A DNA stretch of 64,000 nucleotides from positions 1 through 64,000 of the forward strand of contig NZ_LMCF01000222.1 of the NCBI RefSeq assembly GCF_001623075.1, written 5' to 3'. This DNA comes from Pseudovibrio sp. Ad37 (GTDB lineage Bacteria > Pseudomonadota > Alphaproteobacteria > Rhizobiales > Stappiaceae). Under the pieces are notes generated by a model. The model had not been told where the DNA came from and did not search any database. It saw only the letters and a list, made by a program, of their open reading frames with translations. The position numbers were made by a program, and so were the translations under genes. Shown here one piece after another: positions 1-64,000 of the stretch (position 1 is the stretch's first letter; every line of letters starts with the position of its first letter).

Positions 1-241
1 CTTTGGTGTTCTGAAAAACGTAAACTAAGTCAGCTATTCCGTAACAGTGACTTGTTACCAAACCACTCGCGAATAACCGCCGTCCACGTTTCTCTTTCTT
101 CTTCCGTATTCAATTGTCAATGAACAGAGACTTACGCCTCAATATCCAGACTTACAAGATCTCTTAAAAACCCCGTAAATCCTTCTGTTTTTGTGCCTCC
201 AGAACCGCGCCTCAGTGGCCCGCCCCGGTGGCGTGAAGCGG
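1..241 (-). other. 16S rRNA operon leader (gene lies off the left edge)
   Basis: Read on the minus strand, the stretch contains GAAACGTGGACGGCGG (complement of 77-92) after an AATTGAATACGGAAGAAGAAAG-like run. From memory, that block is characteristic of the leader just before 16S rRNA in Rhizobiales. A strong stable-RNA promoter lies directly upstream (242-270). No 16S 5' sequence is visible, so the mature gene should begin just beyond position 1. It could instead precede another stable RNA. Confidence 0.65.
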
Positions 242-270
242 GTTATAGGGATACCAGACCGACCCGTCAA
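242..270 (-). promoter_or_regulatory. Sigma70 promoter of the rRNA operon
   Basis: On the minus strand there is TTGACG (265-270), a 17-bp spacer and TATAAC (242-247), close to the sigma70 consensus. A GC-rich discriminator (CCGCTTCACGCC) follows, as usual for stringently controlled rRNA promoters. The T-rich minus-strand sequence just upstream could act as an UP element. Confidence 0.75.
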
Positions 271-788
271 CACGCAAACTCCAAAAAAACAAAACAATCG
301 GGCAAAAACTAAAATTCAAACAATTCAATAACTTCATATATCAACCCACACACCACCACCAGACACCCTAAAACCGCAGAAACAAGCCAATAACAACCAA
401 ACAAACAACAAAAATTAACAAAAACAAAATTTGCACAGACGGGGATATCCAACTTTTTCAAACGAAACTCACACCCTCAGCACACCAAACCACCGCAAAC
501 GTCCCTCTGATACTTCAGCGACTCGCTCAGCCGCCCGAAACCGCCCTTCACCGGGTTTGCGTTCTTATGCGTTAGTCTTCGTTATTTCGGTGTGAGACGC
601 GCGATCTTGCGTTCCTATGTCAGCAATCGAGGCAAAAGCCCGATCCAGTCGCCCGCGCCTACAGCTCCAACCGATCCCAACTTATGCCCCTCCTCGTCAG
701 GCCCGCCCCAGACAGCCCAAACCCGACTTATGCCCGCCTCACCAAAATCTACCGCAGACCATGGCCGCCTGTCCCAGCAGAACCAGCC
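271..788. other. Gene-free stretch with strong strand asymmetry
   Basis: About 500 bases with no credible gene. From 271 to 478 the plus strand is almost only A and C with very few G. From about 640 to 780 it is C-rich and again G-poor, with ACTTATGCCC occurring twice (around 678 and 731). The overlapping open frames here have low-complexity Pro/Ser/Thr/Gln translations and no ribosome-binding sites, so I do not call them. Confidence 0.6.
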
Positions 789-1154
789 TCACCGCCCCGG
801 CAGGTCCACGGTTACCGTCTCACCGCCATACCCATGAACACTGTCCCTGGCACGAACCACCACCCGCGACATCCCTGCCGGAATCTCAACACCACTCAAC
901 GAGCGTGTGAACGGCTGCTCATTCACATGCGGATGCGCCAGCACCCGCACGGCCAGCACTTTACCGTCTTCCGAAAGCACCTCCCATGCATCGGCATAGT
1001 GGTCCCATCCTTCATCACCATGGCGCACGGTCACATCAAACCGATAGGACCCATCCGCTTGCGGGGTCACATCCGCTTTCACCACATCGGCTTCACCCGC
1101 CAAAACCTGTGTCGCCAGCAAACTGAGGAATAGTCCAGAAAGAACAGCACGCAT
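789..1154 (-). CDS. Small exported protein of unknown function
   Basis: A 121-residue protein. The frame is open further upstream, but an AGGAGG ribosome-binding site about 7 bases before the ATG at 1154 fixes the start there. That start gives a classic signal peptide (MRAVLSGLFLSLLATQVLAG) with cleavage likely after residue 19. The mature part is a compact domain of about 100 residues with alternating beta-type segments and the motifs RHGDEGWDHYADAWEV and AHPHVNEQPF, which may hold exposed His residues. It probably acts in the periplasm. I recognise it only as a conserved hypothetical type. It is separated from the symporter downstream by a repeat element, so an operon is uncertain. Confidence 0.7.
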   Translation of the reverse strand: MRAVLSGLFLSLLATQVLAGEADVVKADVTPQADGSYRFDVTVRHGDEGWDHYADAWEVLSEDGKVLAVRVLAHPHVNEQPFTRSLSGVEIPAGMSRVVVRARDSVHGYGGETVTVDLPGR

Positions 1155-1166
1155 AAAAGCCTCCTT

Positions 1167-1230
1167 TAGAGCGCGTTCCGGTTGTATGGCTTCCATCAAA
1201 CCCGATGAACTCGCTCCACCAAATAAATCA
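1167..1230. repeat. Dispersed intergenic repeat, copy 1
   Basis: It begins TAGAGCGCGTTCCG and continues with GATGAACTCGCT and AAATAAAT, aligning along its length with the copy at 14134-14202 despite point differences. It sits between two minus-strand genes. Confidence 0.55.
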
Positions 1231-1352
1231 ATGCATGACGCGCGACTATAAAGGCACGCATCAAACTCCAAGTTTGCAGCGAGGCTAATGCACCACCGCC
1301 AACCTGCAAGCCACAAAACCTCAAAATATCTTGAGCAACCAGCCGCTCTCAC

Positions 1353-2729
1353 TCAGTCATGTATATAGATGGGAGATTTGGGCACGGATAAGAACACAAC
1401 CAGATTGGCGAACACACCAATCACCAGTCCGGGCAGATCAAAAGGCGAGTTGAGCCCGCTCTGCCACAACACCGTAGCAACCACTCCGGTCACAGCACCT
1501 GCAAGAAAAGCCGTGGTCCCACGGCGCGTGCCATAGATAGCAGCCACCAGCGGCACCAGCACAATCGGCGCCCAATAATTGTAGGCGTAAATCAGAATAT
1601 CCAGAATGCTCTCTATAGAGACGGCAAACACAATAGAGAGCAGCCCCACAACCAGCGTTACCAGCTTGGCGATGAACAGCAGGTTCTCCTCACTCATCGC
1701 CTTGCGCTGCAAAGGCCGCCAAACATCATTCACAAACGCAATACTAGCTGAGTTGAGATAAGAGTCGGCGGAAGACATCACAATCGCGATCACACCGGAA
1801 AATACCAGCCCCTTCAGCACAGGCGGCATAACACTCACAATCACAAAGCTCATGGCATTGTTAGGGTTCAAATCCGGGTCCAGCGCAAAGGCCACCAAAC
1901 CAATGGCTCCGGTGATCGCGAAGAACAGAAAAGAGAACAGCCCGGAATAGAGCGTACCCCGCGCCGCAGCGCTCGCCGTCTTCCCCGCCAGCAACCGCTG
2001 CATATAAGGAGGCACAAGCGTCTCGCCAAACATAAAGACTAGAATAAGCCCGATCAGCCCCATCCAGCCAAAGTCCGGCCCGGGCAGAGCAAGATGGTCC
2101 GGCGGCACCGCCGCAAACAGCGCATCAAAACCGCCAATCTGATAAATGCCAAAGCCCAGCACCAGCGGCATCCCAATCGCCAGAATAACAAACTGCACCA
2201 CATCGGTGTAAACCACCGCCCGCATACCGCCCAGCGTCGTATAAAGAATGACGATACCGCAGCCGATCCCGATGCCCCAGAACCGGTCCAGCCCAAAAAA
2301 CACATTGAAGATGACGCCAATTGCACCAACCTGCGCACCAACAATGCCGCAACACAGCATCAAACCGCACACGCCCGTGGTTATTCTGGCCAGCTTGCCA
2401 TAGGCCTTGCCCATAACATCACCAACCGAAACCGCATCGGGGAAAGCCTTCATCTTGGGCGCAATCAACGTGGCAACCGCGATCTCTTTACAGCTGAAGC
2501 CCCACAGCGCCACAATGTTAGCAACGCCATACAAAAACACCTTTTCTGCATTGCCGGTAGAAAAGCCCCCGCCAATAAAAGAGGCAGACATGGTGGCGAA
2601 AATAACAAGAGACCCAAACTCACGCCCCGCCGTCGCATAATCCTTCAACCCCCGCTGTATCCGGCCACCCCAAAGCCCCACCACAAGTATGCCAACCAAA
2701 TAGCCAGCCACGATAATCATATCGATCAT
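1353..2729 (-). CDS. Sodium:solute symporter (SSS family)
   Basis: A 458-residue integral membrane protein with about 12-13 hydrophobic segments along its whole length, the size and pattern of SSS symporters, which couple Na+ entry to uptake of a small solute. SSS features include the early glycine-rich FIGGGFSTGNAEK region and the ALWGFSCKEIAVA segment. The start at 2729 follows an AAGGA-type site; a second in-frame ATG lies three codons in. The substrate cannot be told from sequence. No catabolic gene is directly adjacent: an exported protein lies downstream and a molybdoenzyme upstream. A substrate such as an amino acid or carboxylate is only a guess. Confidence 0.85.
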   Translation of the reverse strand: MIDMIIVAGYLVGILVVGLWGGRIQRGLKDYATAGREFGSLVIFATMSASFIGGGFSTGNAEKVFLYGVANIVALWGFSCKEIAVATLIAPKMKAFPDAVSVGDVMGKAYGKLARITTGVCGLMLCCGIVGAQVGAIGVIFNVFFGLDRFWGIGIGCGIVILYTTLGGMRAVVYTDVVQFVILAIGMPLVLGFGIYQIGGFDALFAAVPPDHLALPGPDFGWMGLIGLILVFMFGETLVPPYMQRLLAGKTASAAARGTLYSGLFSFLFFAITGAIGLVAFALDPDLNPNNAMSFVIVSVMPPVLKGLVFSGVIAIVMSSADSYLNSASIAFVNDVWRPLQRKAMSEENLLFIAKLVTLVVGLLSIVFAVSIESILDILIYAYNYWAPIVLVPLVAAIYGTRRGTTAFLAGAVTGVVATVLWQSGLNSPFDLPGLVIGVFANLVVFLSVPKSPIYIHD

Positions 2730-2992
2730 CAGCAGGGGTTCCTTTTAGACAACAACAAACGCAGGCGCGCCGTACCTCTAACAGGAAGACATTACATGAG
2801 AGTGAGACAGACCATTAAAAGGCGGGGTTTGGGAAGTGATCGCGGCGAGAACAATCGTTTTAGTATTGTATGCGAAAAGCAGAGTGTTGCTGACTTAATG
2901 CGAATGTCTAAAGCTGACCCCAAGCAAATTTACCCCGCTGCGAATGCTGCTGGCCCTTTATGTCTCTGCTCGAACAGCAGTGTTATGTGACG

Positions 2993-5278
2993 CTAAGACT
3001 TCTTAGTTTCCTGATCTATCAAAACTCTTACAGGGATCGATTTAGCTGCTGGTGTACCACTGATTTTGTCGTAATACCCAAGCGGCAAAAGCGGGTTGAG
3101 TTCCGGATAATAGCCGGCCACAGCCCCTCGGGGTAGGGAATAATCCACCACCGTCAATCCGTTGACCCGCCTATGCATGCCGTCATTAAAGATTGTCTCG
3201 ACGGCAACAAAGGAACCATTTTCCAACTCGCGCTCTGCGCGATCCTCAGCATTCATAAACAACACCATTCGCGTGTTGTAGATACCGCGATAACGGTCAC
3301 TGTTACTATAAATTGTCGTATTGAACTGATCATTGGAACGGACAGTCGCTAACCGCAACATATCCGGGTCATGAACTGGATCATCTGAATTTAATCCATC
3401 AAAAGTAAGGAAGTTTGCCTTCCCGTTTGGAGTGTTCCAAACAAGTCGTCTCGCCGGGACATCCAGATAAAAGCCCTCAGGAATGCGAATCTTCGACAGA
3501 AAGTCGCTGTAAATCTCCGGATAAACTTCTGAGATTTTTTCTCGGATCAAATTGTAATTCGTGATGAAACTTCCCCAGTTCACCACGCTATTTGGAAGAG
3601 TTGCCATAGCCATTCTGCACACAATTTCGACTTCTGACTTCAAATATTGACTTGCTGGCTCTAAAACTCCTCTAGACGCAGAAACCTTTGACATTGAATC
3701 TTCGGTTGTCAAAAACTGTTCACCGGCGGAAGTACCGATCTTTTCGGAGCGTGCGATTACGGGAAGGATCAGGGCATCTTTGCCGTGGACGAGGTGACCA
3801 CGGTTGAGTTTGGTTGCAATACCAACAGTGAGGGAAAGCTTACGCATGGCACCATAGGAGCGTTGAGTATCTGGAATGGCACGAACAAAATTGCCGCCCA
3901 TCCCGATGAAGACCTTAGCGTTCCCTTTCTCCATCGCTTCTACGGCTTTAATTGTATGGTGCCCATGTTCACGAGGCGGCTCAAAATGGAATACTTTCTT
4001 TAGCTGTTCGAGATAAGCCTGCGAAGGCTGTTCATCGATACCAACTGTCCGGTCTCCTTGAACATTTGAATGACCGCGGATCGGTGCAATGCCTGCTCCT
4101 GGCTTGCCAAAGTTCCCCAATAACAACAGTAAGTTTGCCACCTGTTGTAGAAGGTGTGATCCTTTCTGATGCTGAGTAAGGCCCATTCCATAACAAATCA
4201 TCGTTGCTTTAGACCGGATATAAACTTCTGATACACGTCTGATTTGCTCTTCAGAGATGCCTGAAATGTCGGTAATTTCATCCCAATTCTGGCTCAAAAC
4301 ATCTTCTTGCAATGCAGTGATGCCTACTGTGTGACGCTCTACGAACGCCCAGTCGATTATTTGCTCACCATTGGCATCGCGTTCAAAAATGACCTTCATC
4401 ATGCCCTTGAGCATTGCGAGGTCCCCACCAATACGGACTTGAACAAAGTTGCTCGCGATTTCAGTTGAGCCCAATGTCGCCATTTGCACAACGTCTTTAG
4501 GATTAGTGAAACGGATCAACGCACGTTCGGGCATTGGATTGACCACGATAACAGGTACACCCCGTTTTCGCGCTCGAATAAGATTGGCCATCATACGAGG
4601 TGAATTTGTACCGGTATTTTGACCTATAACGAAGATTGCCTGAGTACTGTCAAAATCTTCCATCACCACAGTGCCCTTACCTACACCAATTGATGGCGGC
4701 AGGCCTCGGCTTGTTGGCTCATGGCACATGTTTGAGCAATCTGGAAAATTATTAGTGCCAAACTCGCGCGCAAAAATAGAATAGAGGAATGCAGCCTCAT
4801 TGGAGGTGCGTCCTGACGTATAAAATTCCGCTTGATTTGGATTGCCTAGAGCTCGCAGGTGTCCGCCAATCAGATCAAAGGCTTCATCCCAGTCACAAGG
4901 CACATATTTATCTAGTTCCTCACTATAACGCATGGGTTCGGTTAGCCGACCTTGCATTTCCAACCAGTGATCAGATTCTTCCATCAAGCTAGATACAGTA
5001 TTCGCGGCAAAGAACTCGCGTGTTACTCTCTTTTTCGTTGCTTCGAAGGCGAGTGCCTTTGCACCATTCTCACAAAACTCAAATTTACTTCGACACACCG
5101 GGTCAGGAAAGGCACAACTAGGGCACTTAAAGCCTCCAGGCTGGTTCATTGAAAGGAGTGCTTTCGAACCTTTGCTGAGACCACTTTGCTCCATCAATAC
5201 CTTGAGCGTGGCCCTTGCAGCCCCCCAACCGCCTCCTGGTTGCTCAGTTTTTTGGATCTTATTTTTCTTCTCCGTCAT
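2993..5278 (-). CDS. FdhF/YdeP-family molybdopterin oxidoreductase
   Basis: A 761-residue protein of the formate-dehydrogenase-alpha-like YdeP family. The N-terminus has the family GGWGAARATLKVL segment and the Cys pair KCPSCAFPDP (about residue 51), followed by another Cys in FCENGAKA. Cofactor-binding blocks follow: TSGRTSNEAAFLYS, CSNMCHEPTS, IGQNTGTNSPRM and GDLAML. The C-terminus is the molydop-binding domain. There is no signal peptide, so it is probably cytoplasmic. The natural substrate of the YdeP family is not settled; E. coli YdeP is tied to acid resistance. The gene reads AT-richer than its neighbours and stands alone, divergent from an AraC-type regulator 479 bp away that may control it. 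Confidence 0.85.
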   Translation of the reverse strand: MTEKKNKIQKTEQPGGGWGAARATLKVLMEQSGLSKGSKALLSMNQPGGFKCPSCAFPDPVCRSKFEFCENGAKALAFEATKKRVTREFFAANTVSSLMEESDHWLEMQGRLTEPMRYSEELDKYVPCDWDEAFDLIGGHLRALGNPNQAEFYTSGRTSNEAAFLYSIFAREFGTNNFPDCSNMCHEPTSRGLPPSIGVGKGTVVMEDFDSTQAIFVIGQNTGTNSPRMMANLIRARKRGVPVIVVNPMPERALIRFTNPKDVVQMATLGSTEIASNFVQVRIGGDLAMLKGMMKVIFERDANGEQIIDWAFVERHTVGITALQEDVLSQNWDEITDISGISEEQIRRVSEVYIRSKATMICYGMGLTQHQKGSHLLQQVANLLLLLGNFGKPGAGIAPIRGHSNVQGDRTVGIDEQPSQAYLEQLKKVFHFEPPREHGHHTIKAVEAMEKGNAKVFIGMGGNFVRAIPDTQRSYGAMRKLSLTVGIATKLNRGHLVHGKDALILPVIARSEKIGTSAGEQFLTTEDSMSKVSASRGVLEPASQYLKSEVEIVCRMAMATLPNSVVNWGSFITNYNLIREKISEVYPEIYSDFLSKIRIPEGFYLDVPARRLVWNTPNGKANFLTFDGLNSDDPVHDPDMLRLATVRSNDQFNTTIYSNSDRYRGIYNTRMVLFMNAEDRAERELENGSFVAVETIFNDGMHRRVNGLTVVDYSLPRGAVAGYYPELNPLLPLGYYDKISGTPAAKSIPVRVLIDQETKKS

Positions 5279-5757
5279 ACCAAGAGGCTCACTTTTTCTT
5301 ACCGTAGATGTGTCTACCTACAAAGCGGTGATTTTGAATACAACAGATAGTAAACCATATATAATTAAACCAGAGATAATGTGTAATATAAAATATGCAA
5401 CTGTATTTTTAAATAATACCATCAGCTTCGGCCTCATTATAAAGTTAAATTCGTCATCATTCTCAATATAAAGACAACAACATATTTTTTATCTTAAATA
5501 TTAGAGTACTTATCAGAGATGCACTATTTTTCTAACTAAACTAAGGCAATCATAGTTACACAGTACTAACATTCCCCGCAGTACCTACACCTGTCACAGT
5601 CTGACGTACGTCATCCGGGAAACAAACAATTCCAGCATCAACTCCGCGTTCTTAGAAAAGCATCTACTAAATTATATTTCTGCCTGCAGTTGTGTGCTTG
5701 TCAAATACATCACATAGTATGCATGTCTAAAGCATTCATGCAGCAGGAGGCGGGCCG
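5279..5757. other. AT-rich divergent intergenic region
   Basis: 479 bases between the YdeP-type gene (minus) and the AraC-type regulator (plus). The part from 5330 to 5570 is strongly AT-rich. It must hold the promoters of both genes and contains the 12-bp palindrome at 5602-5613. No small gene is seen. Confidence 0.6.
5602..5613. promoter_or_regulatory. Perfect palindrome, candidate operator
   Basis: TGACGTACGTCA is a perfect 12-bp palindrome between two divergent genes, 145 bp before the regulator start. A regulator dimer could bind it; which one is unknown. A 12-bp palindrome is unlikely but not impossible by chance. Confidence 0.35.
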
Positions 5758-6813
5758 TTGAGTGAGGCAATTCAAACGGAACCGATCGTCGGCCTACCAA
5801 GAAACTCATTTTCATTAGATTCCATCCGGCGAAAAGACAGATTTGCGTTTTGGCGAGAGAGCTTAGCCTGTCTTTGCGAGGCAGAAATACACCGCGGCGA
5901 AGATCAGCTCGATTTCTTTGGTGATATCAAATCTGTGCTGTTCGATTCCCTCATGCTCTCTCAGGTGACAGCACAAGCCCATATCGCCAACCGCACCAAT
6001 GCGGCCATGGCACGAGATGGCGTAGATCATTATTTGCTGATGGTTCATGATGAGGGCGACGCCGAGTTCTATGCCGGGCAAAAGAGCGTCAACCTCAACA
6101 AGGGCGACTGCATTTTTCTGGATTTCTCACAGGAAGGTGGCTCAATCGCCGGCAGTTACAGCAATCGCTCCATTCTGATCGCACGCGAGCAACTTGCGCC
6201 CCTGCTGCACAGCCCGGATGACAGCAACTTAAAAACACTCCCGGCGGCTCACCCACTGAATGTGATTTTGCGCGAACATCTCTCGTCAGTCAGCGCCCAG
6301 ACCAGCAAACTGAACATGCAGCAAGCCCAGCAGCTCGTGCCCGCAACCATGGGGTTGATTGCTGCGTGCCTGAATGGAATGCCTCATGAAAGCGAGGCAG
6401 GACAGGAAGGTGTTAATCTGGCCTTGATGACCCGCGCCCGGCGCGTTGTCGAGGCAAACCTGACCAACCCGAACCTGTCTCCGGACTATCTCGGCGGCGC
6501 CATAAACGTATCGCGCAGCAAACTCTATGAGTTGTTTCTGTCCTTCGGCGGCGTCAGCAAATACATCCGCGACAGGCGCATGAAGGCCGTCTTGCGCGCA
6601 CTGCTAGACCCGCGCAACGCCTACAGAGCAACCTATCAGGTGGCTTTGGATTTTGGCTTCATGAATGAAAGCAGCTTCAGCCGCATGTTCAAAAAATACT
6701 TCGGCTTCTCCCCTCGCCAGGTGCGCTCAAAATCCTTTGAAATCACCGCAGCCGCTCAGGGAGAAATCAAGCAAGGCCGACAATACGAAGACTGGATACT
6801 GAACCTCAGCTAG
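5758..6813 (+). CDS. AraC-family transcriptional regulator
   Basis: A 351-residue regulator. The start is a TTG at 5758, chosen because GCAGGAGG ends 7 bases before it and no ATG lies near. Residues about 20-200 resemble the AraC-binding-like sensor domain. Residues about 225-330 form the two helix-turn-helix motifs of the AraC/XylS domain, ending in SSFSRMFKKYFGFSPRQVR, the usual second-helix signature. It is divergent from the YdeP-type gene and may regulate it; the effector is unknown. Its stop overlaps that of the SLC13-type permease by 4 bases, tail to tail. Confidence 0.88.
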   Translation: MSEAIQTEPIVGLPRNSFSLDSIRRKDRFAFWRESLACLCEAEIHRGEDQLDFFGDIKSVLFDSLMLSQVTAQAHIANRTNAAMARDGVDHYLLMVHDEGDAEFYAGQKSVNLNKGDCIFLDFSQEGGSIAGSYSNRSILIAREQLAPLLHSPDDSNLKTLPAAHPLNVILREHLSSVSAQTSKLNMQQAQQLVPATMGLIAACLNGMPHESEAGQEGVNLALMTRARRVVEANLTNPNLSPDYLGGAINVSRSKLYELFLSFGGVSKYIRDRRMKAVLRALLDPRNAYRATYQVALDFGFMNESSFSRMFKKYFGFSPRQVRSKSFEITAAAQGEIKQGRQYEDWILNLS

Positions 6814-8645
6814 AACGGCAAAAACACCGGAATAAGCGGGGTGGCAATCGCCAGCGCCATGATCTGCAACGGCACGCCAATCACCACGTAATCCTTGAAC
6901 CGGTAGTTCCCCGGCCCCATCACCAGCGTGTTAATGGGCGAGGCCACAGGCGTACAAAACGCCGTCGAAGCCGCAATCGCAACGCTCATGAGGAATGGCT
7001 CAGGCTGCACCCCCATAATGGACGCCACCTCAAACGCAACAGGCGCAATCAACACCGCCGTCGCCGTGTTCGACGTAAACTGGCTGAAGACAGAGGTCAG
7101 CAAAAACAAAGACATCAGCATCACATAAGGGGAGCTATTGCCATAAAGCGCAACAATCTGATCCACAATCAGCAGCAACCCACCCGTTTTCTCAAGAGCG
7201 GTAGCCATGGGGATCATCCCCGCAATCAAAATCAAACTGGGCCAGTTGATAGAAGTGTAAGCCCGATTAACCGAAACACACCCCACGCACACCATTGCCG
7301 TCGCCGCCAAAACAACCGCCGTCACGCTCGGCACCACACGGAAGATGATGAGCGCCAGCATAAGCGCCAGAATACCAAGCGCGACAGGCGCCAGCTTGCG
7401 CCGGGGCAGATAGTTCTTAATCTCCTCCGGAAACGCCAGCAACAGAAAACTCTCCCGCGCCGCCTGCAGTTTGCTGATGTTCTCCCAGTCCCCGACCACA
7501 AGCAACTGGTCCCCAAACTTCAGCTCAATGTTCCCAAAGTTCCCGTGCAGAGTTTCCCCCTTACGGATAAGCCCGACAACGCTCAGGTTGTGGTTGGTCC
7601 TAAACCCGGCACCACTGATCTTTCTACCGATCAGCTTGGAATCCGGCGCCACAATCAAATCTGCCATGCCAAGCTCACGCGCAGAAAGGTGATGCCCCTC
7701 CTCGCCCATCGGCAACAGTTCCAGCCCAATGCAGGCAAACACATCCTCGCTGATAGGCTCCTGCATCACCCCGAACACAATATCATCAGCCTTGAAGGCA
7801 CGGTTTGTCTGCGTCGACGTCACCTTCAGCCGCTTGGTCGTGGTGGAGGTATACTCCAACCCAAACAGTGTAAGCCCAACCCGCCGCCGCAGCTTCGCAC
7901 TCACAACAGTCTGCCCAACCAGCTCAGAATCCTCACGGACCCGCAGGCGGACAATCTTGTCCTCAATATCATAGGCTTCCAAAAACCCCTGCAGCGTCCG
8001 GCGCCCCTGCTCGGTCGCCCCTTGCGGTCGCTGCTGACCACGCAAAAATAGGCGGCCATACACCAGCATGTAAATCACCGCCACAATGAGAATGACGAGC
8101 CCGATCGGCGTGAAGATGAAGAAGTTGAACGGCTCCATGCCAGCATTTTGCAACTGCGCATTGGCAATCAGGTTGGGCGGTGTCCCGATCAGGGTAAGCA
8201 TCCCCCCAATCAGTGCCCCATAAGCAAGTGGCATAAGCAGCCGCGAAGGAGAAAGGTTGGAGCGGCTCGCAAGGCGGATAGCAACCGGAATAAAGATCGC
8301 CCCTGCCCCGGTCACACTCATAACAGACGCCAGCGCCGCAACCGTCAGCATCAACAGCACGATCAGCTTCCACTCCTGATCCCCCGCAATCTGAACGATC
8401 TTGTCTCCAACCGCATAAGAAATCCCGGTTTGAGCCAGCGCCTCACCAACAATGAACAGCCCGGCAATCAAAATGACAACGGTGGACCCGAAACCCGAAA
8501 GCATTTCAGCAGGCGTCAGAATACCAGACAGCCCAAGCGCCAACATCACCATGATTGCAACAAGGTCCAGCCTCAGCTTGTCGGAGACAAACAGGATGAC
8601 AGCTGCAAACAATACGAAGAAGGTGAAAAGCATTTCCCAAGACAT
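6810..8645 (-). CDS. SLC13-type permease with two TrkA-C domains
   Basis: A 611-residue membrane protein. About five hydrophobic segments lead (residues 1-205), then a soluble insert (about 215-400) with two RCK_C/TrkA-C-like domains recognisable by DSELVGQTV and DSKLIGRKI, then a second membrane half. The repeated IGTPPNLIANA and GTPVASPINTLV-type hairpins are typical of the SLC13/DASS and arsenite-permease superfamily. Members carry dicarboxylates, sulfate or other anions across the inner membrane; the substrate here is not evident. A perfect inverted repeat lies about 87 bp upstream (8732-8750). Confidence 0.85.
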   Translation of the reverse strand: MSWEMLFTFFVLFAAVILFVSDKLRLDLVAIMVMLALGLSGILTPAEMLSGFGSTVVILIAGLFIVGEALAQTGISYAVGDKIVQIAGDQEWKLIVLLMLTVAALASVMSVTGAGAIFIPVAIRLASRSNLSPSRLLMPLAYGALIGGMLTLIGTPPNLIANAQLQNAGMEPFNFFIFTPIGLVILIVAVIYMLVYGRLFLRGQQRPQGATEQGRRTLQGFLEAYDIEDKIVRLRVREDSELVGQTVVSAKLRRRVGLTLFGLEYTSTTTKRLKVTSTQTNRAFKADDIVFGVMQEPISEDVFACIGLELLPMGEEGHHLSARELGMADLIVAPDSKLIGRKISGAGFRTNHNLSVVGLIRKGETLHGNFGNIELKFGDQLLVVGDWENISKLQAARESFLLLAFPEEIKNYLPRRKLAPVALGILALMLALIIFRVVPSVTAVVLAATAMVCVGCVSVNRAYTSINWPSLILIAGMIPMATALEKTGGLLLIVDQIVALYGNSSPYVMLMSLFLLTSVFSQFTSNTATAVLIAPVAFEVASIMGVQPEPFLMSVAIAASTAFCTPVASPINTLVMGPGNYRFKDYVVIGVPLQIMALAIATPLIPVFLPF

Positions 8646-9094
8646 CGTCTTAGTGTCCTTCGAGAAGTAAATCAGAGGGTTCTGGCCGCAGAATCTGTAC
8701 GATGTATACGAGGCATATTCGGCAGATCTTAATAAGACAGGAAGTCTTATAGGCCACCGCTTAGTTTATCGAGATGTCTAAGTAAACAATTTATTGAGAG
8801 CCTTCGTATTCCCAGCTGTGGAAACAGCATAAGTTATTATGCATATACTTAGTCTGGATCCATTAGTTGCTATCCAGATACCCTGACGAAACTTAACTGA
8901 AGTTTACCAGCGGCAAGTTAAAAGCCACATCCTGCTTCCTAAAGGGCAGAGACCTGCAGTTTACATCACCAAGTAATCCAGCTCGATTTACAGGATCGCA
9001 CACGGCACTTCCATCACAAAAAGAGGCGCAGCCTGTCTTGGCCACGCCCTTCACTGGTAGAATACAATCCAAAGCTAGGTCTCTACGACCTCAA
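8646..9094. other. Intergenic region upstream of the SLC13-type permease
   Basis: 449 bases separate the permease start from the end of the hydroxyproline operon. Apart from the inverted repeat at 8732-8750 I see no gene, tRNA or clear terminator. Confidence 0.5.
8732..8750. promoter_or_regulatory. Inverted repeat, candidate operator
   Basis: ATAAGAC, AGGAA, GTCTTAT is a perfect 7-bp inverted repeat with a 5-base centre, about 87 bp before the permease start. It has the form of a dimeric-regulator operator; no regulator can be assigned. Confidence 0.35.
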
Positions 9095-10141
9095 TCATTT
9101 TCCGTAAGTCCCTTTCTCCGGAAAGTGCTTTACGCCGTCGGCGGCCAGCTGGAAGCCGGTCATATAGGGGTCGCGGTCATCGAGGAAGAGGGTGTTGTAG
9201 CCGGTTTTGCGGGCCCAGCCTTCGATGGTTGGGATGATGCCGTCATGGCCACCCACTTTGGTTGCTTCCTTCACACCGCCCACAAACACAGAGCCGATGA
9301 TGGATTCATGGCGCATGGTGTCGCCAACCTTTAGCTCACCTTTGGCGTAAAGATGCGCGAGGCGAGCAGATGTGCCGGTCCCGCACGGGCTACGGTCCAG
9401 TGCATTGTCGCCATAAAACACCGCATTGCGCCGATCCGCAGCCTCAGAGGTTGGCTTGCCAGTCCATTGAATGTGGCTGATACCGTGAATGCGTTCATCT
9501 TCGGCATGGGTCACGGAGTACTTCTCATTCAAAGCAGCCCGCAACCGCGGACTCCAGTCGAGCAACTGTGAGACACCTACATTCTCAAGGCCCGGAAAGT
9601 TCTCCTGTTCCTCAACAATGGCGTAGAAGTTGCCGCCATATGCCACGTCAACGCTGATCTCACCCACACCCGGCAGGTCAACACTCAAACCAGTCTCTGC
9701 CAGATAGCTTGGCACGTTGGTCAGACAAACACTCTCAACATATCCGTCTTTTTCAAAATACTCAGCAACCACAAGACCAGCAGGCGTATCCAAATACACC
9801 TTGCCCGGCTCTCGAGGCTCAATAAGCCCCTCTTCCAGCGCCATAGTAATCGTACCGATGGTGCCATGCCCACACATGGGCAAACAGCCGGATGTTTCAA
9901 TAAATAGCACTGCCACATCACAGTCAGGCCGTGTTGGAGGAAACAGCATGGAGCCGGACATCATGTCGTGCCCACGCGGCTCAAACATCAATCCGGTTCT
10001 GATCCAGTCATAGCGCTTGAGAAAATCCGCCCGCCGCTCCAGCATATCATTGCCGCGCAAGGCTGGCGTGCCGCCCGCAACCAGTCGCACGGGGTTACCG
10101 CAGGTATGCCCATCAACACAGAAAAAACTCTTGGAGACCAA
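9095..10141 (-). CDS. 4-hydroxyproline 2-epimerase
   Basis: A 348-residue member of the proline racemase family. Both catalytic Cys motifs are present: MCGHGTIG near residue 93 and DRSPCGTGTSAR near residue 240. A Cys pair marks proline racemase and 4-hydroxyproline epimerase rather than the Thr-containing dehydratase. The enzyme turns trans-4-hydroxy-L-proline into cis-4-hydroxy-D-proline. The start is a TTG (10141) after a GGGGAGGGGAGC stretch. Hydroxyproline rather than proline is inferred from the adjacent D-amino-acid oxidase and DHDPS-family deaminase, which complete the next two pathway steps. It is the last gene of the minus-strand operon, 86 bases after the oxidase. Confidence 0.9.
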   Translation of the reverse strand: MVSKSFFCVDGHTCGNPVRLVAGGTPALRGNDMLERRADFLKRYDWIRTGLMFEPRGHDMMSGSMLFPPTRPDCDVAVLFIETSGCLPMCGHGTIGTITMALEEGLIEPREPGKVYLDTPAGLVVAEYFEKDGYVESVCLTNVPSYLAETGLSVDLPGVGEISVDVAYGGNFYAIVEEQENFPGLENVGVSQLLDWSPRLRAALNEKYSVTHAEDERIHGISHIQWTGKPTSEAADRRNAVFYGDNALDRSPCGTGTSARLAHLYAKGELKVGDTMRHESIIGSVFVGGVKEATKVGGHDGIIPTIEGWARKTGYNTLFLDDRDPYMTGFQLAADGVKHFPEKGTYGK

Positions 10142-10227
10142 GCTCCCCTCCCCTTATTCCATGGCATCAATGCAGGATGCCGGCGGTCAACCGATGGAGC
10201 CCTCTCTCTCCCCCGGCAAAACCGCGC

Positions 10228-11463
10228 TTAAAATCGTTGAGCACTGTAAAGTGTGCAATCTATTTTTGGTGTTTCACCGCAAATCAGGTCACTGACCAGC
10301 TCAGCCGTAATAGCTGCCTGTGTGAGCCCATGATGACCATGCCCAAACGCATAAGTCACGCGGTCGCTTTGTTTAGAATGCCCAATCACCGGCAAGGTAT
10401 CCGGCATAGAAGGCCGATGTCCCATCCAGCGAATGCCGTTTTCACGGTTCAGGCCGGGTAACAAACGAGATGCCTTCTCGGCCATCGCGTCAGCCCGCTT
10501 CCAGTTGGCTTCCATCTCCAGCCCGCCAAACTCAACAGCGCCGCCAACCCGCAATCCGTGAGAAAGCTGCGTCACTGCAAAGCCAAGTCCTGGCACCATA
10601 ACAGCATGCTTCAAAGCAACATTCGGCTCGGAAAACGTGGTGTTGTACCCACGCTCCGTCTCCAGCGGCACCTTGTCTCCCAACTGAGCCGCCAGCGTCT
10701 TGGACCACGCACCACAAGCAATCACCGCATGATCGCTGAGGATTTGCTCTTCACCTTCCAGATGCAGAACAATGTGATCGCCCTGCGGCTGAATATGAGA
10801 AACCGAGGACTTGAGGATCTTGCCACCGTTGCGCTCAAAAGCCTCTGCAAGGCTCAGGCACAGAGCATGCGGATCATCAACACTCATCCATCCCGGCACC
10901 AGTGCTCCGCCAACAACATTCTCAGAAAAATCGGATTCTAACTCACGGATCTGGTTGCCATTGAGCTCTTCAACCTCGATGCCATGCTCACGTTGCTCCT
11001 GCCAGCCTTTGCGAACACCCTCAATCTGACTGCGCTCGGTATAGACCTCAAGACAGCCCTTCATAAACACATGATGTCGCGTGACTGAGGATTGCCACAG
11101 CCGTTCCCATGCAGGCAACGAAGCCTTGTTGATCGCAGCTTTGCCAAGAACGCTGTGTTTCAGTTTGTCAGGAAGCGATGCCCGCGAGAACCGCAGCATC
11201 CATGGCAGGATCTTGAGTGCATAAGCAGGTCGCACAGAAAGTGGCCCCAGCGGGTCTAGCAACCAGCCGGGTATTTTCCGCCAAATGCCTTTGGATGCCA
11301 AAGGCGCAACATCAGTCCATGCAATGCCAGCCGCGTTCCCACGGCTGGCCATTTCACCCGGACCATTGCGGTCAATCAGAGCAACCTTGTGGCCTTCTTG
11401 CTGAAGGCGCAGGGCTGTTGCCAATCCAACAACCCCGGCTCCGATTACATGGATGTGTCGCAT
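10228..11463 (-). CDS. FAD-dependent cis-4-hydroxy-D-proline oxidase (DadA-like)
   Basis: A 411-residue FAD oxidoreductase. The N-terminus is a dinucleotide fold (VIGAGVVGLATALRLQQEG), then the DadA-type segment GNAAGIAWTDVAPLAS. The C-terminus has GIRWMGHRPSMPDTLPVIG and the GHGHHGLTQA motif that closes the FAD site. In this operon it should oxidise cis-4-hydroxy-D-proline to pyrroline-4-hydroxy-2-carboxylate at the membrane face. Its start overlaps the end of the upstream deaminase by 19 bases, so the two are probably coupled. General D-amino-acid dehydrogenase activity is the alternative. Confidence 0.87.
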   Translation of the reverse strand: MRHIHVIGAGVVGLATALRLQQEGHKVALIDRNGPGEMASRGNAAGIAWTDVAPLASKGIWRKIPGWLLDPLGPLSVRPAYALKILPWMLRFSRASLPDKLKHSVLGKAAINKASLPAWERLWQSSVTRHHVFMKGCLEVYTERSQIEGVRKGWQEQREHGIEVEELNGNQIRELESDFSENVVGGALVPGWMSVDDPHALCLSLAEAFERNGGKILKSSVSHIQPQGDHIVLHLEGEEQILSDHAVIACGAWSKTLAAQLGDKVPLETERGYNTTFSEPNVALKHAVMVPGLGFAVTQLSHGLRVGGAVEFGGLEMEANWKRADAMAEKASRLLPGLNRENGIRWMGHRPSMPDTLPVIGHSKQSDRVTYAFGHGHHGLTQAAITAELVSDLICGETPKIDCTLYSAQRF

Positions 11464-12362
11464 AGCTCTTTAAGCTCCGGCAGTTCCGGGCGGCATGCAA
11501 CTGCATCTTCCACCACCTTGATGACACGCGCACGCTCCGCACCGGACAAAGCCAGACGTGGCGCACGAACACGGTCATTAGAGCCGATAGCAACCATCTC
11601 TGCCAACTTGATATTTTGGACTAGATTGGTGGAGACATCCAAGTCCAGCAGCGGACGGAACCAGCGGTAAATCTCAAGCGCTTCCTGATAACGCCCAGCT
11701 TTTGCCAGCTTGTAGATCGCGACAGTTTCGCGTGGGAAAGCCACAACAAGACCAGCAACCCAACCATCAACACCCATCATCAGGCTCTCAAGCGCAAGGT
11801 TATCAACACCGGTCAGCACCTTGAAACGATCGCCAAAGCGGTTGATCACTTCTGTTGCGCGGCGAATGTCATCGGTGGACTCTTTCATCGCAACAATAAG
11901 CGGCTCGTCTGCCAGCTCAGCGAACATGTCCAACGTCACATCAACACCGTAAGCAACTGGGTTGTTGTAAACCATCACCGGAACGCCACCAGCTTTCGTA
12001 ACTGCTTTGATGTGAGCCACAGTCTCATGCGGTGCAGAGCGGTAGGGCACGCCCGGCAGAACCATCAGACCATTTGCACCAGCAGCTGCAGCATCCGCTG
12101 CCGCTTTCATCGCACGGCGCGTAGAGCTCTCGCACACGGTCATGATGACGTGTTTGGACCCACAAACCTTTTTGGCAAGCTTGAGAATTTCGATTTTCTC
12201 TTCTGGCTCCAGCGCCATCGCTTCACCAAGAGAACCACAAACAATAATGCCATCGCAGCCGGCGTCCATCTGCAGCTGGAAGCAACGCTCCATCTCTACA
12301 AAATCAAGCTCATCGTTCTCTGTAAACTTTGTTGTGACAGCCGGGTAAACACCAGTCCACAT
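11445..12362 (-). CDS. 1-pyrroline-4-hydroxy-2-carboxylate deaminase (DHDPS family)
   Basis: A 305-residue DapA-fold lyase. The family motifs are GSLGEAMAL, the Tyr in VMVYNNPVAYG, and the Schiff-base Lys in VAMKESTDD. The enzyme removes ammonia from pyrroline-4-hydroxy-2-carboxylate to give alpha-ketoglutarate semialdehyde, the third step of trans-4-hydroxyproline breakdown. I place the start at the ATG at 12362 because a GAGG site lies 9 bases ahead; a GTG five codons upstream is also in frame. It is the first gene of the operon. The semialdehyde dehydrogenase that would finish the pathway is not in this window. A different DHDPS-family lyase function is less likely given the neighbours. 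Confidence 0.87.
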   Translation of the reverse strand: MWTGVYPAVTTKFTENDELDFVEMERCFQLQMDAGCDGIIVCGSLGEAMALEPEEKIEILKLAKKVCGSKHVIMTVCESSTRRAMKAAADAAAAGANGLMVLPGVPYRSAPHETVAHIKAVTKAGGVPVMVYNNPVAYGVDVTLDMFAELADEPLIVAMKESTDDIRRATEVINRFGDRFKVLTGVDNLALESLMMGVDGWVAGLVVAFPRETVAIYKLAKAGRYQEALEIYRWFRPLLDLDVSTNLVQNIKLAEMVAIGSNDRVRAPRLALSGAERARVIKVVEDAVACRPELPELKELCDTSM

Positions 12363-12378
12363 TTTGATTATCCTCACC

Positions 12379-12438
12379 TGTGATATATTACAGGCAATAT
12401 GACCCTCAAACCCTCAAAGGTCAATACTGTGATATATC
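12379..12438 (-). promoter_or_regulatory. Promoter of the hydroxyproline operon with flanking operator-like sites
   Basis: On the minus strand TTGACC (12419-12424), a 17-bp spacer and CATATT (12396-12401) form a sigma70 promoter. TGTGATATAT occurs on both sides: within the near-palindrome TGTGATATATTACA (12379-12392) downstream of the -10, and at 12429-12438 upstream of the -35. This would suit a repressor, possibly GntR-type, that loops across or covers the promoter. No regulator gene is adjacent. Confidence 0.55.
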
Positions 12439-12496
12439 TGAAACCAATTAATCCAGAACCACAGTGGAAAAGCAATAAATTCAGCAGGTTAATAAC

Positions 12497-12539
12497 GCTG
12501 CGGAAAGTGTGTAACCGGCAATCCGACACTTCCCGCAGC
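12497..12539 (-). terminator. Stem-loop after glpK
   Basis: A 14-bp stem with a single G-U pair (12497-12510 with 12526-12539) and a 15-base loop lies 16 bases past the glpK stop. No clear U-run follows, so it may be a weak terminator or an RNA-stabilising hairpin. Confidence 0.5.
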
Positions 12540-12554
12540 ACAATATCATGAAGT

Positions 12555-14054
12555 TCAGGAGGCCTGAGAACGAGTCCGGGAAACAGCGTCATGCCAACCG
12601 GAGAGTCGCTTCTCACGCTCGGTTGCGTCCATGTTCGGCTCAAAACGACGGTCCAGATGCCAGCGCTTGGAGAATTCCTCCATGCTCGGCCAAACACCCG
12701 CCTTCATACCCGCAAGCCACGCAACGCCAAGTGCGGTGGTTTCCTGAACAACAGGGCGATCCACCGGACGGCCAAGAATGTCCGCAAGAAACTGCATGGT
12801 CCAGTCAGAGGCAACCATGCCGCCATCAACGCGCAGCACGGTGTCACCATTCAGCGGAGAACCCATGTCAGAAGACTTGGAGTTGATCAGATCAACAGTC
12901 TGGTAGCCAACACTTTCCAGTGCCGCCCGTGCAATCTCGTCCTGACCGGTGGAACGCGTCATGCCGAAAATCGCCGCGCGGGCTTCAGGATCCCAGTATG
13001 GCGCACCCAGACCAACAAACGCCGGAACCAGATAGACATGGCTTTCCGGGTCAGCATTCTCAGCCATCAACTGCGTCTGCGCAGCGGTCTCGATGATCTT
13101 CAGCCCATCACGCAGCCACTGCACGGCAGCACCCGCAATAAAGATGGAACCTTCCAGCGCATAAGTCGTTTTGCCGTTGAGGCGATACGCAATGGTAGAG
13201 AGCAACCGGTTCTTGGAATAAACCAGCTCTTCACCGGTGTTCAGCAATGCAAAACAGCCAGTGCCATAGGTGGACTTCACCATGCCCTGCTTGAAGCATG
13301 CCTGCCCAACCGTTGCCGCTTGCTGGTCGCCAGCCACGCCATAAATCGGCAACTCGGCACCAAACAGATCAGCTGTGATTGTGCCGAAATCATCCGCACA
13401 ATCTTTCACGTCCGGCAGCAGGCTCTTTGGGATGTTCAGCAGAGCCAGCAGCTCGTCATCCCAGCAGTTTTCGCCAATGTTATAGAGAAGAGTACGCGAA
13501 GCGTTGGTCGCATCAGTCACATGGGACTTGCCGCCTGTCAAACGCCAGATCAGCCAGGTATCAACGGTACCAAACGCCAGTTCACCAGCTTCTGCCCGCG
13601 CACGCACGCCCTCAACATTGTCCAGAATCCAAGCAACCTTGGTGCCGGAGAAATAAGGATCAAGCAGCAGACCTGTCCGGCTAGTAAACAGTTCCTCATG
13701 ACCCGCCGCTTTCAACGTGCTGCAGAAGGCAGAAGTTCGCCGGTCCTGCCAGACAATCGCGTTGTAAACCGGCTCACCCGTCGCGCGATCCCAGATCAGC
13801 GTTGTCTCACGCTGGTTGGTAATGCCCACACCGATAATCTGCCCTGCAGCAAGGTCAGCACCGGATAAAGCCTCACGGCATGTGTCAACAGTCGTCGTCC
13901 AGAGGTCATCAGGATCGTGCTCTACCCAGCCTTCATGCGGAAAGTGCTGCGGAAACTCCCGTTGCCCGACACCCACACTTTCAAAACTGTCATTGAAAAC
14001 GATCGCACGCGTTGACGTCGTCCCCTGATCAATGGAGAGCACCCACCCTGTCAT
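12555..14054 (-). CDS. glpK: Glycerol kinase
   Basis: A 499-residue FGGY kinase of the usual length. It begins with the phosphate-binding segment [14 protein letters not shown], continues with [14 protein letters not shown] and the ATP-site loop [10 protein letters not shown], and has the C-terminal [15 protein letters not shown] block. It phosphorylates glycerol to glycerol-3-phosphate in the cytoplasm. The start has a strong GGGAGGAATAA site. It lies downstream of glpD on the same strand, 326 bases away across a repeat and hairpins, so it may have its own promoter. GlpR-type control is likely through the CGAA repeats before glpD. Confidence 0.96.
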
Positions 14055-14133
14055 TTATTCCTCCCGGAAGAGGGTTCCCCTCTTCGAAAATCCAATTTGG
14101 CACCAGCTATTTTTCTGAGGCGCCGAAACAATC

Positions 14134-14202
14134 TACAGCGCGTTCCGCTTGATTACTCACAATCAAGCGATAAGAATTCGCTTAAGCAAACAAATTAGAG
14201 CA
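14134..14202. repeat. Dispersed intergenic repeat, copy 2 (most complete)
   Basis: Starts TACAGCGCGTTCCG, holds a 9-bp stem with 6-base loop (14146-14154 with 14161-14169), then GATAAGAATTCGC and ends TTAGAGC. Similar copies lie at 1167, 24303 and 33974. It falls in the 326-base glpD-glpK gap (14055-14380), which holds no gene. Confidence 0.6.
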
Positions 14203-14237
14203 CGGCACGTAAATGAGAATGCACGTGATGTGCTCTA
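14196..14237. repeat. Long imperfect hairpin between glpD and glpK
   Basis: TAGAGCAC (14196-14203) pairs with GTGCTCTA (14230-14237), and inside them CACGT (14206-14210) pairs with ACGTG (14223-14227). It adjoins repeat copy 2 and may be its end structure, a processing site or a stabiliser in the glpD-glpK transcript. Confidence 0.5.
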
Positions 14238-14380
14238 ATGATGAACGTAGAATGTCACTTACCAAAATATAAGGGTCAAAACACCAAGATAACGACCAAC
14301 CTTTGTGTATACCATCCCATACAAGGCGCCATGACATAAAACAGGCCCTGCCTTTCTCTAGGAAAAACAGAGCCTGAAAC

Positions 14381-15916
14381 TTAACCAGCCATGCGGCTCG
14401 CTTCAAAGTAGCTGGCAAGGTAATGCTCCAGCACACCTGCTGCTTCCTTCGGCAGATGCAATCCCAGCTTGGAACGCCGCCACAAAATGTCTTCCGCAGT
14501 CACAGCCCATTCCTGCTCAACCATCCAGTTGACCTCGCAGGCATACAAATCGCCGCCAATATGTGCGCCCATCTCAGCAGTGGTTTTCGCATACCCGAGG
14601 ATCTTCATGGCATCAGAGCCATAGGACCGCACCAGACGATAGGCATGATCATGCTCAAGGAACGGATAAGCTGATTTCAAAGAAGCAACCTTCGCGCCAA
14701 AGTCACTCGGCTCAAAGTCACCGCCCGGCAGAACGCTGTCCTTGGTCCAGCTGTTCTTCTTGGCAGCCTGCGGCAGATAATCCGCCAGCTTCTCCAACGC
14801 ATGTTCAGCAAGACGGCGATATGTGGTGATCTTGCCGCCAAACACGCTCAGTAATGGAGCCTTGCTCTCACCCTCATCCATCTCAAGAACATAATCACGC
14901 GTCGCCGCACGCGCTTCGCTCGCACCATCATCATAAAGAGGACGCACACCGGAATAGGTTCGCACAACCATGTCCGGGGTCACTTCTTTAGAGAAGTACT
15001 CACTCACCGCGCTGCACAGATACGCAACCTCATCATCAGAACAGGAAACACCTGCCGGATCACCCTGATAGTCAACGTCAGTGGTCCCAATCAGCGTGAA
15101 ATCATTCTCATAAGGGATCGCGAAGACAATACGGCCATCCGCATTCTGGAAAATGAAGCTGCGATCATGGCCAAACATCTTCGGTACAATGATATGGCTG
15201 CCCTTCACAAGACGCACATTCGCCTGACTGTTCAGCCCAATCGCGCCTTTCAAAACGTTAGACACCCAAGGCCCAGCCGCATTCACCAGCGCTTTCGCAT
15301 GCACCAGCTCGTTCTTGCCGCTCACGCTATCACGAATTTCAATCTCCCAACCACCAGCGGTACGGGAGGCGCGAACAACTTCAGTGTTACGGCGAATTTC
15401 AGCACCACGCGCAGCAGCATCACGCGCATTCAGCACAACCAGACGCGCATCATTCACCCAGCAATCGGAGTATTCAAAACCGCGTGTGAAAAGAGACTTC
15501 AAGCCATCATTGAACGGAGCACTGTCCAGCGGCACAGTCTTCGTTGCCGGCAAAAGCTTACGACCACCCAGATGGTCATACATGAACAGGCCAAGGCGCA
15601 GGAACCACGCGGGACGCAAGCCTTTATGATGCGGAAGAATAAAACGAAGCGGCCAGATGATATGCGGCGCCATATTTAAAAGAACTTCGCGTTCCTTCAA
15701 AGCTTCACGAACGAGACGAAACTCATAATATTCCAGATACCGCAGTCCGCCATGGATCAGTTTGGTAGAGGCCGAAGAGGTCGCGCTTGCAAAATCAGTC
15801 TTTTCCGCCAGAAAAACTGAAAGTCCTCGTCCGGCAGCATCACGAGCAATGCCGCAGCCGTTGATCCCGCCCCCTATGACAAATAGATCATAGCTCTTAC
15901 TCATGGTCTTGCTCAT
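14381..15916 (-). CDS. glpD: Aerobic glycerol-3-phosphate dehydrogenase
   Basis: A 511-residue FAD enzyme. The N-terminal FAD fold is VIGGGINGCGIARDAAGRG, followed by the GlpD hallmark TKLIHGGLRYLE. Later come FAIPYENDFTLIGTTDVDY and SVFGGKITTYRRLAE. It oxidises glycerol-3-phosphate to dihydroxyacetone phosphate at the inner membrane and passes electrons to quinone. The start follows a GAGGGG site; a second Met at codon 5 is possible. It is first in the minus-strand glpD-glpK pair. Upstream lie four phased CGAA repeats (15981-16014), a likely repressor-binding array. Confidence 0.96.
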   Translation of the reverse strand: MSKTMSKSYDLFVIGGGINGCGIARDAAGRGLSVFLAEKTDFASATSSASTKLIHGGLRYLEYYEFRLVREALKEREVLLNMAPHIIWPLRFILPHHKGLRPAWFLRLGLFMYDHLGGRKLLPATKTVPLDSAPFNDGLKSLFTRGFEYSDCWVNDARLVVLNARDAAARGAEIRRNTEVVRASRTAGGWEIEIRDSVSGKNELVHAKALVNAAGPWVSNVLKGAIGLNSQANVRLVKGSHIIVPKMFGHDRSFIFQNADGRIVFAIPYENDFTLIGTTDVDYQGDPAGVSCSDDEVAYLCSAVSEYFSKEVTPDMVVRTYSGVRPLYDDGASEARAATRDYVLEMDEGESKAPLLSVFGGKITTYRRLAEHALEKLADYLPQAAKKNSWTKDSVLPGGDFEPSDFGAKVASLKSAYPFLEHDHAYRLVRSYGSDAMKILGYAKTTAEMGAHIGGDLYACEVNWMVEQEWAVTAEDILWRRSKLGLHLPKEAAGVLEHYLASYFEASRMAG

Positions 15917-15980
15917 GACTGGCCCCTCAATGTCACGGTTCTCGCCAGTGAATCCGTGAAAGCACGCATATTCATTACGC

Positions 15981-16065
15981 CGAACCTATTCGAATATTTT
16001 CGAAAGTCAACGAAACCTATTATCATATATATGTATTAAAACGAAACTCCCATAAGCAAGCGAAA
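15981..16065 (-). promoter_or_regulatory. Phased CGAA repeats, candidate GlpR operator
   Basis: CGAA starts at 15981, 15991, 16001 and 16011, exactly 10 bases apart, with A/T-rich six-base spacers. Two more CGAAA lie at 16042 and 16061. Read on the glpD strand these are TTCG/TTTCG repeats of the kind bound by DeoR-family repressors. They lie 65-150 bp upstream of the glpD start. The matching GlpR-type gene is at 34068-34880. Confidence 0.5.
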
Positions 16066-16120
16066 AAATCGTCTTTTGGGCTTATTTCTCTCGTCAATTT
16101 GTTTAACACAGGGCAACAGC

Positions 16121-16159
16121 AAAAAGGCGCATTCGTAATCAAAACGAACGCGCCTTTTT
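16121..16159 (-). terminator. Terminator after the MscS-family gene
   Basis: AAAAAGGCGC..TTCG pairs with CGAA..GCGCCTTTTT (16121-16135 with 16145-16159, one mismatch) around a 9-base loop. It has T-runs in both directions, 50 bases past the channel gene stop. Confidence 0.8.
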
Positions 16160-16211
16160 CATATGAAACCGAAACTGCGTTGTTTCGGTATCTGTTTCAA
16201 CTCAGATCACA

Positions 16212-18485
16212 TCAATTGGGACCATCGTCCGGCGGAATGTTCTCTCCCTCTCCACCAGACCTTTTGGCACCCTGTGCTTTTGTCTGCGCACCTTTCTGCT
16301 CAACCTGAGGCACATCCTCTGGCTTGCTGTCCCCTGCCACATGGTAGGTCACTTGCGGGAATGGAATATCGATACCGCGCTCATCAAACACGACCTTCAG
16401 GCACTCATTATAAGCCCGTCCGATTGCCCACTGGCTTCCTGGCAAGGTTTTAATACGCGCCCGGATGTTGATGGCAGAGTCACCAAACGCAGTCACACCA
16501 TGCATTTCCAGCTCGCCAAGGATCGCAACATTGTGCGGCGTTTCCTCCAACCGGCGGAAGGCTTCTTGCATGGCTTCTTTGGCAACTTCAATATCAGTGC
16601 CATACCCAACACCCATAACCGACACCGCATAAGCGAAGTCGCGGGTGGAGTTGGAAACGCTGGTCACAGAAGAGAATGGAATGATGTGTGAGGTACCATT
16701 GAGATCACGCAGGCTCACGCTGCGAATGCTCAATCGCTCAACGGTTCCGGAAATTCCACCAACCTCAACAAAGTCTCCTTCGTTCATCGCATTCTCAAGC
16801 TGAATAAAAGCACCAGTGATCACATCCTGTACCAGCTTTTGCGACCCAAACGAGACCGCCAGACCAACAACACCAGCACCAGCAATCAACGGAGCAATCT
16901 GAATACCAAGCTCAGACAACGCCAGAAGCGTAAACATCACAATCATCAAAATGGAGATTGCATTGCTGAACAGCTTGAACAACGTCTTGGTTCGGCCGGA
17001 AACGACTTTTCCTTCACGCTCAAGAATGCGCAGGTCTATCCAGGACATAATCGTCAACCAAAGAGCAAACCCAATAAGGATGACAATGACAGCAGACATG
17101 ATGGAGTTCGCAAAGGTAATACCGTCACCCGACCAGATCCACTGCCAGAAGCTGCCAACACCCCAAACTTCCAGAACACCAACAATCACACAAAGACCGA
17201 CAATAACGCGCAGCACCACGCAAACAGTCGGCAGGAAGGAGTTCAAGCGGCTTTCAAACGTAGGTAGCACATGATCCAGCGCATCATAAAGGTTCACCCC
17301 CTTACGGATCACCCTCGTCAGCAACATCATGATGCCCAGCCCGATGAAGATGACAAGCAAGGACATAGCGCTGGTTCTGGCAATATAGTTGATGGCATCA
17401 AGCGGCGTACGCAGCCATGCAACCATGATTGCAAACACATAAAGCAACGCTAGCAAATGCCAGCCAAAGCCGAGCCCCTTAAAGAGCTGAACTGAGAAAT
17501 TGGAGCCTCGAAAGCTCTCAGCATACCCGCGAATAGCGTGACGCACCCGCAACCGTGACCGAAGAATAATTGTCACAAGATAAACAAGGCAGACCAGCAC
17601 AACAGTGACTCTCACACTGCCCGCCAGCTGCGCAGAGAAATTCACCCCAACCATTGGCACGGCCAAACGAATGCCAAAGCCAAGGATTCCGACAATCATA
17701 ATAAGGTGCCGCGACCAAAAAACAGCTTCCTGATCGGAAAATGGCAACAGACGGAAGGCTGATCGATGCGGTGCAAACACAAACCGGATCACCACCCGCG
17801 ACATCTCAATCAGGAAAAAGGCATTGATAGCAAACAACTCGACATTGTTGACGCTCTGAACCGTTGGGTCCGTCGAAAAAATGTAAGCCGACAGATAGCC
17901 AGCGCCAGACGCAACCCCAACAAACACGGCATCAAAACCGGAGGTAATCGCCAGCAGTCCAACACGGAAGAACAGCGGGTGCCGGTCTACTCTCTTCTCA
18001 TACCGCCGCATATAAGCGGTTGATATCTTATGCAAAATAATCAGTACGATATACGCAGGCAACAGCACCCGGATGATGCTGAAAATGCCATCCAACAACC
18101 GCGAATGATCCACTTTAGACTGGCCATCCAGCAAGTCCTCATAACCGGATAGCCCTGTGATGATGAGCGTACCAAAGTCATAGAAACTCGAAACACCATC
18201 CTGCACATAAGTCCCGATCTGCGCCGCAATCGTTGCTTTGGCAGCCGGGTTTGCTGTGGCCGTGGGTGCCCCGGAACCAGACGAGCCATTGGCCTGCTGC
18301 TCCTGCAGAATTTTAATAAGCGCCTCACGCCCCTTCGGGTCTTCAAGCACCTTGATCAGGGCTTGCTTGGCCTGCTGCACATCAGCCCCACCCTCAGCAG
18401 CGGTGGAGGAGGTTTGAGCCTGCGCAGTACTGGCAAAACTGAGAAAGACCGCAGCGAATGCCGCAATAAGAAACCGGAAAAACAT
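16212..18485 (-). CDS. Large MscS-family mechanosensitive channel
   Basis: A 757-residue protein. A signal peptide ends near AQAQ (about residue 24), followed by a soluble region rich in Ala/Gln/Gly (to about 130). About ten membrane spans follow, then the MscS core from about residue 530. The pore helix GAGVVGLAVSFGSQKLVQDVITG has the Gly/Ala-rich pattern of MscS TM3, and the beta domain ENAMNEGDFVEVGGISGTVE follows it. The length and extra helices match YbiO/MscM-type members that release solutes on osmotic downshift. The C-terminal tail is charged. It probably stands alone as a transcription unit; a strong terminator follows. Confidence 0.9.
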   Translation of the reverse strand: MFFRFLIAAFAAVFLSFASTAQAQTSSTAAEGGADVQQAKQALIKVLEDPKGREALIKILQEQQANGSSGSGAPTATANPAAKATIAAQIGTYVQDGVSSFYDFGTLIITGLSGYEDLLDGQSKVDHSRLLDGIFSIIRVLLPAYIVLIILHKISTAYMRRYEKRVDRHPLFFRVGLLAITSGFDAVFVGVASGAGYLSAYIFSTDPTVQSVNNVELFAINAFFLIEMSRVVIRFVFAPHRSAFRLLPFSDQEAVFWSRHLIMIVGILGFGIRLAVPMVGVNFSAQLAGSVRVTVVLVCLVYLVTIILRSRLRVRHAIRGYAESFRGSNFSVQLFKGLGFGWHLLALLYVFAIMVAWLRTPLDAINYIARTSAMSLLVIFIGLGIMMLLTRVIRKGVNLYDALDHVLPTFESRLNSFLPTVCVVLRVIVGLCVIVGVLEVWGVGSFWQWIWSGDGITFANSIMSAVIVILIGFALWLTIMSWIDLRILEREGKVVSGRTKTLFKLFSNAISILMIVMFTLLALSELGIQIAPLIAGAGVVGLAVSFGSQKLVQDVITGAFIQLENAMNEGDFVEVGGISGTVERLSIRSVSLRDLNGTSHIIPFSSVTSVSNSTRDFAYAVSVMGVGYGTDIEVAKEAMQEAFRRLEETPHNVAILGELEMHGVTAFGDSAINIRARIKTLPGSQWAIGRAYNECLKVVFDERGIDIPFPQVTYHVAGDSKPEDVPQVEQKGAQTKAQGAKRSGGEGENIPPDDGPN

Positions 18486-18623
18486 GGATCACCCAGAATG
18501 AAAACGAATAAAATTCAAGCGAACATTACTGCTTTACACCATAAACGAGAAGATCCAGTGAAGACAAACCGACAAAATAACCCTGCGCAATCAGAGTTTT
18601 TGACAGAAGAAAGCATGCATGTG

Positions 18624-19064
18624 TTATCTGGCAACCCGCTCAACCATGAATGCAGCAGTAGCCGTTGAAAGGGTAGCAGCAGCGTAAAACCACAATCCCG
18701 GCAAAACCTGAGCACTGGCAAGGCCGCTCGTCTTGGCTGCAAAAATCACCAAGGCCACCAGCATCACATCCATCATGGACCATTTCCCAAGATAGCTGAG
18801 CGCCCGAAGCCACTTGCTGGATAACCGATGCAATGCGGAAATACCGAGTACGAGAATCTTCAGGGCAGGTAGAAAGACAGAAAACACAAAGACAAGCCCG
18901 GCAATTGAAACCTCACCTTCGTCATAGAGCCCACTAATCACCTGCAACAGGCTTGGCGTATCCTCCAGAAAATAAAGGCGCTCCATACTCAACAACGGCA
19001 ATGTCAGACCCAGACCAAACGAAAACGCGGCAATTGGGATTAAAAAACCAAGTAAAACAGGCAT
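18624..19064 (-). CDS. PqiA-like inner-membrane protein
   Basis: A 146-residue protein with four hydrophobic segments (about residues 2-25, 50-75, 90-108 and 118-140), matching one half of a paraquat-inducible protein A. The start is placed at the ATG at 19064 because CAGGAG lies 5 bases ahead; an in-frame GTG 12 codons upstream has no site. Full PqiA has two such halves; single-domain forms are common. PqiA proteins work with MCE-domain proteins in lipid transport between membranes, but no MCE gene is near, so the role here is open. Confidence 0.7.
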   Translation of the reverse strand: MPVLLGFLIPIAAFSFGLGLTLPLLSMERLYFLEDTPSLLQVISGLYDEGEVSIAGLVFVFSVFLPALKILVLGISALHRLSSKWLRALSYLGKWSMMDVMLVALVIFAAKTSGLASAQVLPGLWFYAAATLSTATAAFMVERVAR

Positions 19065-19301
19065 TAAGGCTCCTGAAGCGTCTTTCCGAAAATTGGACAC
19101 TGCTCAAATCTCAGCGCGAGATCTGGACGCGACAGCCTATAAATAAACATTGGTGAAATGAAAGCAACCACGAGGTATCGCACCGCGAACAAGCACAGTG
19201 CGATCAATAAAGGATTATGAAGAGGTTAAGACCAGTTCGGGTTGTCAGAGTATCGGGTCATTCCGTCTAAGAACGAGAGACACTCCTAACCTCGGGAAGA
19301 A

Positions 19302-19709
19302 TTAGCGACGCGCCATCCGCCCCGCAATATCGTCCATTCCGTCTTGTTCAATCGCATCCATGGCAGCACGTTGACGCATTTGGTCACGTTCATCCATCAA
19401 CTCGATCTTTTTCAACTCAGAAACAGCGTCAGTCAGATCGTCCTGCGCTTTCTCAAGCTGAGACTTCAATTCCTCAGTCGAGTGCTTCAGGTTATCTCGG
19501 CGCTGTGCAGCCGCGCGAGCGAAAGTCGGATACGCAAAATGGCTGATATCATCAATACCAACACGCTTTTGCTCCTGAACAATCTGGTTCTCCAGATCTT
19601 CAGCCATTCGATCAAAATCACTCAACATCGTTTCAATCTGAGTCACCTGACGGCGCTTCTCATCAACATTGAACTTCTTAAGCTTCAAAAGGCCTTCACG
19701 ATTCTTCAT
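19302..19709 (-). CDS. fliJ: Flagellar export chaperone FliJ
   Basis: A 135-residue, almost entirely helical protein with heptad-like charge patterns along its length, typical of FliJ. FliJ docks in the FliI ATPase ring and helps engage export substrates at the flagellar export gate. Sequence identity is always low in this family, so the call rests mainly on the coiled coil, size and position directly after fliI (30 bases). The start is the ATG at 19709 after GGGAG; a TTG two codons upstream is also in frame. It is cotranscribed with fliI. Confidence 0.8.
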   Translation of the reverse strand: MKNREGLLKLKKFNVDEKRRQVTQIETMLSDFDRMAEDLENQIVQEQKRVGIDDISHFAYPTFARAAAQRRDNLKHSTEELKSQLEKAQDDLTDAVSELKKIELMDERDQMRQRAAMDAIEQDGMDDIAGRMARR

Positions 19710-19739
19710 ACGCAATACTCCCTTTACCGGAGAGTGAGC

Positions 19740-21086
19740 TTACGCCTGAGTCATTTCCAAAATATGAGCAAGCTGGAAATATCCCTCTTCAATTGTAGTT
19801 TTTTCCCCCTTCGTTTGCCCTAAATACGCTTCGAGGGCGTCATTTTTGGCAATTGCCTCATCAACAAGGGGGTCTGCACCTTCTTTATAGGCACCCAGAC
19901 GGATCAGTTCTTCCATGTCCGCATAAGCAGACATCAACTGCTTGGCACGTCGAAGAATCACTAAGGCTTCTTCAGGTACACAACGCGGCATGGTTCGACT
20001 GACGGATTTTAGCACGTTAATAGCCGGGTAGCGACCACGCTCTGCAATCCCACGCTCCATAACAATGTGCCCATCCAAAATACCGCGAACAGCATCAGCC
20101 ACAGGCTCATTATGGTTGTCGCCTTCCACCAGCACAGTAAAGAGAGCCGTCACTGCGCCTTTGCCAACAGCACCTGGTCCAGCGCGCTCCAGCAATTTCG
20201 GCAATTCAGTAAAGACGGTTGGCGTATACCCTTTAGAGGTCGGTGGCTCACCAACAGAAAGACCAATCTCACGCTGCGCCATTGCAAAGCGCGTAACAGA
20301 GTCCATCATACAAAGAACGTTCTTGCCCTCATCACGGAAATATTCAGAGAGAGTAAGAGTGAGATAAGCCGCTTCCCGGCGCATCAAAACGCTTTCGTCA
20401 GACGTTGCGACAACAACAACAGATTTCGCCAGCCCCTCTTCGCCCAGATCATCCTCGATGAATTCCTGAACCTCACGTCCACGTTCACCGATAAGACCGA
20501 TAACAGACACTTCTGTTTCCGCGTTACGTGCAAGCATGGACATAAGGACCGATTTACCCACGCCAGACCCGGCAAAAATACCGAGGCGCTGCCCCTGACA
20601 ACACGTTACAAAACTATTAAGGGATCTCACACCCAGGTCGATCGGGCTCCCAACACGGGCTCGTTCTGCAGCCGGAGGTGGTGAATCACGTAATTTTCTT
20701 GGGATCGAACCGAATGGAAGAGGTCCTTTTCCATCGATCGGTTCGCCTAAAGCGTTAACAACACGCCCCAGCCAGGCACTCGATGGATGGACAATACTCT
20801 CGCGTGAAATCAGCTTCGCCTTGCTACCATGACGCACACCATCGAGCTCGCCAAATGGCATACAAAGCGCTCTTCCGTCTCGAAATCCGACGACTTCAGC
20901 TTGAATTGACGCTGCGTTCTCCCCTATTTCTATTAGTAGACGTGCGCCGACGCTCATGGCGTAAACAGGCCCTGCAACTTCAATCAGAAGTCCCTTAACT
21001 GCTTCTACTCTCCCGTAAATTTCGGTTGGGAGGCATGATTCGATTTCTGCAAAAAGCGAGTCCAAAACAGATTCCCTATTAATCAT
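19740..21086 (-). CDS. fliI: Flagellum-specific ATP synthase
   Basis: A 448-residue ATPase of the F1-beta/FliI family. The Walker A loop is [13 protein letters not shown] near residue 170, the Walker B region [19 protein letters not shown] near 255, and [18 protein letters not shown] follows. The N-terminal beta-barrel and short C-terminal domain match FliI. It powers export of flagellar subunits. No other flagellar genes lie within the window. It is divergent from ctrA across 352 bases, a layout that would let CtrA control both directions. Confidence 0.95.
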
Positions 21087-21203
21087 TTTCGTCGTTGGTA
21101 ACCGATCGTTTACGCTTCTGCTTAATGTTATTGGGGAGACTTTGAATGGCGTATAGCCCTTTCAAGGAAACGAAGCGTCTAAACATGGCTTTCAGTAGCA
21201 CTT

Positions 21204-21357
21204 GATTCGATTGAAAGCCAACCGGTCTCAAATTGGTGAACAGGAAAGGTTACACCCTTGAATTCTAGGTTGTACCCAGAGAACTGTTCTACGTGAGAGT
21301 AAAACGCTTGCGGTAGCGATTCGAGTTCTGTTAACCATAAACTCATTCAATTGAGTC
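21204..21357 (+). promoter_or_regulatory. ctrA upstream region with GANTC sites and CtrA half-site
   Basis: In the 352-base gap between fliI and ctrA there are three GANTC sites, the CcrM methylation target (GATTC 21204-21208, GATTC 21318-21322, GAGTC 21353-21357), and a TTAACCAT CtrA half-site (21331-21338). In Caulobacter, methylation and CtrA itself control ctrA transcription. Function here is inferred. Confidence 0.45.
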
Positions 21358-21438
21358 GGGTTTATAGTATTCCTTCGCAACGGTTTGTGTTTTTGGGCCG
21401 GCGCGACTGCCCAGGAAAGGCAACACGAGGGGATTAAC

Positions 21439-22128
21439 ATGCGTGTATTGTTGATCGAGGACGATAGTGCTACTGCACAAAGCATTGAACTGATGCTCAA
21501 ATCCGAGAACTTTAATGTCTACACGACAGATCTCGGCGAAGAAGGCATCGACCTCGGCAAACTGTATGATTATGATATTATCATGCTGGATCTGAACCTG
21601 CCGGACATGTCCGGTTATGAGGTACTACGCACACTGCGAGTATCCAAAGTGAAGACACCTATTCTTATTCTGTCCGGTTTGGCTGGCATTGAAGACAAGG
21701 TCCGTGGCCTTGGGTTCGGCGCTGACGATTATATGACGAAGCCATTCCACAAGGACGAGCTGATTGCACGTATTCATGCAATTGTGCGTCGTTCTAAAGG
21801 TCATGCCCAGTCTGTTATTGTTACCGGCGACCTCACTGTTAACCTCGACACCAAAACTGTCGAAGTTGCAGGTCAGCGCGTACATCTGACTGGTAAAGAA
21901 TATCAGATGCTAGAGCTTCTTTCCCTTCGTAAGGGCACAACCCTCACCAAGGAAATGTTCCTCAACCACCTCTACGGTGGCATGGACGAACCAGAGCTCA
22001 AAATTATCGATGTGTTTATTTGTAAGCTGCGCAAGAAGCTCGCTTCTGCAACAGCTGGCAAAAACTACATCGAAACAGTATGGGGCCGCGGATACGTTCT
22101 GCGCGAACCAGAAGAGAAAGCAGCTTAA
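21439..22128 (+). CDS. ctrA: Cell-cycle response regulator CtrA
   Basis: A 229-residue OmpR-type response regulator. The receiver domain (1-120) has Asp51 in [13 protein letters not shown], the acidic pair near residues 7-9, and Lys in DDYMTKPF. The C-terminal winged helix carries the CtrA-typical [19 protein letters not shown] and [14 protein letters not shown]. The open frame reaches upstream, but GAGGGGATTAAC sets the start at 21439. CtrA is the master regulator of cell cycle, motility and envelope genes in many alphaproteobacteria and is phosphorylated by CckA through ChpT, whose gene lies at 30428-31084. The C-terminus (EKAA) fits the proteolysis signal of hydrophobic residues. Confidence 0.95.
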
Positions 22129-22162
22129 TAGCTTTATCAGCTAACTTTCAAAGAGTTTCAGT

Positions 22163-22200
22163 AGAAGCCCTGCTTGGTAATCACCACGCAGGGCTTTTCT
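22163..22200 (+). terminator. ctrA terminator
   Basis: AAGCCCTGC (22165-22173) pairs with GCAGGGCTT (22188-22196), followed by TTCT, 35 bases after the ctrA stop. A classic intrinsic terminator. Confidence 0.85.
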
Positions 22201-22282
22201 GATTCTGGCTTAATCAGGATAGCGCTCCGGATAACGCCTAAGTGTATTGCCCATCATGGGTCTTTGTTGCCATGGTACGGCC

Positions 22283-23128
22283 ATGAGGCTTTTTATTCTT
22301 ACATCTATTGTCATGGTCGCATTTGCCGCCAACTCAGTTCTGAACCGTCTTGCTCTGGCAGACGGAGAGATTGGGCCATCTGCATTTGCCAGTATTCGCG
22401 TTACTGCTGGCGCACTCATGCTTCTGGCACTCATCTTCTTTCGGGGCGGCAATAAACTCTCACTCTCAAAGCCCAACGTCACAGCAGTCCTTGCGCTGAG
22501 TGCCTACATTCTTGGCTTCTCGCACGCTTACATCTCCCTTGATGCTGGCTTCGGTGCGCTTTTGCTCTTCGGAGCCGTGCAAATCACCATGTTCATCGGT
22601 GCATTCATTCAGCGCGAAAACCTCACACTCCAAAAATGGATCGGCGCAGCACTCGCATTCTCTGGCCTCGTTTACCTTCTCTCCCCTTCAAACACAGGCA
22701 TAGACCCGCTTGGAGCAGGATTGATGACAATTGCCGCCATAGGCTGGGGGATTTATTCCATCATCGGCAGAGGTGCGGCAAACCCGCTCAAAGACACAGG
22801 AATGAACTTTCTCTACGGTGTGCCAATCATCTCATTGGCACTGCTTCTGTTTCCGGACACAACCACCATCACAGCTCCAGGCGTTCTCCTTGCCATCATC
22901 TCCGGTGCCATAACCTCTGGACTTGGATATGCTCTCTGGTACGCAATCATTCCGCAGTTACAGACAAGCACGGCAGCAGTTGCTCAGCTCACCGTGCCAA
23001 TCATCGCAACAGCCGGTGGAATTGTTTTCCTTGCAGAAGCCATCGATAGCCGCTTCATCATCGCCACCACATTGGTGCTCTGCGGTGTTGGGATTTCCGC
23101 CTACCGGAGAAAACCCAACACACCCTGA
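22283..23128 (+). CDS. EamA/DMT-family permease
   Basis: A 281-residue membrane protein with about ten hydrophobic segments in two EamA repeats (about 5-135 and 145-275), the layout of the drug/metabolite transporter superfamily. The start is taken at the ATG at 22283, where the first membrane segment begins; an upstream in-frame TTG/ATG is possible and no clear ribosome-binding site decides it. The substrate is unknown; DMT members export amino acids, metabolites or drugs. It converges on the hydrolase gene with a 3-base gap. Confidence 0.82.
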   Translation: MRLFILTSIVMVAFAANSVLNRLALADGEIGPSAFASIRVTAGALMLLALIFFRGGNKLSLSKPNVTAVLALSAYILGFSHAYISLDAGFGALLLFGAVQITMFIGAFIQRENLTLQKWIGAALAFSGLVYLLSPSNTGIDPLGAGLMTIAAIGWGIYSIIGRGAANPLKDTGMNFLYGVPIISLALLLFPDTTTITAPGVLLAIISGAITSGLGYALWYAIIPQLQTSTAAVAQLTVPIIATAGGIVFLAEAIDSRFIIATTLVLCGVGISAYRRKPNTP

Positions 23129-23131
23129 CAA

Positions 23132-24136
23132 TTACTCAGGCCTGTTCTGCTCATCCTCATGGCCAAGCTGCAGCTGATAAGTTGCGGGAACAAACCGAAA
23201 GCCCTCTCCCACGGCTTCAACAAAGCCCATGGCAGGGAACGGCATGTGGTAGCCAATAAACGGAATACGTTCTTCCGCAATCATCCCAAAGATACGCCGA
23301 CGCGTTTCCGCCGCACGCGCTTTATCGATATCAAACACGACACGCCAATCAGGATAGGCCAGTGACCATACAAAGTGGTTGGCTGTATCAGCTGTGAGCA
23401 TCAGCTTGCGTCCATTGACTTCAACCAAATACGCCATATGCCCGGGTGTATGGCCATAAGCCTCAACGGCAGTGATACCGGGAACAACTTCTCTGCCCGG
23501 ATCGATAAAGTCGAACTTGTCTTTGAGCGGCAGAACATTTTCAGCAAAAACGCGAGCGCTTCCATTGGCGGCTGGACCAAGCTTTTCCCAGTAGTTGAAC
23601 TCAATCGGACTCGTAACATATTTCGCATTCGCAAAAGTCGGAATACCGTTTTGCATCAACCCGCCCGTATGGTCCGCATGCATGTGTGTGAGCACAACCA
23701 CATCAATATCAGCTGGCCGGATGCCTGCTGTCGCAAGCGCCTTAAGCAAATTCCCGCTTTGGGGCTGAGAAAGAACGCTTCGTCCAGTATCAAACAAAAC
23801 GAGTTTATCACCTGTGTTCACCAGAACCGGTGTGAAGAAACCTCGGAACTTGTTGGAGGAGATAAAGTGATCATGGCTCGCTTTTTCAAACACCTCACTC
23901 GTCTGCTCCATAGCAAACGTGTCCTGCGGGTGCTCAGCAACAAAGGTGCCATCGAGTAAAGCGTAGACCTTGAACTCACCAAGCTGAAATTCAGTTGCAG
24001 GCGCACGCTGATCGGAACTTTCAATCGGAGTTTCTGCAGCAGCTTCCAAACTCCGCATCCCTGTTGCAAGCAATCCACCTGCACCCAGAGCAAGGGCACC
24101 TCGCCGGCTCAATTTCAAGAAATCACGAGAACTCAT
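23132..24136 (-). CDS. Exported metallo-beta-lactamase-fold hydrolase
   Basis: A 334-residue enzyme. The N-terminus has a Tat-type signal (SRRGALALGAGGLLATG). The metal-binding motif HMHADHTGG lies near residue 150, with a later GHTPGHMAYLVE His and a C-terminal GYHMPFPAMG His, as in class B hydrolases with a dinuclear zinc site. Family members include lactonases and other hydrolases; exact substrate unknown. The start is the ATG at 24136 after GGAG; a GTG one codon upstream is also in frame. The Tat signal suggests it folds with metal before export to the periplasm. Confidence 0.82.
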   Translation of the reverse strand: MSSRDFLKLSRRGALALGAGGLLATGMRSLEAAAETPIESSDQRAPATEFQLGEFKVYALLDGTFVAEHPQDTFAMEQTSEVFEKASHDHFISSNKFRGFFTPVLVNTGDKLVLFDTGRSVLSQPQSGNLLKALATAGIRPADIDVVVLTHMHADHTGGLMQNGIPTFANAKYVTSPIEFNYWEKLGPAANGSARVFAENVLPLKDKFDFIDPGREVVPGITAVEAYGHTPGHMAYLVEVNGRKLMLTADTANHFVWSLAYPDWRVVFDIDKARAAETRRRIFGMIAEERIPFIGYHMPFPAMGFVEAVGEGFRFVPATYQLQLGHEDEQNRPE

Positions 24137-24302
24137 CACTCACACTCCATTAGCCTGACACACCACAAACAAAGGTGGTCAACAGTCACAAACTATCGGG
24201 AAACTCTAAGTATCGTTTGGAGAAATTTACTCGCATTGAACTTGAATTGCGACTGACGACAACCAGTCAAATAGTAAATCTTCGTTCAAAAAAATGAGAG
24301 AT

Positions 24303-24365
24303 TCAGCTCGTATTCCGAAAGGCAGCTCCGGTTTTCGGATGAGAACACGCATAAAATAGAGAGTG
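24303..24365. repeat. Dispersed intergenic repeat, copy 3
   Basis: Contains TCGTATTCCG, then CGGATGAGAACACGC and AAAATAGAG, aligning with the copies at 14134 and 33974. It lies in the 314-base gap 24137-24450 between two minus-strand units; apart from this and the terminator I see nothing in that gap. Confidence 0.5.
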
Positions 24366-24404
24366 AAAGCTTGGGGCTTGAATGCTTATGAACGCAGCAA
24401 AACC

Positions 24405-24434
24405 TAAAGAAAAGGCCAGCAAATCTGCTGGCCT
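24405..24434 (-). terminator. Chemotaxis operon terminator
   Basis: AGGCCAGC (24413-24420) pairs with GCTGGCCT (24427-24434) with a 6-base loop. On the minus strand it is followed by TTTTCTTT, 17 bases past the cheR stop. Confidence 0.85.
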
Positions 24435-24450
24435 GTTTCATTTTGTATCC

Positions 24451-25377
24451 CTAAAACCGGGAACCACTTGCTAAGGACTGAATGGTAGGCCGCGTTTTGG
24501 AAGGTGTGGTCGAAGGCTTTGCTGTAGAGCGTGAGAAGCTGGAAGAACCAGTCGGACGGCTTGCTGCCTGCTTTTTGCGGTATACACCACGCAGATTTGG
24601 ATAGGGCTCAAAGCCATCCGTCAAACCAACCACAGTTTCCGCAGCACCAAGCACGAGGAAACCGTCATCCGGCAACTGCCGATAGATACGGTTAAGCACA
24701 TCAATCTTCGTCTGCTGATCAAAGTAGATCAGCACGTTACGGCAGAAGACAACGTCAAACTCACCAAGGTGGCTGAAGTTTTCCAGCAGGTTCAGCTTAC
24801 GCCACTGCACCATAGCCCGGATTTCCGGAGCCATCTGCCACAGTTCGCCCTGCTGCGAGAAGTACTTCAACAGCATCTGAATAGGCAGACCACGTTGAAC
24901 CTCGAACTGGCTGTAGATACCAGTACGGGCTTTTTCCAGCACTTCAGTGGAAATGTCAGTTCCCAGAATTTCGAAACGGAATGTACCAATCTTGGCCTTG
25001 TCTTCTTTCAGATACATGCTGAGAGAATAAGGTTCCTGACCTGTAGACGCCGCCGCACACCAGATGCGCGCACTCCGGCGTGTTTTGCGTGCCTCAAGCA
25101 AATGAGGAAGCATCACATTCCGGAAATTCTCGAAAGGGCTCTTGTCACGGAAGAAGAATGACTCATTGGTTGTCATAGCTTCAACCACATCATTCTGCAT
25201 AGACATGGAGCCCGGCTTGCTGATCGCAAGAATAAGCTCACTCAGTCCATTCAGGTTATGACGTCGAGCAACTGGCATCAGTCGGCTTTCGACCAGATAC
25301 TGCTTTTCATCGGAAAGAACGAGGCCGCTACGGGATTTCAGAAATTTCTTCAAGAAATCATATTCAGAAGTCATCAT
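24451..25377 (-). CDS. cheR: Chemotaxis protein methyltransferase CheR
   Basis: A 308-residue enzyme. The N-terminal helical CheR domain (to about residue 75) is followed by the SAM-binding domain with ARIWCAAASTGQEPYSL, LGTDISTEVLEKAR and VVFCRNVLIYFD, all CheR signatures. It methylates glutamates on chemoreceptors and counteracts CheB. The last 40 residues are Ser/Thr/Pro-rich and probably disordered. Its start overlaps the cheB stop in ATGA, so translation is likely coupled. It is the last gene of the chemotaxis operon. Confidence 0.95.
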   Translation of the reverse strand: MMTSEYDFLKKFLKSRSGLVLSDEKQYLVESRLMPVARRHNLNGLSELILAISKPGSMSMQNDVVEAMTTNESFFFRDKSPFENFRNVMLPHLLEARKTRRSARIWCAAASTGQEPYSLSMYLKEDKAKIGTFRFEILGTDISTEVLEKARTGIYSQFEVQRGLPIQMLLKYFSQQGELWQMAPEIRAMVQWRKLNLLENFSHLGEFDVVFCRNVLIYFDQQTKIDVLNRIYRQLPDDGFLVLGAAETVVGLTDGFEPYPNLRGVYRKKQAASRPTGSSSFSRSTAKPSTTPSKTRPTIQSLASGSRF

Positions 25378-26630
25378 CGCGCGGCTCCTTTTAAGATACG
25401 CTTGACATGTGCACCAATCTGATCGAGAGGCACGATACCGCTGCAGTTCCCAGTGCGGGCAGCAGCACCTGGCATTCCCCAGACAACACTGGAGGCCTCA
25501 TCCTGCGCGATGACACTACCGCCTTTACCTGCAATGACATTGACGCCACTTGCGCCATCACTGCCCATGCCGGTTAAAACGAGTGCCAAACACGCGGTAC
25601 CGAAAACTTCGGCTGCACTTTCAAAAAGTGGATCCACAGATGGCTTACAGAAATTGACGGGAGCTCCGTCTTCGAGCAACGAAACCGCCTGCCCGTTCTG
25701 CTTGCCGATTTTCAAATGAATTCCGCCTGGAGCGACATAAACGTGCCCAGGTTTCAATACATCCATGTGCTCAGCTTCTTTTGAAGGAAGCTGAAGTTGC
25801 TTATGTAAATGCTCTGCCAGAATTGTCGTGAATGTACGCGGCATATGCTGCGTAATCACAACAGGCACTCTCAGCAAACCATCGCGTGCATCAGTCAGCA
25901 CACGCTGGAGCGCTTGTGGCCCTCCGGTAGAACTGCCAATCACAAGAGCCCGCGGCACGACCGAAGAATACGATCTGAGCGTAATCTCCTGCTTTCCGGC
26001 AGCGTTTAGCCCTGTCCCACGAGGTCGTCGCAACGCCGCACGTGCCTCAGTACGGTCTGCCAGGGCATCATTCTGCTTTTTGTGCGGATCATTGACGATC
26101 TCAGCACGCATTCTGCGAACAGGTTCTACTGTGGTTCTGGTCCGCTTAACGCGCTTCCCACCGCGCCCAAGCAACCGCAATTTTTCCAGCAATTCTCTCT
26201 GAAACTCAACCGCACCAGCTGTTTGGCCAGTCGTCTCAGGCTTGGCGACATAATCGGTGGCACCAAGAGAAAGAGCCTTCAAACTCACTTCAGCATTCCT
26301 GCGCGTCAGCGTAGAAGCCATCACAATGATAAGATCGCGTTTTTTCTCAAGAAGTTTAGGAAGAGCTGTCAGGCCATCCATCACGGGCATTTCAACATCC
26401 AGCACAACCACATCAGGATTGCTGCGCTCAATGTCTTTTACAGCCAATTCGCCATTACGGTGGGTTGCAGCAACTTCCAACTCTGGATCAGCTTCAATCC
26501 ACCTGCTGAAAAGCCCACGAATAACAACGGAATCGTCTACGACCATGACCCGGATAGGTGCCATCTGACCAGATCTCTCTGACTTCGGCTCCTCAACTTT
26601 TGCATACATGCCCAGCCGGCCCATATCCAT
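25374..26630 (-). CDS. cheB: Protein-glutamate methylesterase CheB
   Basis: A 418-residue protein. The receiver domain (about 25-145) has phospho-Asp at about residue 78 in DVVVLDVEMPVMDG. A long basic linker follows. The methylesterase domain (about 225-410) has the nucleophile Ser in IGSSTGGPQALQRV, His in ITQHMPRTFT and Asp in GMGSDGASG. It removes methyl groups from chemoreceptors in response to CheA. The start is uncertain: the frame opens at 26630, right after the cheY stop, but the receiver fold begins at the Met 22 codons in (26564). Confidence 0.94.
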   Translation of the reverse strand: MDMGRLGMYAKVEEPKSERSGQMAPIRVMVVDDSVVIRGLFSRWIEADPELEVAATHRNGELAVKDIERSNPDVVVLDVEMPVMDGLTALPKLLEKKRDLIIVMASTLTRRNAEVSLKALSLGATDYVAKPETTGQTAGAVEFQRELLEKLRLLGRGGKRVKRTRTTVEPVRRMRAEIVNDPHKKQNDALADRTEARAALRRPRGTGLNAAGKQEITLRSYSSVVPRALVIGSSTGGPQALQRVLTDARDGLLRVPVVITQHMPRTFTTILAEHLHKQLQLPSKEAEHMDVLKPGHVYVAPGGIHLKIGKQNGQAVSLLEDGAPVNFCKPSVDPLFESAAEVFGTACLALVLTGMGSDGASGVNVIAGKGGSVIAQDEASSVVWGMPGAAARTGNCSGIVPLDQIGAHVKRILKGAAR

Positions 26631-26633
26631 TAC

Positions 26634-26999
26634 TTAGACCAATCCAACTTCCTGAAATTTCGCTGAAAGAATCTCCCGATCAAACGGTTTCATGATGTAT
26701 TCGTTCGCACCGGCCCGGATAGCCTTGGTGATATGAGCAACGTCATTCTCTGTCGTACAGAAAACAACAATTGGGTCTTCCCCGCCGTCTTCCTCACGAA
26801 GCTTGGCCAAAAATTCCAGCCCGTCCATGACAGGCATATTCCAGTCCAACAGAACCGCATCCGGCATTGACGCTTTACAAGCATCAAGTGCCTTCTGTCC
26901 GTCCTCAGCCTCGGTGATTTCAAATCCAATGTCCTCCAGAATGCGGCGGGCCACTTTGCGGATTACGCTGGAATCGTCAACAACCAGACACTTTTTCAT
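26634..26999 (-). CDS. cheY: Chemotaxis response regulator CheY
   Basis: A 121-residue stand-alone receiver. It shows the acidic pair LVVDDSSVIRK at the start, phospho-Asp in AVLLDWNMPVMDG, Thr in VVFCTTEND and Lys in YIMKPFD, the complete active site. Phosphorylated CheY binds the flagellar switch. The frame is open 17 codons further up, but MKKCLVVDD at 26999 gives the standard CheY length. It sits between cheW and cheB in the operon with short spacers. Confidence 0.94.
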   Translation of the reverse strand: MKKCLVVDDSSVIRKVARRILEDIGFEITEAEDGQKALDACKASMPDAVLLDWNMPVMDGLEFLAKLREEDGGEDPIVVFCTTENDVAHITKAIRAGANEYIMKPFDREILSAKFQEVGLV

Positions 27000-27030
27000 T
27001 AAATCAGCTCTCTCGCTTCGAAGGTATGCT

Positions 27031-27528
27031 TTACGCAGCTTTAGGTTCAATCAGGGAGCTGAGCAGACGGTCCACGTCAAGAACCACCATCAATCGCCCG
27101 TCCAGACGATGAACCCCGCCAGAAATTTCGGCCCAACGGAAATCAAGGTTGGATGGGTTTGCTTCCATCTCGTTTCTTGGCAAGTTGAGTACCTCTCCTA
27201 CGGCATCAATAACAAGGCCATAGGACTCCCCTTTGTACTCAATACCAACAGCCATCATGCCTTGGTCAGCATCATTTGGCTTGAGATGAAGCTTACGACG
27301 CATATTGATAGCAGTTACAATGCGTCCACGCAGGTTCAACACCCCCTCCACTTCAGGCGGAGCCAAAGGAACCTGCGTTACTTTTTCAGGAACAAAAACA
27401 TCATGCACCTGCGATATCGGCAGACCGAACAACTGGCTGCCAATCACAACAGTCACATACTGGATGTGATCGGCACTGCCCTGACGGTTGTCATCACCGT
27501 CGACTGTGGTGAGTTTATGAGCGGTCAT
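27031..27528 (-). CDS. cheW: Chemotaxis coupling protein CheW
   Basis: A 165-residue protein of the CheW SH3-like double-barrel type. Family landmarks are GLPISQVHDVFVP, PPEVEGVLNLRGRIVTAINMRRKL and GLVIDAVGEVLNL. It links CheA to chemoreceptors at the membrane. The N-terminal 20 residues are polar and variable. Its start overlaps the cheA stop by 4 bases (ATGA), indicating coupled translation. Confidence 0.94.
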   Translation of the reverse strand: MTAHKLTTVDGDDNRQGSADHIQYVTVVIGSQLFGLPISQVHDVFVPEKVTQVPLAPPEVEGVLNLRGRIVTAINMRRKLHLKPNDADQGMMAVGIEYKGESYGLVIDAVGEVLNLPRNEMEANPSNLDFRWAEISGGVHRLDGRLMVVLDVDRLLSSLIEPKAA

Positions 27529-30278
27529 GCTGCAACCCCGAATTCATTGGTCAAAACATCTTTGAGCGCTGCCAACAGACCCGGACGGTCAAACTTGGCC
27601 ACATAATCATCGAAGCCGGCCTGACGGCCTTTTTCGATAGAAGCCGGTGTCACAACAGCAGACAGCGCGATGATTGGCATATGACGGAAGCGGGTATCAC
27701 GGCGCAGGCTCTCACAGAACTCATAGCCACTGATGTCCGGCATTTCGATATCAGTCACAATCGCAGCAAAGTCAGTGCCTTTTTCCATCAACTCGTAGCC
27801 ACTTTGAGCGCTTGAGCAAACGGTGACATCGTAACCGGCAGCTTTCAGAACAGGTGTCAGCATGTTGCGGAAGAAGGCGCTATCATCGAGGAAGAGAAGT
27901 TTTCTCACCTTCGTTGTCGTATCGATTTCCTTGCGCATGAACCAGTCATCAAAGGCCAATGGCAGGTAGTGGCCAAGGTCAATAACTTCAGTTGCACGCT
28001 CGCGAATAATTGCAGAACCAAGTACACCCTGACGCTCAGATACCACTTCGATTGTCATCCGGTCTTCAACAATGTCTACGATCTGATCAACAACCAGACC
28101 CATTGAACGACCATTGTCAGAGAACACCAGCATCGGCTGAGTTCCCTCAGACTTATGACGATCGCCCTCATTCACGTAAACCAGAGGCATCAGAGAACCG
28201 CGATACTGCACCAAATCACGGCCATTGGAGTGTTCGATCTTGTTAACATCGAATTCTTCAAGGCGTGTCACCAGCGACAGCGGCACAGCTTTCGGCTCTT
28301 CAGAACCAGCACGGAACAGCAGCAGTGAAATTGGAGCATCAGCGTCAATCACATGAGCTTCCGCATTTTCGTACTCATCTTCAACTGTATCGCTCAGAGT
28401 GCCAGAAGCATGGCTTGCCATTGCACTTGCAACACCGTTCGGATCAATGATCATGATCACAGAACCATCACCGAGAATGGTGTTACCGGAGAACATGTTG
28501 ATGTTGCGGAGCATGGAAGACATAGGCTTCACAACGATCTCTTCGGTGTGGAACACACCATCAACAACAACACCGAAGGACTGGCTACCGACCTGCATCA
28601 CAACGATAAAGCCGTTGTCTTCATCAAGGTCAGCCTCTTCAGTCTGACCAAGCAGTTCCGACATATGCACCAGTGGCAACAGCTTGCTACGCAGGCGCAG
28701 GACAGGCCGGTCTTTAAGCCGCTCGATGCGATGTTCAGAATTAGACTGAACACGAACCAGTTCAACAACGGACAGCTGTGGGATCGCATAACGGTCACCA
28801 CCAGCTTCCACGATCAGTGTGGAGACAATGGCAAGCGTCAGTGGGATCTTGATGATGAAGCTGGAACCGCGACCTGGTGTCGAGCGCAGATCAATAGAGC
28901 CACCAATCAGCTCAACGTTGTTGCGCACAACATCCATACCAACGCCACGACCAGACACACTGGTCACGTTAGTCGCGGTAGAGAAGCCAGCAGCAAAGAT
29001 GAACTTGTAGATCTGATGATCTGCCATCTTTTCAAGTTCAGCTTCGGTGGTCACACCGTTCTTAAGCGCTTTTTCCTTGATCTTCTCAAGGTTCAGACCA
29101 CGACCATCATCCTTCACTTCGATGATGATATGTCCGCCTTCATGATAAGCAGAAAGGGTGATGTTACCCTTCTCAGGCTTACCAGCAGCCACACGATCAG
29201 CAGGATCTTCCAGACCGTGGTCGGCAGAGTTACGGATCATATGTGTCAGCGGATCTTTGATGAGTTCCAGAACCTGACGATCAAGCTCTGTTTCCGCACC
29301 AATCATCTCAAGACCGATAGGCTTATCGAGTTCCTGAGAGAGATCGCGAACAATACGTGGAAGCTTCTGCCATGCATTCCCAATTGGCTGCATACGGGTC
29401 TTCATGACCCCTTCCTGCAACTCACCGGTAACGTTGGACAGACGCTGAAGTGGAACCTTGAATTCGCTGTCTTCATGACGACGAACAATTTCCAGAAGCT
29501 GGTTGCGTGTCAGCACCAGTTCAGAAACCATCGTCATCAGGTGTTCCAAAGTCTCAACATTCACACGAATGGACTGGTTGGAAACACCCTGACTGGAGGC
29601 CTTACCCTTAGCGCTTGGGTTCTTCGGCTTGGCAACTTCTTTCTGAGAAGTCTTCGCTTCCGCAAAACTGGGAGCAGCAGCGCCAACTGGTTCGCCGTCT
29701 TCCTCAGTTTCTTCTTCAACAGCAGGCAGCTCAATCTCAACTTCAGCTTCCTGGAAAGCACGTTCAAGATCATCAAGAGAAACTTCACCAGGACGCAGAG
29801 GCCGCTCCAGCACCTGATAGATGTCGGTACCGACTTCTTCCTCAGCAGCTTTTTCTTCCGCCATTGCTGCCGCCATTTCGTCAGCCATGTCGTCATTATC
29901 AGCGCTTAAGGAAAGGCGTTCCAGCTCATCAATCAAATCACGGTCCGTGCCATCAGGCTCAGTACCGTTGGCAGCCTCAAGATCCGCAAGGATATCTTTA
30001 ATGCGATCAATAGAAGCAAGGACAAGTGTAACCGCTTCGTGTGTCACAGGAACACCGTCGCGGAACTTGCCCATCAGGGTTTCAGCAGCATGAGCAATCG
30101 CTTCCAGACGCGGCAGGCCCAAGAACCCACAGGTGCCTTTGATTGTATGCACTAACCTGAAAATGTTATTTAGAATGGTGGCGTTATTCGGCTCTTGCTC
30201 GAACTTCACCAACTCAACGTCTACAACATCCAGGCTTTCATTGGTCTCAGTGAGAAACTCTCTGAGAAGATCGTCCAT
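27525..30278 (-). CDS. cheA: Chemotaxis histidine kinase CheA with C-terminal receiver
   Basis: A 917-residue kinase. Order: Hpt domain with phospho-His44 (LVHTIKGTCGF), an acidic linker (about 115-240), dimerisation helix (VNVETLEHLMTMVSELV), ATPase with N-box LTHMIRNSADHGLE and VKDDGRGLN, a CheW-like domain, a second CheW-like stretch (about 670-800), then a receiver with Asp in IVTDIEMPDISG. The extra receiver makes it a hybrid kinase, possibly a phosphate sink. The start is set at 30278 because rhizobial CheA proteins begin MDDLLREFL; a GTG three codons upstream is also open. First gene of the operon. Confidence 0.93.
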   Translation of the reverse strand: MDDLLREFLTETNESLDVVDVELVKFEQEPNNATILNNIFRLVHTIKGTCGFLGLPRLEAIAHAAETLMGKFRDGVPVTHEAVTLVLASIDRIKDILADLEAANGTEPDGTDRDLIDELERLSLSADNDDMADEMAAAMAEEKAAEEEVGTDIYQVLERPLRPGEVSLDDLERAFQEAEVEIELPAVEEETEEDGEPVGAAAPSFAEAKTSQKEVAKPKNPSAKGKASSQGVSNQSIRVNVETLEHLMTMVSELVLTRNQLLEIVRRHEDSEFKVPLQRLSNVTGELQEGVMKTRMQPIGNAWQKLPRIVRDLSQELDKPIGLEMIGAETELDRQVLELIKDPLTHMIRNSADHGLEDPADRVAAGKPEKGNITLSAYHEGGHIIIEVKDDGRGLNLEKIKEKALKNGVTTEAELEKMADHQIYKFIFAAGFSTATNVTSVSGRGVGMDVVRNNVELIGGSIDLRSTPGRGSSFIIKIPLTLAIVSTLIVEAGGDRYAIPQLSVVELVRVQSNSEHRIERLKDRPVLRLRSKLLPLVHMSELLGQTEEADLDEDNGFIVVMQVGSQSFGVVVDGVFHTEEIVVKPMSSMLRNINMFSGNTILGDGSVIMIIDPNGVASAMASHASGTLSDTVEDEYENAEAHVIDADAPISLLLFRAGSEEPKAVPLSLVTRLEEFDVNKIEHSNGRDLVQYRGSLMPLVYVNEGDRHKSEGTQPMLVFSDNGRSMGLVVDQIVDIVEDRMTIEVVSERQGVLGSAIIRERATEVIDLGHYLPLAFDDWFMRKEIDTTTKVRKLLFLDDSAFFRNMLTPVLKAAGYDVTVCSSAQSGYELMEKGTDFAAIVTDIEMPDISGYEFCESLRRDTRFRHMPIIALSAVVTPASIEKGRQAGFDDYVAKFDRPGLLAALKDVLTNEFGVAA

Positions 30279-30348
30279 GGCCCGCACCCACTCAATGCTT
30301 AGGGGAGCCTCAAAAACCGAGACTCCTAAATTTCACTAAGGTTGAGTG

Positions 30349-30365
30349 TTAAGCGAAACGGTTAA
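30349..30365 (-). promoter_or_regulatory. TTAA-N9-TTAA, candidate CtrA site before cheA
   Basis: TTAACCGTTTCGCTTAA on the minus strand (30349-30365) has two TTAA halves, the first in TTAACCG, about 71 bp before the cheA start. The CtrA consensus has a 7-base spacer, here 9, so this is tentative. Confidence 0.3.
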
Positions 30366-30427
30366 CATAGGTTGAAAGATTGTAAGATTCATCCAACCTA
30401 CAATAACTGGTTGTTTTTGACAGAGGA

Positions 30428-31084
30428 TCAAACAGGCTCTGAAACTTGAGTATTTGCCTTGCATATGACGGCGTCACCGTCTTTCAGGAGTTCAATATTT
30501 AGACCCGCTTCACCTGCCAACAAAACCGCATAGATCGGTTGAACAGTGTGGGCATCAATGCGTTCTGGCTCCTGACCGGAAAGAATCTCTCTTACAACCT
30601 GAGGGATTCGCGCATTCGTTCCTTCAGCTTTAAGGAGAAAGTTTGGAGCACCCTCATCCCCTTCCATATTGATGGTAATAGTACCACCCCGTGGAACACA
30701 CTGATTCATGAGCAGCAGCAGGTTCAAAATCAGTTTGACCTGATTCTTAGGCAAAAGCAGACGCGGCATGGTCCACTCCAGATTCGCCTTTTCATTGCTC
30801 ATGTATCCAGTCGCAACTTCCTGCGCATCGCCCAGATCGATTGAAGCACCAGCAGACCCGGCTGCACCAAAAGCAAGACGGGCAAACTGAAGCTTTGCAG
30901 AAGCCTGACGCGCTGACTTGCGGATGAGATCCATCGCAAAGTCTGCCATGTCCTCATTGCCTTCTTCATCCAGCACTTCCAGACCGTTCGTGATCGCCCC
31001 GACTGGTGAAATGATGTCGTGGCACACACGGCTTGCGACGAGTGCGGCAAGATCAAGAGATGACAAATCTTTAAATACTGACAT
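30428..31084 (-). CDS. chpT: Histidine phosphotransferase ChpT
   Basis: A 218-residue protein. The phospho-accepting His lies in VASRVCHDIISPVGAITNG near residue 22, as in ChpT, in a helical-hairpin dimerisation domain. The rest resembles a degenerate histidine-kinase ATPase domain that no longer binds ATP. ChpT passes phosphate from CckA to CtrA and CpdR. The frame is open 37 codons upstream, but GGAGCGGTT before the ATG at 31084 and the family N-terminus fix the start. It lies upstream of cheA on the same strand; 149 bases separate them. Confidence 0.92.
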   Translation of the reverse strand: MSVFKDLSSLDLAALVASRVCHDIISPVGAITNGLEVLDEEGNEDMADFAMDLIRKSARQASAKLQFARLAFGAAGSAGASIDLGDAQEVATGYMSNEKANLEWTMPRLLLPKNQVKLILNLLLLMNQCVPRGGTITINMEGDEGAPNFLLKAEGTNARIPQVVREILSGQEPERIDAHTVQPIYAVLLAGEAGLNIELLKDGDAVICKANTQVSEPV

Positions 31085-31176
31085 AACCGCTCCAGAACAT
31101 TGGCCAATGGCCCTATGATTGATTCGAGATGTGGCGAAAAAGGTACAATCCTGCTGGTTTAATTCCAAGCTGGACA

Positions 31177-31662
31177 TCATTGATATGGACCGCATTTTAC
31201 ATCTCGTGCACGACTTTGTGCCTTCGCGAGCAAACTCTCCGGTGCTGTCAGAAACAAAGCCCGGTGTTCACGGCTCTGAAACAGCAATAATCGCTGGTTA
31301 TAAACAAGGTAGATTTTCGCCAATCCCTCAGCTCGGTAGCCTTGCGCAAGTGAGAGGGCATCGCATCCCTGAAATAATGGGGCATAGACCTCTGGAGCAT
31401 GCCGAAATGCATCTCGGTTGCCCTCGTTGCTAAACGCCCAAACGCGTCCTCCCCAAGACAGCGTCAGGTCCTCACGCCCCTTTTCAGGAGTTTCCGAGAC
31501 CTGATAGGTCACTGGATCACACATGGAGAGCGTGTAGGTGAACCGCTCCTGCGCAGCCGCAATAACTGAGGTGGCGCACAAAAAAACGATAGAACTCCAT
31601 AGAATCTTGCCAGTTTGCGCAAATTTTCTGTAGAAAACCTCAGAAATCATGGGAATGTCCAT
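31177..31662 (-). CDS. Exported YHS-like protein
   Basis: A 161-residue protein with an N-terminal hydrophobic stretch (about residues 17-36, WSSIVFLCATSVIAAAQ) that should act as a signal peptide. The segment WGGRVWAFSNEGNRDAFRHAPEVYAPLF resembles the YHS fold, which in other proteins holds metal or links to copper and nitrous-oxide systems, but a clear Tyr-His-Ser core is not kept. Three Cys (CDP, GCD, KCG) remain. The start at 31662 or the Met four codons in cannot be decided. Function unknown; it is transcribed toward chpT. Confidence 0.6.
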   Translation of the reverse strand: MDIPMISEVFYRKFAQTGKILWSSIVFLCATSVIAAAQERFTYTLSMCDPVTYQVSETPEKGREDLTLSWGGRVWAFSNEGNRDAFRHAPEVYAPLFQGCDALSLAQGYRAEGLAKIYLVYNQRLLLFQSREHRALFLTAPESLLAKAQSRARDVKCGPYQ

Positions 31663-31771
31663 CCAGAGTCCGAATCACCTGCATTAACTAAAGCAGCAAG
31701 TTCGACAACAGATACAAAATTCATGACTGCAGGCCAACGGGATGTACATCATTTACCCAGCTATACCATGA

Positions 31772-31779
31772 TTAACCAC
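31772..31779 (+). promoter_or_regulatory. CtrA half-site upstream of eipA
   Basis: TTAACCAC lies about 120 bp before the eipA start, near the TTAACCAT half-site consensus. Brucella eipA is described as CtrA-regulated, so the site is plausible, but a single half-site is weak evidence. Confidence 0.35.
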
Positions 31780-31893
31780 TAGGTAGATGTAAGACCCTAT
31801 AACTTGTTGTACCTAAAAGTTGCACTATGCCCTTAACATTTGAATTGCTCTGAACAATCCAAATTCTCGGGTTTCTTAGAAGGAGACGTTGGC

Positions 31894-32490
31894 ATGATGA
31901 CGAGCCTGTTCGCCAATCTGCGCAACAAAGCTGCAATCGTCCTTTGCGCCAGTTTCGCACTGCTGGCGCTCAACACAAATTCATTTGCGCAATCATCCGT
32001 TGATCAGTCGCGCTACCACCAGAAAGATATCATCACGGCAGGTGGCGAGTTTTTCGGTTCCATCTCCACCGGCCTCGCAAAAGTTGTTGAGCGCGCAGTT
32101 CAACAGTATGGCGAGCCAAACGGATATATCCTGGGGCAGGAAGGCTCAGCAGCGTTCTTCGCAGGCGCTGCTTATGGCGAAGGTACACTGTACACCCGCA
32201 ACGCTGGCAACCATCAGATCTTCTGGCAAGGTCCATCCCTGGGCTTTGATGTTGGCGGTGACGGCGCCCGCGTTATGATGCTGGTCTACGATCTGCCAAG
32301 TGTCGATGCCATCTATCGCCGCTATGTTGGTGCTAAGGGCTCTGCCTACCTCGTTGGAGGCTTCGGCATGCAGGTTCTTTCCAACAACGATATCTTCGTT
32401 GTGCCTGTTCGTGCAGGCGTTGGCGCTCGCCTTGGCCTCAACATGGGCTATTTGAAATTTACTAGGAAGCCAACATGGAATCCTTTCTGA
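31894..32490 (+). CDS. eipA: Envelope integrity protein EipA (DUF1134)
   Basis: A 198-residue exported protein of the DUF1134 family. The signal peptide runs to about residue 33 (ALLALNTNSFAQ). The conserved body includes GEFFGSISTGLAKVVERA, GNHQIFWQGPSLGFDVGGDGARV and the repeated Gly-rich strands near the end. In Brucella, EipA is a periplasmic beta-barrel-like protein needed for cell-envelope integrity and division. The frame opens earlier, but GAAGGAGACGTTGGC sets the start at 31894. The genes on either side do not share its strand closely; it has its own promoter region. Confidence 0.85.
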   Translation: MMTSLFANLRNKAAIVLCASFALLALNTNSFAQSSVDQSRYHQKDIITAGGEFFGSISTGLAKVVERAVQQYGEPNGYILGQEGSAAFFAGAAYGEGTLYTRNAGNHQIFWQGPSLGFDVGGDGARVMMLVYDLPSVDAIYRRYVGAKGSAYLVGGFGMQVLSNNDIFVVPVRAGVGARLGLNMGYLKFTRKPTWNPF

Positions 32491-32491
32491 T

Positions 32492-32514
32492 ATAACTAAC
32501 CCTACGTTAGTTAT
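32492..32514. terminator. Palindrome after eipA
   Basis: ATAACTAAC, CCTAC, GTTAGTTAT is a perfect 9-bp inverted repeat right after the eipA stop, followed by ATTTTGG. It may serve as a weak terminator, but the AT-rich stem would also suit an operator for the gene at 32596. Confidence 0.4.
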
Positions 32515-32595
32515 ATTTTGGCAAGTTAGTGTGTGAGAGAACGCATTTAAGTCTGTAGCAGTCCCTCACACCGTTCAACAGATCAGGCATAGTTT

Positions 32596-33915
32596 GTGAT
32601 TGAAATTGCACTATACATTGCACTGGGTTTCTTCCTTGCGAGCATTCTAGCGCTCGCCGCCCTCCCCTTTATCTGGGGCCGGGCTGTACGCCTCACGCGG
32701 AAAGCGATTGAGACGTCCAACCCCATAAGCTATGCCCGTGCCACAATGGCAAAAGATGCGTTACGCGCTCAACATGCCATTGCGATCCGCCAAATGGAGG
32801 TTCGCCTCGAAGGGATGACGGGAAAGCTAGCAGAGAATACATCTGCACGTTCTGCAGCTGAAGCCGAACTCGCGGAACTCAAAGAAGAGCTCAGCGTTGT
32901 TCAGCTCAAGTCAGCCCGCGAACGGAAGAACATGGCCCAGAAAGCAACACGCTTCCTCCGCCGCCGAAATCCATCCGAACCAATCCCGTTCTCCGCTGAT
33001 GATCGCATCACAACAGAACCGGAAACAGACGTTCAGGACGAAGCTACAGCACAAACTACAGATGCGGTCACCTCCGCCGAGATCATCAAACTCAGCAAAC
33101 AGGCTGCTGCAGATAAAACACGTGAGTTGGATGCAGAGCTGAAAGAAGACCCAGTTGCGACCAAACCGATAGGTCCGATTGATACTTCTGACCTTCAGGA
33201 CATGGACAACCCTCTGGCAGAGTTGGCAACGCAAATTTCCCAACAAGTTTCAGAAATGACCGCAGAGTCTGAAACCAAGCATCAGCCAACGTCCCCGGCA
33301 GAAGCCGCCGAACTGGCTTCACGGTCTTTCACCAAACTGAAGAGCCGCTATGGGTCGCTGGAACGAGAGCGCGATAACCTGAAGCACGCGCTTCAACTCG
33401 AAAAAGCGGCGAACGAAAAAACTGCCAAGCGCAGCACCAGAAATCCGAACATTAAAACGCCCGAGCCTATGAAAAGCCTAGAAAACGATCTGGACGAAGC
33501 AAAGAAAACCATCGAGCAGCTGACAAAGCAGCTTGAGGAAAGAGCGAACAGTTCCTCTAAGATCGAAGAAGCCGTCGATCTGCGCAATGAACTGAAAGAT
33601 CTGGCGGCTCAGATCACAGCAAAGGCAATCTCGGAGAACCCTCCACTCTCCGAAAAGTACGATGAAGTCCTGAACGATCTCAGCACGATCGCAGCAGGCG
33701 CTCCAAAAGCAGACGCGCCAAAACCGAAACCGGCACGTGCCAAGCGCGCTCCAGCAAAGCCTCGCACCCGTAAGCCAGCTGCTGGAAGTAAGACAGCCGC
33801 ATCAAAAAGCACTCCGGCTGCAAAGGCCGATGATGCAGCACCCGCGCCTCAGTCCGATAAAAATCTGGCGGAGCGTATCGCAGACGCTAGAAAAACCGGA
33901 AGCTCAAGCGGTTAA
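32596..33915 (+). CDS. Coiled-coil inner-membrane protein of unknown function
   Basis: A 439-residue protein. One hydrophobic segment (about residues 3-28) anchors it. Residues about 60-115 and 250-350 are heptad-rich coiled coils (AEAELAELKEELSVVQLKSA and the DEAKKTIEQLTKQLEE region). The C-terminus (about 370-420) is Lys/Ala/Pro-rich, histone-H1-like, suggesting DNA or polyanion contact. Similar anchored coiled-coil proteins occur in Rhizobiales as conserved hypotheticals. The start is a GTG at 32596 with only a weak site. Function unknown. Confidence 0.72.
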   Translation: MIEIALYIALGFFLASILALAALPFIWGRAVRLTRKAIETSNPISYARATMAKDALRAQHAIAIRQMEVRLEGMTGKLAENTSARSAAEAELAELKEELSVVQLKSARERKNMAQKATRFLRRRNPSEPIPFSADDRITTEPETDVQDEATAQTTDAVTSAEIIKLSKQAAADKTRELDAELKEDPVATKPIGPIDTSDLQDMDNPLAELATQISQQVSEMTAESETKHQPTSPAEAAELASRSFTKLKSRYGSLERERDNLKHALQLEKAANEKTAKRSTRNPNIKTPEPMKSLENDLDEAKKTIEQLTKQLEERANSSSKIEEAVDLRNELKDLAAQITAKAISENPPLSEKYDEVLNDLSTIAAGAPKADAPKPKPARAKRAPAKPRTRKPAAGSKTAASKSTPAAKADDAAPAPQSDKNLAERIADARKTGSSSG

Positions 33916-33939
33916 ACCCAAACAACTTGATCCAAAGAC

Positions 33940-33965
33940 AAAGGCGCCAAAAGGCGCCTTTTTTG
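33940..33965 (+). terminator. Intrinsic terminator
   Basis: AAAGGCGCC (33940-33948), AAAA, GGCGCCTTT then TTTT, 24 bases after the coiled-coil gene stop. Confidence 0.88.
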
Positions 33966-33973
33966 TTTTCTTG

Positions 33974-34026
33974 CAGATCGATCCCCGTTTACGGATAAGA
34001 ATACGCGGAAAATATAAAGCTAGAGC
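33974..34026. repeat. Dispersed intergenic repeat, copy 4
   Basis: Contains CGGATAAGAATACGCGG and ends CTAGAGC, matching copies at 14134 and 24303. It lies between a terminator and the end of the glpR-type gene. Confidence 0.55.
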
Positions 34027-34067
34027 TTGATGCGTGACATACTCTCGATACAAATTCCAATCAGAAG

Positions 34068-34880
34068 TTAGTCCTCTGTCGTACTTCGCGAGCCATTGCC
34101 CGGCTCATTCTGAGCCTTACCAGCCACTTCTACCAGCCGCACCTCATTGTCAGCCAGCAGCTGCCGATAGTCCTGCGAAACCAGAGTGTCTGTCACAAAC
34201 GTATCCACCTGAGCAATATGGCCGATGCGGACTGGTGCCGAACGCTCGAACTTTGTCTGATCGGCCACTAGAATAACGTGTCGTGCGTTCTCAATGATCG
34301 CCTGTGCCACGCGCACCTCACGATAATCATAATCCAGAAGCGCTCCGTCACGATCCAGAGCAGAAACACCTATCACAGCATAATCAACCTTAAACTGGCG
34401 AATAAAGTCTGCAGCAGCCTCACCAACAATGCCGCCGTCAGTCGCGCGCACCAGCCCACCAGAAATGATGACTTCATTTTCTGAGAACGGGCGCAGCGTA
34501 CTCGCCACATTAAGGTTATTGGTAATGATCATCAGGCCACTGCGCTGGATGAGTGCCCGCGCAACCGCCTCTGTGGTCGTTCCGATATTCACGAACAAAG
34601 AAGCTCGATCCGGGATCAGGTCCGCTGCCGCCTGCCCGATAATCTCTTTTTCTTTGCCTGCCAGATCTTTACGAGCAGAGTAGCCAAGGTTTTCAACGCC
34701 AAATGCCAAAAGTGCACCACCATGCACACGGGTCAGCAATCCTTGGTCGCTCAACTCTTTCAGGTCTTTACGTATTGTCTGAGGAGACACAGAAAACCGT
34801 GTGGCAAGTTCATCAACTTCCACCTTCCCGGTCTCTCGGGCAATATCAAGAATAGAGTTGTGGCGCGAAACCAGCATCAT
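34068..34880 (-). CDS. glpR: DeoR-family repressor, GlpR type
   Basis: A 270-residue repressor. The N-terminal winged helix (about 5-60) has FSVSPQTIRKDLKELSDQGL and RVHGGA. The sugar-phosphate sensor domain keeps NIGTTTEAVARAL, ITNNLNVASTL, DGGIVGEAAADFIRQF and DYREVRVAQAIIENARHV, all close to E. coli GlpR as I recall it. It probably represses glpD-glpK and is released by glycerol-3-phosphate. It is 18 kb from those genes and stands alone. The likely operators are the phased CGAA repeats at 15981. Two adjacent ATG codons (34880, 34877) are possible starts. Confidence 0.85.
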   Translation of the reverse strand: MMLVSRHNSILDIARETGKVEVDELATRFSVSPQTIRKDLKELSDQGLLTRVHGGALLAFGVENLGYSARKDLAGKEKEIIGQAAADLIPDRASLFVNIGTTTEAVARALIQRSGLMIITNNLNVASTLRPFSENEVIISGGLVRATDGGIVGEAAADFIRQFKVDYAVIGVSALDRDGALLDYDYREVRVAQAIIENARHVILVADQTKFERSAPVRIGHIAQVDTFVTDTLVSQDYRQLLADNEVRLVEVAGKAQNEPGNGSRSTTED

Positions 34881-35172
34881 GAATCAAGTCCGATAATTTT
34901 TTTGTACATTGCCATCAGTCAATAATCTGCGATGTTTCACAGTACTATAGCCAAAAGCACAGAAGCATCCAGACGACTATTAGATGAGTTCAAAACAAAA
35001 GTCCTCTTGCCTCTGCTCCCCTACTCTTAGTATTAATACGTCACAAAAAGGGGACAAGCTGCAACTTTTTCCATCTTTGTCATGATACCGCCCAAAGAAG
35101 CCCGTTAAAGCTCACGCGGATCAATACACTGTCTTATCAAAGTTCAGCTAAAAAAGCGAAGAGGGACAAACT

Positions 35173-35442
35173 GTGACTCGCGTAATGGAACGGCCATACA
35201 GTGCCAATAGGTTTGCTGGCAAGAAACCGGCTGCGCTGAAAAGCAAACTCCAGACTGCTGAGGCTCGCGTCGAAGTTCTTGATGACATCGATGCACTGAA
35301 AGAAATGAATGCTCAAATCAGCGAAAGCCTGGCAAAAACCGTCAGCAATGAATCTCAGACAGACGAAAAACTCTGGGCTGATGTTGACGGCGATAAAGAA
35401 GATCATCACCTGGGTGCAGGATTAAACGGCCGCTGGTTCTAA
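35173..35442 (+). CDS. Small coiled-coil protein of unknown function
   Basis: An 89-residue hydrophilic protein. The start is a GTG at 35173 after GAGGGAC; an ATG four codons in is possible. A helical stretch (about residues 20-60) shows a heptad-like pattern (LKSKLQTAEARVEVLDDID), and the tail is acidic then ends GLNGRWF. No signal peptide or membrane segment. No family recognised; it stands alone upstream of the tRNA-Glu cluster on the opposite strand. Coding is supported by the ribosome-binding site and by the composition. Confidence 0.6.
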   Translation: MTRVMERPYSANRFAGKKPAALKSKLQTAEARVEVLDDIDALKEMNAQISESLAKTVSNESQTDEKLWADVDGDKEDHHLGAGLNGRWF

Positions 35443-35632
35443 ATCACACCCAGCCTGCCTGCTGCAAAACACGAACTCACCATTACGAAGTGCTGCATCT
35501 CCCCATCCAGGGGGAACCACATCAGGCCTTCCTCTTTGCAAAATCGCGGATCACATAGCTCAGACACAACGCCAACATTGTGAGGAAGACTCTGCGTGCA
35601 ATTTGTCAATAATGTATTGTGGAGATAAGGAG

Positions 35633-35707
35633 TGGTACGCCCAAGGGGAATCGAACCCCTGTTTCCGCCGTGAAAGGGCGGCGTCCTAACCGCTAGACGA
35701 TGGGCGC
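35633..35707 (-). tRNA. tRNA-Glu (TTC), third in the cluster
   Basis: Read on the minus strand a 75-base cloverleaf starting GCGCCCATCGTCTAGC, anticodon loop CTTTCAC (anticodon TTC), GGTTCGATTCC T-arm and encoded CCA. Identical in sequence to the two copies upstream. Confidence 0.95.
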
Positions 35708-35776
35708 TCACAAAGTGAGAGAACTCTTTCAAGCTCTGTCTTCGAGCAGATAACCACTCGGCATTGAGATGACATA

Positions 35777-35851
35777 TGGTACGCCCAAGGGGAATCGAAC
35801 CCCTGTTTCCGCCGTGAAAGGGCGGCGTCCTAACCGCTAGACGATGGGCGC
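35777..35851 (-). tRNA. tRNA-Glu (TTC), second in the cluster
   Basis: Same 75-base cloverleaf with anticodon TTC and encoded CCA. The spacers on its two sides (69 and 72 bases) are alike (TCACAAAGTGAGA / TCACATAGTGAGA and shared AGCAGATAAC), pointing to tandem duplication. Confidence 0.95.
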
Positions 35852-35923
35852 TCACATAGTGAGAAGACTTTTCATAGTCTTGTCTTCAAGCAGATAACTG
35901 CCTGATATCGCAATAGAAGCCTT

Positions 35924-35998
35924 TGGTACGCCCAAGGGGAATCGAACCCCTGTTTCCGCCGTGAAAGGGCGGCGTCCTAACCGCTAGACGATGGGCGC
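35924..35998 (-). tRNA. tRNA-Glu (TTC), first in the cluster
   Basis: Same 75-base cloverleaf with anticodon TTC and encoded CCA. It is nearest to the promoter at 36026-36054. Confidence 0.95.
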
Positions 35999-36025
35999 CT
36001 AGGCTTCGCTTTCGCGATGGACGGG

Positions 36026-36054
36026 GGTATATTGGCTAATCCCCCACTTGGCAA
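36026..36054 (-). promoter_or_regulatory. Promoter of the tRNA-Glu cluster
   Basis: On the minus strand TTGCCA (36049-36054), 17 bp, TATACC (36026-36031), then a GC-rich discriminator, about 28 bases before the first tRNA. Confidence 0.7.
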
Positions 36055-36088
36055 GCCCCCACCTTGAAAGAAAAGGGGGTTTATCCAC

Positions 36089-36445
36089 CTATCTCGCAAC
36101 AAAATCCGTACGTGCGATTTTTCGTCCGGTGACAGGATCAACATAGACCAGAGCCTGCGTCGGACCTTCTTTGATCAGCATCACCAGATTTCCGTCCATC
36201 TGAGTAACAGATATAACCTGTGCTTCAGGGCCAATCGCAATTGTTGCTGCAATACTATCTGCGCTAACATTGGAATTGCTGGCGTTAATCTTATAGAAGA
36301 TAGCCGCAAAGACAGCTAATAAGCCAAGCACCATGACAAGGCTTGATCCCATCAGGAGGCGACGTAACTTCCCTTGAAGCCTCAAAGCTGCTGGATCAAG
36401 TTCGTTCTGTACAGTCTCATCGCTGTCAGTATTAGGATCACGCAT
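36089..36445 (-). CDS. Small inner-membrane protein (DUF6476-like)
   Basis: A 118-residue protein with a polar N-terminus, one membrane segment (about residues 31-52, LLMGSSLVMVLGLLAVFAAIF) and a C-terminal domain of about 60 residues with beta-type pattern ending VDPVTGRKIARTDFVAR. The frame is open 50 codons further but the ATG at 36445 has AGGAG 10 bases before it. Its start codon overlaps that of the divergent rluD gene. Small proteins of this shape next to rluD are common in alphaproteobacteria; function unknown. Confidence 0.75.
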   Translation of the reverse strand: MRDPNTDSDETVQNELDPAALRLQGKLRRLLMGSSLVMVLGLLAVFAAIFYKINASNSNVSADSIAATIAIGPEAQVISVTQMDGNLVMLIKEGPTQALVYVDPVTGRKIARTDFVAR

Positions 36446-37493
36446 GAACGATAAATCTCCTGAGGGCACCCAGCCACTCACAAACTCTGTAATTGCCGAC
36501 GAGCAGCAACCAACAGTCATCACCCCGGAACCGGAAGATACCGGTCGCCGCTTGGATGCTGTGCTTGCTGCGCATATAGATGACTTCAGTCGCAACCGAC
36601 TTCAAGCCTTGATCCGGGCTGGTCAGGTTCAAATTGGCCAGCGCACGGTGCTGGAGCCTAAATATAGAGTCTGTGCCGGAGATACAATCACTCTTATTGT
36701 TCCAGAGCCGGAAGCCGCAGAACCGCAGCCAGAGGTCATCCCGCTCAATATTGTTTTTGAGGATGACGACCTGATCGTCATCGATAAACCTGCGGGCCTT
36801 GTTGTGCATCCAGGTGCCGGGAACCCAACGGGCACACTGGTCAACGCCTTGATTCACCACTGCGGTTCATCTTTGTCTGGGATTGGCGGCGTCAAGCGCC
36901 CTGGCATCGTTCACCGCATCGATAAAGACACAACAGGTCTGCTCGTTGTTGCTAAAAACGACATGGCCCATCAGGGCCTCGCAGCTCAGTTTGCCGACCA
37001 TGGCAAAACCGGCCCACTGGAGCGCGCCTATAAGGCTCTTGTCTGGGGTGCCCCAACAGCACCAAAGGGTACAGTAGACGCCAACCTCGCCCGCTCAACT
37101 GCAAACCGGCAGAAAATCTCGGTGCTGAAAACCGGCGGTCGCCACGCCATCACCCACTGGCAGGTGCAGGAACGGTTTGGCCCTCAAGACGCAGCACCCG
37201 TTGCAAGCTTGATCGAGTGCCGTCTGGAAACAGGCAGAACCCACCAGATCCGCGTACACATGTCCCACATCGGAAATCCGCTAATAGGTGATATGGATTA
37301 CGGTTCCGGGTTCAGAACTAAATACAATAAATTCCAAGAACCACTGAAAACCCAGTTGGCGGACTTCAAGCGACAGGCCCTACATGCGGGACTTTTGGCG
37401 TTTGCGCACCCAAGAACGCAGGAATTCATGAAGTTTGAATCGGAGTTACCTGCTGATTTTGCTGGTATTCTTCAATCATTACGAAAAATTTAG
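36444..37493 (+). CDS. rluD: RluA-family 23S rRNA pseudouridine synthase
   Basis: A 349-residue enzyme. After a polar N-terminus of about 30 residues comes an S4 RNA-binding domain (RRLDAVLAAHIDDFSRNRL, about 33-95). The catalytic domain has the RluA motif HRIDKDTTGLLVVAK with the catalytic Asp, then LETGRTHQIRVHMSHIGNPLIGD. It converts uridines to pseudouridine in 23S rRNA helix 69 if it is RluD; RluC-like specificity cannot be excluded. The start at 36444 has AGGA 6 bases ahead. It shares two start-codon bases with the gene on the other strand. Confidence 0.9.
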   Translation: MNDKSPEGTQPLTNSVIADEQQPTVITPEPEDTGRRLDAVLAAHIDDFSRNRLQALIRAGQVQIGQRTVLEPKYRVCAGDTITLIVPEPEAAEPQPEVIPLNIVFEDDDLIVIDKPAGLVVHPGAGNPTGTLVNALIHHCGSSLSGIGGVKRPGIVHRIDKDTTGLLVVAKNDMAHQGLAAQFADHGKTGPLERAYKALVWGAPTAPKGTVDANLARSTANRQKISVLKTGGRHAITHWQVQERFGPQDAAPVASLIECRLETGRTHQIRVHMSHIGNPLIGDMDYGSGFRTKYNKFQEPLKTQLADFKRQALHAGLLAFAHPRTQEFMKFESELPADFAGILQSLRKI

Positions 37494-37548
37494 GCCAAAA
37501 ACATTGCCGATCTGGTAGCGTTTTGGTCACAATGTTCCCATATAGACA

Positions 37549-37614
37549 CTTCAGGTGCGCTTCATCTGAAGGCACCAATGTGTGTTTGCCGAAAAGCCTG
37601 ATCCTTCGATCAGG
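37549..37614 (+). promoter_or_regulatory. Two hairpins in the rpoH leader
   Basis: CTTCAG (37549-37554) pairs with CTGAAG (37566-37571), and CCTGATC (37597-37603) pairs with GATCAGG (37608-37614) around CTTC. The second ends about 17 bases before the AAGGAGGGG site of rpoH. They could be structural control elements or chance. Confidence 0.4.
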
Positions 37615-37643
37615 CGGGAACACCAAGCAAGGAGGGGTGCTTT

Positions 37644-38537
37644 ATGGCCCGTAACCTACCAGCCCTCACGGGCGGCGAAGGCGGTTTAAGCCGCTATTTA
37701 GATGAGATTAGAAAATTCCCGATGCTTCAGCCGCAGGAAGAGTACATGCTCGCCAAGCGCTACCGGGAACACGACGAACCTAAAGCTGCTGAAAGACTTG
37801 TAAATTCTCACCTGCGCCTCGTTGCAAAGATTGCAATGGGCTACCGTGGCTATGGCTTACCTCTAGGCGAAGTTATCTCAGAAGGTAACGTCGGTCTGAT
37901 GCAGGCTGTAAAACGTTTTGAGCCAGACAAAGGCTTCCGCCTGGCAACCTACGCCATGTGGTGGATTAAGGCTTCCATTCAGGAATACATCCTGCGCACA
38001 TGGTCGCTCGTTAAAATGGGCACCACAGCAAACCAGAAGCGCCTGTTCTTCAACCTGCGTCGCGTCAAAGGCAAAATTCAGGCGTTTGAAGATGGTGATC
38101 TGCGTCCGGATCAGGTCCAACACATTGCGACAACTCTCGGTGTAACCGAAAAAGAGGTTGTTTCCATGAACCGCCGCCTGGGTGGTGACTCTTCCCTGAA
38201 CGCGCCTCTGCGCTCCAGCGAAGGTGAATCCAGCGAGTGGCAGGATTGGCTCGTGGATGATACCGAGAGTCAGGAAGCTATTCTTGCTGAGAAAGAAGAA
38301 TACGACGTCCGCCGCGATATGCTGAAAAACGCAATGGGTGTGCTGAACCCCCGCGAGACCCGCATTTTTGAAGCCCGTCGTCTTTCTGAAAGCCCGATCA
38401 CTCTGGAAGAACTCTCGACCGAGTTTGGCGTAAGCCGCGAGCGTATACGCCAGATTGAAGTGCGTGCTTTTGAGAAGGTTCAGAAGGCTGTTCAGGAAAG
38501 CGCCATGGCAATGGCAGGTCATGAGGCAGGTGCATAG
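37644..38537 (+). CDS. rpoH: RNA polymerase sigma factor RpoH (sigma32)
   Basis: A 297-residue heat-shock sigma factor. Region 2 has LRLVAKIAMGYRGYG and GNVGLMQAVKRFEP, then RLATYAMWWIKASIQEYILR. The RpoH box (about 130-145) reads TANQKRLFFNLRR, which separates RpoH from other group sigmas. Region 4.2 has TLEELSTEFGVSRERIRQIEVRAFEK. It directs transcription of chaperones and proteases. The start has AAGGAGGGGTGCTTT. FtsH, encoded at 54512-56434, is the protease that degrades RpoH in E. coli. Confidence 0.97.
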   Translation: MARNLPALTGGEGGLSRYLDEIRKFPMLQPQEEYMLAKRYREHDEPKAAERLVNSHLRLVAKIAMGYRGYGLPLGEVISEGNVGLMQAVKRFEPDKGFRLATYAMWWIKASIQEYILRTWSLVKMGTTANQKRLFFNLRRVKGKIQAFEDGDLRPDQVQHIATTLGVTEKEVVSMNRRLGGDSSLNAPLRSSEGESSEWQDWLVDDTESQEAILAEKEEYDVRRDMLKNAMGVLNPRETRIFEARRLSESPITLEELSTEFGVSRERIRQIEVRAFEKVQKAVQESAMAMAGHEAGA

Positions 38538-38776
38538 AGTGTGCTCCCCTCACGGGGCTACCGATTTCTCAGGTAAGGCTAAAACTTAAAGCAACTCGCG
38601 CAGTCAACACGGCTGCAAGGCGCTTTAAGACGCCCAGCTGCATAAAAGTTGAGTTGAATTAACTTAAAATACAAATTAACTGTAGGAACACCCTTTTAAA
38701 TAAACAGCCAAGCTTGTCGTCCCCTCAGAGCTTTCCTAAGGTTAATGATGAGGGGAATTTATGTGAGTTGGGTCAC

Positions 38777-38798
38777 TTCCCCTTTTGGGGGGAATTAC
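38777..38798 (+). promoter_or_regulatory. Hairpin covering the ribosome-binding site
   Basis: TTCCCC (38777-38782) pairs with GGGGAA (38789-38794) across TTTTGG, so the GGGGGG site for the ATG at 38799 would be buried in a stem. It may limit translation unless opened. Confidence 0.4.
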
Positions 38799-40862
38799 AT
38801 GTTCGGCTCTAGCTGGCTGTCACAAACCAACCGTGCACTTGCGGCGGTTGTATCCTGTCTATTCATTGCAATAGCAATACTGGTCCGCACCCTATACCCG
38901 CTGGTACTGGATAACGTCGGATATCTCAGCCAAAACGCGCTGCAATTGGCATGGCCAAACACAACTTCTACGCCGCCAGTTTACACGATCCATCTTACGC
39001 CAGAATCAATCCAGCAAACGCAGGAGCCGATGTATCAGCGTCTGGAGCTTGCACAAATCCTTCAAAAGCTGGGGGAGTATAATCCCAAGCTTCTGATTAT
39101 AGATGCAGACTTCAGAAAAGCCGATCCGACCTCCCCCACCTTAAGAAGCAGAATCTACGACGATCTACAGCCCTCCTTGCGGGCAACTTATCCAAATCAC
39201 GACCTGCTCTTACAAACCATCATCTCTCATTACCCAGTCCTGCTTAGCAGAGCGTTGAGCGAGGCTGTAGCTGAAAAGCCACCTCTTTCCAACTACATAA
39301 GGTTCTCGCAGGCCACAGGATATCAAAGCGACACCCAATACACACACGGTTCAAATGCGCTGCTCTATCCACTTCAACTCCAAAGCAACACGGCACAATT
39401 ACCATCCCTCGCATTAGCGGCATGGAGCCTGACTAATCAGACAAACACGCAGCCGTTCCAGGTCACGCAAACAGAAAATGGCTATCAGCTGAAAAGCACT
39501 GATCTCCAGGTTCCTGTCACTGCAGAGACGGAAATGCTGGTATTCAAAACAAGCAATGCTAGCAATTCCATCTTTGCGGCGGACGATGTCTTAAAGGACA
39601 AAGTATCCTCCAGACTCTGGCCACCAGCTTCTGGAAGCCACTTCGTCATCGGCACTCAGGGCAGAAGTTCAGAACGACATGCTCAGGCACTGCAAACACT
39701 TCAGTCTGGCAACTTCCTCAATATCCCTACATGGGCGCAATACGCTGAAATACTGGTATTAATCGGATTTGGCATCGCCGTTGCGATCATCTCCGCCGCA
39801 CAAGGTTTCGGGTTAAGTCTGGCACTTACAGGCGTCGCTGTCTTGGTCATCAACGGAGTTGCATTCCACCAGTTCGCTCTGCAAAACATCGTCCTTGAGC
39901 CATTTTTCCCATCCCTCATGATCCTGCTGATATTCGCTTTCTCCTGCGCAATCCGGCGTGTGACATTCAAGAGTCACAGAAACCAAACAACTGAACGTTT
40001 TGCAGGAATTCTTTCTCCCAAACAGATGCAAAAGGTACTCGCGAAATCAGAGCAGCTCCCTCTGGAGGGCCAGCAACGTGAAATCACGAGCCTCTCGACC
40101 CGCTTGAGGCACTTTCACCGATATTATGAGGGGTTGTCTCCTCAGGATCTAGCAGGCTTCTCCAACGGCTTCCAAACAGCTCATCTCGATGAAGTACATA
40201 TCCACGATGGTACATTGAACACGCTGAGCACATCCGGCCTGAATGCTTACTGGAACGCGCCGCTCGACGATCCATTCCACGCTGCTCATGCCTGTCGAAC
40301 AGCGATTGAAATGCAGAAGCAAATGAAGCGCTTCAATCTCAAGGACCGGTTCAATTTCAACCACAAAAATATGAAGGATCACGCGGTCACAATCGATATC
40401 GGCATCTCAACCGGACTGGCAACGCTTGGCGAAACAGGTACACGGCGTCATTTCAGATATGCGCCACTCGGCAAATGCGTTGATTTAGCGGAAGATTTGG
40501 CCTGTCATTGCAAAGAAGCTGGTCACAGCGTTCTTATGTGTGAAACGACACGCGGTCAGATGCCTGAACTGGCGGCATTGGAGACAATTCCAGTCAAAAC
40601 CAGCCGTTACCAGATGCGTTCGTTTGCGTTGCTAGGTGATCCATCACTTGCCTTCTCAGAAAACTTCCTCAAGCTGAAGAACGTCCACTGCAACATGATC
40701 TTCGCGCTGTTTGAGGAGAATGACAAGAAGAAAGCCCTGACGCTAGTAGATGAATGCAAATCACTCTCTGAGGGCGAGTACGACACTATCTATGCTGCTT
40801 TTGAGAAATACATCCTCAGCGATCTGGCTCAACACGAAGCGGTCAAGGATGCAGCGCAATAA
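38799..40862 (+). CDS. CHASE2 membrane receptor with degenerate cyclase domain
   Basis: A 687-residue protein. TM1 (about 12-32), an extracytoplasmic CHASE2-like sensor (about 40-310), three more membrane spans (about 314-333, 337-356, 368-387), then a class III nucleotidyl cyclase fold (about 425-615). The fold is clear from AYWNAPLDDPFHAAHACRTA. The metal-binding Asp positions are Arg435 and Ser479, the base-selecting Lys is Thr475 and its later partner Asp is Arg553, and the transition-state Asn/Arg are Asp562 and Asp566. It should be catalytically dead. The start is set by GGGGGGAATTAC; an ATG 18 codons upstream is open. Confidence 0.82.
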   Translation: MFGSSWLSQTNRALAAVVSCLFIAIAILVRTLYPLVLDNVGYLSQNALQLAWPNTTSTPPVYTIHLTPESIQQTQEPMYQRLELAQILQKLGEYNPKLLIIDADFRKADPTSPTLRSRIYDDLQPSLRATYPNHDLLLQTIISHYPVLLSRALSEAVAEKPPLSNYIRFSQATGYQSDTQYTHGSNALLYPLQLQSNTAQLPSLALAAWSLTNQTNTQPFQVTQTENGYQLKSTDLQVPVTAETEMLVFKTSNASNSIFAADDVLKDKVSSRLWPPASGSHFVIGTQGRSSERHAQALQTLQSGNFLNIPTWAQYAEILVLIGFGIAVAIISAAQGFGLSLALTGVAVLVINGVAFHQFALQNIVLEPFFPSLMILLIFAFSCAIRRVTFKSHRNQTTERFAGILSPKQMQKVLAKSEQLPLEGQQREITSLSTRLRHFHRYYEGLSPQDLAGFSNGFQTAHLDEVHIHDGTLNTLSTSGLNAYWNAPLDDPFHAAHACRTAIEMQKQMKRFNLKDRFNFNHKNMKDHAVTIDIGISTGLATLGETGTRRHFRYAPLGKCVDLAEDLACHCKEAGHSVLMCETTRGQMPELAALETIPVKTSRYQMRSFALLGDPSLAFSENFLKLKNVHCNMIFALFEENDKKKALTLVDECKSLSEGEYDTIYAAFEKYILSDLAQHEAVKDAAQ

Positions 40863-40880
40863 CGGCATTTGGCCTACAAA

Positions 40881-40915
40881 TAAAAAGAGCCCCCGAAACT
40901 CGGAGGCTCAAATTT
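40881..40915. terminator. Bidirectional terminator
   Basis: GAGCCCCCGA pairs with TCGGAGGCTC (one mismatch) with a 3-base loop, flanked by A-run and T-run. It separates the convergent receptor and thiY genes. Confidence 0.75.
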
Positions 40916-40934
40916 TAGTTTAGACCTATACCGG

Positions 40935-41873
40935 TTAGCGCAGTTCAACCGCGTAGGTTTCAACTGGAGGCGCTGTTTTAATGAGCCCCTGCTCAATCAG
41001 AAAGTTTGCAAACCGTTCATAGCGACCATTGTCCAAAGCAGCTGGACGGCTGGCAAAACGCGGCAGAGTATCCGCCCAGGCACGCTTGTTCAGCTCATCA
41101 TCCAGATTTGGATAGACCTCAAGGAAGCTCTTCCAGGAGTCCTGCGGATTATTAAGCAGATAAACAGTAGCCGCTTCAATCGCATTGATGAACTTCTTCA
41201 AACGCGGATCATCCAGCTTGTCTTTGTGAGCCACATAAATCAGCTCATCATAGACTGGCACACCGTTCTCTTCAGGATAAAACGCGCGGCCTTTCGCACC
41301 TTCAATCTCCATCTGGTTCAGCTCGAAGTTACGGTAACCACCAATCACCGCATCAACCTGCCCAGCCATCAGAGATGGTGAGAGAGAGAAGTTCACGTTT
41401 ATCAGCTCCACATCGTCAGAACTCAGACCTGCATTGGAAAGCATCTTCCCAAGCATGGCGTTCTCAAACCCGGATGTGGAATAACCAATACGCTTGCCTT
41501 TCAGGTCTGCAATCTCCTTGATCGGACCGTCTTCCAAAACAATTAGCGTGTTCAGAGGTGTAGAGACCAGCGTCCCGATCCGCATCAGCGGCATGCCCTC
41601 ATCAATTTGCGGGTGCAGTGTCTGCTGGTAGGAAACCGCAATATCACCCTGCCCAGCAGCAACAAGCTTCGGCGGCATGGAAGGATCAGCAGGCTCAATC
41701 AACTCAACATCAAGGTCTTCTTTCTCAAAGAAACCCCGTGCCTTGGCAACCACGATTGGTGCATGGTCTGGGTTCGCGAACCAGTCCAGCAGCACAGTCA
41801 GCTTATCCGCGGCCTGCACCTGAAGTGTGCTCGCAAGCATAGCCGCACCAAACAACATACCTAGTTTTTTCAT
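40935..41873 (-). CDS. thiY: ABC transporter substrate-binding protein, ThiY type
   Basis: A 312-residue periplasmic binding protein of the NMT1/THI5 family. The signal peptide ends about residue 21 (TLQVQA). The mature start LTVLLDWFANPDHAPIVVAK is the THI5/ThiY signature. ThiY binds formylaminopyrimidine or hydroxymethylpyrimidine precursors of thiamin. A TPP riboswitch heads the operon, which strongly supports thiamin-precursor uptake. It lies 26 bases after the permease gene. No ATPase gene is adjacent. Confidence 0.87.
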   Translation of the reverse strand: MKKLGMLFGAAMLASTLQVQAADKLTVLLDWFANPDHAPIVVAKARGFFEKEDLDVELIEPADPSMPPKLVAAGQGDIAVSYQQTLHPQIDEGMPLMRIGTLVSTPLNTLIVLEDGPIKEIADLKGKRIGYSTSGFENAMLGKMLSNAGLSSDDVELINVNFSLSPSLMAGQVDAVIGGYRNFELNQMEIEGAKGRAFYPEENGVPVYDELIYVAHKDKLDDPRLKKFINAIEAATVYLLNNPQDSWKSFLEVYPNLDDELNKRAWADTLPRFASRPAALDNGRYERFANFLIEQGLIKTAPPVETYAVELR

Positions 41874-41899
41874 AAGGTTACGTCCTCATACTCTGAGAC

Positions 41900-42658
41900 C
41901 TAGATCTCTTTCTGCCAATAGATCATCCGAGAAGTAGCGAACTCAACAACTGCCCGTAGGCTCAACACCATCACCGCAAGCAAAATCAGCGCCGCAAACA
42001 TCGTCGCTGTTTGCATGCGTGCATTGGATTGCAACATGATGAAGGCCAGCCCCCCTTTAGCACCAACCCACTCTCCAACCACCGCCCCAATAGGCGCGAA
42101 GACCGCAGCAATGCGCATACCAGAGGCCAGAGACGGCAAAGCGGCTGGAATGCGAATGTAGCGAAGTGTCTGCCAGCGGTTCAGGCCGTGCAGCTTACCA
42201 AGATCAAGCAGTGACTGATCAGTCCTCCGCAAACCATCGAAGAAAGTCGAGGTCACAGAAAAGAAGATCACAATCACAGCCATCACAACCTTGGAGGCCA
42301 GTCCAAAGCCGAACCACAGCACCAAAAGTGGGGCTATTGCAAACACAGGAAGAGATTGGGTTGCTGCAATTGGAGGCAGCAGAAACAGGCGTATCCGATC
42401 AGACATTGCCAGCAAAACAGCAAGCACGGCCCCAGCACTCACGCCAAAGAGAAAGCCGAGAACGGTCTCCCAAGCGGTAATGCCTGCATGATGCAGCAGA
42501 AAAACGCCCTGATTGAGAAAAGCGGAAAAAACTGTCGCCGGACCTGGCAAGAGAAACGGAGGAAACTCTCCAATCCGAACCACACTTTCCCAAATGGCGA
42601 TAAAAAGCAAAATCCCGAAAAGACTTCGGAGAATTCGTTTCAAAGCTCGCTTCAGCAT
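41900..42658 (-). CDS. thiX: ABC transporter permease, ThiX type
   Basis: A 252-residue BPD_transp_1-type permease with about six membrane segments. The EAA-type loop that contacts the ATPase is RYIRIPAALPSLASGMRIAA. The start is the ATG at 42658 with GGGAG 5 bases ahead, although an in-frame ATG lies 7 codons up. It moves a pyrimidine thiamin precursor inward with ThiY. The TPP riboswitch upstream would switch it off when thiamin pyrophosphate is plentiful. Confidence 0.87.
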   Translation of the reverse strand: MLKRALKRILRSLFGILLFIAIWESVVRIGEFPPFLLPGPATVFSAFLNQGVFLLHHAGITAWETVLGFLFGVSAGAVLAVLLAMSDRIRLFLLPPIAATQSLPVFAIAPLLVLWFGFGLASKVVMAVIVIFFSVTSTFFDGLRRTDQSLLDLGKLHGLNRWQTLRYIRIPAALPSLASGMRIAAVFAPIGAVVGEWVGAKGGLAFIMLQSNARMQTATMFAALILLAVMVLSLRAVVEFATSRMIYWQKEI

Positions 42659-42741
42659 GTAGACTCCCAACAATGGCATTGGGCATCACAAACAGGCGGA
42701 AGAACGGAGCTACATTAGCTCTCTGGGATGTTTTCAGCACA

Positions 42742-42778
42742 GGATCTCCCGTTACAACAAATGCAAACATGGAGATCC
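42742..42778 (-). promoter_or_regulatory. Hairpin between riboswitch and thiX
   Basis: GGATCTCC (42742-42749) and GGAGATCC (42771-42778) form an 8-bp stem just after the aptamer on the minus strand. It has no U-run, so it is not a simple terminator; it may belong to the expression platform. Confidence 0.4.
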
Positions 42779-42800
42779 GGGAAGAATGGCTCAGGTCCCG

Positions 42801-42885
42801 TCCCTTCGCCGGCATTACCCGGATCAGGTTCAAAGGGTTTAGCTCATCGCAATCTCAGCTTTTCGAAAGAAAAGCACCCCTCGGA
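42801..42885 (-). promoter_or_regulatory. TPP riboswitch
   Basis: On the minus strand the aptamer shows GGGGTGC near its 5' end, GCTGAGAT, then CCCTTTGAACCTGATCCGGG and TAATGCCGGCGAAGGGA, the conserved THI-box core that binds thiamin pyrophosphate. It precedes thiX by about 140 bases and should repress thiXY when thiamin pyrophosphate is abundant. Confidence 0.96.
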
Positions 42886-42956
42886 ATAGCAAGGAACATG
42901 CGCGTTTCTGCTGAAGGATGCAAGCAGATTTTACTCTGACGGACGACAGCATAATG

Positions 42957-42993
42957 AAAAAGGCCTCAACTCTGAGAGAGCCAAGGCCTTTGA
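42957..42993. terminator. Terminator after the unknown 588-residue gene
   Basis: AAAGGCCT (42959-42966) pairs with AGGCCTTT (42984-42991), 28 bases past the minus-strand gene stop. A-run and T-run flank it. Confidence 0.75.
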
Positions 42994-43020
42994 AATCTAA
43001 GCTAAACAGCTGAAACTAGA

Positions 43021-44787
43021 TTACTTCCAGCTCTTGATTGCCTGTGCTATAACTTTGTTGCCGGTTGTACCTTTTTCAAAGGTCAACATTGCACGGCGAC
43101 CGCTGTTGTACAGCAGTGGAACATCAATCCACTCACGCTCAGCAAGACGCTTCAGGTTCTTCGCTTTTTCTTCATCACTGTCAGACAGCGCAATCCAGAA
43201 GAGAGTGTCAGAAACCTTCACGGCAGCACCATCAAGCGGATCACCTGCTTCGGACTCTGTCTTCTTCAGGATCAGGCCAGGCACCTTCTCAACACCCTTT
43301 CCATCAAACCCTTCTGGGAAGATGAAGTTCAGCTCAAGCAAATGACTCGCTGGCAAAGACCGATCGCTATTCGGCTTCAATGTCATCTCAACAGAGAAGT
43401 TACGAGATGGCAGCGTCGCAACAGCCTTGATGACAGAATCGCCGTTAGCTTCATCCAGTGACCAAACAACGTTCCCGCGTGATGCAGAACCTGCGGCACC
43501 CGGCGTCAAGGCCTCTTCGTAAAGTATGCTCTGTTGTGCAACAGGAGAAACCGCAGCTTCCGTTCCAATGGTTTCAGCTGGCGGAACAGAGTTGGTCTCA
43601 ACTGCAGTACTTTGCTGTGCAGGTTCCGTCACCGGCAGAACCTGCACAGAAGGTGTGTCTTCTGCCGGCGCTGCTGGAGCTTCGACCACACGCACGACTG
43701 GAGGCTCAGTTACTGTCTCGGTTGGCGCTGCGCTGGACGAATTCCGGGTAATCCGGGTCGTCTGCACCCGTGTCGCATCCGGAGAAACCTTTGCCCCTTC
43801 ATCAGATGGCAACAGGCGGTCGGTGTTCTTCTTCGGCGTGCGTTCCGGCTGAACCCGAAGCGGCTCATCTTCATTAGAAGGTGCGCTTTCTGGCGCAACA
43901 GTCTCACCGGTTTCAACTGGAAGCACTAAAGAGAGAATAACATCGCGCAGACTATAGACACCTGCGGTAACACCCAAGATTATCAGTATGACCACAATTA
44001 TACCGACAATACCCGATGTATTGGAAGGCTTCAGCCCTTCTTCCTGCTCAATCGCATCGCCAACGCGCTGCGCAACGGCTGGTTTGCGGGAGGAAGCAGG
44101 TTTTCGGCTTGTCTTTGGCTTAACCTTGGCAGGCTCATCGATCTCAGGACGCGATTTACCTTTTGTTTCCAGCTTAGTCCGCCGTGCCTCACCCGGCACC
44201 CAAGAGCGCTCTTCTGCGCTCGTCTCGACAGCACCTTTGGTTGGCAGAGACGCAGCAGGTTCACCCGTCTCTTTGTCATCCATAGAGCCAAGGTCAGGCT
44301 CTTTGCGCTCGCTGGCAGATTCAGGTAGCTGATCACGCGCCATCTGATTGGCCTGATGAGCGGCGTTGCCGAGGCCCTGCGCAGCACGAACCGCCTCTTT
44401 AAACACATCTGCTTTAGCAGCAGGTGCTTTTGGCTCATCGCGCGCTGGAGTATCGGCCTTTGTACCTGCCTTAGGCGTATCTCCAGCAGGTGAAGATGCA
44501 GCAGAGATTTCTGGAACAGCAGATTTTGGAGCACTTGGAGCTTGGGTGGTTTTAGACCGCCCCAACCCGAGAGACTCACGAGCAGCTTCCGCTTCGACCT
44601 TACGAATGGCCTCTTCAAGCTTCAGCTGCTCCTCAGTGATCTGGGAGGGAGACAGAGGTGGGTCGTAACTTTTAAGTTGCTTTACAATTGCATTCCGCGC
44701 GCGTTGATAAACTGCCCGCCGTGCAGAACCTGTGTTCTCTTGTAAACCAGCTACCGCTTTTTTTAGAACGGAATTGTAGTCCGCCAT
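43021..44787 (-). CDS. Large single-span membrane protein of unknown function
   Basis: A 588-residue protein. Residues 1-80 form a conserved helical domain (LKKAVAGLQENTGSARRAVY, RARNAIVKQLKS). A long disordered Ala/Pro/Lys/Glu-rich region follows, then one membrane span (about 259-280, IVGIIVVILIILGVTAGVYS), another disordered Thr/Pro/Val-rich linker, and a folded C-terminal domain of about 170 residues on the periplasmic side (VVWSLDEANGDSVIKAVATL to the end). Such proteins are found as conserved hypotheticals next to purA in Rhizobiales, but no function is known to me. It follows purA on the same strand with a 37-base gap. Confidence 0.75.
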   Translation of the reverse strand: MADYNSVLKKAVAGLQENTGSARRAVYQRARNAIVKQLKSYDPPLSPSQITEEQLKLEEAIRKVEAEAARESLGLGRSKTTQAPSAPKSAVPEISAASSPAGDTPKAGTKADTPARDEPKAPAAKADVFKEAVRAAQGLGNAAHQANQMARDQLPESASERKEPDLGSMDDKETGEPAASLPTKGAVETSAEERSWVPGEARRTKLETKGKSRPEIDEPAKVKPKTSRKPASSRKPAVAQRVGDAIEQEEGLKPSNTSGIVGIIVVILIILGVTAGVYSLRDVILSLVLPVETGETVAPESAPSNEDEPLRVQPERTPKKNTDRLLPSDEGAKVSPDATRVQTTRITRNSSSAAPTETVTEPPVVRVVEAPAAPAEDTPSVQVLPVTEPAQQSTAVETNSVPPAETIGTEAAVSPVAQQSILYEEALTPGAAGSASRGNVVWSLDEANGDSVIKAVATLPSRNFSVEMTLKPNSDRSLPASHLLELNFIFPEGFDGKGVEKVPGLILKKTESEAGDPLDGAAVKVSDTLFWIALSDSDEEKAKNLKRLAEREWIDVPLLYNSGRRAMLTFEKGTTGNKVIAQAIKSWK

Positions 44788-44824
44788 TTAACTGCCCATT
44801 GCCCCCAGAGCTTCATATCAAGAC

Positions 44825-46117
44825 TTAATCCTGGAATGGATTCTGAACCAGGATTGTGTCATCACGTTCAGGGCTTGTTGATAACAGAGCAACCGGAGCA
44901 CCAATCAGCTCTTCAACATGCCGAACGTATTTCACAGCTTGTGCTGGCAATTCTGCCCAAGTCCGTGCGCCTTTGGTCGTTTCCTTCCAACCAGGCAGGG
45001 TCTCATAAATAGGAACAACCCGCGCCTGAGCACCTTGAGATGCCGGAAGGTAATCGATTCGCTCACCATCTAGCTCATAACCAACACAAATCTTAATTTC
45101 ATCCAGTCCGTCCAAAACGTCAAGCTTTGTCAATGCAATCCCATTGATTCCGCTGGTGCAAACGGTTTGTCGGACAATCACTGCATCAAACCAGCCACAC
45201 CGACGACGACGACCAGTGTTCGTTCCAAACTCGTGCCCGCGAGTACCGAGGAACTCACCAACTTCATTCTGCTGTTCGGTTGGGAACGGACCTTCACCTA
45301 CACGAGTGGTGTAAGCTTTGGTGATACCCAGAACGTAATCGATGGAGTTTGGTCCCAGACCACTACCAGCAGCAGCCTGACCCGCAACTGTATTGGAGGA
45401 GGTTACAAACGGATAAGTGCCGTGGTCGTTGTCCAGCAGCGCGCCCTGCGCACCTTCAAACAACAAACGCTTACCTTCACGACGCGCTTTGTCCAGCATG
45501 TACCAGGCTTTATCCATGTACGGCAGGATCTTATCAGCAACGTCTTCCAGCTCTTTGTAGATGGTCTCAGCAGAGATCTCATCGCGACCCAGACCGCGCA
45601 GAATAGCGTTGTGGTGGGTCAGCAGACGATCAATCTTGGCTGGCAGCGTGCTCATGTTTGCCAGGTCCATCACGCGAATTGCACGACGACCGACTTTATC
45701 TTCATAAGCAGGGCCGATACCGCGTTTGGTGGTACCGATTTTGGTACCTGCCGGGCTTGCATCTTCACGCAAAGCATCAAGCTCGCGGTGCAGGCTCAGA
45801 ATAAGAGTAGCATTGTCAGCAACACGCAGGATTTCCGGGGAGATCTTAACGCCCTGCTCTTCAAGACGTGCAATCTCAGCAACCAGTGCATGAGGGTCAA
45901 TCACAACGCCATTGCCAATGACAGAGAGTTTCCCACGAACAACACCAGATGGCAGCAGTGCCAGCTTGTAGCTCGTTCCGTCAATTACAAGCGTATGACC
46001 TGCATTGTGTCCGCCTTGGAAGCGTACAACGACGTCGGCTTGCTCAGAGAGCCAATCGACAAGTTTACCCTTACCTTCGTCACCCCATTGTGACCCAACT
46101 ACGACAACGTTGGCCAT
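44825..46117 (-). CDS. purA: Adenylosuccinate synthetase
   Basis: A 430-residue enzyme of standard length. The GTP-binding loop is [17 protein letters not shown], followed by [27 protein letters not shown] and the late [12 protein letters not shown] block. It joins IMP and aspartate, using GTP, in the first committed step to AMP. The start has AGGAGGG ahead. It precedes the unknown membrane-protein gene and may be cotranscribed with it. A hairpin lies in its leader (46240-46259). Confidence 0.97.
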
Positions 46118-46484
46118 GATTCTTCAGCCCTCCTGCGGCTGCCAGCGTATTCCTAAAATACGCCGTCATACGATTTGCTATTTCTGTATAAAGTGGCTTG
46201 CCAGCTCAGAATACAAATCGTGAGAGACAACATAAGAAACCCCGGCGTAAGAGCCGGGGCGCAGTTACAGCGCCTTATAATCTGTCAATCTCTTAAATAC
46301 GAGCCCTTTTCCTTCAAAATTAGGCCAAGACTGTAATTTTTGCGATCAGAGTGAACCTCTGTTGATTGTTTTACTCGCAAATCGGGTGGTACAGCCACAA
46401 CAGCAAGTGATATTACTAGCTCAAGTTCCAATTTCTCATTTTTTGCAATTCCTGCAAGAAATTTCACTAAGTTGAATACGCTTT
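46118..46484. other. Intergenic region between purA and the EamA permease
   Basis: 367 bases between divergent genes. CCCCGGC (46240-46246) and GCCGGGG (46253-46259) form a strong 7-bp stem, followed on the purA strand by TTTCTTATG, so it resembles a terminator in the purA leader. A 60-codon minus frame with a GTG start and no ribosome-binding site (46285-46467) ends just before it; I do not call it. Confidence 0.5.
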
Positions 46485-47405
46485 ATGAACGCACAAAAAC
46501 TTGACTGGCTGGGCTGGTCTATTCTTCTCTTATTAGGCACCTTGTGGGGTGGCGCATTTTTCTTTGCCAAAGTCGCAGTCGCAGAATTCAATCCCATCAC
46601 ACTTGTTTTCTTAAGAGTAGCAATCGCAGCAATCGCCATGTGGGGCTTCTTACTCATCTCAAAGCAGTCCATACCGCTCTCTACAAAATGGATTGGCAGC
46701 TTCCTCCTGCTGGGCTTCTTAAATAATGTAGTCCCCTTCTCCCTCATCTTTTGGGGTCAGCAATACATTGCCTCCGGATTGGCATCCGTACTCAACGCCT
46801 TCACACCCATCTTCACGATGATTGTCATGCAGGTCCTCAGCAATGAAGAGAAGCTGACAGCAACCAAGCTCGTCGCGGCAGTGATCGGTGTTGTCGGAGT
46901 TGCCATCATGGTTGGCAGTGACGCATTGAGCGGTGCCAGCAATCAGGTTTGGCCTCAGCTCGCAGTTTTAGGGGCCGCTCTCTCATATGCATTCGCCGCA
47001 TTCATCATCATGCGCCTCAAAAAGCTACCACCTGCAGCTCTGGCAACTGGCCAGCTCTCCGCTTCAACGATCTTGCTGATACCTGCGCTCATTTATACAG
47101 CGCCAACTCAGCAACTGATAGAGGCATCCGCTTCAACATGGGCAAGCGTTCTCGTTCTCGCTCTCGCTTGCACAGCTTTTGCTTACATTCTGTATTTCCA
47201 GCTTTTCAAACTCGCAGGAGCAACCAACGCAGCTTCTGTCACACTCGTAATTCCGGTCAGCGCAATCATTCTGGGCGCAATTTTCCTGAATGAACGTCTC
47301 GAAGCCAACCACTGGATCGGTATGGCAGCAATCTTCATTGCACTGCTACTGATTGATGGCCGCTTAACCAGCAGATGGATAGGCAAAAAACAAGTAATTG
47401 CATAA
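46485..47405 (+). CDS. EamA/DMT-family permease
   Basis: A 306-residue membrane protein with ten hydrophobic segments in two EamA repeats. The N-terminal TLWGGAFFFAKVAVAEFNP segment and the WGQQYIASGLASVLNAFTPI hinge are typical of RhaT/YdcZ-type DMT exporters. Substrate unknown. It is a different member from that at 22283. No clear ribosome-binding site precedes the ATG at 46485, which starts directly before the first membrane helix. Confidence 0.83.
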   Translation: MNAQKLDWLGWSILLLLGTLWGGAFFFAKVAVAEFNPITLVFLRVAIAAIAMWGFLLISKQSIPLSTKWIGSFLLLGFLNNVVPFSLIFWGQQYIASGLASVLNAFTPIFTMIVMQVLSNEEKLTATKLVAAVIGVVGVAIMVGSDALSGASNQVWPQLAVLGAALSYAFAAFIIMRLKKLPPAALATGQLSASTILLIPALIYTAPTQQLIEASASTWASVLVLALACTAFAYILYFQLFKLAGATNAASVTLVIPVSAIILGAIFLNERLEANHWIGMAAIFIALLLIDGRLTSRWIGKKQVIA

Positions 47406-47408
47406 CAA

Positions 47409-47452
47409 AAAAGCCTCCAGTCCCTACCGTAATGGGGATCTGGAGGCTTCTT
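47409..47452. terminator. Bidirectional terminator
   Basis: AAGCCTCCAG (47411-47420) pairs with CTGGAGGCTT (47440-47449), with an inner partial stem. It separates the convergent permease and M42 genes. Confidence 0.85.
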
Positions 47453-47473
47453 AATAAGCAGCGCCTGACTGTA

Positions 47474-48520
47474 TCAGCAACGCTTCAGATAAGCCGCCAG
47501 AATATCACGTGCAGCCAGCAGGTCGCTCTTATCAATCATCTCGGTCACTGTGTGCACATAACGTGTACCAACCATGATGCCAACAGCCTTTGCACCAGCA
47601 GCGGCTTGCTGAGCTGCTGCCCCATCCTGCCCACCACCGTTTAACATGGTGCGCTGGTATGGAATTTCTTCTTCAATAGCCAGATTTTCGATTTCTTTCA
47701 CAAGTTCCAGGTCAGCAATGAACCAACCGTCCTTCACGTGAAGCCCAAAACCCTTGCCTTGCTCAGTCGTTTGATCTTGCTCTGGCACCCCAGGTGTATC
47801 GCAAGCAAGCGTGATATCAACTCCAAGGCCAATATCCGGTTTAATGGCATAGGCCGCAGTCTTCGCACCGCGCAGCCCAACCTCTTCCTGACAGGTAAAA
47901 GCGACATAGATTTCGCAGGAATGATCCGCCTCGCCAAGCGCACGCATAGCTTCAATGCCAAGCCAGCATGCAACCCGGTTATCCATCGCTTTGGAGACAA
48001 CCTTTTCACCCATCTCGATCAGCGGCTCATCAAGAGTGACCATGTCACCAACCTTGACCACTTCCCCGGTCTTCTTACCTAAACCAAGATCAATAATGAA
48101 CTCAGTGACTTGAGGGATCTTTTTTCGCTCTTCAGGTGATGCAATGTGAACTGGTCGCCCAGCCGGATTCATTACAGCCTTCAGATCGCCCTCATCTGTG
48201 GAGACCAACACACGACGGGAGAAGAGATTGCGTGCATCAAAACCTCCGACCGGCTGTACATAGACAAAGCCTTTCTCGGTGATATGCGAAACAAGGAAGC
48301 CAATCTCATCCATATGGCAGAGCAGCATAACCTTCTTTGGTTTATCACCATTTTCAGGCGCCTTGCGTGCATCACGGCGACAGATAAGAGATCCCATTGC
48401 ATCCGTTTGAACATCATCAAACAGGCCTTCAATCTCTTTCAGAATTATCTCGCGTACTCGATGCTCATGCCCCGGGACACCAGGGGTTTCACAGAGACGG
48501 CGCAGCAGATCAATATTCAT
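47474..48520 (-). CDS. M42-family metallopeptidase
   Basis: A 348-residue aminopeptidase-like enzyme. Metal ligands are in LLCHMDEIGFLV (His, Asp), the bridging Asp in KAMDNRVACW, the catalytic Glu pair in FTCQEEVGLRGA and the late His in TRYVHTVTEMID. M42 peptidases cut short peptides or glucans as large tetrahedral assemblies in the cytoplasm. Substrate unknown; it forms a single-gene unit with an intrinsic terminator downstream. Confidence 0.9.
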   Translation of the reverse strand: MNIDLLRRLCETPGVPGHEHRVREIILKEIEGLFDDVQTDAMGSLICRRDARKAPENGDKPKKVMLLCHMDEIGFLVSHITEKGFVYVQPVGGFDARNLFSRRVLVSTDEGDLKAVMNPAGRPVHIASPEERKKIPQVTEFIIDLGLGKKTGEVVKVGDMVTLDEPLIEMGEKVVSKAMDNRVACWLGIEAMRALGEADHSCEIYVAFTCQEEVGLRGAKTAAYAIKPDIGLGVDITLACDTPGVPEQDQTTEQGKGFGLHVKDGWFIADLELVKEIENLAIEEEIPYQRTMLNGGGQDGAAAQQAAAGAKAVGIMVGTRYVHTVTEMIDKSDLLAARDILAAYLKRC

Positions 48521-48614
48521 AATAGCTTTCTACTTCGAAATGGAACCAGCCTGCATCATGGCGCCAAGTTCAAAGATAAGCAATTTCCACCAGTCTCATG
48601 ACCACCGGAAAAAG

Positions 48615-48640
48615 AAAAGGCGGTCCGAAGACCGCCTTTT
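48615..48640 (-). terminator. serA terminator
   Basis: AAAAGGCGGT (48615-48624), CCGAAG, ACCGCCTTTT (48631-48640), a 10-bp stem with T-runs in both directions, 25 bases past the serA stop. Confidence 0.9.
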
Positions 48641-48664
48641 CCTAATCTATACCTATAAAATAGC

Positions 48665-50263
48665 TTAGCCCTGCTGAGGGAAATGCAGAAGCTTCGCCTG
48701 GTTCACCTGCGCAATCGCAGCAATTTCATCCACGGTCGTCTCAGAAATTTCGCCATCAATCTCAACAAGACAGATCGCTTCTTCACCTTCAACCTTACGG
48801 CCAAGGTTAAACGTCGCAATGTTGATCTTTGCATCACCAAGAATGGAGCCCAGCTGACCAATAAAGCCCGGCTTATCCTGGTTGGTCACATAGAGCATGT
48901 TCTCGCCAAGCTCTGCTTCCATGTTGATGCCTTTGATCTGAATAATACGCGGCTTCTGATCACCAAACACCGTACCAGCAACAGAACGTTCCTGACGCTC
49001 AGTGATAACAGTCAGGCGAATATAGTTCTCATAAGCACCATGTTGTTCGCGGCGAACATCTTCAATCACAATGCCGCGCTCTTTGGCAACTTCGGGAGCA
49101 GAAACCATATTCACCGTCTGCAGCAGAGGACGCAGAACACCTGTAAGTGCAGCTGCGGTCAAAGCCTTGACGTTCATTTCTGCAACATCGCCTTCGTATT
49201 CAATACGAACCGCTTTGATGCCTGTCTCTGTCGCTTGACCAGCAAAAGACCCAAGCTGCTCCGCCAGCTTTACAAATGGAGCGAGGCGTGGCGCTTCTTC
49301 CGCAGTAATGGATGGCATGTTCAGAGCGTTGGAAACCGCGCCGTTGACCAGATAGTCAGACATCTGCTCGGCAACCTGCAGCGCAACATTTTCTTGAGCT
49401 TCAGAAGTGGAGGCACCAAGGTGAGGCGTGCATACGAGGTTTGGAGCACCAAACAGAACGTTCTCTTTAGCTGGCTCAACCGTGAATACGTCAACCGCAG
49501 CACCCGCAACCTTGCCACTATCCAACGCAGCACGCAGCGCATCTTCGTCAACCAGACCACCACGTGCACAGTTGATGAGGTAGACACCATCTTTCATGGT
49601 CTCGATTGCATCCGCATCAATAATGTTACGGGTACGATCAGTCAGCGGGGTATGCAATGTAATAAAGTCAGCGCGCTTGAAGAGGTCTTCCAGCTCAACC
49701 TTCTCAACACCAAGGTCAATAGCACGTTCATGAGACAAGAACGGATCGAACGCAATCACCTTCATTTTCAAGCCGATAGCTCGGTCCGCAACAATAGAAC
49801 CAATGTTACCGCAGCCAACCAGACCCAGTGTTTTTGAGGTGACTTCGTTACCCATAAAGCGGGATTTTTCCCACTTGCCAGCCTGCGTGGAAACATCCGC
49901 AGCCGGGATCTGACGGGTCACCGCAAACATCATCGCAATCGCATGTTCAGCAGTCGTGATGGCATTGCCAAACGGCGTGTTCATCACAACGATACCCTTG
50001 GCAGTCGCTGCCGGAATATCAACGTTATCGACACCAATACCAGCGCGACCGATAACCTTCAAATTGGTCGCTGCTTTGATGATCTTTTCTGTCGCTTTGG
50101 TCGCAGAACGGATCGCCAAACCATCATATTTACCAATGATTTCAGCGAGTTTTTCTTTATCCTTGCCAACATCTGGCAGGAAGTCGACATCGCAACCGCG
50201 TTCTTTGAAAATCTGAACTGCTTTATCAGAGAGCTTATCGGAAATAAGAACTTTAGGAGCCAT
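48665..50263 (-). CDS. serA: D-3-phosphoglycerate dehydrogenase
   Basis: A 532-residue dehydrogenase of the long type. The NAD-binding loop is LGLVGCGNIGSIVADRAIG near residue 148; catalytic residues lie in NCARGGLVDEDAL and TPHLGASTSEAQ (His). A middle domain of about 140 residues and a C-terminal ACT domain (about 455-532, YVTNQDKPGFIGQLGSIL) would sense serine. It opens the serine pathway. The start has GAAAGG. It follows serC on the same strand after 129 bases with a hairpin. Confidence 0.96.
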   Translation of the reverse strand: MAPKVLISDKLSDKAVQIFKERGCDVDFLPDVGKDKEKLAEIIGKYDGLAIRSATKATEKIIKAATNLKVIGRAGIGVDNVDIPAATAKGIVVMNTPFGNAITTAEHAIAMMFAVTRQIPAADVSTQAGKWEKSRFMGNEVTSKTLGLVGCGNIGSIVADRAIGLKMKVIAFDPFLSHERAIDLGVEKVELEDLFKRADFITLHTPLTDRTRNIIDADAIETMKDGVYLINCARGGLVDEDALRAALDSGKVAGAAVDVFTVEPAKENVLFGAPNLVCTPHLGASTSEAQENVALQVAEQMSDYLVNGAVSNALNMPSITAEEAPRLAPFVKLAEQLGSFAGQATETGIKAVRIEYEGDVAEMNVKALTAAALTGVLRPLLQTVNMVSAPEVAKERGIVIEDVRREQHGAYENYIRLTVITERQERSVAGTVFGDQKPRIIQIKGINMEAELGENMLYVTNQDKPGFIGQLGSILGDAKINIATFNLGRKVEGEEAICLVEIDGEISETTVDEIAAIAQVNQAKLLHFPQQG

Positions 50264-50344
50264 CGGGCTAACCTTTCAAGTCAACGAAGATACCCTCCCA
50301 TTCATGTGTTGCGGGAGCCAGATACACTTCTTGCGTCAGGTTAA

Positions 50345-50365
50345 CCGGTCACACTGGGCGACCGG
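50345..50365. other. Hairpin between serC and serA
   Basis: CCGGTC (50345-50350) pairs with GACCGG (50360-50365), 28 bases past the serC stop. There is no U-run on the gene strand, so it might be a partial terminator or a processing or stability element in a serC-serA transcript. Confidence 0.4.
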
Positions 50366-50392
50366 AACTTTTTCGTTCAAAAATAAGGAATT

Positions 50393-51565
50393 TTAAGCAG
50401 AAACCAGCTTTGCTTTTTCAGCAGCAAAAGCATAATCCAACCAAGGAATAAGCGCTTCTACATTGGCAGTTTCAACCGTCGCACCACACCAGATCCGAAG
50501 ACCGGACGGCGCATCACGGTATGCTCCAATGTCGAATGCCACCTCTTCTTTGTCGAGCAGATTCACAATCGCTTTGGCAAATGCAGCTTGTGCTTTGTCA
50601 TCAAGCTTCGTGATTTCCGGATCAACAATCTTCAGACAAACAGAAGTATTGGAACGGGTTGCCGGGTCAACTGCCAGGAAATCAACCCAATCAGTTTTCT
50701 CAGCCCAAGTGGAGATTGCAGCGGTATTTGCATTAGCACGAGCAATCAGTGCTTTCAGACCACCCAATTCTTTGGCCCAACCCAAAGCATCCAGATAATC
50801 TTCTACGCAAAGCATGCTCGGCGTGTTGATGGTTGCGCCTTCAAAAACACCATCGATCAACTTGCCGCCTTTAGTCAGACGGAAGATCTTCGGCATCGGC
50901 CATGCAGGCGTATAGCTCTCAAGGCGCTCAACAGCACGAGGTGACAAGATCAGAATGCCGTGCGCAGCTTCACCACCCAGCACTTTCTGCCAAGAGTAAG
51001 TCACCACATCCAGCCTATCGAATACCAGCTCCTGCGCAAAAGCAGCAGAAGTCGCATCGCAGATGGTCAGACCTTTACGATCTGCCGGAATAAAATCACC
51101 ATTCGGCACACGCACACCTGAGGTGGTACCGTTCCAAGTGAAGACCACATCGTGGTCGAAATTTACAGAGTTGAGGTCTGGCAACTCGCCATAGCCAGCT
51201 TCAATCTTGCGTGCATCCGCAAGCTTGAGCTGCTTCATGACATCGCTAACCCAACCAGACCCGAAGCTTTCCCAGGCAACCATATCAACTGGGCGCGCAC
51301 CAAGCAGCGACCACAGTGCCATTTCAACGGCACCAGTATCAGAAGCAGGAACAATTCCGATTTTGTAATCAGCAGGCACTTCGAGGACTTCACGTGTCAA
51401 CTCGATAGCTTCTTTCAGCTTCGCCTTACCAATCTTTGCACGGTGAGATCTGCCAAGAGGCGCATCTGCAAGGATTGCAGGTGTCCAGCCCGGACGCTTG
51501 GCACATGGACCCGAAGAAAAGTTCGGGTTTACCGGTTTTGTGGCCGGCATTGTCGTATTCGTCAT
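50393..51565 (-). CDS. serC: Phosphoserine aminotransferase
   Basis: A 390-residue PLP enzyme of the class V aminotransferase type found in alphaproteobacteria. It begins [14 protein letters not shown], has the [16 protein letters not shown] block and the PLP Lys in [13 protein letters not shown]. It turns 3-phosphohydroxypyruvate into phosphoserine, the step after SerA. The start has AAAGGG. A structured RNA (51572-51625) overlaps that site and probably controls translation. Confidence 0.96.
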
Positions 51566-51571
51566 AATGAC

Positions 51572-51625
51572 TACCCTTTCAGATAGGTGCCCCTCGTTGG
51601 GGAGGGGTGTCCCACCGACGGGTCT
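51572..51625 (-). promoter_or_regulatory. serC RNA motif
   Basis: Read on the minus strand: a stem CCCCT/AGGGG around CCCAACG, then ACCTATCTGAAAGGGT, ending 6 bases before the serC ATG. This matches the alphaproteobacterial serC leader as I remember it. The second hairpin covers the ribosome-binding site. Confidence 0.75.
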
Positions 51626-51770
51626 ATGCGAAACGACTTATCTCGTCAACAAATGTTTTTTTGCAGAGCAACATTCAATCAATTAAACGCTGCGTACGAT
51701 TAGATATATTTTGTATACTCACCCAGTGGATAACCAATCTTTCAATTCTGCATATCCTCTGGTTTTGCTC

Positions 51771-51800
51771 AAAAAAAGAGCCTGTCGCAGGACAGGCTCT
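51771..51800 (-). terminator. Terminator of the outer-membrane protein gene
   Basis: AGAGCCTGTC (51777-51786), GCAG, GACAGGCTCT (51791-51800), then seven U on the minus strand. 48 bases past the stop of the gene at 51848. Confidence 0.93.
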
Positions 51801-51847
51801 GGAACGTTTTGGTCAGAAGTTAAACTGGAGACGCTCCAGTCTATGAC

Positions 51848-52639
51848 CTAGTATTTCGTGACGATCGGCTGATCATATCCACCACTGGAAGACCCACCAA
51901 ATTCATAACGCAATCCAACACGCACTTCATGCGCTACAAGCTTGTCATACTTGATGCCGGAAACTGTCCCATTACTTGCAAAAGACTTTGTTTTCACCGC
52001 ACCAATGTTTAGATAGCGGTATCCTGCATCAATTTTCCAATTATCATCGATCTCATAGGACGTCCCCGCCATAAGAGCCCATGAGAAATTCCACCAATGC
52101 CCTTTAGGATACTTGACTCTGGTACCATCTGGATTGATAGCACGGACGTTCTTTGCGTTCACGTAAGATGCACCAACGCCAGCTCCAACATATGGAGTGA
52201 AGCCATTGTAATACCCCAGGTCAGCATAGACATTCCAAAGAACAGTCCAGACATCGAGTGTCGCGAACTCATCTGAGGTACCGGAGGTACTACAAACACC
52301 GATACACTCAGCCGTTGCTGTAAAGTCAGCATCCCATTCATAGTCTAGTGTTACATCTGTGCGAATGAAATCATTCACACGATAACCAACACCAACACCA
52401 ACAATTCCCGTTGGCTCTAATTCTTCATCATTAAATTTGATATGGGAGAATTTCGCTTTTGGATTCTGATAGACCTTGTAGCCAATATCACCACGCAAAT
52501 ACCATCCACCACCGATTTCCACTTGTGTGAGCTCTGGCTCTTCTACGAATACAGGTGCTGGGAGATCGGCTGCATAAGCAACACCAGACGAAACCAGCGC
52601 AGCTGCGCTCAATGTCAGCACCTTACTAAAATACTTCAT
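51848..52639 (-). CDS. Outer-membrane beta-barrel protein (Omp25/Omp31 type)
   Basis: A 263-residue protein. The signal peptide ends at about residue 23 (SGVAYA), followed by the ADLPAPVFVEEPE segment seen in rhizobial/Brucella Omp25-Omp31-like porins. Eight or so amphipathic beta strands follow, with GYRVNDFIRTDVTLDYEW and PYVGAGVGASYVNA, and the last strand ends in an aromatic residue region (VRVGLRYEF). A Cys pair (CIGVC) sits in a loop. It is probably a structural outer-membrane barrel. The last 15 residues extend beyond the final strand. Confidence 0.85.
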   Translation of the reverse strand: MKYFSKVLTLSAAALVSSGVAYAADLPAPVFVEEPELTQVEIGGGWYLRGDIGYKVYQNPKAKFSHIKFNDEELEPTGIVGVGVGYRVNDFIRTDVTLDYEWDADFTATAECIGVCSTSGTSDEFATLDVWTVLWNVYADLGYYNGFTPYVGAGVGASYVNAKNVRAINPDGTRVKYPKGHWWNFSWALMAGTSYEIDDNWKIDAGYRYLNIGAVKTKSFASNGTVSGIKYDKLVAHEVRVGLRYEFGGSSSGGYDQPIVTKY

Positions 52640-52850
52640 GCTTATGTCCTCTCAAACGGCACCTGTCACGCAAGATGATTGCCCTTAAATAAAAACTAAG
52701 CACTTTTTACAGAGAAAGAATTACCTATAAATTAACCAGTATTATTAACCCTAATATTTATTATTAACAAACAACGAACAGGCACAAACCAAGCAAATGC
52801 TAGAAAGTTAATTTGCATTTACTTATCCACCTCTCAGACTTCAAAACAAA

Positions 52851-52880
52851 GAAAGCGGACATCAGAAGATACCCGCTTTC
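52851..52880 (-). terminator. glmM terminator
   Basis: GAAAGCGG (52851-52858) pairs with CCGCTTTC (52873-52880), 27 bases past the glmM stop, with TTTGTTTTG following on the minus strand. Confidence 0.85.
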
Positions 52881-52907
52881 AAAACTCGATAAATTAAATA
52901 ATTTCAG

Positions 52908-54257
52908 TTAGCTAGCTGCAGCCTTTTTAACTGCGTCAACAATGCTATCAACCACCTTGTTCAGAAGATTTGCATCATCTGCCTCACCCATCACACGAAT
53001 GAGCGGCTCAGTACCAGAAGCACGAATAACAAGACGCCCCTGTTTACCAAGCTTCTCTTCTCCAGCCTTAATAACCCCCTTAACAGCCTTATCTTCGAGA
53101 GGTTTACCACTCGCATAGCGCACATTCTTAAGGACCTGAGGCACTGGAACGAATCGATTACAAACCTCTGAGACCGGCTTTTTCATCTTCTTCACGCAAG
53201 CAAGAATCTGTAGCGCAGCTACGAGGCCATCACCAGTCGTGCCAAAGTCAGACATCACAATATGACCGGACTGCTCACCGCCAACATTGAAGCCACCTTC
53301 ACGCATCCGCTCAACAACATAGCGGTCACCAACCTTGGTGCGTTCAAGAGAAAGGCCATGCCCTTTCAGGAACCGCTCCAAGCCTAGATTCGACATCACG
53401 GTAGCAACGATGCCGGGCGCCGAGAGACGGCCATCTGCTTTCCAGGATTCAGCAATCACGGCCATCAGCTGATCACCATCAACCACCTTACTATTCTCAT
53501 CCACGATGATCACACGATCAGCGTCACCGTCCAATGCGATCCCGATGTCCGCCCTAACCTCATGAACCTTCTTGGCAAGCGCTTCAGGAGAGGTAGAACC
53601 ACAATCCTTATTGATATTGAAACCATCTGGATCAACCCCAAATGGAAACACTTCCGCACCCAGTTCCCAAAGGATCTCTGGAGCAACGTTATAAGCAGCA
53701 CCATTTGCACAATCGATCACAATACGCATGCCATTTAAGTTCAGGTCACGCGGCAGCGTTCGCTTTGCGAACTCAATGTAACGATCACGCGTACTATCGA
53801 TGCGGGTGGCACGACCAATCATTGCAGGATCTGACAAGTTCAGACTCATATCGCTATCGATCAGTCGTTCAATTTGAAGTTCCACTTCGTCAGATAGCTT
53901 AAATCCATCTGGGCCAAAAAACTTAATGCCGTTATCCTGAAAAGGGTTGTGACTTGCGGAAATCATCACCCCAATATCCGCACGCATCGAACGTGTCAAC
54001 ATCGCAACACCGGGCGTTGGCATGGGTCCGAGCAAGAAAACATCCATGCCCATTGCAGTAAAGCCCGCTATCAATGCATTCTCAATCATATAGCCAGAAA
54101 GGCGCGTGTCTTTACCGATAACCACGCGATGGCGATATTTACCGCGGCGGAACACCACACCAGCAGCCATCCCAACTTTCAGCGCAACTTCCGCGGTCAT
54201 TGGCCATTTGTTTGCAGTACCGCGCATTCCATCGGTGCCAAAGTATTTTCGCGACAT
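52908..54257 (-). CDS. glmM: Phosphoglucosamine mutase
   Basis: A 449-residue enzyme of the standard size. It starts [13 protein letters not shown], has the phospho-Ser loop [18 protein letters not shown], the metal loop [14 protein letters not shown], the sugar loop [13 protein letters not shown] and the C-terminal phosphate loop [16 protein letters not shown]. It makes glucosamine-1-phosphate for peptidoglycan and lipid A. It lies downstream of ftsH on the same strand, an order that is widespread in alphaproteobacteria. Confidence 0.97.
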
Positions 54258-54449
54258 TTATTATTTCCCTGAACTCTCAAATGCGGAGCGCAACGCTCAC
54301 GATAAATCCAATTGAAGTGGTGATACATGTTTGTCCTCGCCTAGTCCTGTCAAATGATGTGTCTAATTATTACGGTTCACCTGCTATTTGACGCAGTAGC
54401 AAAGCCGAATTTTCATCAAGACAAAAGCCAAACAGTTGGGCCGAAATAG

Positions 54450-54480
54450 CAAATGCCCGACTGAACAGCCGGGCATTTTA
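54450..54480 (-). terminator. ftsH terminator
   Basis: AAATGCCCG (54451-54459) pairs with CGGGCATTT (54470-54478), 34 bases past the ftsH stop. It separates ftsH from glmM, so the two have at least partly separate transcription. Confidence 0.8.
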
Positions 54481-54511
54481 TTTTTCAAAGTGCCTTCAAG
54501 AAGACTGGCTA

Positions 54512-56434
54512 TTAGCTCTGAGGTTGTGGGTTAAGCCCATCAGAAGCTTCACCGCCGTGCTTCTTTCCGCCAGCGGTGGGTACACCAGTAGAACGCGGAG
54601 TGGATGGACTATCATCACCGGTATCACGCACAGGCTGCTCACCATCAAGCATCTTGCGGATTTCATCACCGGAGAGCGTTTCATACTCCAACAAACCCTG
54701 AGCAATCAGATGCAACTGATCTTCATGCTCTTTCAGAACCTTATTCGCGGTCTCATAGCCCTGATTGACGAAGCTTTTTATTTCTGCATCAACCATTTTC
54801 TGGGTTTCATCAGAAACATTCTGGCTCTTCGCAACAGAGTGACCAAGGAAGACTTCTTCTTGGTTCTCACCGTAAAGCAACGGACCAAGCTTATCGGACA
54901 TACCAAACTGCGTCGCCATAGCCTTTGCAAGCTTGGTTGCCATCTGGATATCGCCGGAAGCACCGGAAGTAACCTTCTCATAACCGAAGATCATTTCTTC
55001 AGCCACACGGCCACCCATAGCAACAGCAAGGTCAGCTTTACACTTCGCACGGGTCAAAGAAACCTGATCTTTCTCAGGCAACCTCATCACCATACCCAGT
55101 GCACGACCACGCGGAATAATCGTTGCTTTGTGTACTGGATCAGACGCAGGCATGTGCATCGCAACCAGCGCATGACCAGCTTCGTGATAAGCAGTCAGCT
55201 TCTTCTCTTCTTCGGTCATGACAAGCGTACGGCGTTCCGCACCCATCATCACCTTGTCTTTAGCATCTTCAAACTCGGCCATGGTGACTAGACGCTTGGA
55301 CCGGCGTGCTGCAAGAAGCGCAGCCTCGTTCACAAGGTTCATCAAGTCAGCACCAGAGAAACCAGGCGTACCGCGAGCAAGTGTATGCACGTTTACATCT
55401 GGAGCCAATGGCACTTTACGCATGTGAACTTTGAGGATCTTTTCACGGCCAGTGACATCTGGATTTGGCACAACAATCTGACGGTCAAAACGACCCGGAC
55501 GTAGAAGCGCAGGATCAAGCACGTCAGGACGGTTGGTAGCCGCGATGATGATCACACCTTCATTAGCTTCAAAACCATCCATTTCAACAAGGAGTTGGTT
55601 AAGGGTCTGTTCGCGTTCGTCGTTACCACCGCCAAGGCCTGCACCACGGTGACGGCCAACAGCATCGATCTCATCGATGAAGATAATGCATGGAGAGTTC
55701 TTCTTCGCCTGTTCGAACATGTCACGAACACGAGAAGCACCAACACCAACAAACATTTCAACGAAATCAGAACCGGAGATGGTGAAGAATGGGACGTTCG
55801 CCTCGCCTGCAACTGCACGGGCTGTCAAGGTCTTACCAGTTCCTGGAGGACCAACAAGCAAACAACCGCGTGGGATACGACCACCAAGACGCTGGAATTT
55901 CTGCGGGTCACGCAGGAACTCAACAATCTCTTGAAGGTCTTCCTTCGCTTCGTCAATGCCCGCAACGTCTTCAAACGTCACGCGGCCAGAAGCTTCAGTC
56001 AGCAGTTTCGCTTTGGATTTGCCAAAGCCCATAGCTTTGCCACCACCACCTTGCATCTGACGCATCACAAAGATCCAGATACCGAGGATCAACAGCATCG
56101 GTAGCCATGAAATCAAGGCTCCAAAGAGAGAGAAACTCTCGGAAGGTGGCTTCGCGTTAATCAAAACGCCTTTGGTTTGCAGCACATCAACATATTTGGC
56201 ATCACTAGGCGCATAGGTCTGGAATGTACCGCCATTGCTGTATTTGCCGGTAATCTGTTGTTGTTGAATCGTGACCTCACGGATATCGCCTTGCTCAGCT
56301 TGATTGATAAACTGAGAATAAGCAATTTCATTAGTGTTACTTCGTGAGGTCGGGTTCTGAAAGAGCTGGAACAGCGCTATCAGCAACAGACCAATAATCA
56401 CCCAGAGGGCAAAATTCCGGAAATTGGTGTTCAT
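54512..56434 (-). CDS. ftsH: ATP-dependent membrane protease FtsH
   Basis: A 640-residue AAA protease. Two membrane spans (about 7-25 and 107-127) enclose a periplasmic domain. Walker A is GPPGTGKT near residue 200, Walker [16 protein letters not shown], and the zinc site [11 protein letters not shown] near 420. It degrades membrane and regulatory proteins, including RpoH in E. coli. The frame is open 13 codons upstream, but [15 protein letters not shown] after AAGGGATCGA is the family start. The C-terminal 40 residues are Pro/Ser/Gly-rich and variable. Confidence 0.96.
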
Positions 56435-56704
56435 TTCGATCCCTTTACCGCAAGGTGGCGGCGATCCTCGCACGTGTCTCTGTCAAGATCATAGCGAGCC
56501 CTAATGGGCTTTCTACGTTTTCCTGAGAATGACACAGATTCTTTCTCAGTTTTCTTAAGGCCAACGGAATTTTGCCGGTTACCCCTGAAAATTCAGGATT
56601 GATGTTCCGTTAATTCCGACTTTACCAGCCCAGACGTTCAAATTGCATTCCTCTAAAGCATAAATGCATAGATTTAACAGAACGCCAGCAAAACCAAGAT
56701 TTAT

Positions 56705-58030
56705 TCAAAATGTTCTGCTCACTGGGACCATCGAAATTCCGTAGGTCCTCGATCTTACATCAGCATCAGCTGTTGTTCGACCAATCTTCTTCCAAGGCAT
56801 GTAGGATACCCCACCAACAAAAACAATAAGCGGAGCTGTCAGAAATGCTGTTTTCAGCCAGTTAGCAGGAATTTCTAGCTCAAAATCTCCACAAAGCTCT
56901 TTTTGAACATAAGTGATTTTGAAGCCTTCTGCAGAATGCGCTGCTTTATAACGCCAGCGATCATCCCATATTCCCTCATCTCCTGGCTTAACCTCAATCT
57001 CTGGCAAGCCAGCCCTTCCAGCCTCCCGAAAACAAAACCAGATAGATTCGTCACGTGGTTTTGCCAGCGCAAATCGAACCCCGCCAAGAGTGGCCGCCCT
57101 GCTCCCATCTTCTGCTTTCAGAGTCTCATAAAGCCCTTCAAGCTTGGCAAGGCGCGGCATATAAGGAGCGCCGGAAATGTAGCGAACGAGTCGACCAACC
57201 AGCCTCAAGCCAATTTCATCGGGAATGTACTCCAGACACGAACTGTCAAAACGGACTGGTCCGGCACTATGAAACGTACAGGATTTCTCAGCTACTTCAT
57301 CCACCCAAACATCAATCGCATCAGCAGTACGGGCCATGCGTCGCGCCGTGTCGGAAAGCTTCGCCGCAGTTAGCCCAAGTTCGTCAAGCTCCTGCTGCGC
57401 TTGGCGAAATTTCACACGCGTAAACTGCTCATCTTCATTAGAAGGATCTTCAAACCATGGCACCTGGGCAGAATGCAAAAGCGACTTAAGCCGAACCTTG
57501 CTGATTTCGAGCAGTGGACGGCAAATCTGAAACCCGTCCAACTCGCGGTCCTTACGAATACACGCAAGACCATAAACCCCACTGCCCCGCGCCAAACGCG
57601 TCAAAAACGTTTCTGCCTGATCTTCCAGATGATGGCCTAGAAAGAGCCCCTCACATCCATGGTCTTCAGCAGCCTGTCGCAAAAGAGCATAGCGCGCATC
57701 CCGGGCTTCCGATTGGATGTTTGAAGACGGTTTCTCACCAATCCAATGCAATGTCTCATGTGGCACTTCAATGCGCCGGCAATACTGCGCAACGCCTGCA
57801 GCTTCGCTGGCGGCCTCAGCACGCAAACCATGATCGACTGTGAAAGCATAAAGTTCAGGAGCAGAAAACCCCAGTTCCTGCGTCCACTGCTTCAAAAGAT
57901 AAAGCAGAGCCATAGAATCAGCACCGCCGGACACACCAACGGCGATCCGGCGGAAAGACTTATACTCTCCGAAAAGCTCATTCAGCTCATCGGAAGAAAA
58001 GAGAGCAACTTGATTAGAGGCAGTTGTCAC
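56705..58030 (-). CDS. tilS: tRNA(Ile)-lysidine synthetase
   Basis: A 441-residue enzyme if it starts at the GTG at 58030. The PP-loop motif VGVSGGADSMALLYLL lies about residue 32, followed by GLFLGHHLEDQAETFLTRL and the RPLLEISK segment. It makes lysidine at the wobble base of tRNA-Ile(CAU), an essential step. The start overlaps the cpoB gene by 17 bases; an AAGG lies 13 bases ahead. The frame is open a further 32 codons, all inside cpoB. The C-terminal part is divergent, as usual in this family. Confidence 0.9.
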   Translation of the reverse strand: MTTASNQVALFSSDELNELFGEYKSFRRIAVGVSGGADSMALLYLLKQWTQELGFSAPELYAFTVDHGLRAEAASEAAGVAQYCRRIEVPHETLHWIGEKPSSNIQSEARDARYALLRQAAEDHGCEGLFLGHHLEDQAETFLTRLARGSGVYGLACIRKDRELDGFQICRPLLEISKVRLKSLLHSAQVPWFEDPSNEDEQFTRVKFRQAQQELDELGLTAAKLSDTARRMARTADAIDVWVDEVAEKSCTFHSAGPVRFDSSCLEYIPDEIGLRLVGRLVRYISGAPYMPRLAKLEGLYETLKAEDGSRAATLGGVRFALAKPRDESIWFCFREAGRAGLPEIEVKPGDEGIWDDRWRYKAAHSAEGFKITYVQKELCGDFELEIPANWLKTAFLTAPLIVFVGGVSYMPWKKIGRTTADADVRSRTYGISMVPVSRTF

Positions 58031-58901
58031 GTTTTTGTTGAACCTTGGCCTGCTCCAGCACAGCAGGGGCTGCAAACTGGAAATTGGCGAGAAGCTGCTC
58101 GTAAGTTTCACAAGCAGCGGGCGCATTCCCCATACCTGTAAGGGCAGTCCCCAATTTCAGCAAGCTTTCAGGAGCCAGTTCACTCTCAGGAAAATCAGTA
58201 TAGCTTTTTAAAAAAGCTTGTGCAGCGTTCTCATACTGACGCTGAGCCAGCAGGCTTTCGCCAAGCCAGTGCTGCGCATTCGCAGTCAGCTCATGATCAG
58301 GATACATACCAAGAAACGTATCAAAGCCCTCAGTCGCAGCTGGGTAGTTGCCGCCAACCATCAGACCATAAACAGCATTGTAGTCCGACTGCGGGTCACC
58401 GCTCAGCAGTTCATTCACGCTGCCAGAGAACTGAAGAGAGCCAGAACTTGGTGCAGGTGTGGAACCGGTAGGCGCAGCGTTGTTGCCGCGTGCAATCTGA
58501 GAAAGATCCAACGGACCGCTGTTCGTTCCCTGTGCAGGCGTATTCAGCGTAGAAAGTTGCTGAGACCGATTTGTCGGAGCCGTCGTGCTCGGTTGCTGAA
58601 CAACAGGAGGCTGGACAACGCGAGGTGTCTGGCCCGGATTTTCCAACTGCTGCAGGCGGTACTCAACGTCCTCCTGAGAACGGCGCAGAGCGTCTTCAGT
58701 CAGACGTAGTTTGTGATTGAGCTCTTCAACCTTGCCTGTCAGCAAGCGAACCTGCTCTTCAAGTTGACCAAGGCGAGCAGTGTTCTGTGCGGTTTCATTA
58801 TTTTTGGATGAACCGAAAAGCTGCGCAGATGCTGGTAAACTTGTAGAGGTTACAAGCGCAAGAACAATAAAGCTTGTTGCAATACGTCGATAAAGAGCCA
58901 T
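58014..58901 (-). CDS. cpoB: Cell division coordinator CpoB (YbgF)
   Basis: A 295-residue periplasmic protein. A signal peptide (to about residue 27, SLPASA) is followed by a trimerising coiled coil (about 42-90, LGQLEEQVRLLTGKVEELN), a Pro/Thr/Gln-rich linker, and a C-terminal TPR domain (about 170-295, DYNAVYGLMVGGNYPAATEG onward). CpoB links the Tol-Pal complex to peptidoglycan synthesis at division. The start is the ATG at 58901 after AGGAG; a TTG one codon upstream is open. Confidence 0.93.
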   Translation of the reverse strand: MALYRRIATSFIVLALVTSTSLPASAQLFGSSKNNETAQNTARLGQLEEQVRLLTGKVEELNHKLRLTEDALRRSQEDVEYRLQQLENPGQTPRVVQPPVVQQPSTTAPTNRSQQLSTLNTPAQGTNSGPLDLSQIARGNNAAPTGSTPAPSSGSLQFSGSVNELLSGDPQSDYNAVYGLMVGGNYPAATEGFDTFLGMYPDHELTANAQHWLGESLLAQRQYENAAQAFLKSYTDFPESELAPESLLKLGTALTGMGNAPAACETYEQLLANFQFAAPAVLEQAKVQQKRDNCL

Positions 58902-59063
58902 CAATTATCTCCTGAGACACCCTACAGGGGCCGGGTCGGAATTTCTCATCTCTTGGCAAGAGGAAAAGACGAAAATAGGGCACACATTCAGTGTTTCTCT
59001 CCTATTTGCGGCTTCTCCCCGACCAATTTCCGTTCTCCTACAAGTTTGCAGGAGTTTCAACAA

Positions 59064-59094
59064 AAAAGGCTCCCCCAAATTAGAGAAGCCTTTT
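59064..59094 (-). terminator. Terminator after pal
   Basis: AAAAGGCT (59064-59071) pairs with AGCCTTTT (59087-59094), 26 bases past the pal stop. It may separate pal from cpoB. Confidence 0.8.
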
Positions 59095-59119
59095 CCAAAT
59101 TTCAGCGAGTCAAACTCAA

Positions 59120-59602
59120 TTACTGACCGTTCAGAACTGTCACAGCACGACGGTTCTGGCTCCAGCAGGAAGCCGCATTACAAACCGCAACCGGACGCTC
59201 TTTACCGTAGGAAAGAGTCTTGATGCGGGTTGGGCTAATGCCTTTTGCAACAAGGTATTCCCGAACGGCAGCTGCACGTCGCGCACCCAGTGCAATGTTG
59301 TACTGGCGGGTGCCGCGCTCATCAGCGTGACCTTCAATAGTAATTGAGTAGTTTTTATAGTGTTGCAGCCACTGAGCCTGCTTATCCAGCACTGCACGAG
59401 CAGAACCATCAATGGAGCTCTGGTTGTTGAGGAAGAATACACGATCCCCAACATTCACAACGAAGTCCTGTCCAGAGCCAGCTGCAACAGAACTATTGCC
59501 ACTGGTCAGTTCAGGGCGTGTCTGCGAACAAGCTGCTGCGACGAGACACACAGCCACCACAGCAGCGAAACGCGCTCCGCGCGCGAACAGCGTCTTTGAC
59601 AT
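59120..59602 (-). CDS. pal: Peptidoglycan-associated lipoprotein Pal
   Basis: A 160-residue lipoprotein. The lipobox is LVAAAC near residue 25. The OmpA-like domain has TIEGHADERGTRQYNIALGARRA, which binds diaminopimelate in peptidoglycan, and a late Cys pair (CNAASC). It anchors the outer membrane to the wall and partners TolB. The start has AGGAG 10 bases ahead. Confidence 0.97.
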   Translation of the reverse strand: MSKTLFARGARFAAVVAVCLVAAACSQTRPELTSGNSSVAAGSGQDFVVNVGDRVFFLNNQSSIDGSARAVLDKQAQWLQHYKNYSITIEGHADERGTRQYNIALGARRAAAVREYLVAKGISPTRIKTLSYGKERPVAVCNAASCWSQNRRAVTVLNGQ

Positions 59603-59700
59603 TTATAGAATCTCCTGTCCCTCAAACCCCGAGGGTTAAAAAAGCCCTAGACCAACTTGGTTAAGGGTAACTTGAATTTATTGGTTAATGAAGTGCTAAT

Positions 59701-59731
59701 GACCCCAATTTCCCGCGAGAAATTGGGGGTC
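59701..59731. terminator. Long hairpin between tolB and pal
   Basis: GACCCCAATTTC pairs with GAAATTGGGGGTC (one bulged G), a 12-bp stem with a 6-base loop, 12 bases past the tolB stop. No U-run follows on the gene strand, so it may act as a stabiliser or a weak terminator within the operon. Confidence 0.5.
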
Positions 59732-59743
59732 TCAGTTTCATGA

Positions 59744-61108
59744 TTAGTCGAGCAACGGAGACCATGCCGGATCTGATGCAAAGTTTGGCGTCTGAACCAG
59801 CTGTTCGTTATAGCCGGTCAGGTCAACCGTCCAGACTTGAGGACCACCCTGCTCGCCCACGGTATCGCGGAAGAACGTCAGTACACGTCCGTTTGGAGAC
59901 CAGGCTGGTCCCTCATTGTGATAGCCTTCAGTGAGAATACGCTCACCCTTACCATCTGGGCGAATAACGCCAATCATAAAGCGTCCCTGATGCACCTTGG
60001 TAAAGGCAATCAAATCACCGCGCGGCGACCACACAGGCGTTGAATACTGTCCTGGCCCAAAGGATATGCGTGTCGCACCGCTTCCATTTGAGTTCATCAC
60101 ATAAAGCTGCTGAGAACCGCCACGGTCACTTTCAAACACCACCAGGCTCCCATCCGGTGAGAAAGAAGGACTGGTGTCGATAGCGGCTGTATTGGTCAGG
60201 CGCGTAGTCCGGCGTGTCCGGAGATCCATGAGATAAAGGTTCGCATTGCTGCCCTGCTGCAAGCTCATGATGACCTTTTGACCATCAGGAGAGAAGCGCG
60301 GCGCAAACGTCATACCTGGGAAGTTCCCAAGAACCTCACGCTGTCCGGTTTCAATGTTGAACAGGTAAACCTGCGGATTACCGCCTACATAAGACATGTA
60401 GGTCACTTCCTGAGAGACAGGAGAGAACCGAGGTGTCAGCACAAGGTCATCACCACGGGTCAGATAGCGCACATTCGCGCCATCCTGATCCATAATTGCC
60501 AGACGCTTACGGCGCACATCCTTCGGTCCGCTTTCGTCAATAAAGACCACGCGGGTATCGAAGTAGCCTTTCTCACCAGTCAAACGCTGGTAAACCGCGT
60601 CGGAAATGATGTGTGCCAGACGGCGCCAGTTTTCCGGTGTGGTAAAGAACTGCTGGCCAATCAACTGCTGACCGGCAAACACATCCCACAAGCGAAATTC
60701 TGCCCGGATCTGTCCGTTTGCCTGCTGCGCGATAGAACCAGTCACCAAAGCCTGAGAACCAATGGTTCTCCAATCGCCAAAGCGCGGCATGGTGCCCACA
60801 TTCATTCCCTGCTGAATATGCGCTGTCGGATCAATCGGGCGGAATAAGCCCGAGCGCTGCAAATCCGCTGCAACAACTTGAGAAATCTGCCCTGCCACGT
60901 CTTCCTGCAAGCCGGAACCTGCAAAGGGAGAAATTGCAATCGGCATAGGTTCAACGTTGCCCTGAGTAATATCAAGTTCAATCAGGGCATATGCAGGTTG
61001 AGAGATCGCAGCAACAGTAACAGCAGCAGCCACAAGGCGACATGCATGACGCCACAGCTGCTTGACTCCTGTTGTACGCATTGGGTTAAGCCCCATCACA
61101 AAGGACAT
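59744..61108 (-). CDS. tolB: Tol-Pal translocation protein TolB
   Basis: A 454-residue periplasmic protein. The signal region ends at about residue 41 (ISQPAYA). The N-terminal domain (about 45-170) is followed by a six-bladed propeller with repeated SPDG/SPFSPDG-type turns ([53 protein letters not shown]). TolB binds Pal and is released by TolA at constriction. The start at 61108 follows AAAGGAGCTTAGGTCT; an ATG nine codons in is possible. Confidence 0.96.
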
Positions 61109-61136
61109 AGACCTAAGCTCCTTTCAATCTCAATAC

Positions 61137-61541
61137 CTAATATCCACGCATATCGCGAAGATCAAAATTCAGTGTGACTGTCTTCCAGGTTTCATACTTT
61201 TCAGCCGGAAGAGAGTAAGGCGCACAGCGGGCTACGGCTCTCACCGCACTTGTTGCAGCCGCTTTGTACTCAGGAGACTTTCCTGAGCTTAACACCTGCG
61301 GGGTTCCTACAAGTTCGCCTGATCGACTAAGATCAAACTGCAATCGCACCACTCCATCAGATCCGTGAGGAGGAATCCAACAACCGGCAATTTGATCTCG
61401 AAAAACAGCTAACTCGTCGCTGGTTAACGGCAGCAAAGAAGTACCGCTATCAGCCATGGCGGCACATCCAGAGAGAACACCTGTAGCGAGGACTAGTCTC
61501 GCCCCTACCTTAACCCTTTCGATACCCAAAGCTTTTCTCAT
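61137..61541 (-). CDS. Lipoprotein with a TolA C-terminal-like domain
   Basis: A 134-residue protein between tolA and tolB. The N-terminus has a charged start, a hydrophobic stretch and the lipobox VLSGC with Cys26. Residues about 42-134 align with the last 95 residues of the adjacent tolA product: AGCWIPP with GQCWNPA, FDLSRSGELVGTPQVL with FKLTRAGEVDGSPRVL, ARCAPY with LRCGPY, and DLRDMRGY with TPRDMLGY at the very end. It looks like a duplication that gained a lipid anchor and lost the helical stalk. Start at 61541; a TTG seven codons up overlaps the tolA stop. Role unknown. Confidence 0.85.
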   Translation of the reverse strand: MRKALGIERVKVGARLVLATGVLSGCAAMADSGTSLLPLTSDELAVFRDQIAGCWIPPHGSDGVVRLQFDLSRSGELVGTPQVLSSGKSPEYKAAATSAVRAVARCAPYSLPAEKYETWKTVTLNFDLRDMRGY

Positions 61542-61551
61542 AGCTATCCCG

Positions 61552-62493
61552 TCAGTATCCAAGCATGTCGCGAGGAGTAAAGTTCATGATAACAGTCTCC
61601 CACGCATCGTATTTCGCAATAGGCAGCACGTCTTGATAAGGTCCACAACGTAGGATTGCCCGCACTGCTGCGCCAGCTGAAGCCGCAAAAGCAGGATGAG
61701 AACTTGAGTTCAACACACGGGGCGAACCATCGACCTCTCCGGCTCGTGTCAGCTTAAACTCAACACTCACATTCAATTCGTGAGCATCCAGAGCTCCAAC
61801 AGCTGGGTTCCAACACTGCCCGATCCGCCCGCGAAGCGCATCCAGTTCAGACTGGCTCATCTTCACGTTGGTCTGACCCAATTCGGATCCAAGAGAAGCC
61901 GGTTTTGCAGACTTTGCAGTCCCGCTCGACTTCGCATTCGTTTTGTTCAGCAAAGCCGCCATCTTCGAGTTAAAGTCTTCCTTCTTCTTCGGCTCTTCCT
62001 TCTTCGGCGCTTTAGGGCGCGCTGGAGGCTTTGGCTTGGAACGTGGACGAACTTTAACGACCTGCTTCGGCTTTTCTGTTTTCTCGACTTCAGGACCAAG
62101 TTCTGCAGTCTCCGCAGGCGCCTTTTCTTTCGGCACTTCCTTTGGGGCTGGTTCTGGCTCAGCTGGTTCCGGTGGCGGCGGCGGTGTTTCAGCCTGCTGC
62201 ACTTCCTTCTTCGCTTCCTGAACCTTCTTCACCTCTTTCTTAGCTTCACCGGTCTTTTTCTCCGGTTCTGGCTTTTCCGCAGGCTTCTTGGTCGGCTGCA
62301 ACGCAGCCTCTTTGATTTCCTTCGCTTCTTTTGTGCCCAGCTGCAGCTTTGTCAGCTCGCTCACAGGCACAAGATCCACGGGCAGTGAATCCACCGGGGC
62401 AGTGTTCAGCTCTTTGCCCAAGTTAAGCGAAACCGCTCCGGCAACAAGCACGACCACGTGAACAACTAGCGATGCGATAAGGCCTGCACGCAT
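61552..62493 (-). CDS. tolA: Tol-Pal inner-membrane protein TolA
   Basis: A 313-residue protein. One membrane span (about residues 5-24, LIASLVVHVVVLVAGAVSL) anchors it. A Lys/Glu/Pro/Ala-rich stalk (about 55-200) crosses the periplasm. The C-terminal domain (about 215-313) has GQCWNPA, LRCGPY and ends RDMLGY. It transmits proton-motive force from TolQR to TolB-Pal. It follows tolR with a 6-base gap. The stalk is shorter than in E. coli. Confidence 0.95.
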   Translation of the reverse strand: MRAGLIASLVVHVVVLVAGAVSLNLGKELNTAPVDSLPVDLVPVSELTKLQLGTKEAKEIKEAALQPTKKPAEKPEPEKKTGEAKKEVKKVQEAKKEVQQAETPPPPPEPAEPEPAPKEVPKEKAPAETAELGPEVEKTEKPKQVVKVRPRSKPKPPARPKAPKKEEPKKKEDFNSKMAALLNKTNAKSSGTAKSAKPASLGSELGQTNVKMSQSELDALRGRIGQCWNPAVGALDAHELNVSVEFKLTRAGEVDGSPRVLNSSSHPAFAASAGAAVRAILRCGPYQDVLPIAKYDAWETVIMNFTPRDMLGY

Positions 62494-62499
62494 TCCCGG

Positions 62500-62958
62500 T
62501 TAACCCTGCTCCTCTAGAGTGACGAGCCCAATGCGCTTGTATCCAGCAGCATTGATGCGACCCATAACTTTCATGATGATTCCGTAATCAGCATCCTGAT
62601 CACCACGCACGTAAATACGCTCGTTGTAACCATTCTCGGCAATCGCACCGAGTTTCGCGATCAACTCATCAATAGGGATTTCGGTATCCTGAATGAACAC
62701 GCCCCCATCAGACTTCACCGAAATCGCTATCGGCTCAGTGTCACCTTCCATCGCTTTTGCGCGAGTTTCAGGCAGGTCAATCGGCACGCCGACAGTCAGC
62801 AAGGGAGCTGCCACCATAAAGATGATCAGCAGTACCAGCATCACGTCCACCATCGGCGTTACGTTGATCTCGCTCATCGGTGCGTGAGAATGCCTGCGGC
62901 GACCACGTCTGCCACCTGCACGACCACCACCACCAGCTGCTCCAGTGCTCATACCCAT
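62500..62958 (-). CDS. tolR: Tol-Pal protein TolR
   Basis: A 152-residue ExbD/TolR protein. After a Gly/Arg-rich N-terminus comes a membrane span (about 31-55, INVTPMVDVMLVLLIIFMV) with the proton-path Asp in PMVDVMLV. The periplasmic domain includes VPIDLPETRAKA and the C-terminal YKRIGLVT. It forms the proton channel with TolQ. It starts 3 bases after the tolQ stop with GAGGATAAACC ahead. Confidence 0.96.
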   Translation of the reverse strand: MGMSTGAAGGGGRAGGRRGRRRHSHAPMSEINVTPMVDVMLVLLIIFMVAAPLLTVGVPIDLPETRAKAMEGDTEPIAISVKSDGGVFIQDTEIPIDELIAKLGAIAENGYNERIYVRGDQDADYGIIMKVMGRINAAGYKRIGLVTLEEQG

Positions 62959-62961
62959 GGT

Positions 62962-63747
62962 TTATCCTCGCTCATCAATGCGGCGGGACAAAATGGCGGA
63001 AAACTCGTCTGCAAAGCCTTCCATACGCGCGGCAAGCTTGCCGGAATCACTCTGCAGTTTGTTGTAAGCAATAACCGCCGGAATAGCTGCAATCAGGCCC
63101 AAACCGGTCGCAAAAAGCGCCTCGGCGATACCTGGAGCCACAACGGCAAGGTTGGTATTCTTGGAAGCTGCAATGGAGGTAAATGCATTCATGATGCCCC
63201 AGACCGTACCAAACAGACCAACAAATGGAGCCGCACTGCCGATTGTTGCAAGGAACAACAGACGTTTTTCAAGACGCTCAACTTCACGGGAGATGGTCAA
63301 ATCCATCACGCGGTCGATACGCTGCTGCAGGCTGGCAATCGCAGGCTTATCCCCTTCATGAGAGCGCTTCCACTCACGCATCGCAGCCACAAACAATGCG
63401 GACATGCCGTTATTCGCACGGGAGGATAAAGACTTGTAAAGCTCTTCGAGAGATTGGCCGGACCAGAACACATTCTCAAAACGGTTCATCTGGCGACGAG
63501 AGCGACCGTACAGAACAATCTTGTCAAAGATAATCGCCCAGCTCCAGACAGAAGCAGCGATCAGACCGATCATTACAATCTTGACGACGATGTCTGCTTC
63601 CAGAAACAACGAAATGTAGGACAAGCCCGAACCCGGAGCTGCACCCAGCTCAACAGATTGCACGTCCTGAGCCGTTGCAGCCAATGGCGTCAACAAAGCC
63701 GCCGCTGCGCTCATGGCCACAACGAGTTTCATCACCTTAGAGTTCAT
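62962..63747 (-). CDS. tolQ: Tol-Pal protein TolQ with extra N-terminus
   Basis: A 261-residue MotA/TolQ/ExbB protein. Three membrane spans of the family lie at about 52-72, 165-187 and 205-225, with the conserved LFLATIGSAAPFVGLFGTVWG and GIAEALFATGLGLIAAIPAV blocks. It energises TolA with TolR. The start at 63747 has AGAGG ahead. Before the first span there is an additional hydrophobic stretch (about 7-25, LVVAMSAAAALLTPLAATA) ending in AQD, like a signal peptide. First gene of the operon within the window. Confidence 0.94.
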   Translation of the reverse strand: MNSKVMKLVVAMSAAAALLTPLAATAQDVQSVELGAAPGSGLSYISLFLEADIVVKIVMIGLIAASVWSWAIIFDKIVLYGRSRRQMNRFENVFWSGQSLEELYKSLSSRANNGMSALFVAAMREWKRSHEGDKPAIASLQQRIDRVMDLTISREVERLEKRLLFLATIGSAAPFVGLFGTVWGIMNAFTSIAASKNTNLAVVAPGIAEALFATGLGLIAAIPAVIAYNKLQSDSGKLAARMEGFADEFSAILSRRIDERG

Positions 63748-64000
63748 GTAATAAGGACCTCTTGCCCTGATAACCCAAAGACCTGTCCACGGTAGAACCC
63801 CTGCCATGGACACAACCAGTCTATTAAACATTTAGCAGCCTTCCTGCCTGTCGAATTTGGCGAAACTTCGACTACAGCCAGCATTGAAGGCATAAATGAA
63901 AAGACCTGTTTAAGGTTACTGAAGGATTAAAAGGTTTCCAGTCCCGTTTACTTTGAATGAATATTGGTGATTTTTCGCGATGATTATCGCGCTTATTCGC
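63748..64000. other. Upstream region of the tol operon, window edge
   Basis: 253 bases upstream of tolQ with no gene. TTTTTCGCGATGATTATCGCGC near the right end contains CGCGATNATTATCGCG-like symmetry. Whatever lies upstream (often ybgC) is outside the window. Confidence 0.4.

Follow-up and report, generated by a model that had tools for sequence, protein, structure and literature searches.

A stalkless TolA domain III lipoprotein gene inside the tol operon of Pseudovibrio sp. Ad37 and its possible role as a decoy

The tol operon of Pseudovibrio sp. Ad37 contained, in addition to tolA, a gene (here called tolA3-lip) encoding a second, stalkless version of the tip of TolA (domain III, TolA-III), preceded by a lipoprotein signal. 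It lay on the minus strand at 61541..61137 of the window (the whole stretch of DNA analysed, 64,000 nucleotides), with an ATG start, 134 codons and a stop, and the plus-strand reading of 61137-61541 was broken by stops. Its reading frame and pairwise substitution rates show that it is intact and under purifying selection, yet it is changing fast for its age. As a preferred but tentative reading, we suggest that exported TolA-III copies such as this one may act as periplasmic decoys or competitors for TolA-III ligands, above all phages and bacteriocins.

The coordinates given for a TolA-III lipoprotein in the original prediction were right, the strand being the minus one. By eye, the 134 aa product comprised a charged start, a hydrophobic stretch, the lipobox VLSGC (residues 22-26, with the lipid Cys at Cys26), a short linker and domain III (approximately residues 37-134); a lipobox preceded by a positive n-region and a hydrophobic stretch is the pattern of a bacterial lipoprotein. 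The lipobox consensus is [LVI][ASTVI][GAS]C, which LSGC in the window and LAGC in the copy of a congener (G009) fit, whereas LLGC in the copy of a more distant relative (G171) fits a looser pattern only. We infer that the product is lipid-anchored on the periplasmic face, and the membrane is probably the outer one because Ala follows the lipid Cys, following the +2 rule for lipoprotein sorting from E. coli. As predicted, neither stalk nor membrane helix was seen by eye besides the signal peptide, and the product thus lacked the TolQR-binding membrane helix and periplasm-spanning domain II of a TolA. BLASTP against the TolA encoded in the same operon aligned 45/108 identical (42%) and 67/108 positive residues (1e-22, as E for a single comparison), and both Cys and the RDMxGY end that had been noted as shared with the TolA C-terminal domain were present in the alignment, together with CW..P and RC.PY. 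Pfam TonB_C (PF03544) scored 24.8 bits, marginally above its gathering cut-off of 24.6 (by 0.2 bits), and NCBIfam tolA_full (TIGR02794) scored 25.7 bits, below its cut-off of 59.45; the resident TolA likewise fell below the tolA_full cut-off (23.9 bits), so this model is weak for the clade.

The domain III fold was recovered in an AlphaFold model (mean pLDDT 75; block pLDDT 81-91 across residues 41-130) with the order H-E-E-H-H-E over residues 41-127, built from an input (A4) of 31 rows, mostly TolA, that may pull the model towards TolA. The structural likeness anticipated by the original prediction was borne out in this model: Foldseek gave TolA-III 1lr0 as top match (7e-4), and VIA gave Z 12.1 against 1lr0 and 10.4 against 6s3w (TolA-III with a TolB peptide). 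High VIA scores were also obtained against TolA with phage pIII/g3p (4g7x, Z 10.4; 2x9a, Z 10.2) and against TolA-III with colicin A (3qdr, Z 9.4), and TonB C-terminal domains matched at Z 4.9-8.5. A profile search of PDB sequences was led by 6s3w (7e-4) and 1lr0 (8e-4). No Rfam family was found over 57000-64000, and a BFVD fold search returned nothing at 1e-3. TonB and TolA-III folds are general beta-augmentation modules, and this, together with the TonB matches, would suit an outer-membrane lipoprotein with a new and unrelated task that uses the fold as a generic adaptor, for example for a TonB-box protein. We regard this explanation as distinctly unlikely; the sequence profile matched TolA first.

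All genes of the operon lay on the minus strand, in what we take to be the order tolQ-tolR-tolA-[tolA3-lip]-tolB-pal-cpoB-tilS-ftsH. tolA (313 aa, with membrane helix, stalk and, at 61555..61854, domain III) occupied 61552..62493 and, read from 62493 to 61552, stopped 10 bp before the start of tolA3-lip, which in turn ended 28 bp ahead of the tolB start at 61108. Labelled from sequence knowledge were tolB (59744..61108) and tolR (62500..62958), both with orthologues in relatives, a tolQ ORF (62962..63831) whose true start is probably downstream of the listed one, pal (59120..59602) and a cpoB/ybgF-like gene (58014..58904). The tol operon is described as highly conserved in content and order, typically with one tolA (PMC12204202, PMC7391070), and the passages on its content in PMC12204202 name no gene between tolA and tolB. 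In the open-access papers searched, we found neither such a gene nor TolA-like phage proteins described, and the original prediction's statement that a gene between tolA and tolB has no described role held there.

Operon position and tight spacing suggest co-expression, which would suit a modulator of the Tol-Pal system: the anchored TolA-III would bind the TolB N-terminus at the outer membrane without force, compete with TolA and tune Pal mobilisation, vesiculation or division. Binding of TolB to TolA-III is reported as weak (Kd about 40-200 uM), by beta-augmentation at the alpha3-beta3 edge (PMC7391070), so a local anchored copy could compete. Competition with TolA had been raised in the original prediction, beside capping of TolB or a sink function, and is plausible; the part of that idea concerning Pal is weak because no TolA-III-Pal interaction is reported with purified proteins (PMC7391070). 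On the comparative evidence set out below we consider modulation of Tol-Pal the main rival to the decoy reading, possible but somewhat unlikely as the main role of the gene.

Comparison with G001, the closest of the compared congeners at the tol operon, showed that this genome lacked tolA3-lip and differed from the window over a tract of ~670 bp covering TolA domain III and tolA3-lip (61160..61827, from identity and dS, the ends being approximate). DNA identity was 97.0% over 63420 to 61828 and 97.7% over 61159 to 59700, with 88-100% in 60-column windows of the flanks (40 of 51 at 97 or more); inside the tract it fell to 61.9% over 247 alignable columns, and TolA domain III DNA was 65.6% identical. 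Between the window genome (G000) and G001, dS was 1.93 for TolA domain III, 0.12 for the rest of TolA and 0.09 for TolB (dS, dN and omega are pairwise Nei-Gojobori estimates throughout, and partly saturated). The tract edges were sharp and the window TolA-III was an orphan allele in genus and family, 58-67% identical to 14 other genus TolAs and 63% to that of G013 (a separate comparison, G013 being left out of the 14-genome table). No donor of this allele was found: of 87 family genomes, 79 matched at 1e-25, and none of these exceeded 67% identity. The pattern looks like import of a divergent TolA-III allele, together with or around tolA3-lip. TolB differed at only 2/454 positions between the window and the copy-less G001, so that no co-adaptation of TolB was visible in this pair, which speaks against Tol-Pal modulation. 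Other members of the family (L040-L046, from G016, G017, G018, G028, G062, G064 and G070) carried a Cys-less, different type of TolA domain III with ordinary TolR and TolB, which may reflect additional exchanges of the tip domain.

A survey of alphaproteobacterial tol operons, of the kind the original prediction had proposed, found the gene to be patchy. An extra ORF beside tolA was present in 2 of 16 genus genomes (own included, all matching through TolA), namely G000 and G009, and in 4 of 87 family genomes (own included: G000, G009, G023 and G024), in a scan in which 86 of 87 genomes had any match and overly divergent homologues would be missed. The G009 copy was an intact positional orthologue of tolA3-lip; G023 and G024, of another genus, had copies with a plain Sec-type signal (by eye). 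In an order sample of 297 genomes, 33 with more than one match besides G000 and G023 were examined further; of these, G290 and G358 (family f28), G171 (f50) and G109 (f24) had a copy immediately following tolA, so that at least 6 of the 297 genomes, with G000 and G023 counted, had a copy beside tolA, in a scan that scored up to 14 candidates per genome. All six lineages with a tolA-linked stalkless copy had an export signal on it, as judged by eye. The G171 copy was also a lipoprotein (AALLGC, by eye), placing a lipobox in two lineages, g1 and f50; the G109 copy had a Sec-type signal and lacked the two Cys, as did its own TolA, and the start of the G290 copy overlapped the tolA stop by one base. 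Plasmids yielded 5 weak matches only, covering 69-73% of the query.

Absence of the gene from close relatives had been named in the original prediction as refuting it, and 14 of the 16 genus genomes did lack it; against this stand the intact G009 orthologue and the equivalents in other genera and families, because of which we take the absence from most congeners to reflect gain, loss and exchange and not artefact. A frameshift or artefact was ruled out by the intact G009 orthologue and by omega well below 1. The same absence from 14 of 16 genomes counts against Tol-Pal modulation. Patchiness (4/87 in the family, at least 6/297 in the order sample) and the exchanged tract would also be expected if recombination often makes tandem copies of the tolA 3' end, some of which gain an export signal, persist as a store of domain III alleles and are then lost. 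That tolA3-lip is such a by-product is unlikely in our view, given the export signals in all six lineages and the selection on the gene. Omega between the G000 and G009 copies was 0.32 over the whole gene and 0.21 over the domain, and between the G023 and G024 copies 0.27 and 0.20, so that domain omega was 0.20-0.21 in two separate pairs. The gene has probably lasted, because the dS of the G000/G009 copies (1.05-1.09) was near that of TolB in the same genomes (0.87), and this too argues against a transient by-product. Their dN was 0.22-0.35 versus 0.02 for TolB (10-20 times), a rate of change unusual for part of a conserved machine and thus a further difficulty for the modulator reading.

Copies with an export signal (by eye) also occurred unlinked to tolA in G090, G130, G326 (two in a row), G342, G219 and G189, and such copies in L062, L063, L201, L202, L203 and L205 are consistent with a generic adaptor. 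The two in G326 (L201 3027-3512 and 3585-4022) were different exported TolA-III-like proteins lying away from tolA; L202, L203 and L205 had similar single proteins. In G300, from an incomplete genome, tolA was seemingly split over two frames (L064 522-1169; a draft error or real), and G016 (L057, C2) and G018 (C18) each had, elsewhere in the genome, one more weak match of TolA/TonB type, in frames of 343-377 aa.

The copies beside tolA seem to have arisen repeatedly as tandem duplicates, on two occasions with a lipobox. When six copies were compared with the TolA-IIIs of their lineages (6 x 6, the G001 TolA standing for the window lineage), 5 of 6 copies scored best with the TolA-III of their own lineage, and no pairing but the true one, among 720 permutations, reached the observed sum. 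The exception was the G358 copy, which fitted the TolA of G290 (same family, f28) better than its own. The window copy was 61% identical to the genus-type TolA-III of G001 and 47% to its present own TolA-III, the exchanged one, and in a wider table the G023 copy scored 207 with the TolA of g6, another genus of the family, versus 204 with its own. In trees of 97 columns with long branches, a single clade of the eight tolA-adjacent copies was rejected (AU p 4.2e-5), ruling out one ancient standalone family of these copies; the starred branches forced at least four changes, and the G171 (f50) and G109 (f24) copies paired with their own TolA at 99/97 and 99/98. Copies of g1 and g4 joined in one tree (96/99) and were apart in another, so they may share an origin, and a tree constrained to join both lipoproteins to the resident TolA-III of the window was not rejected (p 0.295). 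Gene conversion could imitate independent births. That tolA-adjacent copies mostly resemble the TolA of their lineage and not each other argues against a generic adaptor; the same tracking is in favour of Tol-Pal modulation.

Docking sites on TolA-III have been placed at beta3 for TolB and g3p and at beta2 for colicin A (PMC7391070). The alpha3-beta3 part was better kept than the rest in 5 of 7 copy/TolA pairs (57-75% vs 37-56%, the window copy being paired with the TolA of G001) and worse kept in the two f28 pairs (G290 28%, G358 5%). Retention of this edge in five pairs would suit binding to TolB by a Tol-Pal modulator, and its loss in two lineages would not.

Genes of a similar kind were found in phages. 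An IMG/VR scan with alignment A1 identified two siphophage-like contigs in which a short gene encoded a Sec-type signal (by eye) and TolA-III. With three IMG/VR DNA pattern scans (39, 52 and 29 matching stretches, most of them out of frame or chance, only HMM-found genes being counted) and an HMM search of ORFs, the set grew to 19 distinct phage contigs with exported mini-TolA-III genes, in 9 clusters at 50% identity, including L058 (7935-8276), L059 (401-715), L082, L095, L098, L100, L102, L132, L160, L164, L165, L166, L170, L173, L176, L181, L182 and L185; two contig pairs had identical proteins (L098/L102 and L164/L181). In 18 of 19 contigs the gene stood opposite to the tail-gene strand and divergent from the tape-measure gene, with start-to-start distances of -77 to 80 bp in 17; in L166 the tape-measure start lay 663 bp away with one small gene between. 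All seven adjoining tape-measure proteins compared with PHROGs matched tape-measure families, and the remainder were assigned from their N-termini, which form 5 clusters. Such a position fits that of superinfection-exclusion morons; the gene for HK97 gp15, for one, adjoins the tape-measure gene. The prophage proteins HK97 gp15 and TP-J34 Ltp are reported to block DNA injection, with escape via tape-measure or tail genes (PMC10883804).

In L083 (3296-4490) a mini-TolA-III gene adjoined a repressor-like gene (by eye) and not a tape-measure gene. A second small lipoprotein gene followed the mini-TolA-III gene in 9 of 19 contigs (by eye), of GCGSITLPTAARF or SGCASNQAS types (L160 1500-2144, L165 8196-8867, L095 2475-3014, L176 2712-2963); L165 had two different mini-TolA-III genes (3693-4100 and 7764-8165), and many of the phage proteins ended in (D/N)PFK. 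A phage model reached pLDDT 84 from an input (A6) whose rows include two of TolA-III, one of the window copy and two of copies linked to tolA, and which may pull it towards TolA; Foldseek was weak, with the HasB C-terminal domain first (0.013) and TolA-III second (0.014), and VIA placed TolA-III first (Z 9.8). None of the six phage mini-TolAs compared with PHROGs had a family at 1e-5 or better, and neither the window protein nor five phage mini-TolAs found a match in INPHARED (E up to 1, or 0.1). When 385 genomes of the class were scanned (E up to 1e-6), the window frame was, among the matches listed, the sole frame under 180 aa, and when 397 genomes of the order were scanned (E up to 1e-8), all 41 matches lay in frames of 192-865 aa, so phage-type genes look rare in the genomes there. 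With tolA on one side and tolB on the other, the window gene adjoins no tape-measure gene, and a phage origin as the main reading was ruled out by its product being 61% identical to the G001 TolA-III and 27% to that of phage L058. Chromosomal copies are not closely related to those of phages, and the link between them is one of analogy.

In the decoy reading that we prefer, the anchored copy would offer the docking surface of TolA-III while being unconnected to the TolQR motor. Once past the outer membrane, a bacteriocin translocation domain, or the tail or adsorption protein of a phage, would dock on the copy instead and be caught at a point from which it could not be drawn into the cell. Protection from entry parasites would be the most likely benefit, some competition for TolB being a tolerated side effect. 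The chromosomal copies would be host-made decoys, copying the very TolA to which parasites are adapted. Temperate phages appear to do likewise with their periplasmic mini-TolA-III morons beside the tape-measure gene; because these are on the opposite strand, tape-measure-linked and periplasmic, such a mimic may shield lysogens from phages whose tape measure uses TolA.

Comparative evidence points to phage and bacteriocin entry, which was absent from the original prediction. The nearest solved folds of the modelled product include TolA-III bound to phage pIII/g3p and to colicin A; purifying selection, fast change, the exchanged tract and several origins are consistent with a decoy, as is the better retention of the alpha3-beta3 edge, where both TolB and g3p dock, in 5 of 7 pairs, and the phage genes beside the tape-measure gene lend support by analogy. 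HK97 gp15 and TP-J34 Ltp are a precedent, as are E. coli cells producing the TolA ligand pIII or its N1 domain, which are described as resistant to colicin A and as having phage uptake lowered by 4 logs (PMC10424213). Against a decoy, lineage-tracking is equally expected if the copy competes for the cell's own TolB, and the tracking is imperfect (window copy, G023 and G358); the f28 copies (G290 and G358) have lost the alpha3-beta3 part, and in G009 the copy occurs beside an ordinary resident TolA-III, so its presence is not bound up with an unusual TolA allele. We know of no phage or bacteriocin here that uses the TolA-III of the genus. The chromosomal copies fit TolB competition nearly as well as decoy logic.

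It is possible, and we advance it with some reserve, that free-standing exported TolA-III forms an unnamed class of anti-entry decoy, in which chromosomes recopy their own TolA tip beside tolA, twice with a lipid anchor, and temperate phages exclude rivals whose tape-measure protein depends on TolA to inject DNA. If true, TolA-III would serve siphophages as a host factor during injection, and in alphaproteobacteria it would be a hotspot of an arms race. A force-free TolA tip, apparently born several times and also present in phages, suggests that motor-free display of TolA-III is repeatedly useful, and hints that in some siphophages the tape-measure protein relies on the Tol system to inject the genome; tolA3-lip would be a directly testable natural decoy.

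Among known systems, TolA domain III (1lr0, 6s3w) resembles tolA3-lip in fold, CW..P, RC.PY and 42% identity, whereas a whole TolA has a TolQR-binding membrane helix and stalk where tolA3-lip has a lipobox and scores far below the tolA_full cut-off. Superinfection-exclusion proteins (HK97 gp15, TP-J34 Ltp, P22 SieA) are like the phage mini-TolA-III genes in their moron-like position, but as described in PMC10883804 they are membrane proteins and not TolA-like, and the window gene is chromosomal, within the tol operon. With TonB_C proteins (PF03544) tolA3-lip shares a score just above the gathering cut-off, but it has no TonB architecture and is TolA-type in sequence and location. Laboratory constructs in E. 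coli that place a free Tol-binding domain in the periplasm alter colicin and phage sensitivity, as is reported for pIII-N1 (PMC10424213); soluble TolAIII is another construct of this kind. Unlike them, tolA3-lip is natural, under selection and equipped with its own export or lipid signal.
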